Assembly (NCBI GenBank): GCA_017857595.1
Contig: JAFMCU010000007.1
Coordinates: forward strand, 1-64,000
Reading direction: 5' to 3'
DNA: 64,000 nt
From: Thermoprotei archaeon
GTDB lineage: Archaea > Thermoproteota > Thermoprotei > Gearchaeales > Gearchaeaceae
Shown: one piece after another, positions 1-64,000 of the stretch
Layout of the letters: every line of letters begins with the position of its first letter
Numbering within the stretch: the stretch's first letter is position 1
The notes under the pieces: generated by a model
Database searches by the model: none
What the model was told of the DNA's origin: nothing
The model's input: the letters and a program-made list of their open reading frames with translations, nothing else
Translations under genes and position numbers: made by a program

Positions 1-75
1 TTTCTCGGGGGACTTCCACGATCATGTTGTTATCGGAGCGAACCCACACGTTTCCATTCATGTGGGAGTTGTCCA
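1..75. other. GC-richer left-edge segment
   Basis: The first 60 bases are about 50% GC, against roughly 30% in the rest of the window, and the change falls near base 70-76. A CCCACA/TGTGGG inverted repeat with a 12-base spacer lies at about 43-66. The permease gene that enters from the right hits a stop inside this segment after a few residues that no longer look like the family. A contig-edge artefact, a foreign junction or a small structured element would all fit. No known sequence was recognised. Confidence 0.4.
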
Positions 76-351
76 CATTAATGATAATCCAAGTGCTAAA
101 ACATCACCCAACGGTTTCTTTAAGAATACACGATTACCAGCTGCTGTTGGATAAATACTAACAAGTTGGCTGTATGCTAATGACACCATTATAACTAAGA
201 TTGTAGCAAACAATACGGCAATTAGTTCATCTATTAAAGAATAGGCAGTTAAATCTAAAAGTATTAAACTAGGAAATACTGAAGATGCTAATGGGGTTCC
301 CATTGTAACTGCAACTAATCTATTAAATTTTAGGATTCTTTTTAGTGACAT
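58..351 (-). CDS. APC-type amino acid permease, N-terminal fragment
   Basis: This 97-residue protein looks like the first two to three membrane segments of an amino acid-polyamine-organocation permease. A short basic N-terminus (MSLKRILKFNRL) is followed by a glycine/proline-containing first helix (MGTPLASSVFP), a second long hydrophobic helix and the loop AGNRVFLKKPLGD. Family members run to about 400-500 residues (the APC protein near 40-41 kb has 442), so at least three quarters is missing. The stop lies in the GC-richer edge segment, so the truncation may be a contig artefact rather than biology. The ATG directly follows the stop of the SCP2-like gene with no spacer, which makes it the last gene of a five-gene operon. 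Substrate cannot be inferred. Confidence 0.55.
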   Translation of the reverse strand: MSLKRILKFNRLVAVTMGTPLASSVFPSLILLDLTAYSLIDELIAVLFATILVIMVSLAYSQLVSIYPTAAGNRVFLKKPLGDVLALGLSLMWTTPT

Positions 352-705
352 CTAACCCCAAATCTCTTCAACTATTCTGTCTAGGATAATTTGATCTCTT
401 TCAGGTCCGTATACCTCAATTATTCCATTTAGATAAAGCTGGGATGGATTTTTTAATCCTTTAAACATATCAATTAAAATCCGTCTTTCACCAACTACTT
501 TAATTCTTCCTTCATTGAAGCTTGTTGATTTAGATATATCAACAACCTTTCCATTTTCAACTTTTATAATGAAACCTGCATTATCATCTTTACTCCATAT
601 AAGTAGTTCAGCATTCCATTTTTTAAGCATGTTTTGAATTTTTAAATTATTGTTATATTTATCTACAAAATTTTTAATCGTGCTTTCAAATTCTTCTGTT
701 GTCAT
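352..705 (-). CDS. SCP2-like lipid-binding domain protein
   Basis: A 117-residue single-domain protein with the sterol carrier protein 2 fold pattern. A helical N-terminus is followed by a beta sheet (NAELLIWSKDDNAGFIIKV, then ENGKVVDI), and a C-terminal half carries a gap-tolerant GERRILIDMFKGLKNPSQLYLNG core and a final GIIEVYGPERDQ strand-helix. SCP2 proteins hold fatty acyl chains, acyl-CoA or other lipids in a hydrophobic tunnel. Archaea have no sterols, so an acyl-CoA or isoprenoid ligand is more likely. It lies two bases after another SCP2-like gene and abuts the permease, all in one operon. The family is fairly clear from the pattern; the ligand is unknown. Confidence 0.65.
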   Translation of the reverse strand: MTTEEFESTIKNFVDKYNNNLKIQNMLKKWNAELLIWSKDDNAGFIIKVENGKVVDISKSTSFNEGRIKVVGERRILIDMFKGLKNPSQLYLNGIIEVYGPERDQIILDRIVEEIWG

Positions 706-707
706 TT

Positions 708-1172
708 TTAAAGGAAATTATTTTGAGCTAACCATTTTATGTATTGTTCTTTATTTAAAACTAGAGAATTTTTACATATTTCTTTCAAAATTTTTTCCAT
801 CCTTTCGTTGGCTGATTGAATTTTCTTTAATTTTTTCAAGTTTCCTTTGACATCTATTTGGCCATCAATTATCATTTGAATAAAGCTAATATTTTCTGTA
901 CATAACTTTGTTACGGTTTCATAATTTTCAATATAATAAGAAATTTCTGCCATTGTTTCGTATTCACTTATTTTATTCTTAGGAATTAAAAATAATTCTT
1001 TTATCTCACCATCAATTGTTTTTTGCCAAAATCCTATTTTTAAATCTTTAATTATTATTATTTCGCTTGCTGTATAATCTTCTTTTCCTAAACTTCTGAA
1101 TTTCTCATCATTATTTAAAGTATTTTTAAGTATATCCAAAAATTCTTGAGTACCATAAATTAACTTTTTCAT
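708..1172 (-). CDS. SCP2-like protein, divergent paralogue
   Basis: A 154-residue soluble protein that appears distantly related to the next gene and to the SCP2-like protein at 23313. It shares the opening layout (YGTQEFLDILKNTLNNDEKF, compare FGSKEWLDYFAKVLNEDENY), a central beta-rich stretch and a late IIDGQIDVKGNLKKL strand-helix like the SCP2 end motif. It probably binds a lipid or acyl thioester. Its start codon is one base from the saccharopine-dehydrogenase-like gene upstream, so translation of the two is likely coupled. The SCP2 assignment rests on pattern and length only. Confidence 0.5.
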   Translation of the reverse strand: MKKLIYGTQEFLDILKNTLNNDEKFRSLGKEDYTASEIIIIKDLKIGFWQKTIDGEIKELFLIPKNKISEYETMAEISYYIENYETVTKLCTENISFIQMIIDGQIDVKGNLKKLKKIQSANERMEKILKEICKNSLVLNKEQYIKWLAQNNFL

Positions 1173-1173
1173 T

Positions 1174-2328
1174 TTAATATTCTATAATTCTGATTTCTTT
1201 TCTTAACTTCAAACCTCTTCTTTTTAATTCTTGCATAAACCAGTCTGGATCAATTAAGGCCTCAGGAGCATAAAGACCTGGTTTTGCTTTATTTTTATTC
1301 ATAAATAAAAACTGAGCACCTATACTTGCAGACCAACCAGTCAGTTTATTCATTCTATCAGCGCCACTATATTGTATTATTGCATCCTTATCATTCTTTT
1401 TTCCTTTTATCTCAACCCAAAAACCTGAAGCCTCAACACCGCCCATTTTAAACTGTTCAAAAGTTTGATGAACGAAATTAGCAAGAAACTCTCTGGCAGA
1501 AATCTTAATCCCACGAATATTTATTTCTCTATCTTCTGTTAGACCTACTAAAACAAATTGCCTCAATAAGCTATTCTGCCAATCAGGAATCAACCCACCA
1601 CGTAAAGTTACATTCTTTATATTTTTTAGATATCTCGGTATAGTTATAGGTTCTGGGTGTCCTACATAGTAAGTTTCAGCTTTCCCAATAGGTTCTGGAA
1701 AATCCACTAATAATTTTGATTGTAAAGCAGGAACATAGCATAGCTCACCGTTTAAATACATTGGTACTTCTCCAGTCACTGCATGAAATGTATGCAATAT
1801 AACTGCTAAACCTTTTGCATCAGCTGCGCTTCCAACCCAAGAAATATTTATATCGTATGTTTCATCTAGAAAATCATAGCCGGCTTTTGCACATACGTTA
1901 GTTATTCCAGGGGTCCATCCCATTCCTATTAAAGCTCTTGTGTTACTATTTTTTATCTGTTCTTCTAGCTTTAAAATTTCTAATGTTGCATCATAATCAT
2001 CATTTATATCAACATAATCCTTTTCTATTTCTATAGAAGTTTTTATTATATTTTTTCCATATTTGTAGAAAGGTCCTATTGTGTTTATTATTATATCAAC
2101 ATCTTTTGCAACTTTTATAAATTCATCTTCATCTTCAATATTTAATTTTTTGAAAGATATTTTAGAATTTGAAGAAATACTGTTTCTCAATTTTTCAATT
2201 AAGCTTTTTGATCCTTCTTCATTTATATCTCCAATTATTATTTCATCTACATTACTTGAGTAAAGGTCATAAACTACTGAACTTCCCATATCTCCTGCAC
2301 CTCCAAGGACAAGAAATCTTGCTCCCAT
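1174..2328 (-). CDS. Saccharopine dehydrogenase family oxidoreductase
   Basis: This 384-residue protein has an N-terminal Rossmann domain with the dinucleotide motif GGAGDMGSSV at residues 9-18. An acidic residue after the second strand (IIIGDIN) suggests NAD(H) preference. The INTIGPFYKYG and YVDINDDYDAT stretches are typical of the saccharopine dehydrogenase/Lys9-like family, and GMGWTPGITN begins the substrate domain. Family members reduce or oxidise imino and amino acid adducts such as saccharopine or carboxynorspermidine. No lysine or polyamine genes are adjacent, so the substrate is open. It sits between the C69 peptidase (19-base gap upstream) and an SCP2-like gene (1-base gap), which points to amino acid metabolism. 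Confidence 0.8.
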   Translation of the reverse strand: MGARFLVLGGAGDMGSSVVYDLYSSNVDEIIIGDINEEGSKSLIEKLRNSISSNSKISFKKLNIEDEDEFIKVAKDVDIIINTIGPFYKYGKNIIKTSIEIEKDYVDINDDYDATLEILKLEEQIKNSNTRALIGMGWTPGITNVCAKAGYDFLDETYDINISWVGSAADAKGLAVILHTFHAVTGEVPMYLNGELCYVPALQSKLLVDFPEPIGKAETYYVGHPEPITIPRYLKNIKNVTLRGGLIPDWQNSLLRQFVLVGLTEDREINIRGIKISAREFLANFVHQTFEQFKMGGVEASGFWVEIKGKKNDKDAIIQYSGADRMNKLTGWSASIGAQFLFMNKNKAKPGLYAPEALIDPDWFMQELKRRGLKLRKEIRIIEY

Positions 2329-2347
2329 TTTAATATTAAAATGTATT

Positions 2348-3646
2348 TCATGCAGATATTCCTGCCTTTCTATTTATTTTCCATATTTTACTTGAATATA
2401 TAAAAGGTGAATTCTTTGGGAAGTCAAATGAAAACCATCTATTTATAATGTTCGTTTCGTCCTTTATGATATCCCTTAAAAGTTCTATAAGGAAGGATTT
2501 TCTATTTCGATTTTCTTTTACTTCATTAATGATTCTTTCTTCCAGTTCTCTTATTTCGATAACATAATTTTTGAAAAATTCACTGTTATAGCTTAATTGT
2601 AATTTTCTATGTAAATATTCATTGATCCACCAATAATTTTGTGGATTATACTTATTAGTAGGGATTTCACCCAAAATGTAGTTTAATATTTCTTTGTTTT
2701 CATCACTAACAGTAAAAGGCTTGAATAAACTTAAACAAGGGTTTGACGTACAAGTAAACCAATGCAAGCTTAAATCAATACTTCGTAACTCTGATATTTG
2801 TGATGAGGCAGTTTGTGAAGGTCTTGTTAACCCGCCGTAATGCATGCAAACATCTTTCATTGAGCCCTTCCAAGGATAATAAGGCTGTTTATGATGGAAT
2901 CTTAATATATTCATCATATCTTTAAGAGAAATATTGTTTTCAAGACTTTTACTGCAATTAATCGTGCAAGATCTTCTTTCCTTTCCATGTGCAAAATATG
3001 TATAAAATTTATCTGAAAAGTATTTGGCAAAACTAAAATTATTTAACTTCTTCGACAACTTTTCTACTTCATCTGAAGCTAAGTCCCAATCATCATGTAT
3101 TGATAATGAATTTGAAATAGAATATATCTTCTCAATCTTTTTTGCTACCCAGAATTTACCTGCAGTTTCTAAAACCCAAGCTTCAAAAGGATCTGCGATT
3201 AAATATGAATTACTATATAACATTTTATGTTCATAGCTACAATTTCCACCCTGACCATAATTTTCAATAATATTTATAATAAAATCCAAAGCTTCCTTAA
3301 CATTTCTAGTTCTTTCAAGGGCTAAACGAAGTATATCCATTCCAATTAATCCTTCTTTTTTCAATTTTATTTTAGTAAATACTGCTGCATTTCCAATTGC
3401 TAGATTAAACTCATTTACACCCATTTCTGCACCCCATATCCACCAAGGTCTAGATATTAAGATCGAAAAAGTTTCTTTTACATGCGGAAACTCTACATAT
3501 GTTAATTTAACAGTAGCTTCTTCGTGCTTTAATCTTGGAATGTATTCAACGATTTGGGCTTCGTTAGGATCTCTGTCACTATTTTTAGCAAAAATCATTA
3601 TCTTCTCTTGCGTGACTTTTGGCGTTGCTACAACTATGTCACACAT
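2348..3646 (-). CDS. Peptidase C69/secernin-like Ntn hydrolase
   Basis: A 432-residue protein beginning MCDIVVA. After removal of the initiator methionine, Cys2 would be the N-terminal nucleophile, as in C69 dipeptidases and secernins. AKNSDRDPNEAQ near residue 21, the WWIWGAEMGVNEF stretch and GNAAVFTK are characteristic of the group. The family cleaves dipeptides or amide bonds; some members, such as secernins, have unclear substrates. It is the first gene of the minus-strand operon that continues with an amino acid-type dehydrogenase and a permease, consistent with peptide use. A TATA-like element about 25 bases upstream suggests a leaderless transcript. No signal peptide is seen, so it is probably cytoplasmic. 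Confidence 0.8.
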   Translation of the reverse strand: MCDIVVATPKVTQEKIMIFAKNSDRDPNEAQIVEYIPRLKHEEATVKLTYVEFPHVKETFSILISRPWWIWGAEMGVNEFNLAIGNAAVFTKIKLKKEGLIGMDILRLALERTRNVKEALDFIINIIENYGQGGNCSYEHKMLYSNSYLIADPFEAWVLETAGKFWVAKKIEKIYSISNSLSIHDDWDLASDEVEKLSKKLNNFSFAKYFSDKFYTYFAHGKERRSCTINCSKSLENNISLKDMMNILRFHHKQPYYPWKGSMKDVCMHYGGLTRPSQTASSQISELRSIDLSLHWFTCTSNPCLSLFKPFTVSDENKEILNYILGEIPTNKYNPQNYWWINEYLHRKLQLSYNSEFFKNYVIEIRELEERIINEVKENRNRKSFLIELLRDIIKDETNIINRWFSFDFPKNSPFIYSSKIWKINRKAGISA

Positions 3647-3665
3647 TTATCTTTATTTTTAATAT

Positions 3666-3678
3666 GATTTTAAATATA
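3666..3678 (-). promoter_or_regulatory. TATA box of the C69 operon
   Basis: On the minus strand the sequence ATTTAAAATC is centred about 25 bases before the ATG at 3646. This matches archaeal TATA spacing for a leaderless transcript. It is the only such element before the five-gene run, so it probably drives the operon. Confidence 0.5.
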
Positions 3679-3773
3679 TGAAATTTCAAAAAATTTGTCA
3701 TATCAATTACAATCATAATAAACAACTTTTTAAAAGATTTTAAATAATTGGATTATTATTAAATAATGTTATT

Positions 3774-4442
3774 GTGAATCCATGGAATAAATATTATTCA
3801 AGTTTTTCTAAATTTATGAGTTTAAGAAAAAGGATGCAAGTTTCAGAATCTCAATATAAAAAAGATAAAAGCAGGTTTAAAGGAGATTCAAGCTTATTTG
3901 CAAAATATTCAATTAAGTTTTTTCCATCAAAAAGTCTTATACTTGATTTAGGTTGTGGTAGAGGAAGAGACTCTCAATTTTTCTTGAATAAGGGACACCG
4001 TGTCATAGGGATCGATTATTCTAGAATCGCAATAATGGACTCTAAATCATTATTCGCTAATAAAGCCCTATTTGACTTAATATTGGCTGAAGCTCTATTT
4101 TTTATGAATAGTATTAGATATGATACACTAGATGTTGTATACTCAAACCTAGTATACAATTCCTTTTTCATCTTTGAGCTAAAAGAATTATTTAACCTTA
4201 TTCATAAAATTTTGAAAAAAGATGGCATACATGCTTATTGCGTTAGGTCTATTAAAGATCCACATTTTATGCAAGGAAAATCTTTATCAAAATACACAAA
4301 AATAGGGGGGTCTCATAAAGTACCATATACTTACTTCTCGTATTCATTAATTAATAGAATCTCAAAACATATTTTTACCCCAATTGATTTATTTGAAGAT
4401 AATGAAAATTTTCTGTTTTTCGTTATACAGAAAAATTTATAA
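3774..4442 (+). CDS. Class I SAM-dependent methyltransferase
   Basis: A 222-residue protein with a clear SAM-binding motif I (LILDLGCGRGRDS) followed by the acidic strand-2 end (GHRVIGIDYS) and a motif IV-like DVVYSNLVYN. The first 50 residues are basic and the C-terminus has a second small half (YTYFSYSLINRIS), giving a compact single-domain enzyme. The best fit is the small-molecule methyltransferase 11/25 group, and no substrate can be named. The start is a GTG, because no in-frame ATG precedes the conserved core. It is monocistronic between a divergent peptidase operon and a convergent urocanase. Confidence 0.7.
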   Translation: MNPWNKYYSSFSKFMSLRKRMQVSESQYKKDKSRFKGDSSLFAKYSIKFFPSKSLILDLGCGRGRDSQFFLNKGHRVIGIDYSRIAIMDSKSLFANKALFDLILAEALFFMNSIRYDTLDVVYSNLVYNSFFIFELKELFNLIHKILKKDGIHAYCVRSIKDPHFMQGKSLSKYTKIGGSHKVPYTYFSYSLINRISKHIFTPIDLFEDNENFLFFVIQKNL

Positions 4443-4451
4443 TTTTAAAAA

Positions 4452-6197
4452 TTAAGTTGATTGTTTATTAAAACTGTATTTAAAATATGGTATTTTAATT
4501 CCTTTCTCTTTTGCAAACTTTATAGAGCTAGCATAACCTGTCAATGCATGTCTTACAACTCCAATTCCAGGATCAGTTGTGAAAACTCTTTCAGCTCTAA
4601 TTTCCATTTGCTTGCTTCCATCTAATACAATGCTTAAACCGGCATGAATACTGTATCCTATTCCAACACCTCCACCATGATGCACTGCCACCCATGTAGC
4701 TCCAGCAACAGCATTTAGAAGAGCATTTAGAATTGGCCAATCAGCAATAGCATCACTTCCATCCTTCATACTTTCAGTTTCTCTGTAAGGGGAAGCAACA
4801 CTTCCTGAATCTAAATGATCCCTCCCTATCCATATAGGGCCAGCCAATTCTCCTTTTCTTACCATGGAATTTATAATTTTGCCAAACTTACTTCTCTCTC
4901 CATAGCCTAACCAACAAACTCTCGCAGGTAATCCTTGGAACTTAACATATTTCCTAGCTTTTTCAATCCATCGAACAAGGGGTTTATTATAACTAAACTC
5001 GTTCATTATTACATCATCAATTTTGTAAATATCATTAATATCTCCAACTAATGATGTCCATCTAAAAGGGCCTCTCCCTTCTTCAAACATAGGTCGAATA
5101 TAAGCTACAATGAAGCCAGGATAAGAAAATGCGTCTTTGTATCCTGCATCATATGCCATTTTCCTTATATTATTCCCATATTCGAAGGCTATTGCGCCTC
5201 TTTTTTTCATTTCAACAATAGCTTCTACTTGTTTTCTCATACTTTCAAGCGATTTCTTTGTATACTCATTGGGATTGTTTGATCTAAGTTCTAAACTTTC
5301 TTCAAGGTTAAATCCTTCAGGTATATAGCTTAAGGGATCATGGGCTGGTGTTTGATCGGTGACTATATCAGGTATAAATCGAAGCTTTATTAGCTTTGGA
5401 TAAATTTCAGCAGCGTTCCCTAAAATACCTATACTCTTAGCCTCTCTTTTCTCTTTGAATTTAATAGCCATATCTAAGGCTACGTCTAAACTATCTGTCC
5501 ATGTATCAAGCTGACCCAAACTAATTCTTCTTTCTATCATTCTTTTATCCACTTCAACTGCTATAAGAACCCCGCCATTCATTGTTACTGCAAGAGGTTG
5601 AGCCCCTCCCATTTCACCCAGTCCTGCTGTAAGTATAATTTTCCCTTCCAAGCTTCCGTTGAAATGTGCATTAGCTACAGCTGCAAATGTTTCGTAAGTA
5701 CCTTGTAATATTCCTTGTGTACCTATGTAATTCCAACTTCCAGCTGTCATTTGCCCAAACATTGTAAGACCTTTGTTTTCTAATTCTCTAAAATAATCCC
5801 AAGTAGCCCATTTTGGGACAATTAAGGCATTTGCAATTAGAACACGTGGAGCATATTTGTGGGTTCTGAAAATTCCAACAGCTCTTCCACTTTGAATTAA
5901 AAGAGTTTCATCTTCTTTTAAATCAAGAAGAGAGTTAACAATTATTTCAAAATCTTCCCAGCTTCTAGCTGCTTTTCCTGTTCCTCCATAAACTATCAAA
6001 TTTTTAGGATCTTTAGCTACTTCTTTATCAAGAACGTTGAATAGCATTCGTAAGGCTCCTTCAATTTGCCAATTTCTTGTAAATTTCTCAGTGCCTCTAA
6101 TTGCTTTTACATCTTTTGTAACAGGATCATAGTAACCGCTTTCAATAAGGTCTCTAATAGTTTTTTTACGTTTTAACTTATATTTTGCTTGTAGCAC
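4452..6197 (-). CDS. hutU: Urocanate hydratase (urocanase)
   Basis: A 581-residue enzyme converting urocanate to 4-imidazolone-5-propionate in histidine catabolism, using tightly bound NAD+ as the electrophile. Diagnostic segments are [58 protein letters not shown] (family catalytic cysteine, here Cys428) and [12 protein letters not shown]. It is about 25 residues longer than typical, the extra being a basic N-terminus. Starting a little downstream is possible, but no better start is evident. No histidine ammonia-lyase, imidazolonepropionase or formiminoglutamate gene is in the window, so the pathway partners must lie elsewhere. It is a single-gene transcript by position. Confidence 0.95.
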
Positions 6198-6277
6198 GTT
6201 TATAAATTATAATTTCTAATATTTTTTTGTAAATAATAATTCATATAAAAACATAATATAAAAAATTCATTTAAGTT

Positions 6278-6724
6278 TCAATCAGATCTTCTTGCAATTA
6301 ATAAAGAAAAATTCCCTTCCATAACAATTTCATTCTTTTGATTATAAACTTGAGATTTAAAAACAATAACACCACCATTGTACTTTTCAGTCGGTCTTTT
6401 TTCAATTACTTCGATGATTGAATGTATGGTATCGCCTATTTTAACAGGCAAAAGAAATTTTACCTTCATTTCAAGAAAAGCAAGTGCTGTACTGGCAACT
6501 AGCATTCCTAGATATCCTGACATTAGAGAAAGTGTTAAAATCCCATGTGCTATTCTTGATCCAAATAAAGATTTTCTAGCAAACGTATCATCAACATGTA
6601 AAGGATTAAAATCTCCTGATAATCCTGCAAAAATTATTATATGCGCTTCCGTAACAGTTATTTTATAAGATTCAAATCTTTGTCCTATTTCAAAATCATC
6701 AAAGCCCAATCCTATTTTATTCAT
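6278..6724 (-). CDS. MaoC-like (R)-specific enoyl-CoA hydratase
   Basis: A 148-residue hot-dog-fold protein. The hydratase signature SGDFNPLHVDD carries the catalytic Asp38 and His43, followed by SRIAHGILTLSLMSGYLG, the helix that lines the acyl-CoA tunnel. Such enzymes hydrate trans-2-enoyl-CoA to (R)-3-hydroxyacyl-CoA. It is transcribed away from the acetoacetyl-CoA-synthetase-like gene across a 55-base divergent gap, at the left end of a 10-kb acyl-CoA island. MaoC proteins often pair with DUF35 proteins, and one is encoded about 2 kb to the right. Confidence 0.85.
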   Translation of the reverse strand: MNKIGLGFDDFEIGQRFESYKITVTEAHIIIFAGLSGDFNPLHVDDTFARKSLFGSRIAHGILTLSLMSGYLGMLVASTALAFLEMKVKFLLPVKIGDTIHSIIEVIEKRPTEKYNGGVIVFKSQVYNQKNEIVMEGNFSLLIARRSD

Positions 6725-6779
6725 ATTAAATATTATTTGCTAAAGTTTAAGAATTATTATTTCATTTTATAATTTGATC

Positions 6780-8762
6780 ATGAAAGATTCTAATACCTTA
6801 TGGCAACCATCAGAAAAATTTATAGAAAAATCTAATGTTTTCAAATATGTAAATTGGTTGAATGAAATTTACAATAAAAGCTTTGAAATTGATTTGAAAA
6901 ACCCTTTAAAGAATGTAGAAAATTATACTAAAATCTGGAATTGGTCTGTTGAGAATAATGAAGAATTTTGGGAGTCTATATGGAATTTCTTTGGAATTAT
7001 TTCTCATAAATCTTATTCAAAAATTATTGAACCAAAATCTATGCCAGGAGCTAGATGGTTTATTGACTCAAAACTAAACTATGCAGAGCATGTATTCAAT
7101 CAAGCTAGGTGGGGTGAAGATGCGATAATATATGTTAGGGAAGATGGATTTAGAAGAAACATTAGTTGGGAAAAACTTGCAAAGGAAGTTTCTACCTTAA
7201 GTGTTTGGCTTAAAGAAAATGGCGTAAAAAAAGGTGATAGAGTTGCTGCTTATGTTAGTCAAATTCCTGAAGCAGTTATAGCATTGTTAGCATCCGCTAG
7301 CATCGGTGCAATTTGGGCATCATTTGGAGCAGAATTAATGTCAAGAGCTGTAATAGACAGATTGCAAATTCTTGAACCTAAAGTTTTCTTATTCGTGGAT
7401 GGATATATTTACAATGGTAAGCAGATAAATAAAGAAGTAGATGTTGAAAAAATTCTAAGTGAGGTCAAATCTATAGAGAAATCTATTTTTATTCCAAGCT
7501 TAAATAAAGAAAGTAGTATAGATAAATCGCATCATTGGCAAGATGTAACGAAATCTAAAAGTTATAAATTAAGTTTTGAGCATATGGATTTCAACGATCC
7601 TCTCTGGATTCTTTTTACTTCTGGAACTACAGGTAATCCAAAGCCTGTTGTACATAGCCATGGAGGAATTTTAATCGAAACATTTAAAGGTTCTTTGCAT
7701 TTAGATTTGAAAAGAGATGATAAATTTTTATGGTATTCTACACCTTCTTGGATGATGTGGAATGTTGTTGTTAATGGGCTATTAAGCGGGGCAACAATAG
7801 TTTTTTACGACGGAAGCCCAATGTATAAAAATCTTCTTCCATTATGGGAGATAGCAGAAAAAGAAAAGCTAACGGTTTTAGGAACAAGCGCTCCGTTTAT
7901 ACATGCTTGTATGAAGCTTGGTTTAAGACCCAAAGAATCCTTTAATTTAGAAAATCTTAGAGAAATAGGTTCAACTGCTGCTCCTTTGTCTCCACAAGGT
8001 TTCGAATGGGTTTATGAATATGTAAAAGACGATGTTTGGTTAAATCCATCCAGTGGAGGTACAGATATCTGTAGCGGCTTTGTTGGAGGTTGCCCTATCT
8101 TACCATTGTGGAAAGGTGAAATGCAATGTAGGTGGCTTGGCGTTAAAGTAAATGCCTATGATATCAATGGAAACCCAGTTTATGATCAAATGGGAGAATT
8201 GGTAATCGAAAATCCATTACCTTCGATGCCCATTTATTTTTGGAAAGATAATGATTATAGTTGGTATAGGGAAAGCTATTTTAGCTTATTTCCAAATGTT
8301 TGGTGGCACGGTGATTGGATAATAATTACGAGAAAAGGAACCGTTATTATTTTGGGTAGGTCAGATTCAACGATAAAAAGGAAAGGTGTAAGAATAGGTA
8401 CATTAGATATATATAAAATAGTTGAATCTATTCCTGAAATACAAAATTCTTTGGTAATAGAATTAAATGAGCGAATAACTTTATTTGTAGTGTTGAAAGA
8501 AGGGATCAACTTAAACGAAGAATTAAAACAAAAAATAAATAATTCTTTAAGACAACAATTGGGACCTTATTTTATAGCAGATGATATAATTCAAGTTAAG
8601 GATATACCTTTAACTCTGAATTTTAAAAAGTTAGAAGTACCTATAAAAAAGATTCTCTTAGGATGGGATATTAATAAGGCTGTGAATTTAGCAAATGTAT
8701 TAAATCCTGAATCTATTTATGGCATCGTAGAATCTTATAAAAAATACATAGAAAAATCATAA
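6780..8762 (+). CDS. Acetoacetyl-CoA synthetase-like acyl-CoA ligase
   Basis: A 661-residue member of the adenylate-forming superfamily. The AMP-binding P-loop FTSGTTGNPKPV begins near residue 279, SSGGTDICSGFVGGCP and the GEMQCRWLGVKV stretch follow, and the C-terminal hinge is GRSDSTIKRKGVRIG. The N-terminal WNWSVENNEEFW block and the overall length match acetoacetate-CoA ligase rather than acetyl-CoA synthetase. It would activate acetoacetate or a longer beta-keto or branched acid with ATP and CoA. An in-frame TTG lies two codons upstream, but the ATG is preferred. The neighbouring thiolase, hydratase and dehydrogenase genes support a role in ketone, leucine or lipid breakdown. Confidence 0.85.
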   Translation: MKDSNTLWQPSEKFIEKSNVFKYVNWLNEIYNKSFEIDLKNPLKNVENYTKIWNWSVENNEEFWESIWNFFGIISHKSYSKIIEPKSMPGARWFIDSKLNYAEHVFNQARWGEDAIIYVREDGFRRNISWEKLAKEVSTLSVWLKENGVKKGDRVAAYVSQIPEAVIALLASASIGAIWASFGAELMSRAVIDRLQILEPKVFLFVDGYIYNGKQINKEVDVEKILSEVKSIEKSIFIPSLNKESSIDKSHHWQDVTKSKSYKLSFEHMDFNDPLWILFTSGTTGNPKPVVHSHGGILIETFKGSLHLDLKRDDKFLWYSTPSWMMWNVVVNGLLSGATIVFYDGSPMYKNLLPLWEIAEKEKLTVLGTSAPFIHACMKLGLRPKESFNLENLREIGSTAAPLSPQGFEWVYEYVKDDVWLNPSSGGTDICSGFVGGCPILPLWKGEMQCRWLGVKVNAYDINGNPVYDQMGELVIENPLPSMPIYFWKDNDYSWYRESYFSLFPNVWWHGDWIIITRKGTVIILGRSDSTIKRKGVRIGTLDIYKIVESIPEIQNSLVIELNERITLFVVLKEGINLNEELKQKINNSLRQQLGPYFIADDIIQVKDIPLTLNFKKLEVPIKKILLGWDINKAVNLANVLNPESIYGIVESYKKYIEKS

Positions 8763-8767
8763 AAACG

Positions 8768-9235
8768 TTATAGCGGTTTAAAATATTTTATATCTAATAT
8801 TGATCCTTTTCTTTCCTCATTCCAAATAGCTATAACCTTTTGCCCTTGTTTTAATATTTCAGGTATTTTTTCAGGTCTTGATAAATCTACTTCTCCTAGA
8901 TAATGTAAGAAAGATTCGCTTGCTCCATCCAATTTTATTAGACCCAATGCGTAGGGAGGATCAGGTAATCCATAGAATTTTCTATAAACTACAATAAACG
9001 TCTCTAAAGTTCCTGTTTCTTTAACTTCAACCCAATCATTCAATTCTACATAGCATCTTTCACAAAACATCCTAGGCGGAACATAAACTCTTTTACATGA
9101 ATTGCATTTAATTCCAAATATTTTCTTTTCTTTTAACCCTTCAAGAAACTTAGAAATGTATGGTCCAGCAGCATATTTATATTCAATCTCCCATTTACCC
9201 GGAATTTCAAAAGGCTTAGACATCATTTTATTCAA
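8768..9235 (-). CDS. DUF35 Zn-ribbon/OB-fold acyl-CoA-associated protein
   Basis: A 155-residue protein with a helical N-terminus, a rubredoxin-like zinc ribbon (Cys44, Cys47, Cys58, Cys61 in CNSCKRVYVPPRMFCERC) and a C-terminal OB fold (GTLETFIVVYRKFYGLPDPP). DUF35 proteins bind thiolase-fold enzymes or MaoC hydratases. In archaea they join acetoacetyl-CoA thiolase and HMG-CoA synthase, and in actinobacteria (ChsH2) they partner a hydratase and the Ltp2 aldolase. It lies 18 bases after the adjacent thiolase-like gene in the same operon, so it is most likely a structural partner of that protein. The start could be one of the methionines at positions 4 or 5. Confidence 0.9.
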   Translation of the reverse strand: MNKMMSKPFEIPGKWEIEYKYAAGPYISKFLEGLKEKKIFGIKCNSCKRVYVPPRMFCERCYVELNDWVEVKETGTLETFIVVYRKFYGLPDPPYALGLIKLDGASESFLHYLGEVDLSRPEKIPEILKQGQKVIAIWNEERKGSILDIKYFKPL

Positions 9236-9253
9236 TGATTTTTATTATATAAA

Positions 9254-10414
9254 TCATTCATTTGAAAGAACCATGAGTCCATGAAATTGGAGGGCCCCTC
9301 CCCAGGCATGGGCGATTGCGTTTTTTACGCCATCGATTTGTCTTCCTTCAGCTTTACCCATAACTTGCAATGCAGCTTCTGCGACACGTATTAAACCAGA
9401 AGCTGCTATTGGATTCGTTGATAATACTCCTCCACTTGGACAAACAGGTAATGATCCATGAAAACAGGTTATTCCTTCATCCAAGAGTTTCCAACCTTGA
9501 CCTTTTTTAGCTAAGCCTATCGCTTCATATTCCATAATTTCTTGAATTGTAAAAGCATTGTACAATTCAGCTACATTTATTTCTTTAAAAGGATTAGAAA
9601 TTTTAGCCATTTTAAAAACTCTTTTTGCTAAAATTGCTAAATTATCCCAAAATTCAATAGGTTTTGTACCCCACCAATAGCTATCACTTATGTATCCTAA
9701 TCCCTTTATCCAAGCTGGATTTTCTGATAATCTTTTTGCTACTTTACTTGAAGCAAAAATAACAGCCACAGCGCCGTCACTGCTGGGACATGAATCTAAC
9801 AATCTTAATGGCCATACAAGATAAGGGGAAGAATAGTAATCATCATCTGTTATATTCAGCTTTAAATGTGCAAAAGGATTTCTTAATGCATTCTTTCTAT
9901 TTATGATTGCTACATTACACATGTAATCTTCGATATTGCTTTTATAAGTGCTTCTATACCTTGAAGCTTGAAAGGCTGCAGCATGTATAGCACCTAAACC
10001 AAATGTTTTATCAAGAATTGGATCAACAGCCGTATTTAAAACTTGTTGAGCTTCAACGTTTTCACTTACTTTTTGAACACCTATTGCTAAAACAGTATCG
10101 TATAATCCGCTTGCCACATGGTAATAAGCTGTCAACGCTAAAGACATTCCTGTTGTACCACCTGTTGTTATTTTCATCATAGGTTTACCCCTACCTCTAC
10201 CGCATCCTAATGCGATCGAATCGAATCTTTCTGGTGAAGAAATTCCATCAAAGTTATCCATTGTACCATACACTACTGCATCGATATCGTCTATATCCAG
10301 TTCACAGTTTTTTAATGCTGTTTTTATTGCTTCAAATGCTAATTCCTGATGAGAAACATCGTTTCTTCTACCTGTCTTTGTCAATCCTACACCTATAATA
10401 GCAACTTTATCCAT
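9254..10414 (-). CDS. Thiolase-like protein lacking the nucleophilic cysteine
   Basis: A 386-residue protein of the SCP-x/lipid-transfer thiolase type. It has an N-terminal strand (VAIIGVGLTKTG), a middle ELYNAFTIQE block matching the YDxFT region, and a C-terminal NAIAHAWGGALQFHG glycine-rich end. The usual nucleophile region (CaTG or CaSG) reads ITTGGTTGMSLAL near residue 82, and no cysteine occurs between about 75 and 160. The GHP motif is replaced by LSTNPIAASG. Classical thiolysis through an acyl-cysteine is therefore unlikely. With a DUF35 partner immediately downstream, a retro-aldolase or other acyl-CoA C-C lyase role like Ltp2 is a reasonable inference. It probably forms a heteromer with the upstream paralogue. 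Confidence 0.85.
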   Translation of the reverse strand: MDKVAIIGVGLTKTGRRNDVSHQELAFEAIKTALKNCELDIDDIDAVVYGTMDNFDGISSPERFDSIALGCGRGRGKPMMKITTGGTTGMSLALTAYYHVASGLYDTVLAIGVQKVSENVEAQQVLNTAVDPILDKTFGLGAIHAAAFQASRYRSTYKSNIEDYMCNVAIINRKNALRNPFAHLKLNITDDDYYSSPYLVWPLRLLDSCPSSDGAVAVIFASSKVAKRLSENPAWIKGLGYISDSYWWGTKPIEFWDNLAILAKRVFKMAKISNPFKEINVAELYNAFTIQEIMEYEAIGLAKKGQGWKLLDEGITCFHGSLPVCPSGGVLSTNPIAASGLIRVAEAALQVMGKAEGRQIDGVKNAIAHAWGGALQFHGLMVLSNE

Positions 10415-10415
10415 G

Positions 10416-11546
10416 TTATTTACTTAAAAGTACAATTGAGTGGGTTTGAGTTGATGCTCCTGCAACATGAGTAAATCCGTGGATCAAAGCTCTCTCAGCT
10501 TTTTCTACTTGATTATTTCCTGCTTTGTTTGACATCTGTAAAAAAGCCTCAGCCACTTTAAACAATCCAGTGGCTTGAAATAAATAGGTAGATATATTTC
10601 CGCCGCTTAGATTTATGCGTAATGAATCATTGTTAATAATCTCATAACCTTTTCCTAATTCGGTCAGTTTCAATGCTTCATATATCATCATTTGATGATA
10701 GGGTGTTACATCCGATAGTTCAAATAGGTCGATATCTTTTTTAGGATTCATTATATTGCATTTATTGTATACTTTGTTTGCTGCGTTGAATAGTGCTGTT
10801 AGGAAATCAAGTCTTTTTGAGCCAAGATAATATCCATCACTAAACCATGCCACATCTTCTATCCAAATTGGAGCGTCATTATATCTCTTTGCAATGTTTT
10901 CTGTAGCAATAACTAACGACACACTTCCAGAAACTACTTCTGGTATCATAAGTTCGCGCAATGGCCAAATAACATATTCTGATTTTATTACATCACTTAC
11001 AGTTATTTTCTTCTTCTTAAATGCCCGAGGATTCTTTGAAGCATTCTCTGTATTCGATTCTACAATCTTAGCCGCAAGTTCTTCTTTTATTTTAAAACTT
11101 TTCATATAGCTTGATGCTTGAATAGCCAATCCAGATAAATAATTCATAGATAAAGGTCTGTAAATAAATGGATCGAATATTGTTGTTGAAGCATGAACAT
11201 AATCCACGTCTAAACTTGTTGAAGAATTGACAACTGCTACATCGAATAGACCGGATTTTAGTTTCATATAAGCATAAATCAATGCCAAAGTACTATCTTC
11301 TGCAGTATTAGTTTCATCTTTTAAATAACCTCCTACAGCTGTACAAGTATACATATTAGAGATCAATCTTCCAGCAAATAAGTCAATGGATGATTCAACA
11401 AATACATCAACATCACCTCTGTTCATTCCTATTTCGTCTAACGCTCTTTTAGTCGCAATAAAACTATTTTCATAGTAAGTTTTTCTTTCGTTTATCGATT
11501 TATCGTAAAAATCACTAAATCCAACTGAAATGATTCCTACTTTCAT
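10416..11546 (-). CDS. Second thiolase-like paralogue, cysteine-less
   Basis: A 376-residue divergent paralogue of the next gene, one base apart and in the same frame order. It shares VGIISVGFSDFY, LTELGKGYEI and the C-terminal ALIHGFTHVAGASTQTHSIVLLSK. The nucleophile region reads ETNTAEDSTLALIYAY near residue 78, again with no cysteine, and the late glycine-rich motif is more degenerate (NLSGGNISTYLFQATG). It may be a non-catalytic structural half of a heterodimeric thiolase-fold complex with DUF35. It is the first gene of the three-gene minus-strand operon and is divergent from the fatty-acyl ligase. Confidence 0.8.
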   Translation of the reverse strand: MKVGIISVGFSDFYDKSINERKTYYENSFIATKRALDEIGMNRGDVDVFVESSIDLFAGRLISNMYTCTAVGGYLKDETNTAEDSTLALIYAYMKLKSGLFDVAVVNSSTSLDVDYVHASTTIFDPFIYRPLSMNYLSGLAIQASSYMKSFKIKEELAAKIVESNTENASKNPRAFKKKKITVSDVIKSEYVIWPLRELMIPEVVSGSVSLVIATENIAKRYNDAPIWIEDVAWFSDGYYLGSKRLDFLTALFNAANKVYNKCNIMNPKKDIDLFELSDVTPYHQMMIYEALKLTELGKGYEIINNDSLRINLSGGNISTYLFQATGLFKVAEAFLQMSNKAGNNQVEKAERALIHGFTHVAGASTQTHSIVLLSK

Positions 11547-11602
11547 TTGATAGTTGTTTATAATAAATATTACAATAAATTTTTATCCTTAAACTATTTT
11601 AA

Positions 11603-13267
11603 ATGAATATGGGAGAAAAAGGATTATATATAAGAGACTTTCCTATAATCTTTAAGAAAGTTATATATTCAAGTTTAATTAGATCTAGTAAAAAGGAAAT
11701 TGTGTATAGAGATTTAAAAAGATATACGTATGAGGAATTTTATAGTAGAATAAAAAAATTAGCATCTTCTCTTAAAAAATTGGGTATAGATGATAATAAG
11801 ACTGTTGGAATTTTCGATTGGAATACGAATCAATATTTTGAATCATTTTGGGCTATTCAAATGCTGGGTGCAAAGTTGCATACTATAAACTTAAGACTTT
11901 CTCCTGAACAGATAGTATGGACTATAAATTATTTGGAAGATGATGTATTTATTATAAGAGATGAGTTTATTCCTGTTTTCGAAAAAATTTCTAATTATTT
12001 CAAAAAGAAACCTTTATGTTATATAATAACTGGTGACGAGATTAAACAATACCAAACAACTTTAAAACCTTTATACTACTATGAAGATCTGATAAACCAA
12101 GGCCTAACGGATTTTGAATTTCCAGATCTGGAAGAAAGTTTAACTACACTTGTATATTTCACTTCAGGTACAACGGGAATGCCTAAATGTGTGTACTTTT
12201 CTCAAAGGCAAGAAATATTGCAAGCTATAATGAACTCAATAGGTTTAACGGCGTATCCTTCTCCCATCAATATTAACTCTAAAGATGTAATTTTATTATT
12301 ACCACCTTTATTTCATGGTTATGGTTGGTCCTTACCCATTACTGCTGTCTTAATGGGAATGAAAATTGTACTGCCTGGAAAATATGAACCAAAGGTAATT
12401 TTAGATTTGATTAAGAATGAAAAAGTAACTTTTACAGCTGGTGTTGTTAGATTTTTAAAAATGATGCTGGATTATCCAGAAATAAACAAATATTCAGACT
12501 ATTTAAAAGGTTTAAAATTCCTTCAAGACGGTGAACATGCTTCAAGGGAATTATTCTTACAATGTAGGAAATACGGTATAAAAATCATGGAAGCTTATGG
12601 TATGAGCGAAGGTGTAGGATACACGTTTGCAACATTAAAAGATCATATGGTCGATTGGCCTTATGAAAAGCAACTCGATTACATAAACAAAGCCGGCTTG
12701 CCTTTACCTTTCTGTGAGGTTAAAGTGGTTGATAATGAAGGTAAAGAAGTTCCTAAAGATGGTAAAACACCTGGTGAATTGTTAGTTCGATCTGCAGGGT
12801 TAACATTGGGTTATTTCAATGATCCAAAGAGAACGATGGAAAGCTGGACTCAAGATGGTTGGTTTAAAACAGGCGATGTTGCAATCGTTGATGAAGAAGG
12901 ATATATTTTAATAATAGACAGATTGAAAGATGTTGTAAAGAGCGGTGGGGAATGGATACCAACTGTATTCTTAGAAGATCTGTTAATGAGACATCAAGCA
13001 GTTAAAGAGGTAGCTGTTATAGCTGGTAAAAGTGAAAAATGGAGTGAAAGACCTTTAGGCATAGTTGTATTGAAGTCTGAATATGAAGGAAAAGTTTCAG
13101 AAGAAGACTTAAAAAATCATTTAGCGAAATTCGTTGAGGAAGGAAAGATTCCTAAGTGGTGGATCCCTGACAAATTTATATTTATAAAAGAAATGCCTTT
13201 GACAAGCGTTGGTAAAATAGATAAAAAAGTTCTAAGAGAAAAATATAAGGACATAATTTTACCTTAA
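11603..13267 (+). CDS. AMP-dependent fatty acid-CoA ligase
   Basis: A 554-residue adenylate-forming enzyme. YFTSGTTGMPKCVYFS is the P-loop (TSGTTG at residues 187-192), MEAYGMSEG is the A5-type motif, GWFKTGDVAI with IIDRLKDVVKSGGEWI forms the hinge, and GKIDKKVLRE contains the catalytic lysine near the C-terminus. Length and motifs match medium/long-chain or branched acyl-CoA ligases of crenarchaea. It starts the plus-strand operon that continues with two acyl-CoA dehydrogenases, which fits activation followed by oxidation. A second ATG lies two codons downstream and is equally possible as the start. Confidence 0.9.
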   Translation: MNMGEKGLYIRDFPIIFKKVIYSSLIRSSKKEIVYRDLKRYTYEEFYSRIKKLASSLKKLGIDDNKTVGIFDWNTNQYFESFWAIQMLGAKLHTINLRLSPEQIVWTINYLEDDVFIIRDEFIPVFEKISNYFKKKPLCYIITGDEIKQYQTTLKPLYYYEDLINQGLTDFEFPDLEESLTTLVYFTSGTTGMPKCVYFSQRQEILQAIMNSIGLTAYPSPININSKDVILLLPPLFHGYGWSLPITAVLMGMKIVLPGKYEPKVILDLIKNEKVTFTAGVVRFLKMMLDYPEINKYSDYLKGLKFLQDGEHASRELFLQCRKYGIKIMEAYGMSEGVGYTFATLKDHMVDWPYEKQLDYINKAGLPLPFCEVKVVDNEGKEVPKDGKTPGELLVRSAGLTLGYFNDPKRTMESWTQDGWFKTGDVAIVDEEGYILIIDRLKDVVKSGGEWIPTVFLEDLLMRHQAVKEVAVIAGKSEKWSERPLGIVVLKSEYEGKVSEEDLKNHLAKFVEEGKIPKWWIPDKFIFIKEMPLTSVGKIDKKVLREKYKDIILP

Positions 13268-13314
13268 ATTTAGGCAAGTTCTAACTTTATTTTCTCATAA
13301 ACTATTATTGAATA

Positions 13315-14481
13315 ATGAAAATTTCTCTAGGAGATGAATATGAAATTATAAGAAGACAAGCAAGAAAATTTGCTGAAGATGAATGCAGACTCGCTTTAAG
13401 GAAATATGAAGAATTGGAAGAATTTCCATGGGAGCTTTGGAAACGTGCTTCAGAGTTAGGTTATACTGGTTTAATGATTCCTGAAGAATATGGTGGAGCT
13501 GGAGAAGATCCATTGCTAGCAGTTATTGTAGCTGAAGAAATCTCAAGAGGTTTCCCTTCCTTTGGGCTATCATTAGGAGCCCATTTCACGTTATGCGGTT
13601 ATAATATTGCGAGAGAAGGGAATGAATTTCAAAAAAAGAAATATCTTCCAATGTTAGCTAGCGGTAAATCTATTGGTTGCATGGGATTAACGGAACCAGA
13701 AGCTGGCTCTGATGCTACAGGTATAAAAACATCAGCTAAGAAAGAAGATAATTTCTATATTTTAAATGGAACAAAAACGTTCATAACTAATGCACCAATA
13801 GCGGATTTATTCTTTATTTACGCAAAGACGAGTCCTGAACTAGGTAAACGTGGAATTTCCGCTTTTATATTAGAGAGGAATTTTGAAGGTCTTTCTACGA
13901 GCAAACCTTTTAAGAAAATGGGAAACCGATGCTCACCTACTGGAGAAATTATAATGATTAATTGTAAAGTTCCAATCGAGAACCTTGTTGGAAAGGAAAA
14001 TGAAGGTGTTTATATTATGATGAGAGGATTGGATGTAGAAAGAATTATCCTTTCAGCAGGTGCGCTGGGAATAATGCAATGGGCATTGGAAATATCAAAG
14101 AATTATTCAATTCAAAGGTTTCAATTTGGAAAAAGAATTGCTGAATTTCAATTAATACAAGAAAAATTAGCAGAAATGGCAATGATGCTAGAAATATCTC
14201 GTGTATATGTATACACGATTGCCAAAAAATGGAAAGAAAATCCTGGAGATAGAGGATTAAGAGGGTCTGCAGCTTCATTGAAACTATTCGTTTGGGATTG
14301 TGCAGAGAAGGTGACAAGAGAAGCTATTCAAGTATTAGGGGGTTATGGATACATGAGAGAAAATATCGTTGAAATGCTTTATCGAGATGCAAGACTAGGA
14401 CCAATAGGTGCAGGAACAGCTGAAATAGATAAACTTATCATCTTTAGTGAATTGATGGAAAACAATGATTTCATAATTTAG
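13315..14481 (+). CDS. Acyl-CoA dehydrogenase, isovaleryl-CoA dehydrogenase-like
   Basis: A 388-residue FAD enzyme that introduces the 2,3 double bond into acyl-CoA. GLTEPEAGSDATG is the FAD/acyl signature, and the C-terminus has QVLGGYGYMREN and YRDARLGPIGAGTAEI. The usual C-terminal catalytic glutamate (YEGT) is absent, as GAGT is present instead. MRGLDVERIILSAG matches the isovaleryl/long-chain type, where the base sits on helix G, here Glu242. This favours branched-chain or long-chain acyl-CoA substrates. The gene lies 47 bases after the ligase and 19 before the second dehydrogenase. Confidence 0.92.
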   Translation: MKISLGDEYEIIRRQARKFAEDECRLALRKYEELEEFPWELWKRASELGYTGLMIPEEYGGAGEDPLLAVIVAEEISRGFPSFGLSLGAHFTLCGYNIAREGNEFQKKKYLPMLASGKSIGCMGLTEPEAGSDATGIKTSAKKEDNFYILNGTKTFITNAPIADLFFIYAKTSPELGKRGISAFILERNFEGLSTSKPFKKMGNRCSPTGEIIMINCKVPIENLVGKENEGVYIMMRGLDVERIILSAGALGIMQWALEISKNYSIQRFQFGKRIAEFQLIQEKLAEMAMMLEISRVYVYTIAKKWKENPGDRGLRGSAASLKLFVWDCAEKVTREAIQVLGGYGYMRENIVEMLYRDARLGPIGAGTAEIDKLIIFSELMENNDFII

Positions 14482-14500
14482 AATTTTTATACATAAATTC

Positions 14501-16165
14501 TTGGAATTAAACGTATTAATACAAAATATATTAGAAATTATGGATGACGCATATAGCTACTTGTCAAATGCTTATGGAAAGAACCATTTTGAAATAGATA
14601 AGCCTTTACAAATAATATTAGAATATTTTACAAATAAAAAGCAAAATTTTAATGAACTAGGTAATTTTGTAGGAAAAGAACTATATGAAGTTTCTGATTA
14701 TGTAGATAAAAAAGGAAATCCCAGACATATAATGTGGAGCATTAACGATGAAAGAGTAGATAGTGTTTGGTTGGATCCTTCTGAAAGATGGGCTATAAAG
14801 AAGTTGATTAAAGATTATGGTGTAAATAAGTATCCTTATAGAGAGAAAAATTGGCATAAGCATTATGCTGCAATTTATTTGATTTCCGATCCAGGCATTG
14901 CATGTATTATTACAGTTACAAATCAAACTGCATATGCATTATATAAATATGCAGATAATGAACTTAAAGCTTACATTCCTAATTTAATAGGTGAATCAGA
15001 AAAAATCATGTTTGGAGCGACGTGGTTTACAGAAATTCAAGGTGGAAGCGACCTAGGCGCTAATACAACGCTTGCTAACTTTGACGGTAATAAATGGTTA
15101 TTAAAAGGCGACACAAAATATTTCGCAAGTAATGCCGGATTAGCTGATTTAGCTTTAGTTTCTGCGAGACCTTATAACGCTATGAAAGGTGTTAAAGGTC
15201 TAGCATTGTTTTTAGTTCCTAAAAATGACAGCGATGGTAAAAGAAACTATTTAATTAGAAGACTTAAAGAAAAAAGTGCTACAATAAGCGTTCCGACGGG
15301 AGAAATTGAATTTAACAATTCTCATGCATATCTTATAGGAGAAGCAAGTAAAGGAATATATTACATAATGGAAGATCTTATGGTTTCAAGACTTGCAAAT
15401 TCTGTAGGAGCTTTAGGAATTGCGAGAAAGGCATATTTAGAAGCTTATTATTACACACAAAAGAGGAAATCTTTTGGTAAACTTTTAATTGAACATTCTT
15501 TAATTCAAAGAGATCTTTTAGATATGGAAATTTCAATAGAAGGAGCGCTGGCTCTAACTTTTAAAGCCATTGAAGAATTTCAAAAATCTTGGAATGATAA
15601 CCCACCTTATAGTACTAATTACAATTATGCTAGATTATTAACCCATATCTCCAAAAATATTACTGCAGACTTAGCAGCAAATATAACTAAAATCGCTATG
15701 GAAATCCATGGTGGAAAAGGATTTTTGGAAGAATTTCCAATAGAAAGGCTTCATAGAGAAGCATTGATAACGCCTATATGGGAGGGTACGAGTAACATTC
15801 AGGCTTTGGATATGCTAGAAGTTATAGAAAAGAAGGGAGCTCATATAGCGCTATTTGAAGATATGGATCTTTTAGTCAATGAAATAAAAGAAGGTAAAAA
15901 TGAATCTGAAAATGCAAGAGCAAAAATCAAAGAGACTTTAAGTTTTATTGCCAATTTGGATAATAACTTGACACAGTTTTATGCAAAGGATATCTTAAAT
16001 TTGCTTGGCCATTCCATTGCTGTAATAATTTTATTTCATTTAGGAAATAAGTTAAATCTGGAAAGGTATATAACTTTATCAAAATTATACTATGAAAAAT
16101 TCTTTTTAGGCAGATATAAATCATTAAAAAAAATAAATGACCTTATAAATTTGGAAAACCTATAA
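14501..16165 (+). CDS. AidB-like acyl-CoA dehydrogenase
   Basis: A 554-residue large acyl-CoA dehydrogenase family member. It has a long helical N-terminus, ATWFTEIQGGSDLGANTT as the FAD-binding segment, the VSRLANSVGALGIAR helix, EIHGGKGFLEEFPIERLHRE, and a C-terminal PIWEGTSNIQALD with the glutamate in the usual place. About 100 extra C-terminal residues are as in AidB and its relatives. AidB-group proteins may dehydrogenate unusual acyl-CoAs; some bind DNA. Following the smaller dehydrogenase by 19 bases, it probably works on the same or a related substrate. A TTG start is used here; an ATG 13 codons later (14540) is a real alternative. Confidence 0.85.
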   Translation: MELNVLIQNILEIMDDAYSYLSNAYGKNHFEIDKPLQIILEYFTNKKQNFNELGNFVGKELYEVSDYVDKKGNPRHIMWSINDERVDSVWLDPSERWAIKKLIKDYGVNKYPYREKNWHKHYAAIYLISDPGIACIITVTNQTAYALYKYADNELKAYIPNLIGESEKIMFGATWFTEIQGGSDLGANTTLANFDGNKWLLKGDTKYFASNAGLADLALVSARPYNAMKGVKGLALFLVPKNDSDGKRNYLIRRLKEKSATISVPTGEIEFNNSHAYLIGEASKGIYYIMEDLMVSRLANSVGALGIARKAYLEAYYYTQKRKSFGKLLIEHSLIQRDLLDMEISIEGALALTFKAIEEFQKSWNDNPPYSTNYNYARLLTHISKNITADLAANITKIAMEIHGGKGFLEEFPIERLHREALITPIWEGTSNIQALDMLEVIEKKGAHIALFEDMDLLVNEIKEGKNESENARAKIKETLSFIANLDNNLTQFYAKDILNLLGHSIAVIILFHLGNKLNLERYITLSKLYYEKFFLGRYKSLKKINDLINLENL

Positions 16166-16175
16166 CTTATATTTT

Positions 16176-16694
16176 ATGACAAATAATTGGTTAAAAAGGA
16201 ATACAATTAAATTGAAAACATTTATGAGAATTTCCTTTGGCGTAGTTTGGTTAATAGATGGCTCGTTCAAATTTTCTCCTAATTTGCCTGCAGCATTTCC
16301 ACAGATGATAGCCTCAGCAGAAATGGGACAACCTTCATGGTTACAGCCATGGTTTAATTTCTGGTTAAACATTGTTTCTCAAAACCCAGCTATTTGGGTT
16401 TATTTGGTTGGGGTATCTGAAGTTCTATTAGGATTGGCATTAATATTAGGTCTAATGAGAAAAGTAGCATATATAGGCGGTATGATATTAAGCCTATTAA
16501 TATGGGCAGTACCTGAAGGCTTTGGTGGACCATACGGTCCAACTTCTACAGATATAGGTACTGGTATAATTTATAGCTTTGTTTTTATATTCCTATTACT
16601 CATAAATGCTACATATGGGCCAAGTAAATACAGTATAGATTATTTAATTGAAAAAAGATTTCCTCAATGGGCAAAAGTTGCAGAAGCATCTTGA
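16176..16694 (+). CDS. DoxX/DoxD-like membrane protein
   Basis: A 172-residue integral membrane protein with about four helices. MRISFGVVWLIDGSFKF opens the first helix, VYLVGVSEVLLGLALILG is the second, and the GGPYGPTSTDIGTGIIYSF loop and helix are typical of DoxX-family proteins related to the small subunit of thiosulfate:quinone oxidoreductase. The DoxA-type partner is not adjacent, so activity as an oxidase subunit is not supported here. The family often accompanies redox enzymes in acidophiles. The start follows the end of the acyl-CoA dehydrogenase by 10 bases, so it may be co-transcribed. Confidence 0.75.
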   Translation: MTNNWLKRNTIKLKTFMRISFGVVWLIDGSFKFSPNLPAAFPQMIASAEMGQPSWLQPWFNFWLNIVSQNPAIWVYLVGVSEVLLGLALILGLMRKVAYIGGMILSLLIWAVPEGFGGPYGPTSTDIGTGIIYSFVFIFLLLINATYGPSKYSIDYLIEKRFPQWAKVAEAS

Positions 16695-16776
16695 ATAATT
16701 AAATACAATAATTCAAAATTTTTTGTAACTCATTTCTAAAATATTCATATCCATTTACGCTGATTAAATCCTATTA

Positions 16777-16790
16777 TTTAAATATATATA
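16777..16790 (+). promoter_or_regulatory. TATA box of the DUF998 gene
   Basis: An uninterrupted A/T run, TAAATATATATATAA, is centred about 30 bases before the ATG of the DUF998 gene in a 120-base intergenic space. It suggests a fresh promoter after the dehydrogenase/DoxX run. Confidence 0.45.
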
Positions 16791-16814
16791 TAATTATTAG
16801 CCTATAACCTTATT

Positions 16815-17447
16815 ATGGAAAGTAAGGATGTTCTTCTTAAGAATGAATTGAAGAGAGCTGGAACGTTTCTTTTTGTAGGGGTGGCTCAATTCGCAATCTT
16901 TCTAATAGTCGCAGAAGCCTTATTTCCGAATTACAGTGTTTCAGGTAATTACATTAGTGATTTAGGAGCTATATGTCATAGACCACCTGCTCCAGAAAAT
17001 GGCTGTGTATTTATTCAACCGACATCTAATATCTTTAATTCTTCAATAATAGTTTTAGGAATATTTTTGTTAATTTCAGCATATTTTCTTTTTCGTTCAA
17101 AGGTAAGTAGAATAATACCTATTATGGCTATATTAAGTGCAATCGGAAGCATTGGAGTAGGCATTTTTACGGAAGCAACTGGTATAGTACATGGAATTTT
17201 TTCTTTGATAACCTTTGTTTCAATAGGTATATTTGCAATTGTTGCTTATCGAATTCAATTAAGTCCAATGAAGTATTTTTCAATCATCTCAGGAGCAATT
17301 ACTTTGTTTGCATTGGTATTGTATATTAACAATATATATTTAGGGCTAGGAATGGGAGGTATGGAAAGAATGATTGTATATCCGGTAATGGTTTGGAGCC
17401 TTGCATTTAGTGGTCATTTGATGGCTATTGATAGATTTAAAAGTTAG
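16815..17447 (+). CDS. DUF998 family membrane protein
   Basis: A 210-residue protein with six predicted membrane helices and a first-loop signature YSVSGNYISDLGAICHRP followed by GCVFIQPTSNIFNSSI, which is typical of DUF998. Function of the family is unknown; members occur in archaeal and actinobacterial membranes. Two cysteines (near CHRP and GCVF) lie in the first outer loop and could form a disulphide. The 20-base gap to the LLM oxidoreductase suggests linked transcription. Confidence 0.75.
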   Translation: MESKDVLLKNELKRAGTFLFVGVAQFAIFLIVAEALFPNYSVSGNYISDLGAICHRPPAPENGCVFIQPTSNIFNSSIIVLGIFLLISAYFLFRSKVSRIIPIMAILSAIGSIGVGIFTEATGIVHGIFSLITFVSIGIFAIVAYRIQLSPMKYFSIISGAITLFALVLYINNIYLGLGMGGMERMIVYPVMVWSLAFSGHLMAIDRFKS

Positions 17448-17467
17448 TAATAGTTTTTATCCTAAAT

Positions 17468-18283
17468 ATGAAATTTGGAGTTTTGTATCCTAACACAGGA
17501 ATACATGTAGATAAAAAATTAGTTACAAGTTTCGCAATTGAAGCAGAGAGGAATAATTTTGATTTTCTTTTCATATGGGATCACTATATGACTCCTAATA
17601 GCAATGTTTGGTTTGAAGCTTGGAGCTTGTTATCATATTTATCAAGTGTTACATCTATCATTAAATTAGGAACATGTGTCACACCAATACCTTTTAGGAA
17701 CCCTTCTCAATTAGCAAAAATTGTAGCGAATGTAGATATTTTAAGTGAAGGAAGAGTAATATTAGGAGCAGGCGCTGGATGGGCAAAGGAGGAATTTGAT
17801 GCTTATTCGAAATGGGAAGAGAGTTCTACGAGAGTTTCAATGACTGAAGAAGGTATAAATTTAATATTAAAATTATGGACCGAAGATGAAGTGAATTTTG
17901 AAGGTAAATTCTACAAAAGTTTAAGAGCAAGGCTTGAGCCTAAGCCTATTCAAAAACCTCATCCTCCAATATGGTTAGCTTCATTTGGTAAAAGAATGTT
18001 AAAAATAGCTTCTAACTATGGAAATGGTTGGATTCCTACACAAATTGATCATAATGAATATTTATATTTGAAGAATGAAATTAATTCTACTTTGAGGAAT
18101 GAAAATTTCCAATATTCCTACAACCTTTTCAGACCTTTTCAAATAATCGATGAATATTTCCAAATAATTGAAAAGTTTGAAAAGGTTGGATGTAGAAATT
18201 TCATCATAAATTGGCTTTATAAACCTAACGAGATGATAGATAAGCTAAAATGGTTTAAAGATAATGTAATTTCTTGTAAATAG
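17468..18283 (+). CDS. LLM-class flavin-dependent oxidoreductase
   Basis: A 271-residue luciferase-like TIM-barrel oxidoreductase. It has the start MKFGVLYPNTG, FIWDHYMTPNS in the first barrel third, IKLGTCVTPIPFRNPSQLAK (barrel strand and flavin-facing loop) and GAGAGWAKEEFDAYS. The PKPIQKPHPPIWLASFG stretch is a family hallmark. Such enzymes use F420 or FMN to oxidise alcohols, aldehydes or sulfonates; the N-terminal DHYMTP is compatible with F420-type members, but the cofactor cannot be fixed from sequence alone. It lies at the right end of the acyl-CoA island and may act on a pathway intermediate, although this is inference. Confidence 0.85.
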   Translation: MKFGVLYPNTGIHVDKKLVTSFAIEAERNNFDFLFIWDHYMTPNSNVWFEAWSLLSYLSSVTSIIKLGTCVTPIPFRNPSQLAKIVANVDILSEGRVILGAGAGWAKEEFDAYSKWEESSTRVSMTEEGINLILKLWTEDEVNFEGKFYKSLRARLEPKPIQKPHPPIWLASFGKRMLKIASNYGNGWIPTQIDHNEYLYLKNEINSTLRNENFQYSYNLFRPFQIIDEYFQIIEKFEKVGCRNFIINWLYKPNEMIDKLKWFKDNVISCK

Positions 18284-18310
18284 TTAATTTCAAATTTTAA
18301 AAATTTTTAT

Positions 18311-19006
18311 CTATAAAATAAAACTATCCGCATAATATACGTTTTCATTTTTATCAAAGACTTTTAATACAATTTTCTTAAATTTACTATAGCATTTATT
18401 AAACATAATTAATTGATCGATAACATCTTCAAAAGTTATATAAATATATCCAGTAACATTTTCTTTTGGTTTCTTAGCAATGCTAACGCATGTTAAATCA
18501 TCTGTTACCTTAACATTATTAATTTCATAATCCTTAGCTATAGCTTTTATTTCTTTTTTGTAATCTAACATCTTAAATTTTTCCATTAAATTAATATCAT
18601 AACAAAAGAAATTTGTTAAGCTTCTCTTGTTCAAGAACTTTGCATAATCTCCGCTTTCAATAATTCGATACCTTCCTATTTTTTGATTATAAATATAAAC
18701 AAAAACACCATTCATACTATATTGCTTAGTATAATCGAAATAAACAGTAATAGCCTCTCTTGAATATAGATCATCATCTTCACCACGATATCCCTCAACT
18801 TCATCTATGATTCTTAAGTCATCTTCATATATTTCATAAACTTCACCATAAACTGTTCCATTTCCCTTTAATATTGCTGGATAATTTTCAAGTTCATACA
18901 TTACAAACCCTTCTGCAAATGCTTTGCCAACGAATCTTGAATTTTTCAAATATCTGTGTAAATTAAATCCATATCTAAGTAAACCGTAGACAAATAAATA
19001 AGGCAT
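18311..19006 (-). CDS. Gamma-glutamylcyclotransferase-like protein with extra C-terminal domain
   Basis: A 231-residue protein. The first 120 residues have the GGCT/AIG2 fold: the FVYGLLRYGFN substrate loop, an AEGFVMYELENYPAI core and IDEVEGY with the catalytic-type glutamate at residue 69. The next 110 residues (from about NKRSLTNFFCYDIN) form an additional soluble domain with no recognised family. It starts with a mixed alpha/beta layout and ends in VYYADSFIL. The core family cleaves gamma-glutamyl amines or acts as a cyclotransferase. The gene is convergent with the LLM oxidoreductase. The function of the second half is unknown. Confidence 0.75.
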   Translation of the reverse strand: MPYLFVYGLLRYGFNLHRYLKNSRFVGKAFAEGFVMYELENYPAILKGNGTVYGEVYEIYEDDLRIIDEVEGYRGEDDDLYSREAITVYFDYTKQYSMNGVFVYIYNQKIGRYRIIESGDYAKFLNKRSLTNFFCYDINLMEKFKMLDYKKEIKAIAKDYEINNVKVTDDLTCVSIAKKPKENVTGYIYITFEDVIDQLIMFNKCYSKFKKIVLKVFDKNENVYYADSFIL

Positions 19007-19307
19007 ATTTAAATATAAAACCTGAATTTTTATTTTTGTCGCTGATGAATGTTACAAAATTTTTATCTATCGAACACTGCTAGTTATTTGTTAAATAAAA
19101 AATTTATCTTTTTTCACTGCTCTAAGATACCAGATTTTTCTCATAATTCGTATTTACTTCTCGCTTTTGCAAAATAGTTAAGAGGTTATGGGCACCCGGC
19201 CAGTCAATGAGATTAATATATCGCTATATTAATTCAACGATATAAGATTTGGCTTTTTTATATGATATTTTAATACATAGACTACTATTAGTTACTAAGT
19301 ATAGTGT
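19007..19307. other. Intergenic region with GC patch and perfect inverted repeat
   Basis: No gene of useful length is seen here. A GC-rich patch, GGGCACCCGGCC at about 19190-19201, stands out in the A/T background. Immediately after it is a perfect 9-base inverted repeat, ATTAATATA at 19212-19220 and TATATTAAT at 19225-19233, around a TCGC loop. It precedes the ATPase pseudogene, so it may be a regulatory or structural relic of that gene or an old insertion point. No target-site duplication was found. Confidence 0.4.
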
Positions 19308-20408
19308 ATGTTATTTGATCCAGAACCTAAAACAAAAATTGAAGATTTGTACAATTTTAGAGATGAACTAAAAAAATTAATAGATTTAATTCCTAAAAAC
19401 TAGAATGTTAATCGTTAGTGGTCTGAGAAGAACTGGTAAGACGTCGTTAATTAAAATAGCTTTGAATAACTTAAGTTTACCTTAATATTTATATTGACAC
19501 TCGTTTAACGTTTTATACTAGTTAATGATATTGTTAAGGTAATTACTAAAGCTATTGATGATTTTTTAAAAAGACATGCTAGTATTTGGCATGTAATAAC
19601 GAATCATTTTAAAAAATGTTATAGGAATTTCATTTAGAACGGAGATTTACTCCATTTCTTTTAATTTTAGAGGTAAAGAGAAATTAGATGTTTATGATCT
19701 TTTTAGAAAAAATTAACAATACAGGAGAAGAAATAGCACAACAAATTTTAGTCATGGTAGACGAAGCACAGGAATTAAGGAAAGCTGCTTGGGCGAGATT
19801 TGATCGACTTCTTGCTTATACATATGATAATCTAAAGAGAATTAATCTATTATTATCTGGGTCACAATTCGGATTATTAATAAATTTTCTTGGCGTAGAA
19901 AATCCACAATCGTATTTATTTGGTAGACCTTATATAGAAATTAAAACAAGTAGATTAAGCGACGCTGAATCTTTTGAATTCCTAGAGTTGGGATTTAGGG
20001 AATTAAATATGAATATAGATAGAAATATCTTATATAATGCAATAGATAAATTAGATGGTATTATAGGCTGGTTAACTTTTTTTGGTTATACATATTCAAT
20101 GGGTGCTACAAAAAGTATTGAAGAAATTATGCGAAAGGCAATAATTTTAGCCATAGAAGAACTGAATAATTTTTTATCTGAATCTAGAAGCGCTCATTAT
20201 AAAAGCATTCTTAAATTGCTGAGTGAAAGAGAGTTAAGCTGGTCCGAATTAAAAGGCGCTTTTGAAAAGACTTGATGGTAAAGTTATAGCTGATTCAACT
20301 TTTTATGCATTATTAGATAGACTTATATCCTATTCTTTAGTAGAAAAGAGATAAAATAAATATAGAATTATAGACCCTATTTATAAAATAGCTTCAAAAG
20401 AAATTTAA
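19308..20408 (+). pseudogene. Archaeal AAA ATPase (PF01637-like), heavily disrupted
   Basis: A remnant of an archaea-specific ATPase. The first 31 codons (MLFDPEPKTKIEDLY onward) end at a TAG (19401). In another frame the sequence continues RMLIVSGLRRTGKTSLIK, with the Walker A motif, and then runs into stops. In a third frame come YIDTRLTFYT and, further on, FNFRGKEKLDVYDLF. The longest open part, 19688-20275, is a 195-residue fragment with the Walker B-type VMVDEAQEL, LLSGSQFGLL and later family elements. The C-terminal piece (LDGKVIADSTFYALLDRL) lies beyond another shift. At least four frame or stop lesions show it is not one protein. It is probably a relic of the mobile or expanded family common in Sulfolobales. 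Confidence 0.8.
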
Positions 20409-20527
20409 TTCAACTTTTTTAATTTTTGTTAAAGCGTTAAACATTTTGTTAAAAAGGTTTCAATAAGCAGTAATTTAACAGACAAAAATAAATAATTGCT
20501 ATTAATAAATGAATATAGTGTGGTGAT

Positions 20528-21347
20528 ATGATTCCTAAATTCCTATAAGATAGGAATTATTGGTGCTGGAAAGTTAGGGAAATGCATAATAAAGGGTTTT
20601 ATAAAGGCTGGAATTGAACCTAATAAAATTATTGCATCAACTAGTTCAGAAAAATCCCTTGAATCTCTAAAACCTCTTGATATAAACTTAACACTAGATA
20701 ATTCTTATCTTGTAGAAAATTCTGATATAATTATATCTACATTAAAACCATTGAAAGTAATAGAAATATTTCGGAAAATTGCTTTGGTAATTAAACAGAA
20801 AATAGTAATCTCAACAGCAGCATTAATACCTTTAAGGGCATATAAGCAAATATTAGGAGATGCTGAAATATACAGAGCAATGCCAAATATATGCGTTGAG
20901 ATAAATAAAGGCTTTATTCCAATCTGTGGCAACAAAAAAGAGAATGCTGAAGCTATAGAAAAAATATTAGGTTTATTGGGGGAAGTTGAATGGGTTGATG
21001 AAGATACACTGGATAAGTTTACTCTTCTTTCAGCATCAATCCCAGCTTTAATAACTGAAATAATAGACGCAATGGAATTAGCAGCATTAGAACTTGGCAT
21101 ACCTAACGAACTTTCAAAAAAGGCTATAAGAAACGTACTAATAGGGACAGCGGAATTATACAGAGAAAAAGATTTAATTGCTATTAGAAATGATATAGCA
21201 ACACCGAAAGGTATTACAATAAAATTGTTACTTAATTCCTTAAGGTCAAATGTGAAATTATCTATAATTGATACATTAATTAATACATCTAAAGAACTCG
21301 ATAACTTAATTAATTATTATGATAAAATCATTAAATTAAATCTATAA
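20528..21347 (+). pseudogene. proC: Pyrroline-5-carboxylate reductase with frameshift near the start
   Basis: From 20550 onward one open frame gives a complete P5C reductase. The N-terminal dinucleotide motif is KIGIIGAGKLGKCII, the middle has VISTAALIPLRAY and RAMPNICVEINKGF, and the C-terminal dimerisation domain holds FTLLSASIPALITEI and DIATPKGITIKLL. The enzyme makes proline from pyrroline-5-carboxylate using NAD(P)H. A good start, ATG at 20528 with GGTGAT right before it, reads MIPKFL and then meets TAA at 20546 in the wrong frame; a one-base shift there would give a normal length of about 272 residues. In the correct frame no ATG/GTG/TTG precedes the conserved region; the first possible start is TTG at 20751, which would drop the NAD(P) site. 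Confidence 0.8.
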
Positions 21348-21421
21348 TGAGCAAATAATAAATAATTGAAATTAAAATTTTGTTAATATTGAAAATTGAT
21401 TTTTTAGTGATATTAAGAAAT

Positions 21422-22351
21422 CTATCTTTTAGTCTGATTTGATTGAACCATTTTCCTGAGTTTACATTGTTCATTATAAATTTTTATCATGCTAATAGTA
21501 GCGATTACACCTACTGTTAAAACGACCATCAAGAAACCAATATTTAAAGCATCTAAATTGGGTATTGCTAAACCTGTTGATATACCCCAAGAATCTATAT
21601 TTGGAAGTAAAATAACTAACACTCCAACTAGAATGAAAGCATAACCCCCATAATAAAGTACGTTAGCTGCTGTTTTTTGACCTAAGCACTTTATATCTTC
21701 TTCAGAAAGTTTATTAAATCTTAACAATGAACCAAAAAGACCGCCAAATATTATTTGCATTAACATCGTTCCTAAACCGAACATTAAGCCTAATATAGGC
21801 GCGAAGAATATGGAAGGAAGTTGAGGTGATAGAACAAATGTAATAATCGTTGCATAAGCTCCAAAGCCAAAGCCAGCTATTAAACCATGAACGATTGTCA
21901 TTTTAATTGGTACTTCTCTTTCATTTTCTTCATGTAATTTTTTTCTTTCAGCCATAGCTGTATGATGCTCATGACCTTTAAGTAATTTATCAAAAGGCAA
22001 ATGCAAATATTTTCCTTTAAGAATGTAAGATCCCGCTATTGCCATTACTATACCAACTATTATATACACAGGGCCATCCAAGTTATAATAATTATAAAAA
22101 CTAGCCAGACCTATATACCCTAGCGTTGTAAGAAATGCTCTTTGTAAAGTGAATCCCAATGAGAATAGGAATCCTGCTTTTATTCCTCCTCTTGTGCTAT
22201 ATTTACCTACTGCATAGCTAAATGTAATAGGCCATGTATGTTCATCAGGAGTTGCACCATGAAGCACACCTAGTATAAAACCTATTATCAAAATTTCTGT
22301 CAATGTTAATCCACTAGGTGGATTGAATAAATAGCTTATCCAGTCCATCAT
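21422..22351 (-). CDS. NicO/UreH-like metal or sulfur transporter
   Basis: A 309-residue membrane protein with six to seven helices. The first conserved block is LGVLHGATPDEHTWPITFSY, a histidine/aspartate-rich motif that resembles the nickel/cobalt exporter and urease-accessory UreH group. A cytoplasmic histidine cluster (GHEHH near residue 126) follows. VHGLIAGFGFGAY carries the second motif. It probably moves Ni2+ or Co2+, though sulfite-type exporters have similar topology. A strong AAGGTGAT sits five bases before the ATG, one of the clearest ribosome-binding sites in the window and decisive for this start. The gene is alone between proC and the flavin-binding protein. Confidence 0.7.
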   Translation of the reverse strand: MMDWISYLFNPPSGLTLTEILIIGFILGVLHGATPDEHTWPITFSYAVGKYSTRGGIKAGFLFSLGFTLQRAFLTTLGYIGLASFYNYYNLDGPVYIIVGIVMAIAGSYILKGKYLHLPFDKLLKGHEHHTAMAERKKLHEENEREVPIKMTIVHGLIAGFGFGAYATIITFVLSPQLPSIFFAPILGLMFGLGTMLMQIIFGGLFGSLLRFNKLSEEDIKCLGQKTAANVLYYGGYAFILVGVLVILLPNIDSWGISTGLAIPNLDALNIGFLMVVLTVGVIATISMIKIYNEQCKLRKMVQSNQTKR

Positions 22352-22829
22352 TTAATCACCTTAGAAGCGTTTTTATCAAAATAAATTTTAGCATTATTAG
22401 TAGAGAAAGTATTTTTTATCATGAAAATCTTTTTTTCCTTTTTCCTATTAATTAATGCATTAGACATGTCCTATTATAATTAGATTATACCTAATATATA
22501 ATCATTGCTGTTTAAAAAATTAACCCATACAATTTCTTCATAAATTTACTAGTGGTCTCATTTAAATAAAGATGAACCAATACCTTGCTGTAATGCTTAT
22601 CTTCGTTTGATTAAAGATGGATATGTTTAATTAAATATGGATAATTCTAGCTTCAAAGACAACTTAAATTTAATCAATCTCCCTTAAATATTATTTTTTA
22701 AAAAAATCAAGCATGATGAATCTTAAGTTGGTTCATTTTATTAAAGTTTCTAAGCATATCTTACATAGATATACAATGGGTCTATTATAGTGTAACCAAT
22801 TCTTAAATAAATTACTCTTGAAATATAAA
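22352..22829. other. Intergenic region, A/T-rich, no clear gene
   Basis: About 480 bases hold only short open stretches. One at 22559-22632 reads DEPIPCCNAYLRLIKDGYV and then stops. It looks protein-like but is too short to assign, and could be a gene remnant. No tRNA, repeat or terminator was recognised. A/T runs here could hold the promoter of the next gene. Confidence 0.35.
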
Positions 22830-23207
22830 ATGATGTTTTCTGAAGAAGAAATTAAATTAATTCTCTCTAAGGACACCTGCAGACTTGCGAGTGTATCTGC
22901 TAACGGTTGGCCACATTTGGTTCCTGTATCTTATGTATATATTAAAGAAAAGTTTTATGTTCCAAGTAAAAAAAATGCGAAAAAAGTTAAGAATCTGAAG
23001 ATAAATCCTAAAGCGACAATCGTAATTGATGATGAGCAAACTGAAATGGGTGTTATGATCGAGTGTAATGCAAGAATTCTAGAGTATTATGAGGCATATG
23101 CTATAATAAGATATATGGAAAATGAAAAAGGTTGGAAGGAAAGTAAAAATACTGTGATAATCGAATTAAGTCCGTTAAGAAAAGCAAGTTGGTCACTTAA
23201 AAGTTAA
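22830..23207 (+). CDS. Pyridoxamine 5'-phosphate oxidase-like flavin-binding protein
   Basis: A 125-residue split beta-barrel protein. CRLASVSANGWPHLVPVSYVY is the family's first strand pair, and FYVPSKKNAKKVKNLKINP is the phosphate/cofactor-binding region before the second half (ATIVIDDEQ). Proteins of this fold bind FMN, F420 or haem; some reduce F420-linked substrates, others act in haem breakdown. The cofactor cannot be set from sequence. An in-frame TTG four codons upstream is possible, but the ATG at 22830 (or 22833) gives a normal N-terminus. It stands about 100 bases before the SCP2 gene. Confidence 0.75.
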   Translation: MMFSEEEIKLILSKDTCRLASVSANGWPHLVPVSYVYIKEKFYVPSKKNAKKVKNLKINPKATIVIDDEQTEMGVMIECNARILEYYEAYAIIRYMENEKGWKESKNTVIIELSPLRKASWSLKS

Positions 23208-23312
23208 AAGTTCAAACATTTTGGACTTAATAAAAAAATAAGTATCTATTCAAAATATAATGTAAGCTAAAATTTTGTTAACTGTTATATCTTTGTATTA
23301 TTTTATAAGATT

Positions 23313-23741
23313 ATGAGCTATATTTTTGGTTCTAAGGAATGGTTAGATTATTTCGCAAAGGTTCTAAATGAAGATGAGAATTATAAAAAAGCCGCAAAAG
23401 ACTGGGAAGACTCTATAATGCTTGTTGTAAATAATTTGCCTCCAAAGGTAAAAGATTATTTCAAAAAAGAAGAACTAATAGTCTGGTTCGACCTTTGGCA
23501 TGGTCAATGTAGAAAAGTTGAGATATTGAATAGTCAGAATGAAAGAAACGCTGGAATTACACTCATAGGTAGTTATTCCACGATTAAAAAGATTGCATTA
23601 GGGAATTTAAGTCCAACTGTGGCAGTAATGACAGGTCAATTGAAAGCTAAAGGTAATGTAATGAAATTGATTACAAACGCAGGAGCATCTTCAGCCTTTG
23701 TAAATTCAATTAAGAAGGTTCCAACTCAATTCTTAGAATGA
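23313..23741 (+). CDS. SCP2-like lipid-binding protein (operon with ADH)
   Basis: A 142-residue protein with an opening (FGSKEWLDYFAKVLNEDENY) similar to the SCP2-like gene at 708 and an SCP2 core: a beta region (IVWFDLWHGQCRKVEIL), a late hydrophobic stretch (ITLIGSYSTIKKIALGNLSP) and the closing VAVMTGQLKAKGNVMKL. It probably carries a fatty acyl or isoprenoid ligand. Its last bases overlap the alcohol dehydrogenase start by 4 (ATGA), so the two are translationally coupled. A lipid carrier next to a dehydrogenase suggests it presents a lipid alcohol or aldehyde. Confidence 0.7.
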   Translation: MSYIFGSKEWLDYFAKVLNEDENYKKAAKDWEDSIMLVVNNLPPKVKDYFKKEELIVWFDLWHGQCRKVEILNSQNERNAGITLIGSYSTIKKIALGNLSPTVAVMTGQLKAKGNVMKLITNAGASSAFVNSIKKVPTQFLE

Positions 23742-24778
23742 AAGCTTTGAAATGGTACGCTCCTTATAATGTTAAAATTGAAGAAGCTGAAGAGCCAGAA
23801 ATTGTAGAAGAAACTGACGCTATAATTAGAACCACTTTAGCAGGAATTTGTGGTACAGACCTTCATGTCTATAGAGGACATGTTCAAATAGTTCCAGGAA
23901 ATATTTTGGGTCATGAGTTTGTTGGTATCGTAGAAAAAATAGGTAGAAATGTTAAAAATTTCGAAGTTGGAGATCGTGTAGTTGTTTCTTGTTGGATAGC
24001 TGACGGAACATGTTGGTATTGTAAAAATGGTTTCTATACGCAATGTAATAAAATTAACATATTTGGTCTTGGACCATTATATGGCGAGGAATATCCTGGG
24101 GCACATGCTGAGCTTGTACGCGTTCCAAATGCAGATCTTTTGCTTTTTAAAATACCAAGTGAAGTTGAAGATGAAAAAGTTTTTGCACTAAGCGATGGAT
24201 TGCCTGCAAGCTATGCTGGGATAGTTGAAGGAAATTTTAAACCTGGTTATTCTGTTGCTGTGTTAGGATTTGGACCGATTGGTGCGATGGCTGCTATGTG
24301 TGCAAAATCATTAGGCGCAGGTAAAATATTTGCAGTAGATATAGATGAAGAAAGGTTAAAGTTGGCAAGAGAATTGGGATTTACGAGTATTAATTCAAAA
24401 GAGGTCGATGCTTCAGAAGAAATAAGGAATTACACAGAGGGGAGAGGAGCTGATTTAGTTGTTGAGGCTATAGGTGCAAGTGAAGAGGTTATTAAAAAGG
24501 CAATTGAACTTGTAAGAAGAAAAGGAACAGTTAGTGTAGTAGGTATGCATGTTCATGATTATAATATGCCCGTGGGTCAGCTTTGGGTAACCGAGAAAAG
24601 ATTAGTATTTGTAATTGGTGATACAATAAAATATAGAAATGAGCTTATTGAGCTGATAAAGAATAATAGAATTGATATTTCAAAGATAATTTCTCATCGT
24701 ATAAAATTGGAAGAAGCTCCTCATGGCTACGAAATTTTTGATAAAAAGAAATCTTTTAAAGTAGTTATTAAACCCTAG
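23738..24778 (+). CDS. Zinc-dependent alcohol dehydrogenase (MDR family)
   Basis: A 346-residue medium-chain dehydrogenase. Catalytic zinc ligands are Cys38 (GICGTDLH), His59 and Glu60 (LGHEFVG). A structural zinc lobe comes from Cys85, Cys92, Cys95 and Cys103. The NAD(P)-binding motif is VLGFGPIGAM, followed by an acidic strand end (VDIDEERL), which favours NAD+. It would oxidise an alcohol, or reduce an aldehyde or ketone. It overlaps the upstream SCP2 gene by four bases and converges end-to-end (24778/24779) with the R2-like gene. The substrate is not determined. Confidence 0.9.
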   Translation: MKALKWYAPYNVKIEEAEEPEIVEETDAIIRTTLAGICGTDLHVYRGHVQIVPGNILGHEFVGIVEKIGRNVKNFEVGDRVVVSCWIADGTCWYCKNGFYTQCNKINIFGLGPLYGEEYPGAHAELVRVPNADLLLFKIPSEVEDEKVFALSDGLPASYAGIVEGNFKPGYSVAVLGFGPIGAMAAMCAKSLGAGKIFAVDIDEERLKLARELGFTSINSKEVDASEEIRNYTEGRGADLVVEAIGASEEVIKKAIELVRRKGTVSVVGMHVHDYNMPVGQLWVTEKRLVFVIGDTIKYRNELIELIKNNRIDISKIISHRIKLEEAPHGYEIFDKKKSFKVVIKP

Positions 24779-25555
24779 CTATTTTAATCCAATTACCTTT
24801 AGCTCATCATCTATAACTCCTTGGGCAAGCGAAGCAAATTCATCTATACTTCTTCCAAATGATTCAGCCAAATTTGAGAAATACCCTATTGTTGAAATAA
24901 TCAATTGCGTACTATCGTTGAGTGTATCTCTTACTACGTTTACTAATTCTTTATTCTGCTCTGATAAATACTTAATGTAATAAGCTGCAAACATTGTCTG
25001 CCTTTTCTCATCTATGTTAATCTTTTTATAAGCTTCATTCAAATTTTTCAATAATTTATTAGAAAATATAAGTTGATCTAAAGCTATATAACTTGTATTA
25101 TATAAAATACCATCAGTAGCTAAATAGTAAAGTGTCATGAATTTTACAATCTTTTCTTCATCATAATATTTTTCAAGTTCGTTTAATAGAGCTCTCGGCT
25201 TAATATAAACTAGTTCATAATAACTTCTAGAAACTCTTTCTTTCAAATTGGTAAAATCTTTCTCGCCAACACATAGTAGAAATCTCTCAAATATATTAGC
25301 ATGTACAGTATTATCTCTTGCATGAGTTTGCAAGAAAAGTCTTGCATCTTTTTCTTTTATAAAATTAATTAAAATTGATACACCAGTCAAAACTTCATAC
25401 TCTCCAAGTAATTGATGAAAAAATAGGTCAGCTAAATACTTTTTTTGTTCATCATTAAATTTCACCCAATCCTCTGCATCTTTTTCAATGTTAATTTTAT
25501 AAGGATTCCATGCTTCTTCTAGAGCCCTTTTCCATAATTCTTCAATTTCCTTCAT
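24779..25555 (-). CDS. R2-like ferritin-fold protein with altered metal ligands
   Basis: A 258-residue helical protein that resembles the ribonucleotide-reductase small subunit/R2lox ferritin-like fold by helix pattern (HQLLGEYEVLTGVS, LYYLATDGILYNTSY, DEKRQTMFAAYYIKYL). By motif, several positions that should hold carboxylate or histidine ligands differ. The ExxH helix reads ARDNTVHANIF (Asn82 where Glu is expected, His85 kept), the second-half Glu is Asp148, and the final ExxH reads EKRQ (Gln186 for His). Metal binding may be weak, altered or lost. R2lox proteins normally carry a Mn/Fe centre and are proposed to be oxidases. It converges with the ADH, with their stop codons abutting. Confidence 0.6.
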   Translation of the reverse strand: MKEIEELWKRALEEAWNPYKINIEKDAEDWVKFNDEQKKYLADLFFHQLLGEYEVLTGVSILINFIKEKDARLFLQTHARDNTVHANIFERFLLCVGEKDFTNLKERVSRSYYELVYIKPRALLNELEKYYDEEKIVKFMTLYYLATDGILYNTSYIALDQLIFSNKLLKNLNEAYKKINIDEKRQTMFAAYYIKYLSEQNKELVNVVRDTLNDSTQLIISTIGYFSNLAESFGRSIDEFASLAQGVIDDELKVIGLK

Positions 25556-25748
25556 AATAAATTAAAGGTTTACAAAAAATTAAAGTCTACTGCTTTGAAG
25601 AAATATAATATTTAAATTATATAGATTGCTTAGTGGTACTATTCGATATTATTTTCTTTTTACAAAAAATATAGAATTTAACAATTCGTTCAAATCGAAA
25701 AACTCATATGTAATTATTAACTTATTTTTTAAAATTATTTCTATATTA

Positions 25749-26516
25749 ATGAGAATTTCATTGGCACAGCCTAATTGTGCAAAAAATAAAGAAGAAATTA
25801 TAAATAGCGTAAATAACTTGATTAAAGAGGCTTCAATTCAAAAGTCTCATATAGTATGCTTACCTGAACATTGGATATTTCATAAAGAATTTACAAGATT
25901 GTTAAAAGATTTTTGCAAGCTAGCTTCTGATTGTAATATTAATATAATCACAGGCGGTAATTATGTAGAAGAGAATAACGCAAGAGAAGTTAGGTGTTAT
26001 GTAATTAACAACGAAGGTAAAGTATTAGGATATCAATCTAAGATGCACTTGTATGGAGCAGAAAAACAAGTGGCTATGCCTGGTAAAGATTATAATGTTT
26101 TTCAAATAGATGGAATAAGAATAGGAATTGCTATATGTCATGACTTAGTTTTTCCCGAAGTTTGCAGAATTTTAACAATTAAAGGTTCAGAAATAGTGTT
26201 TGTACCTTCCAGAATAAACAAACTATCTTATGAAGGATGGAAGATTTATGCATTGGCCAGAGCTTTAGAAAATAGAATTTTCATTGCTTGCCCTATTACG
26301 CTTTTGCAACCTAATTTTCCTGGAAGAAGTTTTATTGTGGATTTTGATATAAATATAGAGTTTGTAATACCTAGAATTTCTAATGCTGCAGATGAAAGCG
26401 AGGGCATCATAGTTGCGAATATCGAATTAAAAAAGATCAAAAATTTTAGAGAAGAAAGATTAAAGAATAGAAGACCTGAAACGTATGGTAAAATTGTTGA
26501 AAAAATTAATGTATGA
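25749..26516 (+). CDS. Carbon-nitrogen hydrolase (nitrilase superfamily)
   Basis: A 256-residue amidase-type enzyme. The Glu-Lys-Cys triad is visible at Glu40 (CLPEHW), Lys98 (SKMHLYG) and Cys130 (AICHDLVFPE). Nearby are GGNYVEE and, at the end, RRPETYGKI. Such enzymes cleave C-N bonds in amides, nitriles or carbamoyl compounds; no specific substrate is obvious. An upstream in-frame start (25626) would add 41 hydrophobic residues before the conserved MRISLAQPNC, so the ATG at 25749 is preferred. It is about 230 bases from the divergent R2-like gene and 14 bases before msrA, so those two are probably one transcript. Confidence 0.85.
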   Translation: MRISLAQPNCAKNKEEIINSVNNLIKEASIQKSHIVCLPEHWIFHKEFTRLLKDFCKLASDCNINIITGGNYVEENNAREVRCYVINNEGKVLGYQSKMHLYGAEKQVAMPGKDYNVFQIDGIRIGIAICHDLVFPEVCRILTIKGSEIVFVPSRINKLSYEGWKIYALARALENRIFIACPITLLQPNFPGRSFIVDFDINIEFVIPRISNAADESEGIIVANIELKKIKNFREERLKNRRPETYGKIVEKINV

Positions 26517-26530
26517 TTGAATAATTGAAT

Positions 26531-27067
26531 ATGATGAGTAAAAAATATGAACAAGCGATTTTAGGAGGAGGTTGCTTTTGGTGTACAGAGGCTATTTTCA
26601 AAAAAGTCAAGGGGATTGTCGAAGTAATCCCTGGATACTCTGGCGGTTGGATTGAAAATCCAACTTACGAAGAAGTTTGTACAGATCAAACAGGTCATGC
26701 TGAGGTTGTTAAAATAACCTATGATCCTGAAGTTATAAGTTATAGAGAACTTTTGAAAATATTCTTTACAATTCATGATCCTACAACTAAAAATAGGCAA
26801 GGAAATGACGTTGGTTCTCAATATAGATCAATAATTATTTATTTCGATGATAAACAAAAAAAGATCGCAGAAGAAGAAATAAAGGAAGCAGAAAAAATAT
26901 GGCAAAAAAAGATTGTAACTGAATTGGTTCCGTTTAAGGCCTTTTATAAAGCTGAGGATTATCATATCAATTATTTTGAGAGAAATCCCACTAAGCCTTA
27001 TTGTTCATTAGTAATTATGCCAAAAATTGAAAAGTTTGAAAAATTATGGAAATCTTATCTAAAATAG
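26531..27067 (+). CDS. msrA: Peptide-methionine (S)-S-oxide reductase
   Basis: A 178-residue MsrA that repairs methionine sulfoxide using thiols. [17 protein letters not shown] contains the catalytic cysteine (Cys15) and the conserved Trp, GYSGG and NPTYEEVC follow, and the middle [19 protein letters not shown] is the substrate pocket signature. The C-terminal half has [11 protein letters not shown]. An in-frame TTG lies two codons earlier; ATG 26531 (or the following ATG) is preferred. It is the only MsrA in view, and the window shows no MsrB. It lies just after the nitrilase. Confidence 0.95.
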
Positions 27068-27124
27068 TTTCTTAAATTTGTATTAAGAAATATGGATAAA
27101 TAATAAAAATTTTTTTAAATCTTA

Positions 27125-28279
27125 ATGTTTAATCTATCAGATTTAGAAAAAATTGTAGATTTAAAAGAACCTCATCATCTTTTCGAAAAGAAGCCTACAT
27201 TGTTATTTTGGGAAGTTACTAGGGCATGTCCTTTAAGGTGCGTTCATTGTAGAGCTAATGCAATTTTAAATCGGCTACCGAATGAGCTAACTACAATCGA
27301 AGCTCAGAAGATGCTTGAGACAATATCTACTTTTGATCCTAAACCACCTATTGTTATATTCACAGGCGGAGACCCGTTAATGAGGGACGATTTATTTGAA
27401 TTAATAGATTACGCTAAAGGTTTAGGATTATTATGTTCTCTTTCACCAGCTGTAAGCGAAAATATTAATGACGACGTTATAAAAAAGATTAAAGAATCTA
27501 GTGTATTAAGTGTATCTATTAGCCTAGATGGAGCTACACCAGTTACGCATGATTACATACGGCAAAGGGATGGCATTTTCTTTAAAACATTGAATGTGAT
27601 TAAAAGGTTCATAAAAAATGGAATAAGGGTTCAAGTTAATTCTGTTGTTCTATCATTAAATATAATAGAATTTCCAAGATTATTTCATTTAATAAAAAGT
27701 TTAGGTGTTAACGTATGGGAAGTATTCTTTATAGTCGTAACTGGTAGAGCAACAAAATTTCTTGATTTAGATCAAAAAAAGTTTGAAGAACTAGCACAAT
27801 TTATTTTTGATTGTTCGATGTATGGCTTAACAATTAGGACTGTTGAAGCACCTTTTATAAGAAGAATATACTATGAAAGGATGACTGGACTTAAATTTGA
27901 AGATGAACTTTACAATTTTTTAAGAGAAGAACTTATTAAACTTGAGGGGAATCCAACAAGTAAAACAACAATTAACTCAAGAGGGACATTAGACGGTGAT
28001 GGAATTATTTTCATATCTTATGACGGCTCAATATATCCAGGAGGACTTTTACCTATAAAAATTGGAGATGTTAAGAATGATAACATAGTTAAAGTTTATC
28101 GAGAAAATGAAATATTGAATAAAATTCGTAATAGAAATTTTAAAGGAAAGTGCGGAACATGTTTGTTTAAATATGTATGTGGAGGTTCGAGAGCTAGAGC
28201 TTTTTCAAATAGTAATGATCCTCTTGAATCTGACCCTGCATGCATATTTAGTAGCGAAACTTTATATGATCAAATTTAA
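27125..28279 (+). CDS. Radical SAM/SPASM protein, AhbC/AhbD-like
   Basis: A 384-residue radical SAM enzyme. The N-terminal cluster motif is CPLRCVHC (Cys35, Cys39, Cys42), then GGDPLMRDDL and the SISLDGATPVTHDYIRQ block. The C-terminal half has the SPASM-type cysteines (GKCGTCLFKYVCGGSRARAF and a final DPAC) that ligate a second iron-sulfur cluster. The order and the RAR-containing end resemble AhbC/AhbD of archaeal haem synthesis and related SPASM maturases, but no haem genes are nearby, so the substrate is unknown. A 90-residue membrane protein follows by 18 bases and may be a partner. Confidence 0.8.
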   Translation: MFNLSDLEKIVDLKEPHHLFEKKPTLLFWEVTRACPLRCVHCRANAILNRLPNELTTIEAQKMLETISTFDPKPPIVIFTGGDPLMRDDLFELIDYAKGLGLLCSLSPAVSENINDDVIKKIKESSVLSVSISLDGATPVTHDYIRQRDGIFFKTLNVIKRFIKNGIRVQVNSVVLSLNIIEFPRLFHLIKSLGVNVWEVFFIVVTGRATKFLDLDQKKFEELAQFIFDCSMYGLTIRTVEAPFIRRIYYERMTGLKFEDELYNFLREELIKLEGNPTSKTTINSRGTLDGDGIIFISYDGSIYPGGLLPIKIGDVKNDNIVKVYRENEILNKIRNRNFKGKCGTCLFKYVCGGSRARAFSNSNDPLESDPACIFSSETLYDQI

Positions 28280-28297
28280 TTTGTTTTCTTACAGGCT

Positions 28298-28570
28298 ATG
28301 AGTAATGGTATAAAAAATTATTTATTAACAACAGGATTTTCCTTTTCATTATTAACTGATTTTTTTATACTAGACTCTGCTGCAACAGGTATCGGATTAG
28401 CAATAGGTACATATCCTATAAGCATACTATTAAGAGGTATTGGTTGGATATTGCTGGCTTCGAAACTTAGTATAAAAATGTTTAGTTTTACTTGGATAAT
28501 AGTTTTGTTTCTAGGCTTTGTAGTATTCTTTTCATTCGTAACATTTAATGAAATATTTTTAATATATTAA
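28298..28570 (+). CDS. Small membrane protein, unknown
   Basis: A 90-residue, very hydrophobic protein with three likely helices (GFSFSLLTDFFIL, SILLRGIGWILLASK, FTWIIVLFLGFVVFFSFV) and few charges. There is no recognised family and it is too short for a transporter. It starts 18 bases after the radical SAM gene, which suggests co-expression and perhaps a role as substrate or anchor of that enzyme. The gene is real by its continuous hydrophobic pattern, but the function is unknown. Confidence 0.5.
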   Translation: MSNGIKNYLLTTGFSFSLLTDFFILDSAATGIGLAIGTYPISILLRGIGWILLASKLSIKMFSFTWIIVLFLGFVVFFSFVTFNEIFLIY

Positions 28571-28676
28571 AAAATATTCTTCGTAAAAAGTTTAATACCG
28601 ATTCATATCAAGAATAAGAATTGCAATAGATTGAAAGTATCGCCTTTTATGCTGTGAAAAGTCGAATTAACTATCA

Positions 28677-29636
28677 TTAAAAGAATTCATCCAATCTTAA
28701 GTCATTGCTTATTTCTGAAGCATCAAAGCCTAATTCGTGTAGAGAAGATGCGAATTCTTTTGTAAATCCATGAAAGGTTAGAATCTTATCCGGGTTACAT
28801 TTCTTTACAAAATCTATTAGTTCATAGTAATCAGCATGATCGCTTAGTGGCAAAGCGTAATCATAGTTATCAAATCTATTTGACATAGCCCATCCGGTAA
28901 ATGCAATACTCACCGCATTATATTTACTCTTAAAATTTTTCTCGAATGATTTACTCATAGGAGAAATAATTACTTGAGGCTCTTTCTTGAGGATATTTTT
29001 TGACTCAGCAATAGAAAGCGGTAAAGCTTCATAATCATATAAATCAACTCCTAAATTTTTATACAATGCATTAATATTAGCTATTCTATCATGGATTATC
29101 AACTTATAATTTTTAAAGATGTAAGTTAAAAGTTGAGCTTTTCCAAGTTCATATCCCATCAATAAAACATGTCTTCCTTCATCTAAATTCTTTCTTATAA
29201 TTCTATTCGCTTCGTTGACCAATTCATTTAAATTGGGAAATTTAAAATAACTAACACCATAAGTACTTTCAATTATTAACACTCTGCACTCTATAGGTTC
29301 AGCTCCTTTTAAAAAACCTCTATCTCTGGTACAAATATCACCTGTATATAATATTTTATCCTTTATCATTAATAACTTAGAACCCAATATATGGCCTGAG
29401 TTTGACATTCTTAAATTTTTATCAATTTCAATTATTGTATCATATTTAAATCCCCTTAAACTGGAAAGAACGATTGTTTCTCTTGAAGCATATAATCTAT
29501 TTACCTTTATTGGTAGATGATCGTGATGTGCATGTGAAATAAAGCTAAGGTCTGTATCGTAATCGCTTGTATCTAAGGATAAATCAATATTATCATATCT
29601 AACTATTATACCGCTATATTTTTTGTAAATTCTCAA
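28677..29636 (-). CDS. Metallo-beta-lactamase-fold exonuclease
   Basis: A 319-residue protein of the beta-lactamase nuclease group (CPSF/RNase J-like, or mRNA 3'-end processing exonuclease). SHAHHDH at residues 34-40 is the metal motif, SNSGHILGSK and YTGDICTRDRG are the second and third metal-loop motifs, GYELGKAQLLTYIF is the linker seen in this subgroup, and LSDHADYYELIDFV is the late histidine motif. No KH domains are present, so it is the short single-domain form. It probably degrades or trims nucleic acid in the cytoplasm. It is a single gene, divergent from the aminopeptidase. Confidence 0.8.
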   Translation of the reverse strand: MRIYKKYSGIIVRYDNIDLSLDTSDYDTDLSFISHAHHDHLPIKVNRLYASRETIVLSSLRGFKYDTIIEIDKNLRMSNSGHILGSKLLMIKDKILYTGDICTRDRGFLKGAEPIECRVLIIESTYGVSYFKFPNLNELVNEANRIIRKNLDEGRHVLLMGYELGKAQLLTYIFKNYKLIIHDRIANINALYKNLGVDLYDYEALPLSIAESKNILKKEPQVIISPMSKSFEKNFKSKYNAVSIAFTGWAMSNRFDNYDYALPLSDHADYYELIDFVKKCNPDKILTFHGFTKEFASSLHELGFDASEISNDLRLDEFF

Positions 29637-29773
29637 TTTTGATTATTTATAAGAATGTTCAGTAATAAAATTTTCCTGTATATTTTTCGGTTCAATAATT
29701 CATTGATAATCTCTAAATTAACATAATAGAAAGAGGAATAACAATTAAAACTTCTGGCCTTTAATATATTTCA

Positions 29774-32065
29774 ATGAAGGTAGAAAGATATAACTTATTC
29801 CTAGATTTTGAAGATAATAATTTTAAGGGAAAAGAGATTATTGAAGTTGAAACTGAAGGAAATATAGAGCTCGACAGCCTTGTTAAAATTAACAGTATTT
29901 ATACAGGAGATAATTCGCCTTTGAAATATGAAGTTATAAATGATAAAGTTCTAATTTATACTGGAAATTTTAAAGGTAAAATATTCATTGAATTTGAAGG
30001 GAAAGTCAGTACAAATTCACTTGTAGGTATATACAGATCTAAAGATATTATAACAACCCAATTTGAACCAAATTTTGCAAATAGGTTGTTTCCTTGTGTT
30101 GACAATCCTGAATACAAAGCAAAATTTTCTTTAAAAGTGAGCGTTAATCGAGGATTACAAGTTATTTCAAATATGCCTACAGAAAAGATTGAGGAAAAAA
30201 ATGGTAAGTTGATTTATCATTTTAAAGAAACTCCTCCAATGTCAACATATTTGCTTTTTCTAGGCATTGGAGAATTTGAAGAGATTCAAAAAGATAAAGT
30301 AATAGTTGCAACAACAAAAGGTAAGATTTATAAAGCTCGCTTTGCTTTAGAATCAGCGTTGAAGATACTAAAATATTATGAAAATTATTTTAACATGCCT
30401 TATGAACTCCCCAAATTACATTTGATAGCTGTACCAGATACGTCAGTTGGAGCTATGGAAAATTGGGGCGCAATAACTTTTAGAGAATCTTCTTTGTTAG
30501 TTGGTGAAACTTCTAGTTTAGAAAATAGAAAAGATGTCTTACTTACAATTGCTCACGAAATAGCCCATCAATGGTTTGGTAATCTTGTAACATTGAAATG
30601 GTGGGATGATCTGTGGTTAAATGAAAGTTTTGCTACGTTTTTGGAACTAAAATGCAATTCAAAATTATTTCCAGCGTTGAATAAACTCGGTGACTTCATA
30701 AATGAGTATACTTATGCTTCAATGTTCGAAGATTCTCTTACTACAACGCATAAAATAAAAGCAGAAATAAAGACTCCTGTAGAAATTAATGAAGCTTTTG
30801 ACCAAATTAGTTATGGAAAAGGTGCAAGTATTTTAAGAATGATTGAAGCTTATATTGGAGAGGATAATTTTCGAAATGGTATAGTTAATTATTTAAATAA
30901 ATATAGATATTCTAATGCTACTGCAAAGGATTTCTTTGCTTCTTTAAATGCAGATATACTAGAAGATTGGATTTCTAAACCAAGCTATCCTGTAATTTTT
31001 GTTAAAGTTGAAGGGAATAAAATAATTCTAAAGCAAAAAAGATTTGCTTTGTTGCATAATGTAGAGGATTTAACTTATAAAGTGCCTATAACAATTGAGG
31101 TTAATAATAAACTGATAACTAAATTATTAGAAAATAAAGAAGATATTATAGTTTTTGATGAAGAGGTTAAAAAACTAAAATTAAATTTAAACAGAACAGG
31201 TTTTTACAGAGTTCATTATAATGACTTGAATTATGTTGCTTATTTAAATGATATTGAAATAGCAGGCTTGATCAATGATTATTATAATTTTTATATTGCT
31301 GGCATTGTTAGCTTGCAAGAGTTCATTTCCTTAATTAATAAGTACAAAAATTATAAAGGATTGAATACTTCAGAGATGATATCTTCAATTCTAAGCTACC
31401 TTTATAAAATCAATCCACTAAAGTATAAGCAAATAGCAGAAGATTATATTAGAGCTCAATTAATCATTTGGAAAAATTACTCAAACGAAGAAGAGCGTTC
31501 TTTATATTATAGGCTTATGAGAAGACTTTCATTCATCGACGAAAATTTTTCATTGGCTCTTTCAGAGTTGTTTCCTTATTACGACCAAATAGAATCAGAA
31601 CTGAAGAGCGTAGCTGTTATTTCATATGCTACAGTCACTTCTAATGTTAAAACATTAATTGAAAAATACAAATATTATTCATTCGATGAGGATAAAGAAA
31701 TATTCTTAAACGGTATATCGGCAATTAGGGATCCTGTATCTCTCAAAGAAATATTCATGTCATTAGATACATTCAAATATCAACACCTCATATCATTGAT
31801 AATTTGGCTATCAAACAATCCTTACATAAGGAAAGAATACTATTCTATTTTCTTATCACACTTCAAAGAATTCAAAGATTTTGCAATTAATATCACAGGT
31901 GGAATATGGGGGTTAGGAATGCTTATAAGACGAATTTTTCCCATGCTGAGTTTGATAAATAAGAATGAAATTCTAGATTTATTAAAAGAAATAGAAGATA
32001 AAGATTTAAAGAGGAGCATAGATTATGCAAAAGAAATAATTCAAATATTAGAAAATTTGTCCTAA
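29774..32065 (+). CDS. M1 family aminopeptidase
   Basis: A 763-residue zinc aminopeptidase. The substrate-binding GAMEN motif (residues 226-230, VGAMENWGAITF) and the zinc site HEIAHQ plus NESFA (His261, Glu262, His265, Glu284) are both intact. Length and layout match tricorn-interacting/leukotriene-type archaeal aminopeptidases: an N-terminal beta domain, the catalytic domain to about 400 and a helical C-terminal domain. It removes N-terminal residues from oligopeptides, probably downstream of the proteasome in the cytoplasm. It converges with the broken tmcA, 7 bases apart. Confidence 0.95.
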   Translation: MKVERYNLFLDFEDNNFKGKEIIEVETEGNIELDSLVKINSIYTGDNSPLKYEVINDKVLIYTGNFKGKIFIEFEGKVSTNSLVGIYRSKDIITTQFEPNFANRLFPCVDNPEYKAKFSLKVSVNRGLQVISNMPTEKIEEKNGKLIYHFKETPPMSTYLLFLGIGEFEEIQKDKVIVATTKGKIYKARFALESALKILKYYENYFNMPYELPKLHLIAVPDTSVGAMENWGAITFRESSLLVGETSSLENRKDVLLTIAHEIAHQWFGNLVTLKWWDDLWLNESFATFLELKCNSKLFPALNKLGDFINEYTYASMFEDSLTTTHKIKAEIKTPVEINEAFDQISYGKGASILRMIEAYIGEDNFRNGIVNYLNKYRYSNATAKDFFASLNADILEDWISKPSYPVIFVKVEGNKIILKQKRFALLHNVEDLTYKVPITIEVNNKLITKLLENKEDIIVFDEEVKKLKLNLNRTGFYRVHYNDLNYVAYLNDIEIAGLINDYYNFYIAGIVSLQEFISLINKYKNYKGLNTSEMISSILSYLYKINPLKYKQIAEDYIRAQLIIWKNYSNEEERSLYYRLMRRLSFIDENFSLALSELFPYYDQIESELKSVAVISYATVTSNVKTLIEKYKYYSFDEDKEIFLNGISAIRDPVSLKEIFMSLDTFKYQHLISLIIWLSNNPYIRKEYYSIFLSHFKEFKDFAINITGGIWGLGMLIRRIFPMLSLINKNEILDLLKEIEDKDLKRSIDYAKEIIQILENLS

Positions 32066-32072
32066 ATAATCC

Positions 32073-33101
32073 TCAAGCATAGTAATCGTATAATTTTTTA
32101 GATAAAATCTTCATTAATTCTATAGCTTCATTTATTTTCATCTTTAAGATTTTTGCAGCATTCTCCCATGGTCTACCTTGCAACACTTTCATAATTAATA
32201 GTCTTTCTTCTTTTTCACTCATTTTAATTCTTTCATCTACTGTTGACATAAAGTGAGCTTTTACTAGTGATTTAATTGAATCGCAAGCTGATTCATATAA
32301 TAATAAACCATTCAAATAGCTTTCGATTCGTGGTCTTTGAGAACCTGAAAATTTTACATCTGTTTTATATTTGCCAAAAGTTTTATTCAACAAAATCCAA
32401 GCAATTTCACCACTAATGCTATAATATGCATCATGTAGGCTTTCAATAAAGCGTAGCCTAAATTCTCTATTTATTTCTTCTACGAATTTTTCTGATTTGT
32501 AACTTAGAGGTTTTATTACAGAAACACTGAACTCTCCTGAAACAGGGTTTCTTCTAGGTCCTAGCAAAATAGGTATATATCCATTTTTAATTACCCAAAA
32601 TCTAAGTAATTCAGCTGTTGCACCAAAACTAGAACCTATCCAATCTAATTTATTTGATTCTTCTTCTATTTTTTTCAATAAGAAAGACCCAATGCCTCTG
32701 TTCCAAAGTTTAGGATGAACAGCTATACGAAATATTCTAGTTCCTTTAAGCTTAGCAAATCCTTTAATATTAGGATAGTATCTTAAAGAAGTAGTTGGTA
32801 TTAAATTGCCTTTTATTTTTTCTATATCACTTAATTCATCCAATTTTACTTCTTCTAGACCTCCTTCGTAGCACATGTGTAGTGCAGCTATAACATTATC
32901 ATTGTATAACAATGCTCTTATGTAGTGCTTTGGCGAATCTGCAAGTAAAGCTATATAATCGGGTCTGTTTCTATAATGAGTTAAAACGTACAAACCAACA
33001 ATTTGTCTTAGTATATGTTCTTGTTCAAAAAAGAGATTTTCCTCTTCCACGGTTAGCTTTGATAACCATCGAAGCATAATTTTTTTCAACAAACTATTCA
33101 A
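32073..33101 (-). CDS. TmcA C-terminal half (GNAT plus tRNA-binding)
   Basis: A 342-residue open frame beginning at a TTG. The EHILRQIVGLYVLTHYRNRP block opens the GNAT domain, RIAVHPKLWNRGIGSFLLK is the acetyl-CoA loop, IGSSFGATAELLRFWVIKNG and PRRNPVSGEFSVSVIKPLS are TmcA signatures, and a C-terminal tRNA-binding region follows. The domain looks intact, with no stops over a kilobase, so decay is recent or the piece is still used. As translated, the first 20 or so residues are junk from the deletion junction. Without the ATPase domain it may be inactive. Confidence 0.7.
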   Translation of the reverse strand: MNSLLKKIMLRWLSKLTVEEENLFFEQEHILRQIVGLYVLTHYRNRPDYIALLADSPKHYIRALLYNDNVIAALHMCYEGGLEEVKLDELSDIEKIKGNLIPTTSLRYYPNIKGFAKLKGTRIFRIAVHPKLWNRGIGSFLLKKIEEESNKLDWIGSSFGATAELLRFWVIKNGYIPILLGPRRNPVSGEFSVSVIKPLSYKSEKFVEEINREFRLRFIESLHDAYYSISGEIAWILLNKTFGKYKTDVKFSGSQRPRIESYLNGLLLYESACDSIKSLVKAHFMSTVDERIKMSEKEERLLIMKVLQGRPWENAAKILKMKINEAIELMKILSKKLYDYYA

Positions 33102-33750
33102 ACGCTTTTATCACTTTTATTTGATCGTTTGTTAAACATAGGCTGTATATTTCCTTAGGATATTTTTCTCCTATTTTTTCATTGACAGACGCTTGTAGAA
33201 TCTCTTTCTCTATATTTCCTTTAGTAAATTTCTTAGAATCAATATATATTATGTTAACATGATTTTGCAGTTTCAATAATAGTCTTTTTTCAAAGATTTT
33301 CAACACTTCTCCATCTTTAATTGATTCATGAAATTTTGTATTCCAATTGTTTATGTTATCTATCGCTGGTCCAACAAAAAGTATTAATCCACCCCCTTTT
33401 ACGATTTCAATTAAGACTCCTAAATCATTTGGTCTAAGTTGTCTGGTAGCATCTAAGATCAATGCATCATAAGTTGAACCTAGTAGCTTATTTGTTTCTG
33501 AGTAAGGATAACTTATATAATTGACTCCATTCAATTGCTCTATCAACTTTAAGTAAATTGGATCATTTATTTCATTGTACATAGTTACTAAATTAAAGGA
33601 GTTTTTTAAAGAAGAGTAAAAATCAACAATCTTTCTTATAGAAAAGTTATCCAATAAATTATCTTCGATATAGATTAAAAGCCTATATCTTGAATTAACA
33701 ATCTCTTTTATGTAATTCAATATTACTTCATATTTTTCTTCAGTTAACAT
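33094..33750 (-). CDS. TmcA N-terminal domain (DUF1726-like)
   Basis: A 218-residue open frame with the N-terminal TmcA region. LLGSTYDALILDATRQLRPNDLGVL and GGGLILFVGPAIDNINNW match the domain that precedes the helicase, and it ends YSLCLTNDQIKVIKAFE before the TAG. TNDQ is the usual lead-in to the helicase Walker A. The start ATG is ordinary and 85 bases from ndk's ATG, in a divergent arrangement. It is probably an inactive fragment. Confidence 0.65.
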   Translation of the reverse strand: MLTEEKYEVILNYIKEIVNSRYRLLIYIEDNLLDNFSIRKIVDFYSSLKNSFNLVTMYNEINDPIYLKLIEQLNGVNYISYPYSETNKLLGSTYDALILDATRQLRPNDLGVLIEIVKGGGLILFVGPAIDNINNWNTKFHESIKDGEVLKIFEKRLLLKLQNHVNIIYIDSKKFTKGNIEKEILQASVNEKIGEKYPKEIYSLCLTNDQIKVIKAFE

Positions 33751-33801
33751 AACATATTAAAAATGTAATCAGACGAAAATAAGTTAAGCTTATCTAAACA
33801 A

Positions 33802-33810
33802 CATATAAAT
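33802..33810 (+). promoter_or_regulatory. TATA box of ndk
   Basis: CATATAAAT is centred about 29 bases before the ATG at 33836. This spacing fits a nearly leaderless transcript and supports that ATG over the in-frame GTG at 33824. Confidence 0.5.
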
Positions 33811-33835
33811 CACTATTAATATAGTGTATTTAATT

Positions 33836-34417
33836 ATGGAAAGAACATTTGTTCTGATAAAGCCTGACGCAGTAAAAAGAGGTTTAATGGGTGAAATAAT
33901 CTCAAGATTTGAGAAAACAGGATTAAAGATAGTTGCTTTAAAAATGCTAGTTCCGACAAAAGAACAAGCAATGCAATTCTATCCTTCAGATACAGATTGG
34001 TTAGTTACAGTAGCCAATAAATCTTTATCTGTTTATAAACAACTTGGCTTAGATCCAAAAAAGGATTTTGGAACTGAAGACCCTGTGGAAATTGGTAAAA
34101 TAATAAAGGGATGGTTAGCTGAATTTTTAGCTTCAGGGCCTTGTGTTGCTATTGTAATAGAAGGTAATAGATCTATTGAGGTTGTAAGAAAGATTGTAGG
34201 CGCAACTAGACCTTATGAAGCTTCGCCTGGAACAATACGTGGAGATTTTTCAACAGACAGCCCTGAGCTAGCAAATATACTTAAGAGACCATTAAGGAAT
34301 TTGGTACATGCATCTGATAGCAAGGAAAATGCAGAAAAAGAAATCAAATTCTGGTTTAAAGATAATGAAATCATAGAATATAAAAGATCAGATGAAAACA
34401 TAATCTATGGCTTATAG
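33836..34417 (+). CDS. ndk: Nucleoside diphosphate kinase
   Basis: A 193-residue NDK that passes the terminal phosphate from ATP to other NDPs through a phosphohistidine. TFVLIKPDAVKRGLMGEII is the family start and NLVHASDS contains the active His158. TRPYEASPGTIRGDF supplies the nucleotide-binding arginine. It is longer than the usual 140-150 residues. The extra lies in the middle (about SDTDWLVTVANKSLSVYKQLG and the following stretch), a feature of some crenarchaeal NDKs. An in-frame GTG four codons upstream is less likely. It is divergent from broken tmcA. Confidence 0.95.
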   Translation: MERTFVLIKPDAVKRGLMGEIISRFEKTGLKIVALKMLVPTKEQAMQFYPSDTDWLVTVANKSLSVYKQLGLDPKKDFGTEDPVEIGKIIKGWLAEFLASGPCVAIVIEGNRSIEVVRKIVGATRPYEASPGTIRGDFSTDSPELANILKRPLRNLVHASDSKENAEKEIKFWFKDNEIIEYKRSDENIIYGL

Positions 34418-34534
34418 AATGATAATATTTAAAAGATAGAACTTTATCCTTATTTATTCATGTATTCACGATCGGTATTTGCATATTAATAGTTTTTATA
34501 TAATAAATTATTAAAAGAAAAATTGTTTTGCTAA

Positions 34535-34858
34535 TTAATAAGATAAATACTTTTGTTCTATTGATTTGTGATATTTAAAAACTCTAATAAAAGCTTCTAA
34601 TCTTTCTTTCCATTTTTGATTACCTGTCCTATACATTTTTTCAGCAACATCTAATAATTTTAGCAATGCCTGATGTTCAATTCTAAATCCATTGAAAATT
34701 TCCGAATTTATTTGAGAAGCAAGTAATTCAGCTTCTTCTTTATTAGAAAGTTCTACAAGATTTTTCTTTATTTCATTCAATCTACTAAAATCAAATTTTT
34801 CAATTAATTGTTTTACACTTAATAATATTTCATCGATTTCTTTCTCATATTTATGCAT
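34535..34858 (-). CDS. Small helical protein, unknown
   Basis: A 107-residue, almost entirely helical protein (MHKYEKEIDEILLSVKQLIE and later EAELLASQINSEIF, LLKLLDVAEKMYR) rich in charges, with no cysteines and no recognised family. Histidines are scattered, so a four-helix bundle (for example hemerythrin-like) is possible but not shown. TATA-type sequence ATATAAAG lies about 27 bases before the ATG at 34858, which favours this start over a TTG 18 bases earlier. No partner gene is in the same transcript. Confidence 0.5.
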   Translation of the reverse strand: MHKYEKEIDEILLSVKQLIEKFDFSRLNEIKKNLVELSNKEEAELLASQINSEIFNGFRIEHQALLKLLDVAEKMYRTGNQKWKERLEAFIRVFKYHKSIEQKYLSY

Positions 34859-35229
34859 AATTATTCTTATAAGCAAGCTTTATATCAAATTTTTGGTTAA
34901 AATTTCAAGTGTAAAACCATTATCCACATACATGAAAAAATATAACGGTCCCCTGTTCATCGAAGCCTCTAAAGCCGCTTACAGGGGTATCCTGCCGGAT
35001 AATATATTATTGTAATTCAAAGAATAAATATTTTATTAATAATCTTTTATTGAAACTAAAAGAATTGCAATCTAAAATGATTGTTGCTTTTATGTAGAAA
35101 GCGAAACTCTGCTTAAATTACAGCTTTATTAATTCTTTATAATTATCTATAAGACTGTTCAATTTTAATTGTAAAACTTTTTCTTGAATTAATTAATATA
35201 AAATTTAGCAAAATTAACTTTTGAATAAA
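34859..35229. other. Intergenic region with structured, GC-rich element
   Basis: No protein gene is seen. It contains the hairpin element at 34948-35001, described separately, in otherwise A/T-rich sequence. The right half has no obvious motif apart from A/T runs suitable for promoters. Confidence 0.4.
34948..35001. ncRNA. Candidate structured RNA, two hairpins
   Basis: In an A/T background this 54-base stretch is clearly GC-rich. CCCCTGT (34950-34956) pairs perfectly with ACAGGGG (34981-34987). Inside, AAGC (34963-34966) pairs with GCTT (34977-34980), leaving a one-sided 6-base bulge and a 10-base loop. A second hairpin, TATCC-TGCC-GGATA (34988-35001), follows directly. No C/D or H/ACA box was found, and it is not a tRNA. 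Either strand could be transcribed. It is a real structural signal of unknown class, possibly a small RNA or a regulatory leader. Confidence 0.4.
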
Positions 35230-35634
35230 TTATCTCAATAAATATCTTTCTAATTTCTCTCTCATATATTCTGGTATTTGGATTGGTTGTTTTTTATTAT
35301 CAACTAATACATCTCTAATAAAACCGTGGGCAGCTTCTCTATTATCTTTTTTCTTAACAATAATATGTCTATAGCTTATGCTTGTTTTTCCTAATCTCTC
35401 TATCCATGTCTTTATTAAAATCAAATCATCGAACTCTAAGGGTAATAAATATTTGCAACAGGCTTCTGAACAAACAAAATTAATACCACTTTTATTTAAA
35501 TAATTAGAATCTATCCCTATTTCTCTCAGTAATTCTATTCTAGCTATATCGAAGAAAACAAAATAATTTGAATAATATACTATTCCTAAAGCATCGGTTT
35601 CAGATAATCTAATTCTAAGTTCTATCTCATGCAT
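35230..35634 (-). CDS. Acyl-CoA thioesterase (4HBT/YbgC-like)
   Basis: A 134-residue hot-dog thioesterase. The signature ETDALGIVYYSNYFVFFDIAR contains the catalytic Asp14 in the typical DxxGxVY arrangement. The rest is the single hot-dog domain, with no extra domains. It cleaves acyl-CoA to free acid, which matters beside the acyl-CoA enzymes in the window. Two adjacent cysteines (EACCKY) sit mid-domain. It is a single gene, divergent from the NDH-2 gene. Confidence 0.88.
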   Translation of the reverse strand: MHEIELRIRLSETDALGIVYYSNYFVFFDIARIELLREIGIDSNYLNKSGINFVCSEACCKYLLPLEFDDLILIKTWIERLGKTSISYRHIIVKKKDNREAAHGFIRDVLVDNKKQPIQIPEYMREKLERYLLR

Positions 35635-35753
35635 ATTTCAAATTATCAATCGGAAATGAAATTTTAAATTTGATTATTTCATACTTTAGAATTAGAAAAT
35701 TTACCTTATATTTTAGGTAAAATATCTTATTAAAGATTAAAGAGCGAAAATTT

Positions 35754-37070
35754 GTGGAAACAATCAATTTTCAACAAAACGAATTTTATTACTTATCCAA
35801 ACTACTCCCAAAGTCTTATAAAAAAAGAATAATAGTGCTTGGTAGTGGTTTTGCAGGAATTTCATTTGTAAAAGCGTTCGTAAAGAATATCGGAAGCAAA
35901 TTGGATGATGTTGAATTAGTTATATTAACAAGAAGGGTTTATCTTACCTTTACACCTTTAATATATCAAATCGCAACAGGCTTGTTAAATGAGCATCATG
36001 TGTTAGAGCCCATAAGAAAAAGAAATAGTGATTATGTTATTATTGAAGCTGAAATAGAAGAAATAAACTTACATGATAAAAAAGTAATAACATCATTAGG
36101 TTCAATTGAATATGATTATCTTATAATAGCATTAGGTTCTGTAAGCAATGATTTAGGTATAAAAGGAGCTTTTAATTACGCAATTCCCTTAAAGTCTGTT
36201 CAGGATGCAACTAAGATAAGAAATAAAATAATCGAATCTTTTGAAAAAGCTTCTATTTTAAAAAAAGATGACATAAAGAGGAAAAGCTTACTTACGTTCG
36301 TAATTATAGGCGGTGGTGCTACAGGGGTAGAACTGGCAGGTTCCATCAAAGATTATGTGAATTTACTATGCAAAAGATATTATAATGTAAACTCAAATGA
36401 AGCGAAAGTTGTTTTGCTGGAAGCTACTGATCGATTAATATATCAAGCAAGCGAAAAAGCTTCGAAAAAATGTAAACAAATTCTTGAAAAGTCAGGTATT
36501 GAGATAATTCTTAATGCAAAGGTTATTTCAATAGAGAAGAATAAAATACTACTCTCTAATGGTTCTGTTATAAGTTCAGATAATATTTTTTGGACTGCTG
36601 GCATAAAAGTTAATCCAATTATAGAAAAGATACCCAATGAGGTTGCTTTAAAGAACAAAGGAAGATTGGTTGTGGATCGCAACTTAAAACTGATCGGATA
36701 TACTGATGTATTTGCAATAGGTGATTGTGCTTATATAATAGATGGTGAAACAGGACAAATTGTCCCGCCTATGGCATCGAGCGCTGTACAGGAAGGAAAA
36801 TATGTAGCTAAATATTTAGCTAATTATTTTATAGGTAAACAAGAATTAAATCCCTTTAAATTTAAAGATTATGGCTTAATGTTATCACTAGGAAGGTTTT
36901 CTGGTCTAGTAGATTTTCAAAATAAGTTTGTTATATCTGGATTTTTAGGATGGGTTCTTTGGAGAATGGTTCATTTACTCAAAATTTCTACTATAAGAAA
37001 CAAGCTCGGTATAGTATTTGATTGGTCTATGTCATTGTTAAAGAGAAGAATTATTACTAGAACAGATTAA
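35754..37070 (+). CDS. Type II NADH dehydrogenase (NDH-2)
   Basis: A 438-residue flavoprotein that oxidises NADH and passes electrons to quinone without pumping protons. IIVLGSGFAGISFVKAF is the FAD site, VIIGGGATGVELAGSIK is the NADH site, and VFAIGDCAYIIDGE with VPPMASSAVQEG is the second FAD motif. The C-terminal GFLGWVLWRMVHLLKI amphipathic helix would attach it to the membrane. Sulfide:quinone reductases share the fold, but the usual catalytic cysteine pair is not evident, so NDH-2 is preferred. GTG start; no earlier start codon fits. Confidence 0.85.
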   Translation: METINFQQNEFYYLSKLLPKSYKKRIIVLGSGFAGISFVKAFVKNIGSKLDDVELVILTRRVYLTFTPLIYQIATGLLNEHHVLEPIRKRNSDYVIIEAEIEEINLHDKKVITSLGSIEYDYLIIALGSVSNDLGIKGAFNYAIPLKSVQDATKIRNKIIESFEKASILKKDDIKRKSLLTFVIIGGGATGVELAGSIKDYVNLLCKRYYNVNSNEAKVVLLEATDRLIYQASEKASKKCKQILEKSGIEIILNAKVISIEKNKILLSNGSVISSDNIFWTAGIKVNPIIEKIPNEVALKNKGRLVVDRNLKLIGYTDVFAIGDCAYIIDGETGQIVPPMASSAVQEGKYVAKYLANYFIGKQELNPFKFKDYGLMLSLGRFSGLVDFQNKFVISGFLGWVLWRMVHLLKISTIRNKLGIVFDWSMSLLKRRIITRTD

Positions 37071-37078
37071 TTGCTTTA

Positions 37079-38188
37079 TTAGCTGAAAATATAGTATATG
37101 ATTGGTATAATTAAGCTAAGCAATATAGAAATCACGAAAAATTCATTCATTGTTAAAAAGTAAGCAACTATTCCTCCAAAGATTCCACCTAGGCCTCTAA
37201 AAATGCCTATCAATAAGTTTATATTGGATAAAGATGTAGCTCTTTCGTAAATACTGCTTATTTGAGCTGAATAAGAGTATAGAGGTATCCATATGAAAAG
37301 CCAAAACGGTAACGAATATAATATATCAAAAACTATTTGTGAAGGATAAAAGTAGAGTGAAGCATAATAAATAGGATAATATATCAAGCCAATGAGCATT
37401 GTTTTCTTTGTTCCTATTCTATCTGTAATCTTTCCTATATAAGGAGAAGAAATTACTCCTGTTAACGTTGATATTGCATTCACAATCCCCCAATCTAAAA
37501 TTTTACCATTCAAAAAGAATACATAGTATGCTGGAACAATAGAATAAAATAGAGCTGGAATTATAACTAAAAAAGATGAAAGTAAATTAAATTTATTGGT
37601 TGTTAAGAGTGTTCTTATGATACTTGTTTTATTAGGGTTGAATGAAAATAATTTGTCTTCTTTAAAACAAAAAAATGTTAGAGATAATATAATACCAATC
37701 AATCCAAATATTATACCCATCATTTTGAAATCTATATAAGTTAGAACAAAACCAAAGACAAGACTTCCGATCAAATATCCAAAATTTATATACAAGTACA
37801 CCTTTCCCACTGAGCTACCAGTTAACTTGCTACGTTCTGTTTCATAAGAGATAAACAAAGGTTGACCAATTTGAATTATAGCTGAAGATAAAATTATTAA
37901 TATCAAAGCAATCTTATCTAAAATAGACGACAAAATCATAATAATAGATCCTGTAAATATAGAAATTAATGCATATCTTATTCTATACCCAGAGCGGTCT
38001 GAAAATGGGCTTATAAATATTGGTGCTATACCGATTGATATAGCAGAAATTGCATAAATAAAAGCTGTTGCAAGTATTCCTCCAAGCTGATAAGTGTAAA
38101 CAGCTATGAATATCAATGGGTATGTTACTATGAATCCATATATTGTGTAGATTATATATAAATAGAGTTTTCTATCATTCACATCCAA
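37079..38188 (-). CDS. Major facilitator superfamily transporter
   Basis: A 369-residue protein with about twelve membrane helices, including the MFS loop feature FISPFSDRSGYRIRY after helix 2 and a second-half repeat (GKITDRIGTKKTMLIG) typical of drug/sugar MFS proteins. The large middle loop is short. No substrate can be inferred, and no linked catabolic gene is present. It is convergent with NDH-2, 8 bases apart. Confidence 0.75.
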   Translation of the reverse strand: MDVNDRKLYLYIIYTIYGFIVTYPLIFIAVYTYQLGGILATAFIYAISAISIGIAPIFISPFSDRSGYRIRYALISIFTGSIIMILSSILDKIALILIILSSAIIQIGQPLFISYETERSKLTGSSVGKVYLYINFGYLIGSLVFGFVLTYIDFKMMGIIFGLIGIILSLTFFCFKEDKLFSFNPNKTSIIRTLLTTNKFNLLSSFLVIIPALFYSIVPAYYVFFLNGKILDWGIVNAISTLTGVISSPYIGKITDRIGTKKTMLIGLIYYPIYYASLYFYPSQIVFDILYSLPFWLFIWIPLYSYSAQISSIYERATSLSNINLLIGIFRGLGGIFGGIVAYFLTMNEFFVISILLSLIIPIIYYIFS

Positions 38189-38667
38189 TAAACTATTATT
38201 TGTTTATTCCTATTATTTATAAAATTCTCTTAGACTCCTGTAAAATATAAAACATATGAATGTAGCTAGTTATTCTTAATATGTCGAATGAGAAGGTCAA
38301 ATCATTCAATGCTTTACAGAAGATCTAATTCCTTACTTATATTAAATAATTATTTATTTATAATAAAAAAAGCATATCCTAATCTTTAATTAAAAGATTG
38401 TTATTCATATCAAAATGTTGAAAGAATTTTTTATTAGATAATGTTTTTAAATTTTTTACTTCTATATTAAAAAACATAATAAAATTTTTGAATATTTAAA
38501 TATATTAGTTAAAAATAGAATACATAAACATAAATGATATGAACAATAATTTCAAAAGATTTTCGAAAGAATGTTAAAAATTTTACCATTAGAACAAAAA
38601 ACTAAATTTGATTAATATAAAATGTTTATATGATGGATTTATAAGCAATTTTTAATAATATAAATTT
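38189..38667. other. Long A/T-rich intergenic region with palindrome
   Basis: Nearly 480 bases without a gene, extremely A/T-rich. It holds a perfect inverted repeat AATCTTT-AATTA-AAAGATT at 38381-38399 and, near the end, a TATA box (TTTATAAGC, about 38638-38646) roughly 25 bases before the kaiC-like ATG. Its length and divergent gene layout suggest room for regulation. No RNA gene was recognised. Confidence 0.5.
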
Positions 38668-39557
38668 ATGGTAGTTTCTCGCGTAAGAACATTCATTCCA
38701 GGTCTTGATGAGATATTGTATGGTGGAATACCTGAAAGAAACATAGTACTGCTTTCTGGGGGTCCTGGGACAGGCAAATCCATAGCTGCAAAGCAATTTT
38801 TGTACAATGGAATGATAAGAGAAGAAGGAGGTGTTTTTGTAGCGTTAGAGGAACATCCTGTATCCGTAAGAAGAAGCTTCAGACATTTTGGCTGGGATAT
38901 ATCTAAATTTAAAAAGAAGGTAAGTTTGCAATCGTGGATGCGTTTACAGGTGGCATTGGAACAGCTGCACAAAGAGAAAAATATGTCGTGATACAAATCG
39001 ATGATGTACACGAGCTTGCAGATGTTTTAAGACAAGCAATAAAAGATACAAATGCGAATAGAGTTGCAATTGATTCTTTAAGTACACTTTATTTAACGAA
39101 GCCTGCTTTTGCTAGAAGTATTGTGATGACGTTGAAAAGAATAATATCTGGTCTTGGTTCAACTGCTTTTTTTGTAAGTCAAGTATCTGTTGGAGAAAGG
39201 GGTTTCGGAGGACCCGGTGTAGAACATGCTGTGGATGGAATAATTAGAATGGATCTAGATGAAGTTGAAGGTAAAATGTGCAGATCAATTATAGTTTGGA
39301 AAATGAGAGATACTAAAATATCCATGGTAAGACATCCAATGGACATCAAAGATGATGGAATATATGTGGAATGGGATAAATATCTAAAAATCGCACCAAA
39401 CTTTGTTAAAATTGAATTACTAAATAAAGAATTTATAGATGAAATGAAAAAGGCTATGGAAGAGGCGAGAATTAAAGCCTTTCAACAAAAAGAAATTAAA
39501 AAGGAAGAAGAAACATTGATGATTAAATATGTCAGTACCTTTAAAACCTTTGGGTAG
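38668..39557 (+). CDS. KaiC-like RecA-fold ATPase, single frameshift in the middle
   Basis: Two overlapping frames make one KaiC-domain protein. Frame 1 (from 38668) gives [17 protein letters not shown], Walker A GGPGTGKS (residues 31-38), ALEEHP and [11 protein letters not shown]. The right continuation ([27 protein letters not shown] with a Walker B-like segment, [21 protein letters not shown]) is in another frame. One base added to the run of five A at about 38911-38915 would give [16 protein letters not shown] and an intact 296-residue protein. Left as is, frame 1 stops at 38989. Archaeal KaiC-like ATPases are common in Sulfolobales and linked to recombination or regulation. A DNA-binding regulator follows. 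Confidence 0.75.
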
Positions 39558-39594
39558 GTAAGAGATAAGGCAATTAGAAAGTGCTTTATTAGTC

Positions 39595-39954
39595 ATGAGT
39601 TTATATTCTTCTGAAACCTTAAAAGCAATTAAAAATCCCCACGAGCGATTAACGTGGATTGATTCTTTATATGTAGCAGCTGCTTCTTTGGCGAGGGATA
39701 AAGCAGGTATGCCTATAAGTAAAATAGCAGAGGAAATAGGGGTAACTGAAGCGACTATTAGAAGGCATTTGAAAGTAGAAACTAAAGCTGGAGAAATAAT
39801 CTTAAAAGCTTATGATAAATTAGCTAAAGAAGGTTTTAAAGTAAATCTTCCAGAAATTCTGCAAATTTCTAACAATGAAGTTGAAAAATTAAAGCAAAAA
39901 TTAAACAAAGTTAAAGAATTAATTCAAAATATTTTAAAAGAATTGGAATTTTAA
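39595..39954 (+). CDS. Helix-turn-helix transcriptional regulator
   Basis: A 119-residue protein with a central helix-turn-helix (MPISKIAEEIGVTEATIRRH, residues about 38-57) in an archaeal regulator context. The N-terminus (NPHERLTWIDSLYVAAASLAR) and a C-terminal coiled-coil (NNEVEKLKQKLNKVKELIQ) flank it, consistent with a dimeric DNA binder. It follows the kaiC-like gene by 37 bases, a pairing seen in crenarchaea. It converges with the APC gene, with stop codons overlapping. Confidence 0.75.
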   Translation: MSLYSSETLKAIKNPHERLTWIDSLYVAAASLARDKAGMPISKIAEEIGVTEATIRRHLKVETKAGEIILKAYDKLAKEGFKVNLPEILQISNNEVEKLKQKLNKVKELIQNILKELEF

Positions 39955-41279
39955 ACTTTTTGCTTTTCTTCGCTTCCGGCTTTAAACATTTCAAGACCTT
40001 CAGCATATAAAAATCCAAGTATTATCCAACCAAAGAACATATAAACTATGTATTTATCAAAAGTTGGAAGTGAATAAAAGAAAACGCTAAATCCTATTAA
40101 TGTAGCTATAATAGCAACTAAAATTTCATGAATATGTTTATGCGCTCTTTTTGACGCAATCCTAATTAATGACATATTTGCTGAGATATGAATAAAAATG
40201 TTGTTCAAACCTGATAATGCACCGAGAGTAACAAAGGTATAAAAAATTCCTATATAATTAGCCATTAATGTTAGAACTAATGTAAATATAAAAGCTACGA
40301 AGAATTCTGCATAGATTGGTTTTTGGCTTTTGTTTACTTTTGAGAGAAAAGATGGAAAAATTCCATCTTCAGCCATAGCTTTAATTGTCCTTGATAAAGA
40401 TAGAATATAAGTCATCCCTCCTAATATTCCATCATTTATTGCTATAAAAGATAAAATAATTTCTCCTATAATTCCAAACTTTGCTAGCAAAAAGTCTACA
40501 AGTTTTCCTGTAAAGCCAGTTGAAGCTAAAGAATAGAAAAATAAAGAAGCAAGAAGGCCTCCTAATAATAATACGGCTATAGATGCTTTAGCAATTGCTT
40601 TTTCTTCTGCTTCTTCTGCTAAAGATGCTATTGATGCATAGCCAGTTGGTATTCCTAAACCAAAGACAACGGCTTGCAATAGTGTCGGTGTAATTTCATT
40701 AGAAATTGGGTTATAAAAGTTCCAATTAGAAAAATATAGGAAGATTAAAGATAGTAATATCATTGCAAGCATTTCAGCTAATGACATGATCATTGCATAC
40801 TTTGCTGATATCTTTATTCCTCCAATAACTAGAATAGAAGCTAACAACGAAGTTGATAACACAATCCACCACTGTTCTACACTAACTGAAGGGAAAAATT
40901 TGTTTAACAAATTAGATATAATAAGATAAAACACATAAGATCCGCCTGCTAGTAACGTGCCCCCATAAGATAATGAATATATCAAGTAATTCCATCCTGT
41001 GTTTAATCCTAATCTTGAAGTTAATGAATAGAAAGCATAAATGTAATAACCACCACTTCTTTTAAATCTTCTTGATAGAAAATAAATTACAAGACCATTA
41101 AACAATACAACAGCTGTAGCTATTAGCATTGCCATCGAGCTTTGGGTTCCTACCAAATTTACCATTACTGTTCCAAAAGTTAGTAAAGATATGAATGGAG
41201 CTTGTCCTCCAAAGGAGATAAAGAGTAGATCAGAGAATTTCAGTTTAAAAAATCTATATCTAAAAGAATTTTTTTTCAT
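39951..41279 (-). CDS. APC family amino acid permease
   Basis: A 442-residue integral membrane protein with about twelve helices. It has an N-terminal FGGQAPFISLLTFGTV helix break, the GGYYIYAFYSLTSRLGLNTGWNY block of APC helix 3-4, FGLGIPTGYASIASLAEEAEE and a conserved SRTIKAMAEDGIFPS. It is a cytoplasmic-membrane amino acid/polyamine transporter of unknown substrate. It follows the glycosyltransferase by 12 bases on the same strand, so they may be co-transcribed. Confidence 0.85.
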   Translation of the reverse strand: MKKNSFRYRFFKLKFSDLLFISFGGQAPFISLLTFGTVMVNLVGTQSSMAMLIATAVVLFNGLVIYFLSRRFKRSGGYYIYAFYSLTSRLGLNTGWNYLIYSLSYGGTLLAGGSYVFYLIISNLLNKFFPSVSVEQWWIVLSTSLLASILVIGGIKISAKYAMIMSLAEMLAMILLSLIFLYFSNWNFYNPISNEITPTLLQAVVFGLGIPTGYASIASLAEEAEEKAIAKASIAVLLLGGLLASLFFYSLASTGFTGKLVDFLLAKFGIIGEIILSFIAINDGILGGMTYILSLSRTIKAMAEDGIFPSFLSKVNKSQKPIYAEFFVAFIFTLVLTLMANYIGIFYTFVTLGALSGLNNIFIHISANMSLIRIASKRAHKHIHEILVAIIATLIGFSVFFYSLPTFDKYIVYMFFGWIILGFLYAEGLEMFKAGSEEKQKV

Positions 41280-41291
41280 TTTATTATTAGT

Positions 41292-42215
41292 TTACTTATC
41301 AAGTATTCTTTTCAATATTTCAATTTGATTTAATTCTATATTTATTAATCTTTCTTTAAGATTTTTTATTTTTATTTCATATTCATGCTTAACATTTTCA
41401 TTTTTCAATTTGTTTATGCAAGCTATTAGTTCATCTGCATCCTTAAAGAAAAGAGCACTATCCTGTAGTATATATTTTAGAGTTTTAGTATGAGAAGCAA
41501 TAATACATTTCTCTAAAGAAATAGCTTCGAATAATATACTTAAATTTGTATACTCTCTGGTTGTCATTGCTAAAACTGCATCAGAACTATTCATCACTTT
41601 CAGATAGTCTTCGTACTTTAAATATCCTAAGCTAATTATTTCTTTTGAATTTAATTTTTTTCCTGTACAAATAAACGCAACATCGTTTAATTTATTCTTC
41701 GCAAGCATTAATACATCTAATGGTTCATCAGGTTTAAGCATAATCGTTGAAAAAATTAAGATATTCGATCCTTTTTTTATATTTATTTTTTCTTTGAAAT
41801 TAAATAGTGGATCATAGATTACAATGCACTTTTTTCTTATATTAAATGGCAAAAAACTAAGGATTTGTCTATTATGTAGGACAATCAAATCTAAATCTTT
41901 TAAAAATTTAAGAAAAGGTTTGTTCAAAGCTACACCTTTTATGTTTAAATATATTATGAAACCTGAATGTACATCTCCGATTAGCTTATATTTTAATAGC
42001 TTTTTTAGGATCGAGAATATGAACAAAATTGGGCCTTGTGTTGTTTGAAGTATTATATTTCTTGGCTTATTTCTAATAATTTTGATAATCGTATAAATTG
42101 TAGAATAAATATAAGGAAATTTATCTTTTAAAAAAATAACTTCAGCATCTATATTTTTTGCTAATCTTACATTTCTAGATGATAATATAGAAAAAGCAAC
42201 GAAAAAAGTCTTCAT
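41292..42215 (-). CDS. Glycosyltransferase, GT-B/family 4-like
   Basis: A 307-residue protein with GT-B layout. An N-terminal acceptor domain ends near NIRKKCIVIYDPLF, and a C-terminal nucleotide-sugar domain has ILIFSTIMLKPDEPLDVLM, LGYLKYEDYLKVMNSSDAVLA and TNLSILFEAISLEKCIIAS. A long basic N-terminal linker is present. It is shorter than typical 350-400-residue family 4 enzymes. It may glycosylate lipid or polymer; the genome carries AglB elsewhere in the window. Substrate unknown. Confidence 0.7.
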   Translation of the reverse strand: MKTFFVAFSILSSRNVRLAKNIDAEVIFLKDKFPYIYSTIYTIIKIIRNKPRNIILQTTQGPILFIFSILKKLLKYKLIGDVHSGFIIYLNIKGVALNKPFLKFLKDLDLIVLHNRQILSFLPFNIRKKCIVIYDPLFNFKEKINIKKGSNILIFSTIMLKPDEPLDVLMLAKNKLNDVAFICTGKKLNSKEIISLGYLKYEDYLKVMNSSDAVLAMTTREYTNLSILFEAISLEKCIIASHTKTLKYILQDSALFFKDADELIACINKLKNENVKHEYEIKIKNLKERLINIELNQIEILKRILDK

Positions 42216-42317
42216 TGTTCTAACTATTCTTTCAATATTTTACTAAAAAACCTTTCTCTGTTATTTATAAAACGATTTGATGTTAAGCGTATATTTAACA
42301 TTTCTAATTATTAATTT

Positions 42318-42740
42318 ATGAACTTGATTGTGAAGAATTTAGTTAAAAAGAAACCTATTTATGTTGAAAAGGGAACGAAGGCACTCGATGCTATAAGAAT
42401 TATGTATGAAAATAATGTAGGTTCCTTATTAATTTTAGATAAAGGTAAGCTTTTTGGAATCTTTACAGAAAGAGATTTACTAAAAGCAGTTGCTAAAAAA
42501 GAAGATCTGAATAAGCCAATTGAAGAATTTAGCACGACTAAAAATTTAATTACAATTAGAGAAAATGATTCCTTCCGTAAGGCTGCTGAACTAATGGCAA
42601 AACATTTTATAAGGCATTTGATTGTCGTTAATGGGAATAACAATCCAATTGGTGTCGTCTCTATTAGAGATTTAATAAGTGAATCCCATCTTTTATCTGT
42701 TTTATCTAAAATTGAAGAAGAATATACAGGTGGTGACTAA
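42318..42740 (+). CDS. Tandem CBS domain protein
   Basis: A 140-residue protein made of two CBS repeats: VEKGTKALDAIRIMYENNVG with GIFTERDLLKAV, and IRENDSFRKAAELMAKHFIRH with GVVSIRDLISE. CBS pairs bind AMP, ATP or other adenosine ligands and regulate partners. The TAA stop overlaps the ATG of citrate synthase by one base, preceded by GGTGGTGA, so the two are translated together. A regulatory link to the citrate synthase is a plausible inference. Confidence 0.85.
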   Translation: MNLIVKNLVKKKPIYVEKGTKALDAIRIMYENNVGSLLILDKGKLFGIFTERDLLKAVAKKEDLNKPIEEFSTTKNLITIRENDSFRKAAELMAKHFIRHLIVVNGNNNPIGVVSIRDLISESHLLSVLSKIEEEYTGGD

Positions 42741-43876
42741 TGTCATTAACATTTAGTCGTGGTTTAGAGGATGTAATAATAAAAGAAACATCACTTACAT
42801 ATATAGATGGCGTTAATGGAATTCTGAGATACAGAGGTTACAACATTGAAGATTTGGTAAACTATTCCTCATTCGAAGAAGTTATATATCTTATGTTATA
42901 TGGCAATTTGCCTAATAAAAGCCAATTAGAAGAAGTGAGAGAGAAATTATACAGAAATTTTGACGTTCCAAAAGAATTAATAAGCATGATATATTCCTTA
43001 CCAAAAGGATCCAATGCTGTAGGAATTCTAGAATCTGCTTTTGGAATGCTCGCATCTATATATGATCCCAAATGGGATAAATCCACGGATCGAGATCTAG
43101 CTATTTCTATTATTTCAAAAGCTGCAACAATTACTGCTAACATTTATAGAGCTAAAGAAGGTTTAAAACCTAAAATTGTTGAACCAAAGAAAAATTTCGC
43201 TGAGAGTTTTCTTAACACAGTATTTGAGAAGAGTTTTTCAAACGATGAAGTTAAAGCAATGGATGCTGCATTAATACTTTATGTTGATCATGAGGTTCCC
43301 GCATCAACAACAGCTGGTTTAGTAGCTAGCTCTACTTTATCCGATATGTATTCTTGTGTTGTAGCAGCATTAGCAGCATTAAAAGGACCACTTCATGGTA
43401 GAGCTGCTGAGGATGCTTTTAATCAATTCGTAGAGATTAATTCAGAAGATAAAGTTGAATCTTGGTTTGAAGAAAAAATAATAAAAGGTAAAAATAGATT
43501 GATGGGCTTTGGACATCGTGTTTACAAAACATATGATCCTAGGGCAAAAATTTTTAAATACTATTCAGAGAAGTTATCTAAGAATAATTCACAAGCGAAT
43601 ATTTATTACAAAATAGCTTCAAAACTAGAAGAGATAGGCATTAAAAATTTCTCAGATAAAAAAATATATCCTAATACTGACTTTTATTCAGGAATATTAT
43701 TTTACAGCCTAGGTTTTCCAATTTATATGTTTACTGCTCTATTTGCACTTTCAAGGGTATTGGGCTGGGTAGCACATTTCATAGAATATGTTGAAGAACA
43801 GCATAGATTGATAAGACCTCGGGCTATATATGTGGGTCCTGAAAAAAGAGATTTTAGACCTTTAAATGAAAGGTAA
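42740..43876 (+). CDS. gltA: Citrate synthase
   Basis: A 378-residue archaeal-type citrate synthase that joins acetyl-CoA and oxaloacetate. Catalytic residues are visible: His184 (VDHEVPAST), His219 (GPLHGRAAEDA), His259 (GFGHRVYKTYDPRAK) and Asp314 (PNTDFYSG). Overall size and the small-family C-terminus (YVEEQHRLIRPRA) match crenarchaeal citrate/2-methylcitrate synthases, which can be promiscuous. It is coupled to the CBS gene (TAATG). It acts in the oxidative citric acid cycle and consumes acetyl-CoA from the acyl-CoA island. Confidence 0.95.
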   Translation: MSLTFSRGLEDVIIKETSLTYIDGVNGILRYRGYNIEDLVNYSSFEEVIYLMLYGNLPNKSQLEEVREKLYRNFDVPKELISMIYSLPKGSNAVGILESAFGMLASIYDPKWDKSTDRDLAISIISKAATITANIYRAKEGLKPKIVEPKKNFAESFLNTVFEKSFSNDEVKAMDAALILYVDHEVPASTTAGLVASSTLSDMYSCVVAALAALKGPLHGRAAEDAFNQFVEINSEDKVESWFEEKIIKGKNRLMGFGHRVYKTYDPRAKIFKYYSEKLSKNNSQANIYYKIASKLEEIGIKNFSDKKIYPNTDFYSGILFYSLGFPIYMFTALFALSRVLGWVAHFIEYVEEQHRLIRPRAIYVGPEKRDFRPLNER

Positions 43877-43903
43877 AAAATAAGTAAGACTTTAATCAGG
43901 ATA

Positions 43904-44353
43904 TTATTTGTTTTTCTGTATATCTAAAAATTCTATAACTTTTTTAACGTGTTCAGAAGCTTTAAACTGTGAGTTGTATGCAAATGCAATTTTACCTTCT
44001 TTATCAATTATGTATGTTATTCTAGAAGGTAATAAAAATCCTTTTGCATCATATAATTCTCTGATCTTTTTATTTTCATCGCTGACTAAAATGAAGGGTA
44101 ATGAATGTTTTTCTTTAAATTTTTTATGTGAATCAACACTGTCTGAGCTCACCCCTATTATAACAGCATCATATTTTTTTATTTCATCCCAATTGTCTCT
44201 AAATGAGCATGCTTCAACAGTACACCCTGGTGATTCATCTTTCGGATAAAAATAAAGTATAATATATTTTCCTCTAAACTGACTTAGTCTAATTTTGTTT
44301 CCGTCATCAGATATTGCCTCAAAATCAGGAGCTAATATTCCAACTTTTAACAT
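43904..44353 (-). CDS. Peroxiredoxin, BCP/PrxQ type
   Basis: A 149-residue thiol peroxidase. The peroxidatic cysteine is Cys44 in [17 protein letters not shown] and a second cysteine, Cys49, is five residues later, the PrxQ/BCP arrangement for an intramolecular disulphide. It reduces H2O2 or organic peroxides using thioredoxin-type donors; one thioredoxin is encoded near 53.2 kb. It overlaps no gene but sits one base after the DUF4382 protein, so one transcript is likely. Confidence 0.92.
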
Positions 44354-44354
44354 G

Positions 44355-44837
44355 TTAACTAATAACTTTAGCAGTTACAGAGGGATTTATAATTATGTTT
44401 CCATTACTATATGTTATGGTAGGCAAGCTTATCAATATTGAATGGGTTGATGCAGGATCCATTTTTAATCCGTTTATAATGTGAATTTTAAAAACTTCAC
44501 TTGGAAGCTTTGCGGTTATATTAAGGTTTCCTATATTAACAGTAGCTTTACTTATGAGTAAAAATATTTCGTTGTATTCACCAACAGGGATTCTTGAAGA
44601 TGCAAGAAATGTCATGTTTGGACTAAGTAATATTGTTATATTATTATTAGTTATTGTGATCCATGAACCATTTACACGGTGCACCATAATAGAACTTATG
44701 GTAAAATAAATTTTTACTGAAGCTGGTTGATCTTGTAAGTAAACATTTAATGTTCCAAAGTAGAAATAATTGTAAGCAAAATAGCTTACTCCGACTATTA
44801 TTAGTATGATTAAAACAGATAATGCAATTTTATTCAT
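44355..44837 (-). CDS. DUF4382-like membrane-anchored extracytoplasmic protein
   Basis: A 160-residue protein with one N-terminal helix ([21 protein letters not shown]) followed by a beta-rich outer domain: [28 protein letters not shown] and [18 protein letters not shown]. This is the DUF4382 pattern of archaeal surface proteins, often seen as carbohydrate-binding-like. It would be anchored with the domain outside. Several NxS/T sites (for example NGSW, NITI, NMTF) fit N-glycosylation by AglB. It is in an operon with the peroxiredoxin. Confidence 0.7.
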
Positions 44838-44854
44838 TAAAATAAAAGAATTTT

Positions 44855-45676
44855 TTATAAATAAATTATTTCCCTTTTAAATTCGGATCTATTTATTGCG
44901 TTTATGTTCTCTATTATGATTTCATTGAATAGATATTGTTTTTCAACCATAACTGCATGACCAGCATCTCCAATATGTATTAATTTAGAATTTCGGATTT
45001 TTTCGAAAAATGTTTTTGCGTCTTCATAATTAACGATTTTATCTTTGTTACCATAGATTATGATCGTGGGTACATGTATAGTATCTAATTCTTTTAGAAT
45101 ATCAAAATTTTTTAACTCGTTGATCATTTCTTTGAATACAAAAATTGGAATTTTATTTTTAAATATAATTTTTGAAAAATTTTCAAAAGTATCTAAATTT
45201 CTTTTTACCCATTCTTTGCTAAACGATTGGGATATGATAAACTTATGAATATTAAAATCTTCATAGTTTGCAATTACTCCATCAAGAAACTTATCGATGT
45301 TTTCATCTCTTATTCTTGGTTGTGAGGAAACAATAAATAATGATTTTATCTTATTTTGATATTCGCTAGCCAATTTTAATGCAATAATTCCTCCCATAGA
45401 AAATCCAATTACGTTTATCTTATCAACTTTCAATTCATCTAAAATAGAGATTACATCATCTTTCATTTTCTCTAATGAATAACCATGAGTAGGCTTATCA
45501 GATAAGCCTGTACCTCGATTATCTATAAGAATTAACCTAAAATTATTCGTTAGTGGTATTTGAAAATGCCAAGCTGTTAGATCCCAGCCAAATCCTTGTA
45601 ATAGTAGTAATGTTTCACCTTGACCTATCACTTCATAATGTATTTTAATTTTATCATTGGATAAAACGAAGGGCAT
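44855..45676 (-). CDS. Alpha/beta hydrolase
   Basis: A 273-residue alpha/beta-hydrolase. The nucleophile elbow is GFSMGG (VIGFSMGGIIALKLASEY), the oxyanion region is LLLLQGFGWDLTAWHFQIP, and the acid and histidine are at IIYGNKDKIVNYED and GDAGHAVMVEK. It is esterase, lactonase or C-C hydrolase-like; the substrate is not known. A 27-residue longer version would overlap the DUF1028 gene on the opposite strand, so MPFVLSND at 45676 is preferred. It shares a 38-base divergent gap with the DUF1028 gene. Confidence 0.85.
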   Translation of the reverse strand: MPFVLSNDKIKIHYEVIGQGETLLLLQGFGWDLTAWHFQIPLTNNFRLILIDNRGTGLSDKPTHGYSLEKMKDDVISILDELKVDKINVIGFSMGGIIALKLASEYQNKIKSLFIVSSQPRIRDENIDKFLDGVIANYEDFNIHKFIISQSFSKEWVKRNLDTFENFSKIIFKNKIPIFVFKEMINELKNFDILKELDTIHVPTIIIYGNKDKIVNYEDAKTFFEKIRNSKLIHIGDAGHAVMVEKQYLFNEIIIENINAINRSEFKREIIYL

Positions 45677-45714
45677 ATCAAAACAATATAAGAAAAAATC
45701 TACAAATATAGTTA

Positions 45715-46533
45715 ATGACCTTTTCAATAGTTCTATACGATGCAAATGATGAAGCATGGGGGGTTGGTGTAGCTAGTAAGTTTTTAGCAGTAGGAGCATT
45801 TGTCCCTTGGCTTGAACCAAATGTAGGTGCCATAGCTACACAAGCTTTAGCTAATTTAGAATATGGTCCTAAAGGACTTAAGCTTCTTAAAAAACGTTCT
45901 GCACAAGAAGTATTGACAATATTAACTTCAAAAGACCCATTACGTGATCATAGGCAAATTGGCATTGTAGATTCAAAGGGTAATGCTGCAGCATACACGG
46001 GTAAAAATTGTTATCCGTATGCTTCTCATATTGTTGGAAATAATTTTTCTGTTCAAGGAAATATATTAGCAGGTTACGAAGTGCTTGAATCAATGGCAAA
46101 AGAAGCTGAAGGTAGAGGGCGTATTTATGAAAAAATTTTAAATTCATTAAAAGCTGGCGAATTGAAAGGAGGTGATAAAAGAGGTAAGCAAAGTGCAGCA
46201 ATGATCATTGTTAAAAAAGCTAGTAAAACTGAAAAAGAATTTGACCCAACAGTAGTAGGTAAATACATTGATATTAGAATTGATGATAATATTGAGCCAT
46301 TAAAAGAAATGGAGAGAATTTTAGAATTATGGTCAGCAACATTCATTGAAGAAGAAATGATTGATGTAAGCATTTATGAAAAGGAAATAAAGGAAGCTCT
46401 TAAAAGAATGGGTTATTCTGACCTTAAAACATGGGTTGAAATAAACAATTTTGAAGGTAAATATACTGGAAGTAAAATAGGTAAAACAGTTTTAAAAATA
46501 TTGTTAAAGCAAATAGATTTCGAAATTAAATAA
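45715..46533 (+). CDS. DUF1028 family predicted Ntn hydrolase
   Basis: A 272-residue protein starting MTFSIV, so Thr2 is the predicted N-terminal nucleophile after methionine removal. GVGVASKFLAVGAFVPW, GAIATQALANLEYGPKGL, RQIGIVDSKGNAAAYTG and the SVQGNILAG motif define DUF1028. The 70 or so C-terminal residues are an extra helical tail (IYEKEIKEALKRMGYSDLKTWVE) that may bind peptidoglycan-like or other substrates in bacteria; in archaea its role is unknown. It is divergent from the alpha/beta hydrolase. Confidence 0.85.
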   Translation: MTFSIVLYDANDEAWGVGVASKFLAVGAFVPWLEPNVGAIATQALANLEYGPKGLKLLKKRSAQEVLTILTSKDPLRDHRQIGIVDSKGNAAAYTGKNCYPYASHIVGNNFSVQGNILAGYEVLESMAKEAEGRGRIYEKILNSLKAGELKGGDKRGKQSAAMIIVKKASKTEKEFDPTVVGKYIDIRIDDNIEPLKEMERILELWSATFIEEEMIDVSIYEKEIKEALKRMGYSDLKTWVEINNFEGKYTGSKIGKTVLKILLKQIDFEIK

Positions 46534-46571
46534 ATTTAGATAATAAATGAAATATGCTAAATTAAGTTTTT

Positions 46572-46580
46572 TATTTATAC
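46572..46580 (+). promoter_or_regulatory. TATA box of marC-like gene
   Basis: TTTATACTA lies about 26 bases before the MarC ATG, consistent with a leaderless start and supporting ATG at 46602 over an out-of-frame ATG four bases earlier. Confidence 0.4.
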
Positions 46581-46601
46581 TAAAAGCATATAACATAATG
46601 T

Positions 46602-47171
46602 ATGGCTTTTCTTGATACAACTATTCAAATATTTTTCTTATTGAATCCATTGGCATCTATGCCAATATTATTTTTAGCATATCAAAAGGGTTACAATGTT
46701 AGGTCTATTGCTATAAGAGCAACAATTCTAGCTTTTTTAGTTGCATTCTCTTTTATTTTTATTGGTCAAATATTATTTAGCGTCTTTGGTATTTCAATAA
46801 GTTCATTTAGGGTTGCAGGTGGAATAGTGATAATTATTTTAGGATTAGATATGGTGATGATGCGAGGTGAGAATGTAAAAGGGGCTACTGAAGCTAAAGC
46901 TTTAATTTCTGTTCTAGCAACTCCTTTACTTACAGGTCCTGCGACATTATCTTATTTAACAGTAAAAGTATTTGAAATTGGAATTCTACAAACTATACTA
47001 GCTTTAATATTAGCTTTCATCGCTGTAGCTATTGTCTTCATTGTACTTGTCTGGTTAATACCAAAAATAAAACTTGAATATATTGAATTCGTTAGCAGAA
47101 TATTCGGTTTATTTATAATTGCATTCGGTGTTGAAATGTTCGTTGAAGGGGCAAGGGCTTTAATTGTATAA
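46602..47171 (+). CDS. MarC family membrane protein
   Basis: A 189-residue six-helix membrane protein. FFLLNPLASMPILFLAYQKG is the MarC family motif in the first helix, RVAGGIVIIILGLDMVMM follows, and LATPLLTGPATLSYLTVKV is the second conserved block. The family lacks a settled function and is no longer considered a multidrug exporter. It starts a plus-strand group of membrane proteins that runs to 48269. Confidence 0.85.
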   Translation: MAFLDTTIQIFFLLNPLASMPILFLAYQKGYNVRSIAIRATILAFLVAFSFIFIGQILFSVFGISISSFRVAGGIVIIILGLDMVMMRGENVKGATEAKALISVLATPLLTGPATLSYLTVKVFEIGILQTILALILAFIAVAIVFIVLVWLIPKIKLEYIEFVSRIFGLFIIAFGVEMFVEGARALIV

Positions 47172-47207
47172 TTTTATGAGGCAGAATTTTAAAATATTAG
47201 AATATTA

Positions 47208-47564
47208 ATGATTATGCTAAAATTAATACTGCGAATATTATTAGCTATTGCAGTAATAAGTTATTTTGGTGTTGATATATTTTTTGTAGCTACAAACTTT
47301 ATACCTTCTTTAGTTATTCTTCTAGAAAACATTATATATGGTATTTCTTATTTAGCGCTATTATTATTAATGTTTGTTTTCAAAAATAATAAAATATTAT
47401 ACTCAGCAATAATCTTTATTGCTGCATTTAATGCTGGAAGAGTATCTGAAGTAATTATTAATTCAACAGGTGTTGTTGATCCTTTAGCTTATTCTCATTT
47501 GCCTCTCTTCATAGGAGTCATTTTAATTGTTATAATTTCCTTTTTACTGTTAAAAGAAACTTAA
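47208..47564 (+). CDS. Four-helix membrane protein, unknown
   Basis: A 118-residue, strongly hydrophobic protein with four helices (LRILLAIAVISYFGVDIFF; LVILLENIIYGISYLALLLL; ILYSAIIFIAAFNAGRVSE; LPLFIGVILIVIISFLLL). There is no recognised family and there are very few charges between helices. It sits between the MarC and VTT-like genes, 36 and 51 bases away, so it is probably in their transcript. Function cannot be inferred. Confidence 0.5.
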   Translation: MIMLKLILRILLAIAVISYFGVDIFFVATNFIPSLVILLENIIYGISYLALLLLMFVFKNNKILYSAIIFIAAFNAGRVSEVIINSTGVVDPLAYSHLPLFIGVILIVIISFLLLKET

Positions 47565-47615
47565 TATGTTGATAGTTTATAAAAAGAAGAAAATAATAGC
47601 AAAAATTTATGAAAT

Positions 47616-48269
47616 ATGGCTATAACCTTAAGAGAAATAATAATTTTATTTTTAATTAGTTTCATTTCAAATGCGACGCCATTTTTTGGAACACCTTATA
47701 CTATAATAGCTGTAACTATTCTAATTAGAATAGGTGTAGATTTATACTCATTCATAATTGGAGTTGTAGTAACAGGCTTGGGCGCTTCTCTCTCAAAAAC
47801 TGTTATGTATGCAATTGGATTAATACTAAGAAGACCTTTGAAGCAAAATAAAAATATGGCTTTTTTAGCTAAATTTGTTCAATTTAAATCTTTCTACGTA
47901 ACCCTATTCACTTTAGCATTAATACCTTTTTTCCCTTTCGACGATTATCTATTTTTAGGAGCAGGCGTTGTAAAGTCATCGCTCACAAAATTGCTTTATA
48001 TAACCACTCTTGCAAAAATATTAAAAAGTGCTATAGAAATGACTTTAGAACTAACAGGTATTATAGCTATTACTAGAATAACAAGGTCCTTTGGTATAAC
48101 TGAACTAGAAATCGGAATTATATCTACTGTTATATTCGTTATATTAGGTTATGTTTTGTTTAAAATAGATTTAGAAAAGTATTATAATAAAATAAAAACA
48201 TTCTTTGAAAATTTAAGCAATACTTTAAGGTCAAAAATAAATTTTAATAGAGTAAGTTTTACAATTTGA
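47616..48269 (+). CDS. VTT/DedA-like membrane protein
   Basis: A 217-residue protein with about five helices. FISNATPFFGTPYTIIAVTIL resembles the first conserved segment of SNARE-associated/DedA (VTT) proteins, and FYVTLFTLALIPFFPFDDYLFLGAGVVK is the second re-entrant motif. VTT proteins act as lipid scramblases or undecaprenyl-phosphate translocases in bacteria, and possibly on dolichyl lipids in archaea. The basic C-terminus (YYNKIKTFFENLS) is cytoplasmic. The assignment is by pattern. Confidence 0.55.
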   Translation: MAITLREIIILFLISFISNATPFFGTPYTIIAVTILIRIGVDLYSFIIGVVVTGLGASLSKTVMYAIGLILRRPLKQNKNMAFLAKFVQFKSFYVTLFTLALIPFFPFDDYLFLGAGVVKSSLTKLLYITTLAKILKSAIEMTLELTGIIAITRITRSFGITELEIGIISTVIFVILGYVLFKIDLEKYYNKIKTFFENLSNTLRSKINFNRVSFTI

Positions 48270-48299
48270 TGAATTAATTGATTTCTTATTGATAGGCAA

Positions 48300-48908
48300 T
48301 TATTTTTCTTTGGTTATTATATTGTTTAAAATCATATTATTTGGTATTAATATAAATGATGAGTCTGTCTCCAATATCGTATAAAATGTAGTTATATCAT
48401 ATACTATTCCCTTTTGACCTGAAATTGATATTTTGTCATGAACTTTAAAAGGTCTAGAAAGAGCTATAAATATACCTGAAACAGCCTGTGACAAGGTTTG
48501 TTGTGTAGCAAATCCAGCAACAATACCTGCAAAACCACCTAGTGCTGCTGCAGCTGTTGCTGAAATATTTGAACCTACAACTGTTACAACAACTGCAACA
48601 ATGCCCAATATCTTAAATGCACTCCGAACACTAGCTGCTTCAGAATGTGGAAGCTTTAACCTTAAATTCCAATAAATAAGATCAGAAAACTTTAAAGCAA
48701 TCAATATACCTAAAAAAAGTGACGCAACTGTATTCGCATATACTATATAGCTGATTATAGCGGGAAATATGATTGTTAAATAATCGAATACAAGCTTTAT
48801 TATAGCAAGCAGAACAGTTAAAATTACGATGTAAGAAATCAACGTGATTAAAGTGTATCTTATTCTTTTCGAAACATCTCTTGTCTCTAATTTTTCAGTG
48901 GAACTCAT
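48300..48908 (-). CDS. Small-conductance mechanosensitive channel (MscS-like, short)
   Basis: A 202-residue MscS-family protein. It has an acidic basic-flanked N-terminus, three membrane helices, a pore helix GSNISATAAAALGGFAGIVAGFATQQT rich in glycine and alanine, and a short beta domain (DKISISGQKGIVYDITTFYT). It ends after the beta barrel, so the usual C-terminal alpha/beta cap is missing, as in several archaeal channels. It opens under membrane tension to protect against osmotic downshock. It converges with the VTT-like gene, 30 bases apart. Confidence 0.8.
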   Translation of the reverse strand: MSSTEKLETRDVSKRIRYTLITLISYIVILTVLLAIIKLVFDYLTIIFPAIISYIVYANTVASLFLGILIALKFSDLIYWNLRLKLPHSEAASVRSAFKILGIVAVVVTVVGSNISATAAAALGGFAGIVAGFATQQTLSQAVSGIFIALSRPFKVHDKISISGQKGIVYDITTFYTILETDSSFILIPNNMILNNIITKEK

Positions 48909-49162
48909 ATTTTAGATTGCCCTTATTTTAATTTATTTTTTATGAGTTATTATTTCCACCTATTCCTCTAGCTCTAATTTGAATTGTAGATTTTATTATT
49001 GTCTAATAAATCAATTGAATTGAAATATGGAGAATTATGCTTAACTAGAAAACAATTGTTGAATTTATTATTTTTAATTATAAGATTAACCAATTTTATC
49101 TATATTTTTTGATAAATCATTATGATAGAAATAATAGTTTATTGTCACTTTTAGAATATATA

Positions 49163-49873
49163 ATGTGTACATCTTTTGCTTATATAAATGAAGATTCGGA
49201 ACCAAAAGTGATGTTTTTACATAATAGAGATCTTCCTAAAGAGGGTTTTAAAGGTCATGAAATTAAGGTATTCTATAATAAACAAAATAATAACAAAGTT
49301 ATTGGAATTTATGATTATAGGTCTGGGGGAATTCCGTGCGGTTTTGAAGTAAAAAATAAAATATATGGTGGTGTGGCAAATGTCAGTAACTATGTGGGTA
49401 AGAAATCCCGTGGTATATTGCTTTTAAATATTCTTATGAAATGCAATTCATTGGATGATGCTATATCAAATTTTGAAAACGAGTTAATTAATGGTGAATA
49501 CAGTTCAGCTAGCTATATAATAGGCAATCAAGATAAAGTTTACATTGTAGAAAATAGGGCGTCTGAAGTTAAAATCCAAGATAAAAAGAAGTTTGCTGTT
49601 CTTACCAATCAGTTTGAGTTTATAAAAAACGAATATGTAAATATTGAATCTGTTAATAGAAAAATTTTTGTGATTGAATATTTGAAAAGTAAAAATAAAG
49701 TAATTTTGCAAGACGCTTTTAAAATTGCTTCAACTCATGAACCCGTTGAAATCTGTAGGCATGGTGTTACATTAAGCAGCATGATTGTTCAAATTTCAAG
49801 CAATTTAGATATTTTTTATACTTTGAATTATCCCCATTTAGGTTTCAATAGACTTAACATTGAAAGTATTTAA
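49163..49873 (+). CDS. NRDE/AAT-like Ntn hydrolase family protein
   Basis: A 236-residue protein beginning MCTSFAYI, with Cys2 as the predicted N-terminal nucleophile. VMFLHNRDLPKE contains the NRD motif, YRSGGIPCGFEVKNKIYGGVANVSNY follows, and the end has FYTLNYPHLGFNR. This is the pattern of NRDE and acyltransferase/penicillin-acylase-like Ntn hydrolases. An upstream in-frame start at 49109 would add 18 residues and put the Cys internally, so it is rejected. The substrate is unknown. It is followed by the CoA-binding protein 21 bases later. Confidence 0.75.
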   Translation: MCTSFAYINEDSEPKVMFLHNRDLPKEGFKGHEIKVFYNKQNNNKVIGIYDYRSGGIPCGFEVKNKIYGGVANVSNYVGKKSRGILLLNILMKCNSLDDAISNFENELINGEYSSASYIIGNQDKVYIVENRASEVKIQDKKKFAVLTNQFEFIKNEYVNIESVNRKIFVIEYLKSKNKVILQDAFKIASTHEPVEICRHGVTLSSMIVQISSNLDIFYTLNYPHLGFNRLNIESI

Positions 49874-49894
49874 TTTATCTAAAACATAAGTTAA

Positions 49895-50335
49895 ATGATG
49901 TCTGTAAATAATATACCCAATGATGGCGTTTCTCCTGAAAGAATTAAAGAAATCTTGCTAAATTCTAAGATAATTGCTGTTGTTGGCGCTTCTCGAAATC
50001 CTGTTAAAGCTGCATATGAAGTACCAGCGTTTTTACAGTCTAAAGGTTATAAAATAATTCCAATTAATCCTATTGCAGATTATATATTTGGTGAGAAAGC
50101 TTATAAATCGTTATTGGAAATACCTAATGATATCAAAGTCGATATAGTTGATGTATTTAGACCTTCAAATGAAGTATTAAACGTTGTAAAAGAAACTATA
50201 GCTAAGGGATACAAGATTATTTGGTTGCAAGAAGGAATATACAATAAAGAAGCCGTTGAATTGGCAAAGGCGCACAACATAGAAATATTATGGAACAGGT
50301 GCATGATGAAATCGTATAAAAGTTTATTGGATTAA
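49895..50335 (+). CDS. CoA-binding protein (YccU-like)
   Basis: A 146-residue Rossmann-fold protein of the CoA-binding group. IIAVVGASRNPVKAAYEVPAFLQSKGYKIIPINP is the dinucleotide/CoA loop, and DIVDVFRPSNEVLNV and WLQEGIYNKEA are conserved. Function: binds CoA or acyl-CoA, sometimes in succinyl-CoA ligase-type assemblies. It stands six bases before the next dehydrogenase, so one operon is likely. Confidence 0.85.
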   Translation: MMSVNNIPNDGVSPERIKEILLNSKIIAVVGASRNPVKAAYEVPAFLQSKGYKIIPINPIADYIFGEKAYKSLLEIPNDIKVDIVDVFRPSNEVLNVVKETIAKGYKIIWLQEGIYNKEAVELAKAHNIEILWNRCMMKSYKSLLD

Positions 50336-50341
50336 TAATAA

Positions 50342-51340
50342 GTGAAGGCTTTAGCATTGTTAAAAAATGCAAAAATTGAATACAATCCATTCAAAATTTT
50401 GGATGTTAATCTACCTGATTTAAATTCAAATGAAATTCTTGTAAGAGTTACAGAGGTTGGACTTTGTAAATTAGATATTGATCTTATAGAGGGAAACTTC
50501 CTATCTTTTGGATTTCCTTCAAAATTTCCTTTAATTATCGGTCATGAAATTATAGGCAAAGTTGAAGATATTGGCGAAAATGTAAATTTCTTTAAAAAAT
50601 ATGAATCTGTTGCTATAGGATTGATTTATAGTTCATGCTTAAGATGTAAAAATTGTTTGAATGGAAAAGAAAATTTTTGTGATAAACTACAAATTACAGG
50701 TTTTTCTTCTGATGGAGGATTATCTCAATATTTCAAGATTAACGAATCTTTTGCTTTCAATATTCCAAATGAAATAAATATTGATGCTCCTTCACTTATT
50801 TGTAATGGTAGCTTCGCATATAAATGTGCTAAAATTATTAATCGTTATAATGTTGAAAAAGTAGGTATATTTGGCAGTGATTTAACTGCTCAAATTTTAT
50901 CACAAATTTTAAAATATTATGGCATTGAAGTACACTTGGTTATAAGCAAAAGTGAACCTATTCCAGAGTATAAATTTTACGATAGCTTAGAATATGCCAA
51001 TAATTTAAAGCAAAACTACTTTGATGCTGCAGTAGTATTGTCTAATAATTTTGAATTTATGGATAAAGCCGTTTTAGCAGTGAAACGAGGTTCAAATGTT
51101 ATATTAGCTGCTTTGGGAATAGTAAAAGTTCCTGCATTTTTAGAAGGTAAAAGTTTTATTTTGCCAGGTTTACCTACTAGAAGCGATATTATAGAATTGA
51201 TGAATTTTTGCAAATCAAGAAAGTTTCAAGTGGATAAAGAGGAAATTAACTTTTCTAATATAACTGATGGCCTTAAAGCTATAAAATATAAAAGAACAAA
51301 TAAAAAGATCTATATTAATTTGCAAAAATCTTTTTTATAA
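50342..51340 (+). CDS. Zinc-dependent alcohol dehydrogenase family protein
   Basis: A 332-residue MDR dehydrogenase. Catalytic zinc ligands Cys42 (VGLCKLD), His68 and Glu69 are present, and structural zinc cysteines at 99, 102, 105 and 113. The NAD-binding glycine motif is less usual: VGIFGSDLTAQIL, where the standard GxGxxG is weakened. A short stretch around YEVHLVIS lacks the usual acidic residue, so cofactor preference is unclear. GTG start, six bases after the CoA-binding gene. It is more divergent than the ADH at 23.7 kb; the substrate is unknown. Confidence 0.8.
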   Translation: MKALALLKNAKIEYNPFKILDVNLPDLNSNEILVRVTEVGLCKLDIDLIEGNFLSFGFPSKFPLIIGHEIIGKVEDIGENVNFFKKYESVAIGLIYSSCLRCKNCLNGKENFCDKLQITGFSSDGGLSQYFKINESFAFNIPNEINIDAPSLICNGSFAYKCAKIINRYNVEKVGIFGSDLTAQILSQILKYYGIEVHLVISKSEPIPEYKFYDSLEYANNLKQNYFDAAVVLSNNFEFMDKAVLAVKRGSNVILAALGIVKVPAFLEGKSFILPGLPTRSDIIELMNFCKSRKFQVDKEEINFSNITDGLKAIKYKRTNKKIYINLQKSFL

Positions 51341-51359
51341 ATTAATTTTATAATAATCT

Positions 51360-51788
51360 ATGAATTTTAAAAGAATATTAGTAGCTTTTGATGGATCGGA
51401 ACAATCTAAAAAAGCTTTAGAAGTAGCTCTAGATTTATCCAAAAAATACGATGCAGAATTAAGTATTGTAGAAGTTATTCCTACTGAGTTGTTAGCTGGT
51501 ATGGGTTTTACTCCAATACCTGATTCAGTAATTAATCAAATATTTGAGAAAGCAAGAAAGGATATGGATTATGTTAAAAACTTGCTTAGTAAAGAAGGAA
51601 TAAAATTTAGAACAGATATTTTGCAAGGCGATCCAGGCACAGAAATTGTTAATTATTCAAATAAAAATAACATAGACTTAATAGTTACAGGTAGTCGAGG
51701 ATTATCCGGTGTCAAAAAGTTATTTTTAGGTAGCGTTTCATCTAAAATAGTTAGTGAAGCTAAAGTTGCAGTTTTAGTAGTCAAATAA
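51360..51788 (+). CDS. Universal stress protein (UspA)
   Basis: A 142-residue Usp-domain protein. ILVAFDGSEQSKKALEVALDL is the first strand and dimer face, GDPGTEIVNYS precedes the nucleotide site, and TGSRGLSGVKKLFLGSVSSKIV is the ATP-binding GxxGx9GS motif, apparently intact. It is likely a homodimeric nucleotide-binding stress factor. It is 20 bases after the dehydrogenase and three from the convergent QueE gene. Confidence 0.92.
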   Translation: MNFKRILVAFDGSEQSKKALEVALDLSKKYDAELSIVEVIPTELLAGMGFTPIPDSVINQIFEKARKDMDYVKNLLSKEGIKFRTDILQGDPGTEIVNYSNKNNIDLIVTGSRGLSGVKKLFLGSVSSKIVSEAKVAVLVVK

Positions 51789-51790
51789 TA

Positions 51791-52492
51791 TCAAAATCCT
51801 CTTTTATTTCCATACAGCCAAATGTGTATTCTTGGAGAATATCTATAGGATCTTTCTTTACAATATTCAATTAACCAACAACTCCTTTTTTTGATTGTTT
51901 CTTCATCAGTGCCTTCAGGCATAATTATAACCTTTCTCTTTTCAATCTGTATTTTATTTATAATATCTTCCATTTCTTTTAAATCTTCTTTATCACAAAT
52001 TACGAATTTAAATGTTACATTTTCTAATTGAGAAAAATATTTAAGTATATCATATCTTATCCTAAGTTTATAATCTACTTTTGAATTACTTAATTTGGGA
52101 GAAACAGAAAAATTATCTACGTATTTTATTAAATCTATATTTGGCTTAATAGTACCATTAGTTTCTATTTCAATGTAATAACTCATTTCTTTTAACATTC
52201 TTATCAAATTAATTAATTTTGATTGGCTTAGTAAAGGTTCTCCTCCTGTTATTACAACATGTTGAGCAGGATACTTGCCTATTTTTTCTATTATTTCATC
52301 TTCATTCATATTAACATAATCAATACCTTCCTTTGCATATTCTTGATTTAACCAAGTATATTTGGTATCGCACCATTCACAATAAAGGTTACAAAAATAA
52401 ACTCTTATAAAAACAGCTGGTTTACCTAAATTAATACCTTCACCCTGTATTGAATAAAATATCTCAGAGATAGGAATGTAATTTTTATGCAT
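51791..52492 (-). CDS. queE: 7-carboxy-7-deazaguanine synthase (QueE)
   Basis: A 233-residue radical SAM enzyme that converts 6-carboxy-tetrahydropterin to 7-carboxy-7-deazaguanine, a precursor of archaeosine. EIFYSIQGEGINLGKPAVFIR is the QueE signature, FCNLYCEWCDTKY holds the iron-sulfur cysteines 34, 38 and 41, and GGEPLLSQ and LSNSKVDYK follow. The short C-terminus matches archaeal QueE. The other archaeosine genes are not in the window. It is convergent with uspA. Confidence 0.93.
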   Translation of the reverse strand: MHKNYIPISEIFYSIQGEGINLGKPAVFIRVYFCNLYCEWCDTKYTWLNQEYAKEGIDYVNMNEDEIIEKIGKYPAQHVVITGGEPLLSQSKLINLIRMLKEMSYYIEIETNGTIKPNIDLIKYVDNFSVSPKLSNSKVDYKLRIRYDILKYFSQLENVTFKFVICDKEDLKEMEDIINKIQIEKRKVIIMPEGTDEETIKKRSCWLIEYCKERSYRYSPRIHIWLYGNKRGF

Positions 52493-52526
52493 TAAAAAGA
52501 CAATAGAAAAAAAATATTATTAAAGT

Positions 52527-52844
52527 TTATTGTGCTTTTAAACTTTCTTCGTATCCTTTTTGGGTTAAACCGATTAAAGGATTCCTCTTACCTATTCTAA
52601 CAACTAATCCTTTTGATTCTAGTTTTCTTAAAGTATAATATGCTGTTATTTTGTTCAAATTTAATTCTTTTACAAAATCTAAAAAGTAAACAGGTTCCCC
52701 TTTTTCTCTAATCCATTTTAATACTTCAACTGCTGTTGCTGTTAGAGGTTTACCATATTTTGTAGCTACTTCCTTTACACTCAGAAATTTTCCTTTAACA
52801 TATATTTTTACTTCCTCTTTTTCTTGTTTAGTTTCTTGTGACAT
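52527..52844 (-). CDS. Winged-helix DNA-binding regulator
   Basis: A 105-residue protein with a charged N-terminus and a winged helix: LTATAVEVLKWIREKGEPVYF, VKELNLNKITAYYTLRKLESKG (recognition helix) and VVRIGKRNPLIGLTQKGYEE (wing). It is of the MarR/ArsR-like size class but has no metal-binding motif. It lies 34 bases upstream of queE on the same strand, so both may be transcribed together. Its target is not known. Confidence 0.75.
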   Translation of the reverse strand: MSQETKQEKEEVKIYVKGKFLSVKEVATKYGKPLTATAVEVLKWIREKGEPVYFLDFVKELNLNKITAYYTLRKLESKGLVVRIGKRNPLIGLTQKGYEESLKAQ

Positions 52845-53071
52845 ACTTTTATAATAGGTTATAAATAATATAAATTTTCTATTTTTTAACGTTTAATAAA
52901 ACTATAATCTGGCTGATTATTTCGCAGTTTTCCCTTAATTATTAATATTATAAGATGAAATCAATAGAGATTTGAGAGCTTATTTGATTTTTTTCTCGAA
53001 TAATTTATTTTAATATTTTAACATATATTTTTATATTTAAGAATTCATTGTTGAAGGAATTTTAAAATATT

Positions 53072-53482
53072 CTATTCTCTTATGTATCTTTTTATTAAAT
53101 TTTCAAAATCTCTTTTTGGTCTTGCACCAACTAATATTTCCTGCGGTTTACCGTTTTTAAATAATATAAAGGTAGGTATAGACATTATACCAAAAGATTG
53201 TGCAATTGCAGGTTCTTCATCAACATTAACTTTTCCAAAAACAACATTATTAAATTCTTTTGATAACTCATTTATTATAGGTTCCATAATTTTACAAGGT
53301 TGACACCAATCTGCCCAAAAATCTATAAGAACTAAATTATTTGATGATATAATATCTTTAAAGTTCTCAATTGTTATTTTTATAGGTTTATTAATTTCTT
53401 TCGTTTTAGGTTTTTGCAAATTTTTCATAAGCTCTTGAAGCATTTTTTCCTTAAGTAATTTCAATTCTTCATCCTCTTCCAT
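53072..53482 (-). CDS. Thioredoxin
   Basis: A 136-residue thioredoxin. The active site is WCQPC (FWADWCQPCKIMEPI, Cys60 and Cys63), IPTFILFKNG is the cis-proline loop, and the C-terminal KRDFENLIKRY completes the fold. A 45-residue charged extension precedes the domain, longer than E. coli TrxA. It may reduce the peroxiredoxin and MsrA seen elsewhere in the window. It is divergent from the methyltransferase of the information cluster. Confidence 0.93.
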   Translation of the reverse strand: MEEDEELKLLKEKMLQELMKNLQKPKTKEINKPIKITIENFKDIISSNNLVLIDFWADWCQPCKIMEPIINELSKEFNNVVFGKVNVDEEPAIAQSFGIMSIPTFILFKNGKPQEILVGARPKRDFENLIKRYIRE

Positions 53483-53547
53483 AGCTAAATAATTGTAAAG
53501 TAAAAAATAAAAGTTTAATATGTTATGTTATAGCAATAACTTGATTT

Positions 53548-54171
53548 ATGGTAAGTGGTAAAAAAAATATAGCAATTCAATTATCAAACTTAAAAGCAAA
53601 TTATTCACCTAATTTCATTTTGGAGCAATATGAATTGGATTCCGAAAATTCATTAAATTTTATATTGAACATTCTTCCTCATTCTGAGAAAAAAGTGATA
53701 TTGGATGCAGGTTGCGGATCTGGTTCTTTGACGATCGCAGCCATTAAATTAGGCGTAAATTATGTGATTTCATTAGATTTGGATTTTAACGCTTTGAAGA
53801 ATCTAAAATATAATGCAAAAAAATATAATATGTATCAATATATCGACATAATTCAAGCAGATTTTCTAAATTTTTATCTAAGTAGAAAAATTGATGAAAT
53901 TATGATGAATCCGCCATTTGGAACAAAAATTAGAAATATGGATAAAAAATTTTTAATCAAATCTTTCGATCTTTCAGATAAAATTTTTTCTCTACACAAA
54001 GAACGTAATGATAAATTCTTTATTCGATTAGCTAAAAAAAATGGTTGTAGCTTATACAAAATTGGGACTCTTAGATATGTTATTAAAAACATATTTCCAT
54101 TTCATAGAAAAAAGAAACATGTAATATATCTAGCTCAATATTTATTCTTAAAAAAACATGATAAAGAATAA
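53548..54171 (+). CDS. METTL5-like RNA N6-adenine methyltransferase
   Basis: A 207-residue methyltransferase with SAM motif I (VILDAGCGSGSLTIAAIKLG), an acidic strand-2 end (VISLDLDFNAL) and the motif IV NPPFG (IMMNPPFGTKIR). The short N-terminus QLSNLKANYSPNFILEQYE and overall size match METTL5, which methylates small-subunit rRNA adenosine with TRMT112 help in eukaryotes. It overlaps the csl4 start by 14 bases. The position at the head of the RNA-processing cluster agrees with a ribosome or RNA role. Confidence 0.88.
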   Translation: MVSGKKNIAIQLSNLKANYSPNFILEQYELDSENSLNFILNILPHSEKKVILDAGCGSGSLTIAAIKLGVNYVISLDLDFNALKNLKYNAKKYNMYQYIDIIQADFLNFYLSRKIDEIMMNPPFGTKIRNMDKKFLIKSFDLSDKIFSLHKERNDKFFIRLAKKNGCSLYKIGTLRYVIKNIFPFHRKKKHVIYLAQYLFLKKHDKE

Positions 54172-54721
54172 AGATATTTGTTTACCTGGTGATTTTTTAG
54201 CTTCAATTGAAGAATTCTTTCCTGGCAGTGGAGTATATGAAATGAATGGTAATGTCTATGCTAGCATTCTAGGAAAAATAATTTATGATCTCAAAGAAAG
54301 AAAAGTTTCTGTCGAACCTATAAAAAAGCCTAGCATTTATCTTAAGAGAGAAACAACTGTAATAGCTAAAGTTGAGCATGTAGCAAGAAATTTAGCTGAA
54401 CTTAAAATATTATATGTTGAAGATACAAAGACTCAAACAAAACTAACTGCATACTTAATCTTAAAAAGAAAATCTAGTACATTAAAAGATTCTAATTTTT
54501 TAAAACCTGAAGACTACTTAAGAGCAAGAGTGTTGACCACAGAAGGTAATATTTTCGTATCGATTAGAGGTAAAAATTATGGCCTAATATATGCTGATTG
54601 TCCTATATGTGGAAACCCATTACATCCTCTGTTAAAGAACAAAAATGTTTTAGTGTGTAATATTTGTAATTTTAAAAGAAGATCAAAGGTAAGCTTACTT
54701 TATATTAGAACAAAATCATAA
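54158..54721 (+). CDS. Exosome RNA-binding subunit Csl4
   Basis: A 187-residue exosome cap protein. The N-terminal domain opens CLPGDFLASIEEFFPGSGVYE, an S1 domain follows (STLKDSNFLKPEDYLRARVLTTEG), and a zinc ribbon closes it with Cys148, Cys151, Cys167 and Cys170 (CPICGNP and CNIC). Csl4 helps recruit RNA or DnaG to the archaeal exosome. The catalytic Rrp41/42 subunits are not in the window. It overlaps the METTL5-like gene. Confidence 0.93.
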   Translation: MIKNKDICLPGDFLASIEEFFPGSGVYEMNGNVYASILGKIIYDLKERKVSVEPIKKPSIYLKRETTVIAKVEHVARNLAELKILYVEDTKTQTKLTAYLILKRKSSTLKDSNFLKPEDYLRARVLTTEGNIFVSIRGKNYGLIYADCPICGNPLHPLLKNKNVLVCNICNFKRRSKVSLLYIRTKS

Positions 54722-55075
54722 ATCTTCATAATAATTTAACATAAGCAATTCTTGCTTCCTCCCTGCTATTTATGGGGGTCCATCCATCGCTTCGGAGCCA
54801 TGTATTTCATTTGAGAGTTCAGAGAACTTCTTCCTTTTGATGAATGTTCTGTATATTGATACGCTAATATTGCAATACTGAATTACCTTCGAAGGGAGCA
54901 ATCTTCATTTCGATGCTTGCTCTTATTGCTTGATTGCGCTTCATTCAAAGAAATTCTATAAAAAATGTTTAGATTCAACAAAATTTAATCCCTGCCTTAA
55001 ATGGCGAGACTTTCAATCTATTATAAAAAAAGTTAAGGAGCTAATTATAAATATTTGTTGTAAGGAAAATTTTTA
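54722..55075. other. Intergenic region with raised GC and several hairpins
   Basis: About 350 bases without a protein gene, visibly richer in G and C than its surroundings. AAGCAA-TTC-TTGCTT near 54746, GAGTTC-AGA-GAACTT near 54815, CCTTCGAAGG near 54889 and GAGCAA...TTGCTC at 54896-54922 can each form a hairpin. The latter can compete with GCAATC...GATTGC. This suggests a noncoding RNA or a leader before rpoL. RNase P and SRP RNA signatures are not found. The rpoL TATA box is near 55045. Confidence 0.45.
55045..55053 (+). promoter_or_regulatory. TATA box of rpoL
   Basis: TTATAAATA lies about 27 bases before the rpoL ATG, giving an almost leaderless transcript for the RpoL-TFS group. The promoter falls after the hairpin-rich stretch, so that stretch would not be part of this transcript. 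Confidence 0.55.
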
Positions 55076-55378
55076 ATGGAAATTAACGTAAAAGAACGTA
55101 GCAATAATTCAATATTGTTGCAATTTAAAGGGTTAGATATTGGATTTTTAACATTATTAGTAAGCGAATTAGTTAATGATAAAAGAGTTTTAAATGCTTA
55201 TTCAAGAAAGCCACATTTACTATTGGACGAAACAGAATTATATGTTTTGTGTAAAGACGGTTTCAATCCAATAGAAGTTATTCAATCAAAAATAGAAGAA
55301 ATAAAGGAAAGATTTTCAAAATTACGTAAAGAAGTAGAATCATCTATTGATGAAAAAGTTACCAAAGCTGGAAGCTAG
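55076..55378 (+). CDS. rpoL: RNA polymerase subunit RpoL (Rpb11)
   Basis: A 100-residue subunit that pairs with RpoD (Rpb3) in the polymerase assembly platform. MEINVKERSNNSILLQFKGLD and LTLLVSELVNDKRVLNAYSRKPH are diagnostic; a helical tail follows (IQSKIEEIKERFSKLRKEVE). It overlaps the next gene by 29 bases, so translation is coupled. It has its own TATA box. Confidence 0.95.
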   Translation: MEINVKERSNNSILLQFKGLDIGFLTLLVSELVNDKRVLNAYSRKPHLLLDETELYVLCKDGFNPIEVIQSKIEEIKERFSKLRKEVESSIDEKVTKAGS

Positions 55379-55796
55379 AATTGCATTCTTTACAATATTT
55401 AGTATAAAAAACGTTAATTTACTTTTATCTATAATTTATAGAGCAGGATATATTGAAGATTTATTTATTTTACCCATAAAAGATTTAAATGAAATTACTA
55501 TTGCTAATCATATATTGAAGTCTTCTCATTATGGTCAATTGAGATATTACGTTTTTAAGCCAAATAAGAAGATTAAGTTAAATTTTGAAAAATTGTACAA
55601 AACGATTAAAAAGCCAATTATTGTTTCAAATAAGGATTTGGCATTCAAACTTGGATTAACAAATGAGGAGTTTTACGTTCTAAAAAGGAGGTCTTATATA
55701 TTGGATGGTTTAAATATATTGAATATCATAACTAATTCAATAAAGAGGAGTCATGCTTCGATTTTGCCCAAATTGTCAAAGCATATTGAGGCCTGA
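55350..55796 (+). CDS. Unknown conserved-position protein between RpoL and TFS
   Basis: A 148-residue basic protein, mixed alpha/beta, with no recognised domain and no cysteines. Its N-terminus (MKKLPKLEARIAFFTIFSIKNV) overlaps rpoL by 29 bases and its end overlaps TFS by 44, an unusually large overlap that suggests it is tied to these polymerase genes. A ribosome-binding GGAG for TFS lies inside it. It could be an RNA polymerase- or transcription-associated factor, but nothing in the sequence proves this. ATG 55350 preferred to TTG 55347. Confidence 0.6.
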   Translation: MKKLPKLEARIAFFTIFSIKNVNLLLSIIYRAGYIEDLFILPIKDLNEITIANHILKSSHYGQLRYYVFKPNKKIKLNFEKLYKTIKKPIIVSNKDLAFKLGLTNEEFYVLKRRSYILDGLNILNIITNSIKRSHASILPKLSKHIEA

Positions 55797-56082
55797 TAGA
55801 AATAAGGGAAAGCTTGTATGTTATAGATGCGGCCATGAAGAAGAAATTGGAAAAGAAGGTTTTAGAATAAAAGCACCTGTAGTTCAAAGAAAAAAAATTA
55901 AAGATATTGTTGTGGATGAAGGGGATTATGGTGCAAAGATGCCAACAGCAAGTGTACCATGTCCTAAATGTGGAAATGAAGAAGCTTATTGGTGGTTAGT
56001 TCAAACAAGAAGAGCTGATGAACCTCCAACAACATTTTATAGATGTAAAAAATGTGGGCACACATGGAGAGATTATAGATAA
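55753..56082 (+). CDS. Transcript cleavage factor TFS
   Basis: A 109-residue TFIIS-like factor that lets stalled polymerase cut its nascent RNA. Two zinc ribbons are intact: the N-terminal Cys5, Cys8, Cys23, Cys26 and the C-terminal Cys70, Cys73, Cys98, Cys101. The essential acidic pair is Asp89-Glu90 in RRADEPPTTFYR. GAGGAG lies just before the ATG, deciding the start even though it overlaps the upstream gene by 44 bases. Confidence 0.95.
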   Translation: MLRFCPNCQSILRPDRNKGKLVCYRCGHEEEIGKEGFRIKAPVVQRKKIKDIVVDEGDYGAKMPTASVPCPKCGNEEAYWWLVQTRRADEPPTTFYRCKKCGHTWRDYR

Positions 56083-56094
56083 AATATTAGCAAA

Positions 56095-56107
56095 GTTTTT
56101 ATAATAT
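56095..56107 (+). promoter_or_regulatory. TATA box of the PCNA operon
   Basis: TTTTTATAATATT lies about 30 bases before the PCNA ATG. It may start the long transcript from PCNA through nop10, where most genes abut or overlap. Confidence 0.5.
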
Positions 56108-56130
56108 TCTTTAATTATAGGAATAAGTTT

Positions 56131-56877
56131 ATGCTGACAATAGAATTTGAGGATGCAAAAAGTTGGATTGAATTATTAGAAGCAATAAGGGACATTGTAG
56201 AAGAGGCATTCTTTGTAGCAACGCCTGAAGGTCTTTCATTAAGAGCAATGGATAGTGCAAGGGTTGCAATGGTTGATCTTAAGCTTCCATCTGTTTATTT
56301 CTCAAATTATAACATAGAAAAAGAAGAAGTAAAAATTGGTTTTTCAATTTCGAGTATGGTTAAGATTTTAAAGGGAATGAGAAAAGGATATAAACTTACA
56401 TTGGAATTGGGTGAGGAAAATCTTATTAAATTAAGATTCATCGGAAAGGGATATCATACGTTTGAATTTCCTTTGCTGGACATAGAAGGAGAGAATATTC
56501 CAAGCTTAAAATTGAAGTTCGATGCTAAAATAAAAATTGAAACCAAGGTTTTGATGGATGCTGTTGAAAACATTGAAAAATTCAGTGATTATGCTACATT
56601 TAAAGTTGAGAGTGAAAAGTTTATGATATATGGGAAAAGTGAAAAAGGAAGAGCAACTTCTGAGTTTTCAAAGGAAGATTTAATTGAACTTCAATTTGAG
56701 AACGAGGCTATCTCAAGTTATTCAACAGAGTACTTATTGAATATATTAGGTAAAGATAATTTATCAGAAATAACTGTTATTGAATTTGCTACCAAAGTTC
56801 CATTAAAAGTAACATATAATTTAGAAAATGAAGGTGAGCTTGTTTATTATCTAGCTCCTAGAACAGAAACAGAGTGA
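56131..56877 (+). CDS. pcn: DNA polymerase sliding clamp (PCNA)
   Basis: A 248-residue clamp subunit. The N-terminal EDAKSWIELLEAIRDIVEEAFFVATPEGLSLRAMDSARVA and the domain-2 start KIKIETKVLMDAVENIEKFS are clear. It encircles DNA and tethers polymerase, ligase and Fen1. Crenarchaea often have three different PCNA subunits making a heterotrimer; only one is in the window. It overlaps priL by four bases. Confidence 0.95.
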   Translation: MLTIEFEDAKSWIELLEAIRDIVEEAFFVATPEGLSLRAMDSARVAMVDLKLPSVYFSNYNIEKEEVKIGFSISSMVKILKGMRKGYKLTLELGEENLIKLRFIGKGYHTFEFPLLDIEGENIPSLKLKFDAKIKIETKVLMDAVENIEKFSDYATFKVESEKFMIYGKSEKGRATSEFSKEDLIELQFENEAISSYSTEYLLNILGKDNLSEITVIEFATKVPLKVTYNLENEGELVYYLAPRTETE

Positions 56878-57908
56878 AAGTAGATCCTAAACTTTTAATA
56901 AAATATCCTTTTTTGCCTTTTTTAGGTGAGTACTTAAAAGAAATATATTTCGATTTTGAGGAAATATTTAAAGGAAATAACCTTATTCTATCTGAATCTT
57001 TAGAAAGGGTAAAATTAATTGTCTCAGGAAAAATTCCAAAATATTATGATGACCCTTCCATTGAGATTCCAATATTTGTTACATCTTTATATTTTGTCTC
57101 TCAACTTGGTACAGATACTATTTATAGATTTGCAGATTATGAATCCAAGAGGTTTTCTAAAAATATTCAAGAAGAAAAACTAGAAAATCTACTTATATTG
57201 GCGCAACATTTAATTAAATCAAATTTAGAAATTCATGTGATAAAAAGAGGTCCTTATGAAATTTTCGAAATTAAAATGCCTTTAATCGATTATTTAAATC
57301 TCGCACCTTTCCTTGGAGGATATAACTGGGCTTTGGCTTTTAAAGATATCCATCTTGGTAAAGTTTATTTAAGCAAATCTGATTTTTCTCGTTTATTAGA
57401 AGAATCCTATAGGCAATGGATAATTTTAAAGGCAAATGAGTTAAAAGATTATTATTATCCTGAATTAGAAAAAATTCTTATAGAGGTTTCTAAAGAAATT
57501 GAAGAAAAAAGAAAAACTTATAAAATGTCCGTTAGATCTTATGAAGGAATCGACCCACCATGTATGCGAATATTAATTAATGATCTTAAAAGCGGTAAAA
57601 AGCTATCACATATGGGCAGATTTGCACTGGTAACTTATTTGCATTCCATAAATTGGAGTGTTGAGGATGTCATAAATTTATTCAAATCTTTACCTGACTT
57701 TAGAGAAGACATAACGCGATATCAAGTTGAGCACATATTTGGTTTAAGAGGGGGTAGAAAGGTATATTCTGTTCCAAGTTGTCTAACAATGAAGGCAGCA
57801 TCACTTTGTTTTCCAGAGAGCCCAGGTTGTGATAATATCAAACATCCTTTACAATATTTAGTAAGAATAAAAAAGCTAAAAGTTAAGAGTGGAAAAGAAA
57901 ATAATTGA
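56874..57908 (+). CDS. priL: DNA primase large subunit PriL
   Basis: A 344-residue primase subunit. Four cysteines ligate a 4Fe-4S cluster: Cys230 (IDPPCMRILI), Cys303 (VPSCLTM), Cys312 (SLCFPE) and Cys319 (PGCDN). The N-terminal helical half contacts PriS. It supports primer initiation on the lagging strand. GTG start inside the PCNA stop (GTGA); the end overlaps priS by 20 bases. Confidence 0.95.
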   Translation: MKVDPKLLIKYPFLPFLGEYLKEIYFDFEEIFKGNNLILSESLERVKLIVSGKIPKYYDDPSIEIPIFVTSLYFVSQLGTDTIYRFADYESKRFSKNIQEEKLENLLILAQHLIKSNLEIHVIKRGPYEIFEIKMPLIDYLNLAPFLGGYNWALAFKDIHLGKVYLSKSDFSRLLEESYRQWIILKANELKDYYYPELEKILIEVSKEIEEKRKTYKMSVRSYEGIDPPCMRILINDLKSGKKLSHMGRFALVTYLHSINWSVEDVINLFKSLPDFREDITRYQVEHIFGLRGGRKVYSVPSCLTMKAASLCFPESPGCDNIKHPLQYLVRIKKLKVKSGKENN

Positions 57909-59124
57909 AATATTTAGAGATTATTATTCGAGATTTGAATTTGATTCACAATATGTGGAGGATCTAGAAAGGAGAGAAATAGCTATTTGGCCTTTTAATT
58001 CAACAACATTAATTAGGCATTTGAGTTTCAGTAATTTTAAAGATTTTAAACAATTTATATTGAAAAACGTTCCAATGCATGTATATAATTCAGTCGCCAA
58101 GTATCAAAATCCATCAATACCAAATATGGAAAGTAAGTCGTTGATTGAAGCCGAAGTTGTTTTTGACATAGATATAGATCATGTTAATACAAGTTGTAAA
58201 TTGGAGCATGATATTTGGATTTGCAAGAGCTGTAATAAGACAGGTAAAGGTTTCGTTGCTGAATGTGATAATTGTGGTAGTTTAACAATTGATAAGAAGA
58301 GTTTTGTATGTAACAATTGTCTCGATGTTGCTAAAGATGAAGTGCTAAAGCTTATTGAAGATTTTTTATTTTCAGATTTCGGTTTATCTAAAGATGATAT
58401 AAAAATATTGTTTTCAGGAAATAGAGGTTATCATGTGCATATAATAAATAAAAGTTTTTCATCTTTAGATTCGAGAGCTCGTAATATGTTAGTTGATTAT
58501 GTGAAAGGAATATCTGCAAGAATGTATTTAAAAGAAATGCTTAAGAAGAAGAAATTTAAATTTAAGGGTATAAATTCAAATGGTTTTTTTGGTAGATTTG
58601 CTGAATGTATTTATGATAAAATAAACAATAGAACATATCAAGATTGGGAAAAATTTGGACTAAGTAGTGAAAAAATAGAGCAGATTAAAAAATTGAAGGA
58701 TGTTTTTCTTCAAGAGTTGAAACAATATGACTGTGATTACTCATTTTTAAACGTTTTAGGAAATTACAAAGAAAGGTTTATAGATGAATGTATAAGAGAG
58801 ATTTCTGTAGATATCGATGAAAGAGTAACTGTTGATATACATAGATTAATAAGATTTCCTAATTCAATACATGGTAAAACAGGTTTGAAAGTTGTGCCTA
58901 TTAAGTATGAAGATATTTATAAATTTGAACCTTTTAGAGACGCTTTAATATTTTTAAAAGGAGAAGCTAGAATATCCTTTAAAGTCAAAAGAAATTTCCC
59001 AAAGATTTATATGAATGATGAAGAATTTGATTTGAATTCAGTTGAAAATAAAGATATTCCACTTTATCTTGCATTATATCTTTATTTAGGTGGATATGCA
59101 AATATTATTAATTTTAGCATTTAA
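57889..59124 (+). CDS. priS: DNA primase small (catalytic) subunit PriS
   Basis: A 411-residue primase catalytic subunit. The metal-binding motif is VVFDIDID (Asp93 and Asp95), and NRGYHVHIINKSF and the HRLIRFPNSIHGKTGL loop are the nucleotide site. It is longer than the usual 330-360 residues. Between 103 and 144 it has seven cysteines (CKLEHDIWICKSC, CDNCG, CNNC), so there is an extra zinc-ribbon-like insertion in the usual zinc region. GTG start, overlapping priL. Confidence 0.95.
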   Translation: MEKKIIEIFRDYYSRFEFDSQYVEDLERREIAIWPFNSTTLIRHLSFSNFKDFKQFILKNVPMHVYNSVAKYQNPSIPNMESKSLIEAEVVFDIDIDHVNTSCKLEHDIWICKSCNKTGKGFVAECDNCGSLTIDKKSFVCNNCLDVAKDEVLKLIEDFLFSDFGLSKDDIKILFSGNRGYHVHIINKSFSSLDSRARNMLVDYVKGISARMYLKEMLKKKKFKFKGINSNGFFGRFAECIYDKINNRTYQDWEKFGLSSEKIEQIKKLKDVFLQELKQYDCDYSFLNVLGNYKERFIDECIREISVDIDERVTVDIHRLIRFPNSIHGKTGLKVVPIKYEDIYKFEPFRDALIFLKGEARISFKVKRNFPKIYMNDEEFDLNSVENKDIPLYLALYLYLGGYANIINFSI

Positions 59125-59126
59125 TT

Positions 59127-59591
59127 ATGAGTCTTCAAAAATTAAGGAAGATACTCCTAGATTTAAGAACATCGAAAGAAATTGAAATTATCAGTAATGA
59201 TTATAAAGAAGAAATAAACAATGCTTTAAAATATATTGAGAGCAATAACGCTGATGTTGAATCTAAGGTTAAAAATTATGAAGCAAAAATATCAAAGCTT
59301 TTAGCTTATTCAATACTAACTTATAGACTCTCTAAGTTATATGAATTTTTAGAAAGTAATATCATCAATGCTACTTATAGTAATTTACTCTCAAATTTAG
59401 ATAATAAAATAAGAAAAAGACAAGCTGAAAAAATGAAAATGTTGCATATTCAAACCAACGAAGATATTCCTCCAATTTATGCAGATGATGGATTTTTTTA
59501 TGGTCCTTTAAAGAATGGAGACATAGTATTTATATCTGAGAGTTTCTCATCTATATTATTAAAGAAAAAGTTAGCAAAAGAGATCGTTTAA
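59127..59591 (+). CDS. GINS complex subunit Gins51
   Basis: A 154-residue protein two bases after priS. The N-terminal two thirds are helical (KLRKILLDLRTSKEIEIISN, LAYSILTYRLSKLYEFLES) and the C-terminal third is the small beta domain NEDIPPIYADDGFFYGPLKNGDI, the Gins51 type in which the B domain is at the end. GINS activates the MCM helicase and binds Cdc45/RecJ. In crenarchaea this subunit is encoded next to the primase, which agrees. The partner Gins23 is not in the window. Confidence 0.85.
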   Translation: MSLQKLRKILLDLRTSKEIEIISNDYKEEINNALKYIESNNADVESKVKNYEAKISKLLAYSILTYRLSKLYEFLESNIINATYSNLLSNLDNKIRKRQAEKMKMLHIQTNEDIPPIYADDGFFYGPLKNGDIVFISESFSSILLKKKLAKEIV

Positions 59592-59592
59592 A

Positions 59593-59874
59593 ATGAAAGT
59601 TCCCGATACAATTCGGACGTATTGTCCTAGATGTAATGAATATACTGAACATAAGGTAGAATTGTATAAAGCAGGTAAAAGAAGGAATTTAGCCCAAGGC
59701 CAAAGAAGATATTTGAGGAAAAATTTAGGTTATGGAAGTAAAAGAACAGCTGAACAAAAAAGATTTGCTAAAATAACGAAAAAGCAAGTTTTGAAGTTAA
59801 TATGCAATAAATGCAAGTATGTGCTTCAAAGAAGAGGTATTAGACTTAAAAAAATAGAAATTATAAAGAAGTAA
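59593..59874 (+). CDS. rpl44e: 50S ribosomal protein L44e
   Basis: A 93-residue large-subunit protein near the ribosomal E site. IRTYCPRCNEYTEHKVELYKAG gives the first zinc cysteines (11, 14), and KLICNKCKYVLQRRGIRLKK the second pair. Basic and complete. It lies one base after gins51's stop, so translation is coupled with the replication genes. Confidence 0.97.
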   Translation: MKVPDTIRTYCPRCNEYTEHKVELYKAGKRRNLAQGQRRYLRKNLGYGSKRTAEQKRFAKITKKQVLKLICNKCKYVLQRRGIRLKKIEIIKK

Positions 59875-59875
59875 A

Positions 59876-60076
59876 ATGGTAAAAAGAAAAAACGAAATTA
59901 TACCCAGACCTAAAAGTCTTTTCATTAAAATAAAATGTACAAATTGTGCAGCAGAACATATAACATTTGATCATTCTACGGCTGTTGTAAAATGTAGAAA
60001 TTGTAATGAAATATTAATTGTTCCGACTGGTGGAAAGGCTAAGATTAGAGCAGAGATTATAGCAAAGTATGGTTAA
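59876..60076 (+). CDS. rps27e: 30S ribosomal protein S27e
   Basis: A 66-residue zinc-ribbon ribosomal protein with Cys21, Cys24, Cys40 and Cys43 (IKCTNCAAEHITFDHSTAVV and VKCRNCNEILIVPTGG). It follows L44e by one base. It overlaps eIF2-alpha by eight bases. Confidence 0.97.
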   Translation: MVKRKNEIIPRPKSLFIKIKCTNCAAEHITFDHSTAVVKCRNCNEILIVPTGGKAKIRAEIIAKYG

Positions 60077-60863
60077 TTTAAAAAATTTTCCCGAACTGAA
60101 CGAGTTGGTTGTATGTACTGCAATAAAAGTACTTGATCACGGGGCCTATTTTTTATTGGATGAATACAATAAAATCGAAGCCTACATGCCAATTGGTGAA
60201 GTTTCATCGACAAGAGCATTTGATATTAATGAAATCTTAAAAGAAGGAAAAAAATATATTTGTAAAGTAATAAGAGTCGATCCTTCAAAAAATCAAGTAG
60301 ACATTTCATTAAAGAGAGTAACACAACAAGAGAGAAAAGAAAAACTCATACAGTGGAAGAGATTTCAAAGAGCAAATAAATTGATTGAGCTTGTTGCAGA
60401 AAAATCCAGCTTCGATAAAAATAAATTAAGAGAGACTTTATTTAGCATATCCGATGATCCATTGTCAATTTTTGAGAAGATAATGGAACAGGAAGATAAA
60501 GCTCTTTCAAATGTTAATTTGCCTGAAAATGTAAAAAAAGCAATCAAAGAAGTAGCAAGAGAGCATATTAAGATTCAATATGCCGAAGCAAGTGCTGAAT
60601 TTACATTATCAACAACATTACCCAATGGCATTAATATAATAAAGAATACGATAAGTGAAACTTTAAAAGAAATTTCCAATATAGATGGTTTAATTTCTTA
60701 TAGAATTATAACACTTGGAGCTCCTAGATTTAAGTTTGACTTAAAAGCTATAAATTACAAAATTGCTGAAGAAGCTATTAACAATTTTGAAAAATATTTG
60801 CAAATTAATTCATCTAAAAACAATCTTGATTTCACTTTTAAAAGAGTTTATTCTAAAAAATAA
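60069..60863 (+). CDS. eif2a: Translation initiation factor 2 subunit alpha
   Basis: A 264-residue aIF2-alpha that with beta and gamma brings Met-tRNA to the small subunit. The N-terminal S1-like domain reads FPELNELVVCTAIKVLDHGAYFLL and GKKYICKVIRVDPSKNQVDISLKRV. The helical middle and the alpha/beta C-terminus (YRIITLGAPRFKFDLKAINY) follow. Complete; stop overlaps nop10 by one base. Confidence 0.96.
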   Translation: MVNLKNFPELNELVVCTAIKVLDHGAYFLLDEYNKIEAYMPIGEVSSTRAFDINEILKEGKKYICKVIRVDPSKNQVDISLKRVTQQERKEKLIQWKRFQRANKLIELVAEKSSFDKNKLRETLFSISDDPLSIFEKIMEQEDKALSNVNLPENVKKAIKEVAREHIKIQYAEASAEFTLSTTLPNGINIIKNTISETLKEISNIDGLISYRIITLGAPRFKFDLKAINYKIAEEAINNFEKYLQINSSKNNLDFTFKRVYSKK

Positions 60864-61033
60864 TGATTAAAAGATGTTCTGTTTGCAAAAGATATACTAT
60901 AAGGGAAATATGTCCAAACTGTGGTTCTAACCAATTGTTAAATCCTCATCCACCTAAGTTCTCTCCTGAAGATAAATATTTACAAGTTAAATTTTATGCA
61001 ATTCTAGAAAGAAAAAAAAGAAAAATTGTTTAA
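60863..61033 (+). CDS. nop10: H/ACA ribonucleoprotein subunit Nop10
   Basis: A 56-residue protein. Zinc cysteines 5, 8, 17 and 20 (IKRCSVCKRYTIREICPNCG) and the conserved NPHPPKFSPEDKYLQVK tail are clear. It helps Cbf5 and L7Ae make pseudouridine in rRNA with H/ACA guide RNAs. It starts inside the eIF2-alpha stop (TAATG). Its end overlaps the aglB end by four bases on the opposite strand. Confidence 0.95.
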   Translation: MIKRCSVCKRYTIREICPNCGSNQLLNPHPPKFSPEDKYLQVKFYAILERKKRKIV

Positions 61034-63210
61034 TATTTCATTCCTGGCCAGTGATATATGTACGACATGATCACAGAAACAGGTGGTTCAACAAAGTTTG
61101 GTGGATATAATATTTTATATATAAGTACTGAGCCTTGAGGCGATGCATAAACGAGCTGGAAATATTTCAAAGGTTTAAAGTTTAATTGTTGTATTTGTTG
61201 AGGATAATTTGCCATACTCCTTAATCCTGGAATATCAGTATAAATCATTCTATAAAGTATAGCTTTAGAACCGTAAGGTCCATTGGGAATTGTAACAGTT
61301 ATTTGTGTTCCAAATATATTTATTGTAGTAGTATTTAAATAAAGTTGCCTTACTTGTTGATCTGAATAATTAAATGCAATTCTTAACATCCAATAACTTT
61401 TTTCAATATCTCCGCCGATGTTAATCCATTCATTTATTTGAGGTATTTGTATAAATTGTTCGTAAACAAGTACGTAAGAAGCTCCAAAATATTTGAATAT
61501 TTGTAACGCTCTAGTTTCGTTATCCGAGGTTAATGCTGCACCTACTAATTGTATTTGAGTTTCATTAAAGTTTGCATTATCACAAACAGTTGGTCTACCG
61601 CCAACAATTGTTATCCAATATCCATAGTCCCACCAAGCTGCAATAACTGCATTCTCGGGAATGTTATTCCTCATCCAAGCAAATGTAGCAACCCAATCTT
61701 GAGTATAACTACCTGTTTGTGAAGAAAGTATACTAGGCGGCGAAGCAGCGTAGGTTACAACGTTGGGTGTCATAGCTAAACTAGCTACTAAACTCATAAG
61801 TATAAGAATTATTATTAGTATTCCACCGTAGGAAGAAGGTATACCTTTAAATAGTTTTCCTCTTTTTCTATCGATGAAAGTTTCCTTTTTTTGCCTTAAA
61901 ATAGATGCATAATTCATAAAGAGCGCTGCTAATCCTAAAGAACCTATTATTGTATCAGGTATAGTTGATAACATGAATAATCTTGAAGTCGATGCTGCAG
62001 CCCAGAGCGCTGTAAATCCAACCAAAAACATAAATATATCCGCACTAGTTCTTCTTTTAGTTATGAAAAAGAATCCTAAAGGAATAAATAAGATTAGTAT
62101 TCCATAATTTATGAAAAATTGTGACCAGCTTGCTGAAACATGCTCAGCTACAGAATTTACCCATGGATCGTTTGTTCTAGCGAGTGGATCTAATATTATT
62201 TGATATTTTGCACCGATACCACTAGCTATTCCTAAGTAGGAAAGCCCGTAAAATCCTGCCAAAATTATAATGAGGGTAATGAAAGAATATAAAGCAACTT
62301 TAATCCTTGGTATTTGTTTAAAGTATCTAATGACAAACATGATAGGATAAACAGCGTAAGGTAAAGCTGTAAAGCCACTTAATAGAAATATTTGTGTTCT
62401 TGGTATTGCAGCTATCATTAATATAGACATCGTCATTCCAATAAAGTACGTTCTAGCTACATTATCAACGTCTTTACCTAAAAAGGCAAGAACTAACACA
62501 GTTAAAGCGAACAGATTAATTAAGTATGTAAAAGAACCCCAAGTCATAATAATTATAGATAAGCTTATTCCCGTTATTATCGGGTATATATAAGATTTTT
62601 TCTTGATAGACCTTATGAATGCTAGCATGAATAAAGCTATAAAAACTTGTGATGTGCCGTCATCATCAAAAAAGCCATACGCTGTTCTTGGAATATCTGC
62701 TGTTGTTATAGCATAAAAGAATGAAGCAAGTAATCCAGTAGTCTTGCTATGCACTTCCTTACCAATGTAATACATAATAATACCTGAGAATGCTGCAGAA
62801 AAAGGCGTGACGAATCCTACCACGTACATTAAGGGTAAATTAATTCCAAGACCTTGGAGTATAAGATAAACAAAAGCGCCTATAAAACCTGTTCCTGGAT
62901 ATGCATTCGATGCAATAGCTCTTCCCATTGGCCTCCAAAAATCATAATTGATTCCTTGATAGAACCATGCAATAAAACCATACCATCCATGATTAACTAC
63001 GTATTGCGCATTATAATATTGAAAATATGGATCGAATTCATTTAAATAAACCCCATATTTAAATAAAGGTATTAATCTTATTGCCAGAGTTAAAGTGAAG
63101 TTTAAGGCTAATATAATTGCTATAGCAATGTTTTCCATTGTAGGAGGCGGAATTTTTTCCTTAACTTTTTTTATAAATTTTTTAATTCTTGATTGCTTCT
63201 CTTCTTCCAT
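61030..63210 (-). CDS. aglB: Oligosaccharyltransferase AglB (STT3)
   Basis: A 726-residue multi-helix enzyme that moves an N-glycan from a dolichyl lipid to asparagine in NxS/T sites of exported proteins. The first metal aspartate is Asp60 (NEFDPYFQYY), the second metal region is FFDDDGTSQVF, and the outer WWDYG motif is at 526-530 (AAWWDYGYWITIVGG). The short basic N-terminus precedes thirteen or so helices and a globular C-terminus. It fits the surface proteins of archaea, including the DUF4382 gene here. It shares a divergent promoter with gcvH. Confidence 0.96.
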   Translation of the reverse strand: MEEEKQSRIKKFIKKVKEKIPPPTMENIAIAIILALNFTLTLAIRLIPLFKYGVYLNEFDPYFQYYNAQYVVNHGWYGFIAWFYQGINYDFWRPMGRAIASNAYPGTGFIGAFVYLILQGLGINLPLMYVVGFVTPFSAAFSGIIMYYIGKEVHSKTTGLLASFFYAITTADIPRTAYGFFDDDGTSQVFIALFMLAFIRSIKKKSYIYPIITGISLSIIIMTWGSFTYLINLFALTVLVLAFLGKDVDNVARTYFIGMTMSILMIAAIPRTQIFLLSGFTALPYAVYPIMFVIRYFKQIPRIKVALYSFITLIIILAGFYGLSYLGIASGIGAKYQIILDPLARTNDPWVNSVAEHVSASWSQFFINYGILILFIPLGFFFITKRRTSADIFMFLVGFTALWAAASTSRLFMLSTIPDTIIGSLGLAALFMNYASILRQKKETFIDRKRGKLFKGIPSSYGGILIIILILMSLVASLAMTPNVVTYAASPPSILSSQTGSYTQDWVATFAWMRNNIPENAVIAAWWDYGYWITIVGGRPTVCDNANFNETQIQLVGAALTSDNETRALQIFKYFGASYVLVYEQFIQIPQINEWINIGGDIEKSYWMLRIAFNYSDQQVRQLYLNTTTINIFGTQITVTIPNGPYGSKAILYRMIYTDIPGLRSMANYPQQIQQLNFKPLKYFQLVYASPQGSVLIYKILYPPNFVEPPVSVIMSYIYHWPGMKY

Positions 63211-63229
63211 TTAATCTATCTATACGTTA

Positions 63230-63250
63230 ATGATTTATTTATATTTTGAA
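63230..63250. promoter_or_regulatory. Shared divergent promoter of aglB and gcvH
   Basis: Only 55 bases separate the two starts. TTTATTTATATTTTGAAAT lies about 26 bases before the gcvH ATG, and the same A/T block read the other way (AATATAAATAAAT) is about 28 bases before the aglB ATG. One TATA region may serve both directions. Competition for it could link the two genes. Confidence 0.5.
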
Positions 63251-63265
63251 ATAAATTTTCAATAT

Positions 63266-63655
63266 ATGAGTTCGACAAAAAATCCTATCGACAGAAAGTA
63301 TACAAAGGATCATGAATGGGCTCTAAGAGAAGGAGATATTGTTGTTGTAGGAATAACTTGGTATGCTCAATCCAAGCTTAAAGATATAGTATTTGTTGAT
63401 TTGCCTAAGGTAGGCAAAAAAGTTAATAAGTCTGAGCCAGTAGCAGTTGTTGAATCTGTAAAAACAGCTTCAGACGTATATTCACCTTTAAGTGGTGAAA
63501 TAATTGAAGTAAATAAAGAATTAGAAACAAGTCCTGAACTAATTAATAAAGATCCTTATAATAAAGGATGGATATTTAAGATAAAGCCATCAAATTTGGA
63601 AAAAGAGTGGAATGAATTATTGGATGCAAAAGATTATGAAAAATTAATTCAATAA
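63266..63655 (+). CDS. gcvH: Glycine cleavage system H protein
   Basis: A 129-residue lipoyl carrier that shuttles the aminomethyl group between P, T and L proteins. DHEWALREGDIVVVGITWYAQ opens the fold, ESVKTASDVYSPLSGEI holds the lipoylated Lys66, and NKDPYNKGWIFKIK is the C-terminal motif. An upstream TTG/ATG-like start at 63230 would add 12 hydrophobic residues before MSSTKNP and is rejected. The P, T and L genes are not nearby. Confidence 0.95.
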   Translation: MSSTKNPIDRKYTKDHEWALREGDIVVVGITWYAQSKLKDIVFVDLPKVGKKVNKSEPVAVVESVKTASDVYSPLSGEIIEVNKELETSPELINKDPYNKGWIFKIKPSNLEKEWNELLDAKDYEKLIQ

Positions 63656-63975
63656 ACATTTTTTCTTTTAAATATACCTAAATATAAGTTAGCACTTTGA
63701 GCTTTAATTACTTTAAACCAAACATCATAAGCTATGTCAAGAAATTTTTTCATTTCTTCAGGAGTGGAGGCTTTTTGACTTAAGTATAGTGAATATTCTA
63801 TAATAGCTTTAGCATGCTGAATGTCATTCAAATCTTTTAAATTCATACCCTTTTCTTTAATTATTTTTTCTGATTCTTCTAAATTAAAGATGTATACAGG
63901 TCTTCTTCTATAACTTGCAATTATAGTGTATAAAAATCCTACAATTAAAAGATAAAAAGATATATAAACAATCAT
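63649..63975 (-). CDS. Small membrane-anchored protein, unknown
   Basis: A 108-residue protein with one N-terminal helix (MIVYISFYLLIVGFLYTIIASY), then RRRP, and a soluble helical remainder (HAKAIIEYSLYLSQKASTPEEM). No family is recognised. The arginine-rich stop suggests that the tail is cytoplasmic. It overlaps gcvH by seven bases at the ends. Its ATG may overlap the start of a divergent gene at the window edge. Confidence 0.5.
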   Translation of the reverse strand: MIVYISFYLLIVGFLYTIIASYRRRPVYIFNLEESEKIIKEKGMNLKDLNDIQHAKAIIEYSLYLSQKASTPEEMKKFLDIAYDVWFKVIKAQSANLYLGIFKRKNVY

Positions 63976-64000
63976 GTTTAAACTAGCTGAAATTGAAATC
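63974..64000 (+). CDS. Possible start of a gene running off the right edge
   Basis: ATG at 63974 opens nine sense codons (MFKLAEIEI) to the window end. It would overlap the opposite ATG by three bases in CATG. The sequence is too short to judge; a real gene is only a guess. Confidence 0.2.

Follow-up and report, generated by a model that had tools for sequence, protein, structure and literature searches.

TmcA is the tRNA/rRNA cytidine acetyltransferase that makes ac4C34 in elongator tRNA-Met. In T. kodakarensis, tmcA is one of the thermotolerance genes: the tRNA of a tmcA::Tn mutant is devoid of ac4C, and the mutant, cultivated at 85 °C, showed thermosensitivity at 93 °C (PMC6393311). Growth of this mutant indicates that a thermophile benefits from TmcA but can do without it, and that its loss is tolerable below extreme temperatures. 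In hyperthermophilic archaea the amount of ac4C increases with temperature, as described for growth of P. furiosus (PMC9095486). In the yeast homologues (Kre33 and S. pombe Nat10), acetylation is weakened or lost upon point mutation of the Walker A motif (PMC6770127). The genome considered here (G000) is a draft of 60 contigs and 1.47 Mb, approximately 90% complete. Judged from the DNA, its tmcA is very probably a recent pseudogene, inactivated by a stop codon and a short-repeat deletion within a wider erosion of tmcA in the order.

In the window (the whole stretch of DNA analysed, 64,000 nucleotides of the source contig), one tmcA gene is present in two halves on the minus strand, from 33750 to 32073. 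The following features are located at the locus:

29774 to 32065, plus strand: M1-type aminopeptidase, synteny anchor converging on tmcA, 59% identical to that of the congener, position and orientation kept
32073 to 33050, minus strand: remaining C-terminal half of tmcA, with the post-helicase motif, the GNAT acetyltransferase domain and a putative tRNA-binding region
33034 to 33050, minus strand: deletion junction, the 17-nt GTGGAAGAGGAAAATCT, where 587 bp of helicase sequence are missing compared to the congener
33034 to 33051, minus strand: fossil Walker A, CGTGGAAGAGGAAAATCT, encoding RGRGKS in phase with the N-terminal ORF, past its stop
33094 to 33096, minus strand: premature TAG stop, TGG in the congener (FEWFNTK versus FE*FVEK, DNA alignment)
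33094 to 33750, minus strand: ORF of the TmcA N-terminal domain, 218 aa, starting with ATG and ending at the premature TAG
33839 to 34417, plus strand: nucleoside diphosphate kinase (NDK), synteny anchor, 87% identical to that of the congener, where it also adjoins tmcA

Both halves scored at 1e-29 or below against the TmcA family in Pfam profile searches, so that a chance match is not an issue. The N-terminal ORF matches PF08351 (TmcA_N, E 1.7e-29, 33097-33750) as well as the NCBI model NF041296 for TmcA (E 1.1e-19), and is 50% identical to the intact TmcA of the congener. The C-terminal ORF contains the GNAT acetyltransferase module (PF13718, E 4.2e-33) and matches NF041296 with an E-value of 8.1e-59; its match to PF13725 (E 4.7e-5) reaches 23.6 bits at a cut-off of 27, a value below which the intact congener also falls (24.1 bits). 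Of the 746 positions of the NCBI model, the two halves cover 52-209 and 420-714. The helicase/ATPase domain, which includes Walker A and Walker B, is represented by the Walker A alone, and this motif lies beyond the stop. Past the TAG, the frame of the N-terminal ORF reads FVEKNYASMVIKANRGRGKSLF and closes at a TGA (33027-33025); the RGRGKS in this stretch aligns with NRGRGKS/DRGRGKS of intact relatives. The next family element, VEEENLFFEQEHILRQIVGLYVLTHYRN, lies in a different frame, which is open up to 33101 and has its first ATG at 33077-33075. The initial annotation had described a same-frame peptide with the TmcA Walker A behind the TAG, followed by a family element in another frame, and both descriptions hold, the quoted peptide being exact.

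The congener (G001) is the single-cell genome crenarchaeote SCGC AAA261-N23, which we take to be one of the NAG1 single cells. Its tmcA is intact (L032:5504-7777, 757 aa), with PF08351, PF05127, PF13718 and PF13725 in this order, and is located between NDK and the aminopeptidase at the same place and in the same orientations as in the window. Compared with this orthologue, the window lacks a stretch that begins directly behind the Walker A codons and ends directly ahead of the post-helicase element. Its length of 587 bp corresponds to 588 bp between homologous codons minus the 1-nt frame offset, and since 587 is not a multiple of three (remainder 2), the frame changes. Thus, instead of one uninterrupted frame, the gene has a TAG at 33096-33094 and a frameshifting deletion. 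The alignment bears out the earlier view of a lost helicase core and of at least two lesions (a stop, TGG to TAG, and an out-of-frame deletion) between two otherwise long open halves; neither half contains any further stop or frameshift. The coding frames flanking the broken gene are intact.

At the junction, the same 17 nt can be translated in two ways: one frame gives RGRGKS (Walker A), the other VEEENL (post-helicase element). The DNA on its left side is similar to the Walker A arm of the congener but not to the downstream arm, the DNA on its right side is similar to the post-helicase arm but not to the Walker A arm, and the junction itself is similar to both. When NRGRGKS was encoded with random synonymous codons in a simulation, only 0.06% of the encodings gave the downstream element in the other frame. 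Rather than being merely adjacent, the remnant of Walker A and the downstream element share the same nucleotides, which points to a short-direct-repeat deletion as the simplest reading. The gene has suffered one nonsense change (TGG to TAG) and a deletion of approximately 587 bp, which begins directly behind Walker A, ends directly ahead of the GNAT module, removes the helicase and shifts the frame. We infer that the deletion arose when two copies of a direct repeat of about 15-17 nt slipped or recombined; RGRGKS would have been encoded by one copy and, in the shifted frame, (V)EEENL by the other, with a single copy kept at the junction. Considering the effect of Walker A mutations in the yeast homologues, neither half should work, and neither is expected to supply ATP-driven acetyltransferase activity. 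The cell should consequently be devoid of ac4C, including ac4C34 of elongator tRNA-Met, unless the unassembled part of the genome (approximately 10%) holds another enzyme.

Conserved columns and dN/dS of the halves are similar to those of intact genes, with the reservation that synonymous sites are saturated. Of 64 columns that do not vary across 20 relatives, the intact congener keeps 52 and the C-terminal half 50; three departures of this half fall at columns conserved in the congener (D to Y, V to I and Y to F). With dS saturated in both cases, dN/dS was 0.08 for the C-terminal half, compared to 0.04-0.12 for the neighbouring genes, and 0.24 for the N-terminal half, somewhat above the neighbours. 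Since both halves are free of other interruptions and equal the intact congener in conservation, the break is probably recent relative to the split from the congener. The lack of clear decay beyond the two lesions fits a recent break and also allows residual function; halves that are still in use are the less likely alternative.

Among 36 other genomes of the class, each at least 94% complete, 33 encode tmcA. The three genomes without the gene are G002 (same family, 95% complete), G003 (same order, 97% complete) and G041. The chance that the two nearest genomes sit among three random absences is 0.5%. The loss of tmcA, described beforehand as unusual in a thermophile, is indeed unusual for the class but not for the order, both high-quality relatives of which lack the gene. 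In G002, NDK and the aminopeptidase are 73 bp apart with no tmcA between them. The aminopeptidase beside NDK (L083, G002:C2, 3027-6026) is inverted relative to its counterparts in G000 and G001, which implies more than a simple excision: the locus was rearranged at or after the loss of tmcA. G041 is a 97% complete genome of family f7, the other members of which have tmcA, and is possibly another independent loss. Two relatives of one genus in another family encode a second, very divergent TmcA-like protein (open frame of 687-692 aa) besides the normal one (G057:C6:9530-10018 and G059:C205:21391-21873).

The PriS tree groups the order as ((G000,G002),(G003,G004)) with support of 97/91, and in the TmcA tree G000, G001 and G004 are found on one side of a branch supported by 99/98. 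The latter grouping makes vertical inheritance plausible, though long branches meet there. If inheritance was vertical, the retention of tmcA in G001 and G004 implies at least three independent losses. The ratio of TmcA to PriS distances amounts to 1.33 in the focal genus and to 1.17 in G004, compared to a mean of 0.74 for the others, with PriS as the single control gene measured in G000 and TmcA in G001. Accordingly scaled to this primase, tmcA of the order appears to have evolved about 1.8 times faster than expected before the losses. The loss of tmcA thus seems to be part of a wider erosion in this thermophilic order, with faster evolution and then absence in the two best relatives.

Two further disrupted reading frames are located in the window. 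A gene for a KaiC-domain ATPase (TIGR03877/PF06745; 38668-39554, plus strand) is split by one frameshift at an A-run near 38913-38935, with profile positions 1-83 in one frame and 88-238 in the other; a second pseudogene, a sequencing error and slippage are the three candidates for this break. Around 19300-20350 (plus strand), an archaeal ATPase-like sequence is spread over several frames, with a GLRRTGKTSL Walker A followed at some distance by VDEAQELRKAAW. The sequence resembles a decayed gene, and its part at 19688-20272 has no Pfam or NCBIfam match.

The broken tmcA might be an artefact of assembly or strain mixture, with the true gene intact and both deletion and stop produced by a mis-join or a variant consensus. 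The draft state of the genome speaks for this, and the single A-run frameshift in the KaiC-domain gene shows that some sequence errors are possible. However, an assembler collapse needs a repeat of about k-mer length, and the shared stretch is only about 17 nt long and present a single time in the window; the TAG, located outside the junction, is a lesion of its own, so that a collapse is a poor fit. Together with the intact flanking frames and the absence of tmcA in the two nearest high-quality genomes, this disfavours an assembly fault as the cause, and we regard such an artefact as improbable. A functional split, in which the C-terminal ORF is made from ATG 33077 or TTG 33101 as a helicase-free RNA acetyltransferase, perhaps with an N-terminal partner, would account for two long open pieces that are free of further frameshifts and nearly match the intact congener in the number of conserved residues, and for the low dN/dS of the C-terminal half (at saturated dS). 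Against it stand the reduced or abolished acetylation in the Kre33 and S. pombe Nat10 Walker A mutants (PMC6770127), the start of the C-terminal half inside the reshuffled junction and, by eye, the absence of a GGTG-type ribosome site before the ATG. Moreover, nearly all relatives of the class with the gene have one open frame of at least 650 aa, and the two shorter frames (334 and 610 aa), both from fragmented drafts, are no clear precedent for a split. This explanation is the least probable of those weighed here.

Alternatively, tmcA may be dead and its loss masked by an unrelated enzyme, or by a gene in the unsequenced part of the genome, that supplies ac4C. The incomplete assembly leaves room for such a gene, and the elongator tRNA-Met is kept, its mature sequence being one nucleotide off that of the TmcA-bearing congener. 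Profile searches with PF05127, PF08351 and PF13718, covering the search for another TmcA/Nat10-like gene that had been proposed earlier, retrieved no second TmcA from the approximately 90% complete draft, nor from any genome of the order. The absence of a second tmcA in G000 is strongly indicated, though not final because of this completeness. The sole PF05127 hit in G000 (20.5 bits, C50), considered as a displaced helicase segment, belongs to an ORF resembling a THEP1-type NTPase. TmcAL as a replacement was discarded as well, as G000-G003 have no PF05636 match; M. jannaschii, used as control genome, has a PF05636 match and no PF13718 match. Overall, masking of the loss is very improbable, and a recent pseudogene is still the preferred reading. 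Loss or alteration of the substrate tRNA was ruled out: an intron-containing elongator tRNA-Met is encoded at C51:33094-33196, and initiator tRNA and a CAU tRNA-Ile are also present, as far as the three CAU tRNAs can be told apart by sequence features. A box C/D guide for Cm34 of tRNA-Met was sought with the strict pattern TATGAGTNCTGA, by which mismatched guides are missed; the four sites found in three genomes are chance-like, none of them being properly spaced from a C box. In a sample of window genes, AUA is the isoleucine codon used most (53.5 per thousand codons), hence misreading of AUA by unacetylated tRNA-Met would carry a real cost unless something else prevents it.

G000 encodes two reverse gyrase-like proteins scoring above the curated cut-off. 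Both are full-length within the 1.47-Mb genome (G000:C26:4982-8620 and G000:C4:1023-4445). Great Boiling Spring, the source of the NAG1 single cells, is at approximately 85 °C where it emerges, and the sampling temperature was approximately 74-79 °C (PMC5671600). It is conceivable, though doubtful, that this whole thermophilic order of Thermoproteota is becoming ac4C-free, its TmcA having first evolved under a changed or relaxed constraint and then been lost at least three times independently because C34 of elongator tRNA-Met is protected by other means, e.g. guide-RNA 2'-O-methylation, despite the usage of AUA. The single event is ordinary gene decay; that it recurs within a thermophilic order is the more interesting aspect, and one open to testing. 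A lineage with reverse gyrase that repeatedly loses tmcA offers a comparison set of intact, freshly broken and vanished genes, in which one could address whether ac4C serves AUG versus AUA decoding or the heat stability of RNA, as well as what replaces it.

The halves share the domain order of TmcA, archaeal COG1444 and NAT10-Kre33 (TmcA_N, then GNAT and the putative tRNA-binding region), as well as the synteny of the intact congener, and the Walker A is still legible. They differ from these proteins in the deleted PF05127 domain, the premature TAG and the split frames, and are predicted to be inactive. Deletions by slippage between short direct repeats occur in bacterial and archaeal pseudogenes. 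The tmcA locus has the same single junction copy of about 17 nt, with similarity switching from arm to arm, and does not differ in kind; its one unusual feature is a repeat that yields a family motif whichever of the two frames is read. TmcAL of the Bacillus type (PF05636), by which bacteria make ac4C34 along an unrelated route, would be the obvious functional replacement and was not found in G000-G003. The closest experimental counterpart is the T. kodakarensis tmcA::Tn mutant (PMC6393311), likewise a thermophilic archaeon without TmcA and lacking ac4C in its tRNA; there, the gene was interrupted by a laboratory insertion, while here a natural loss appears to recur in relatives.
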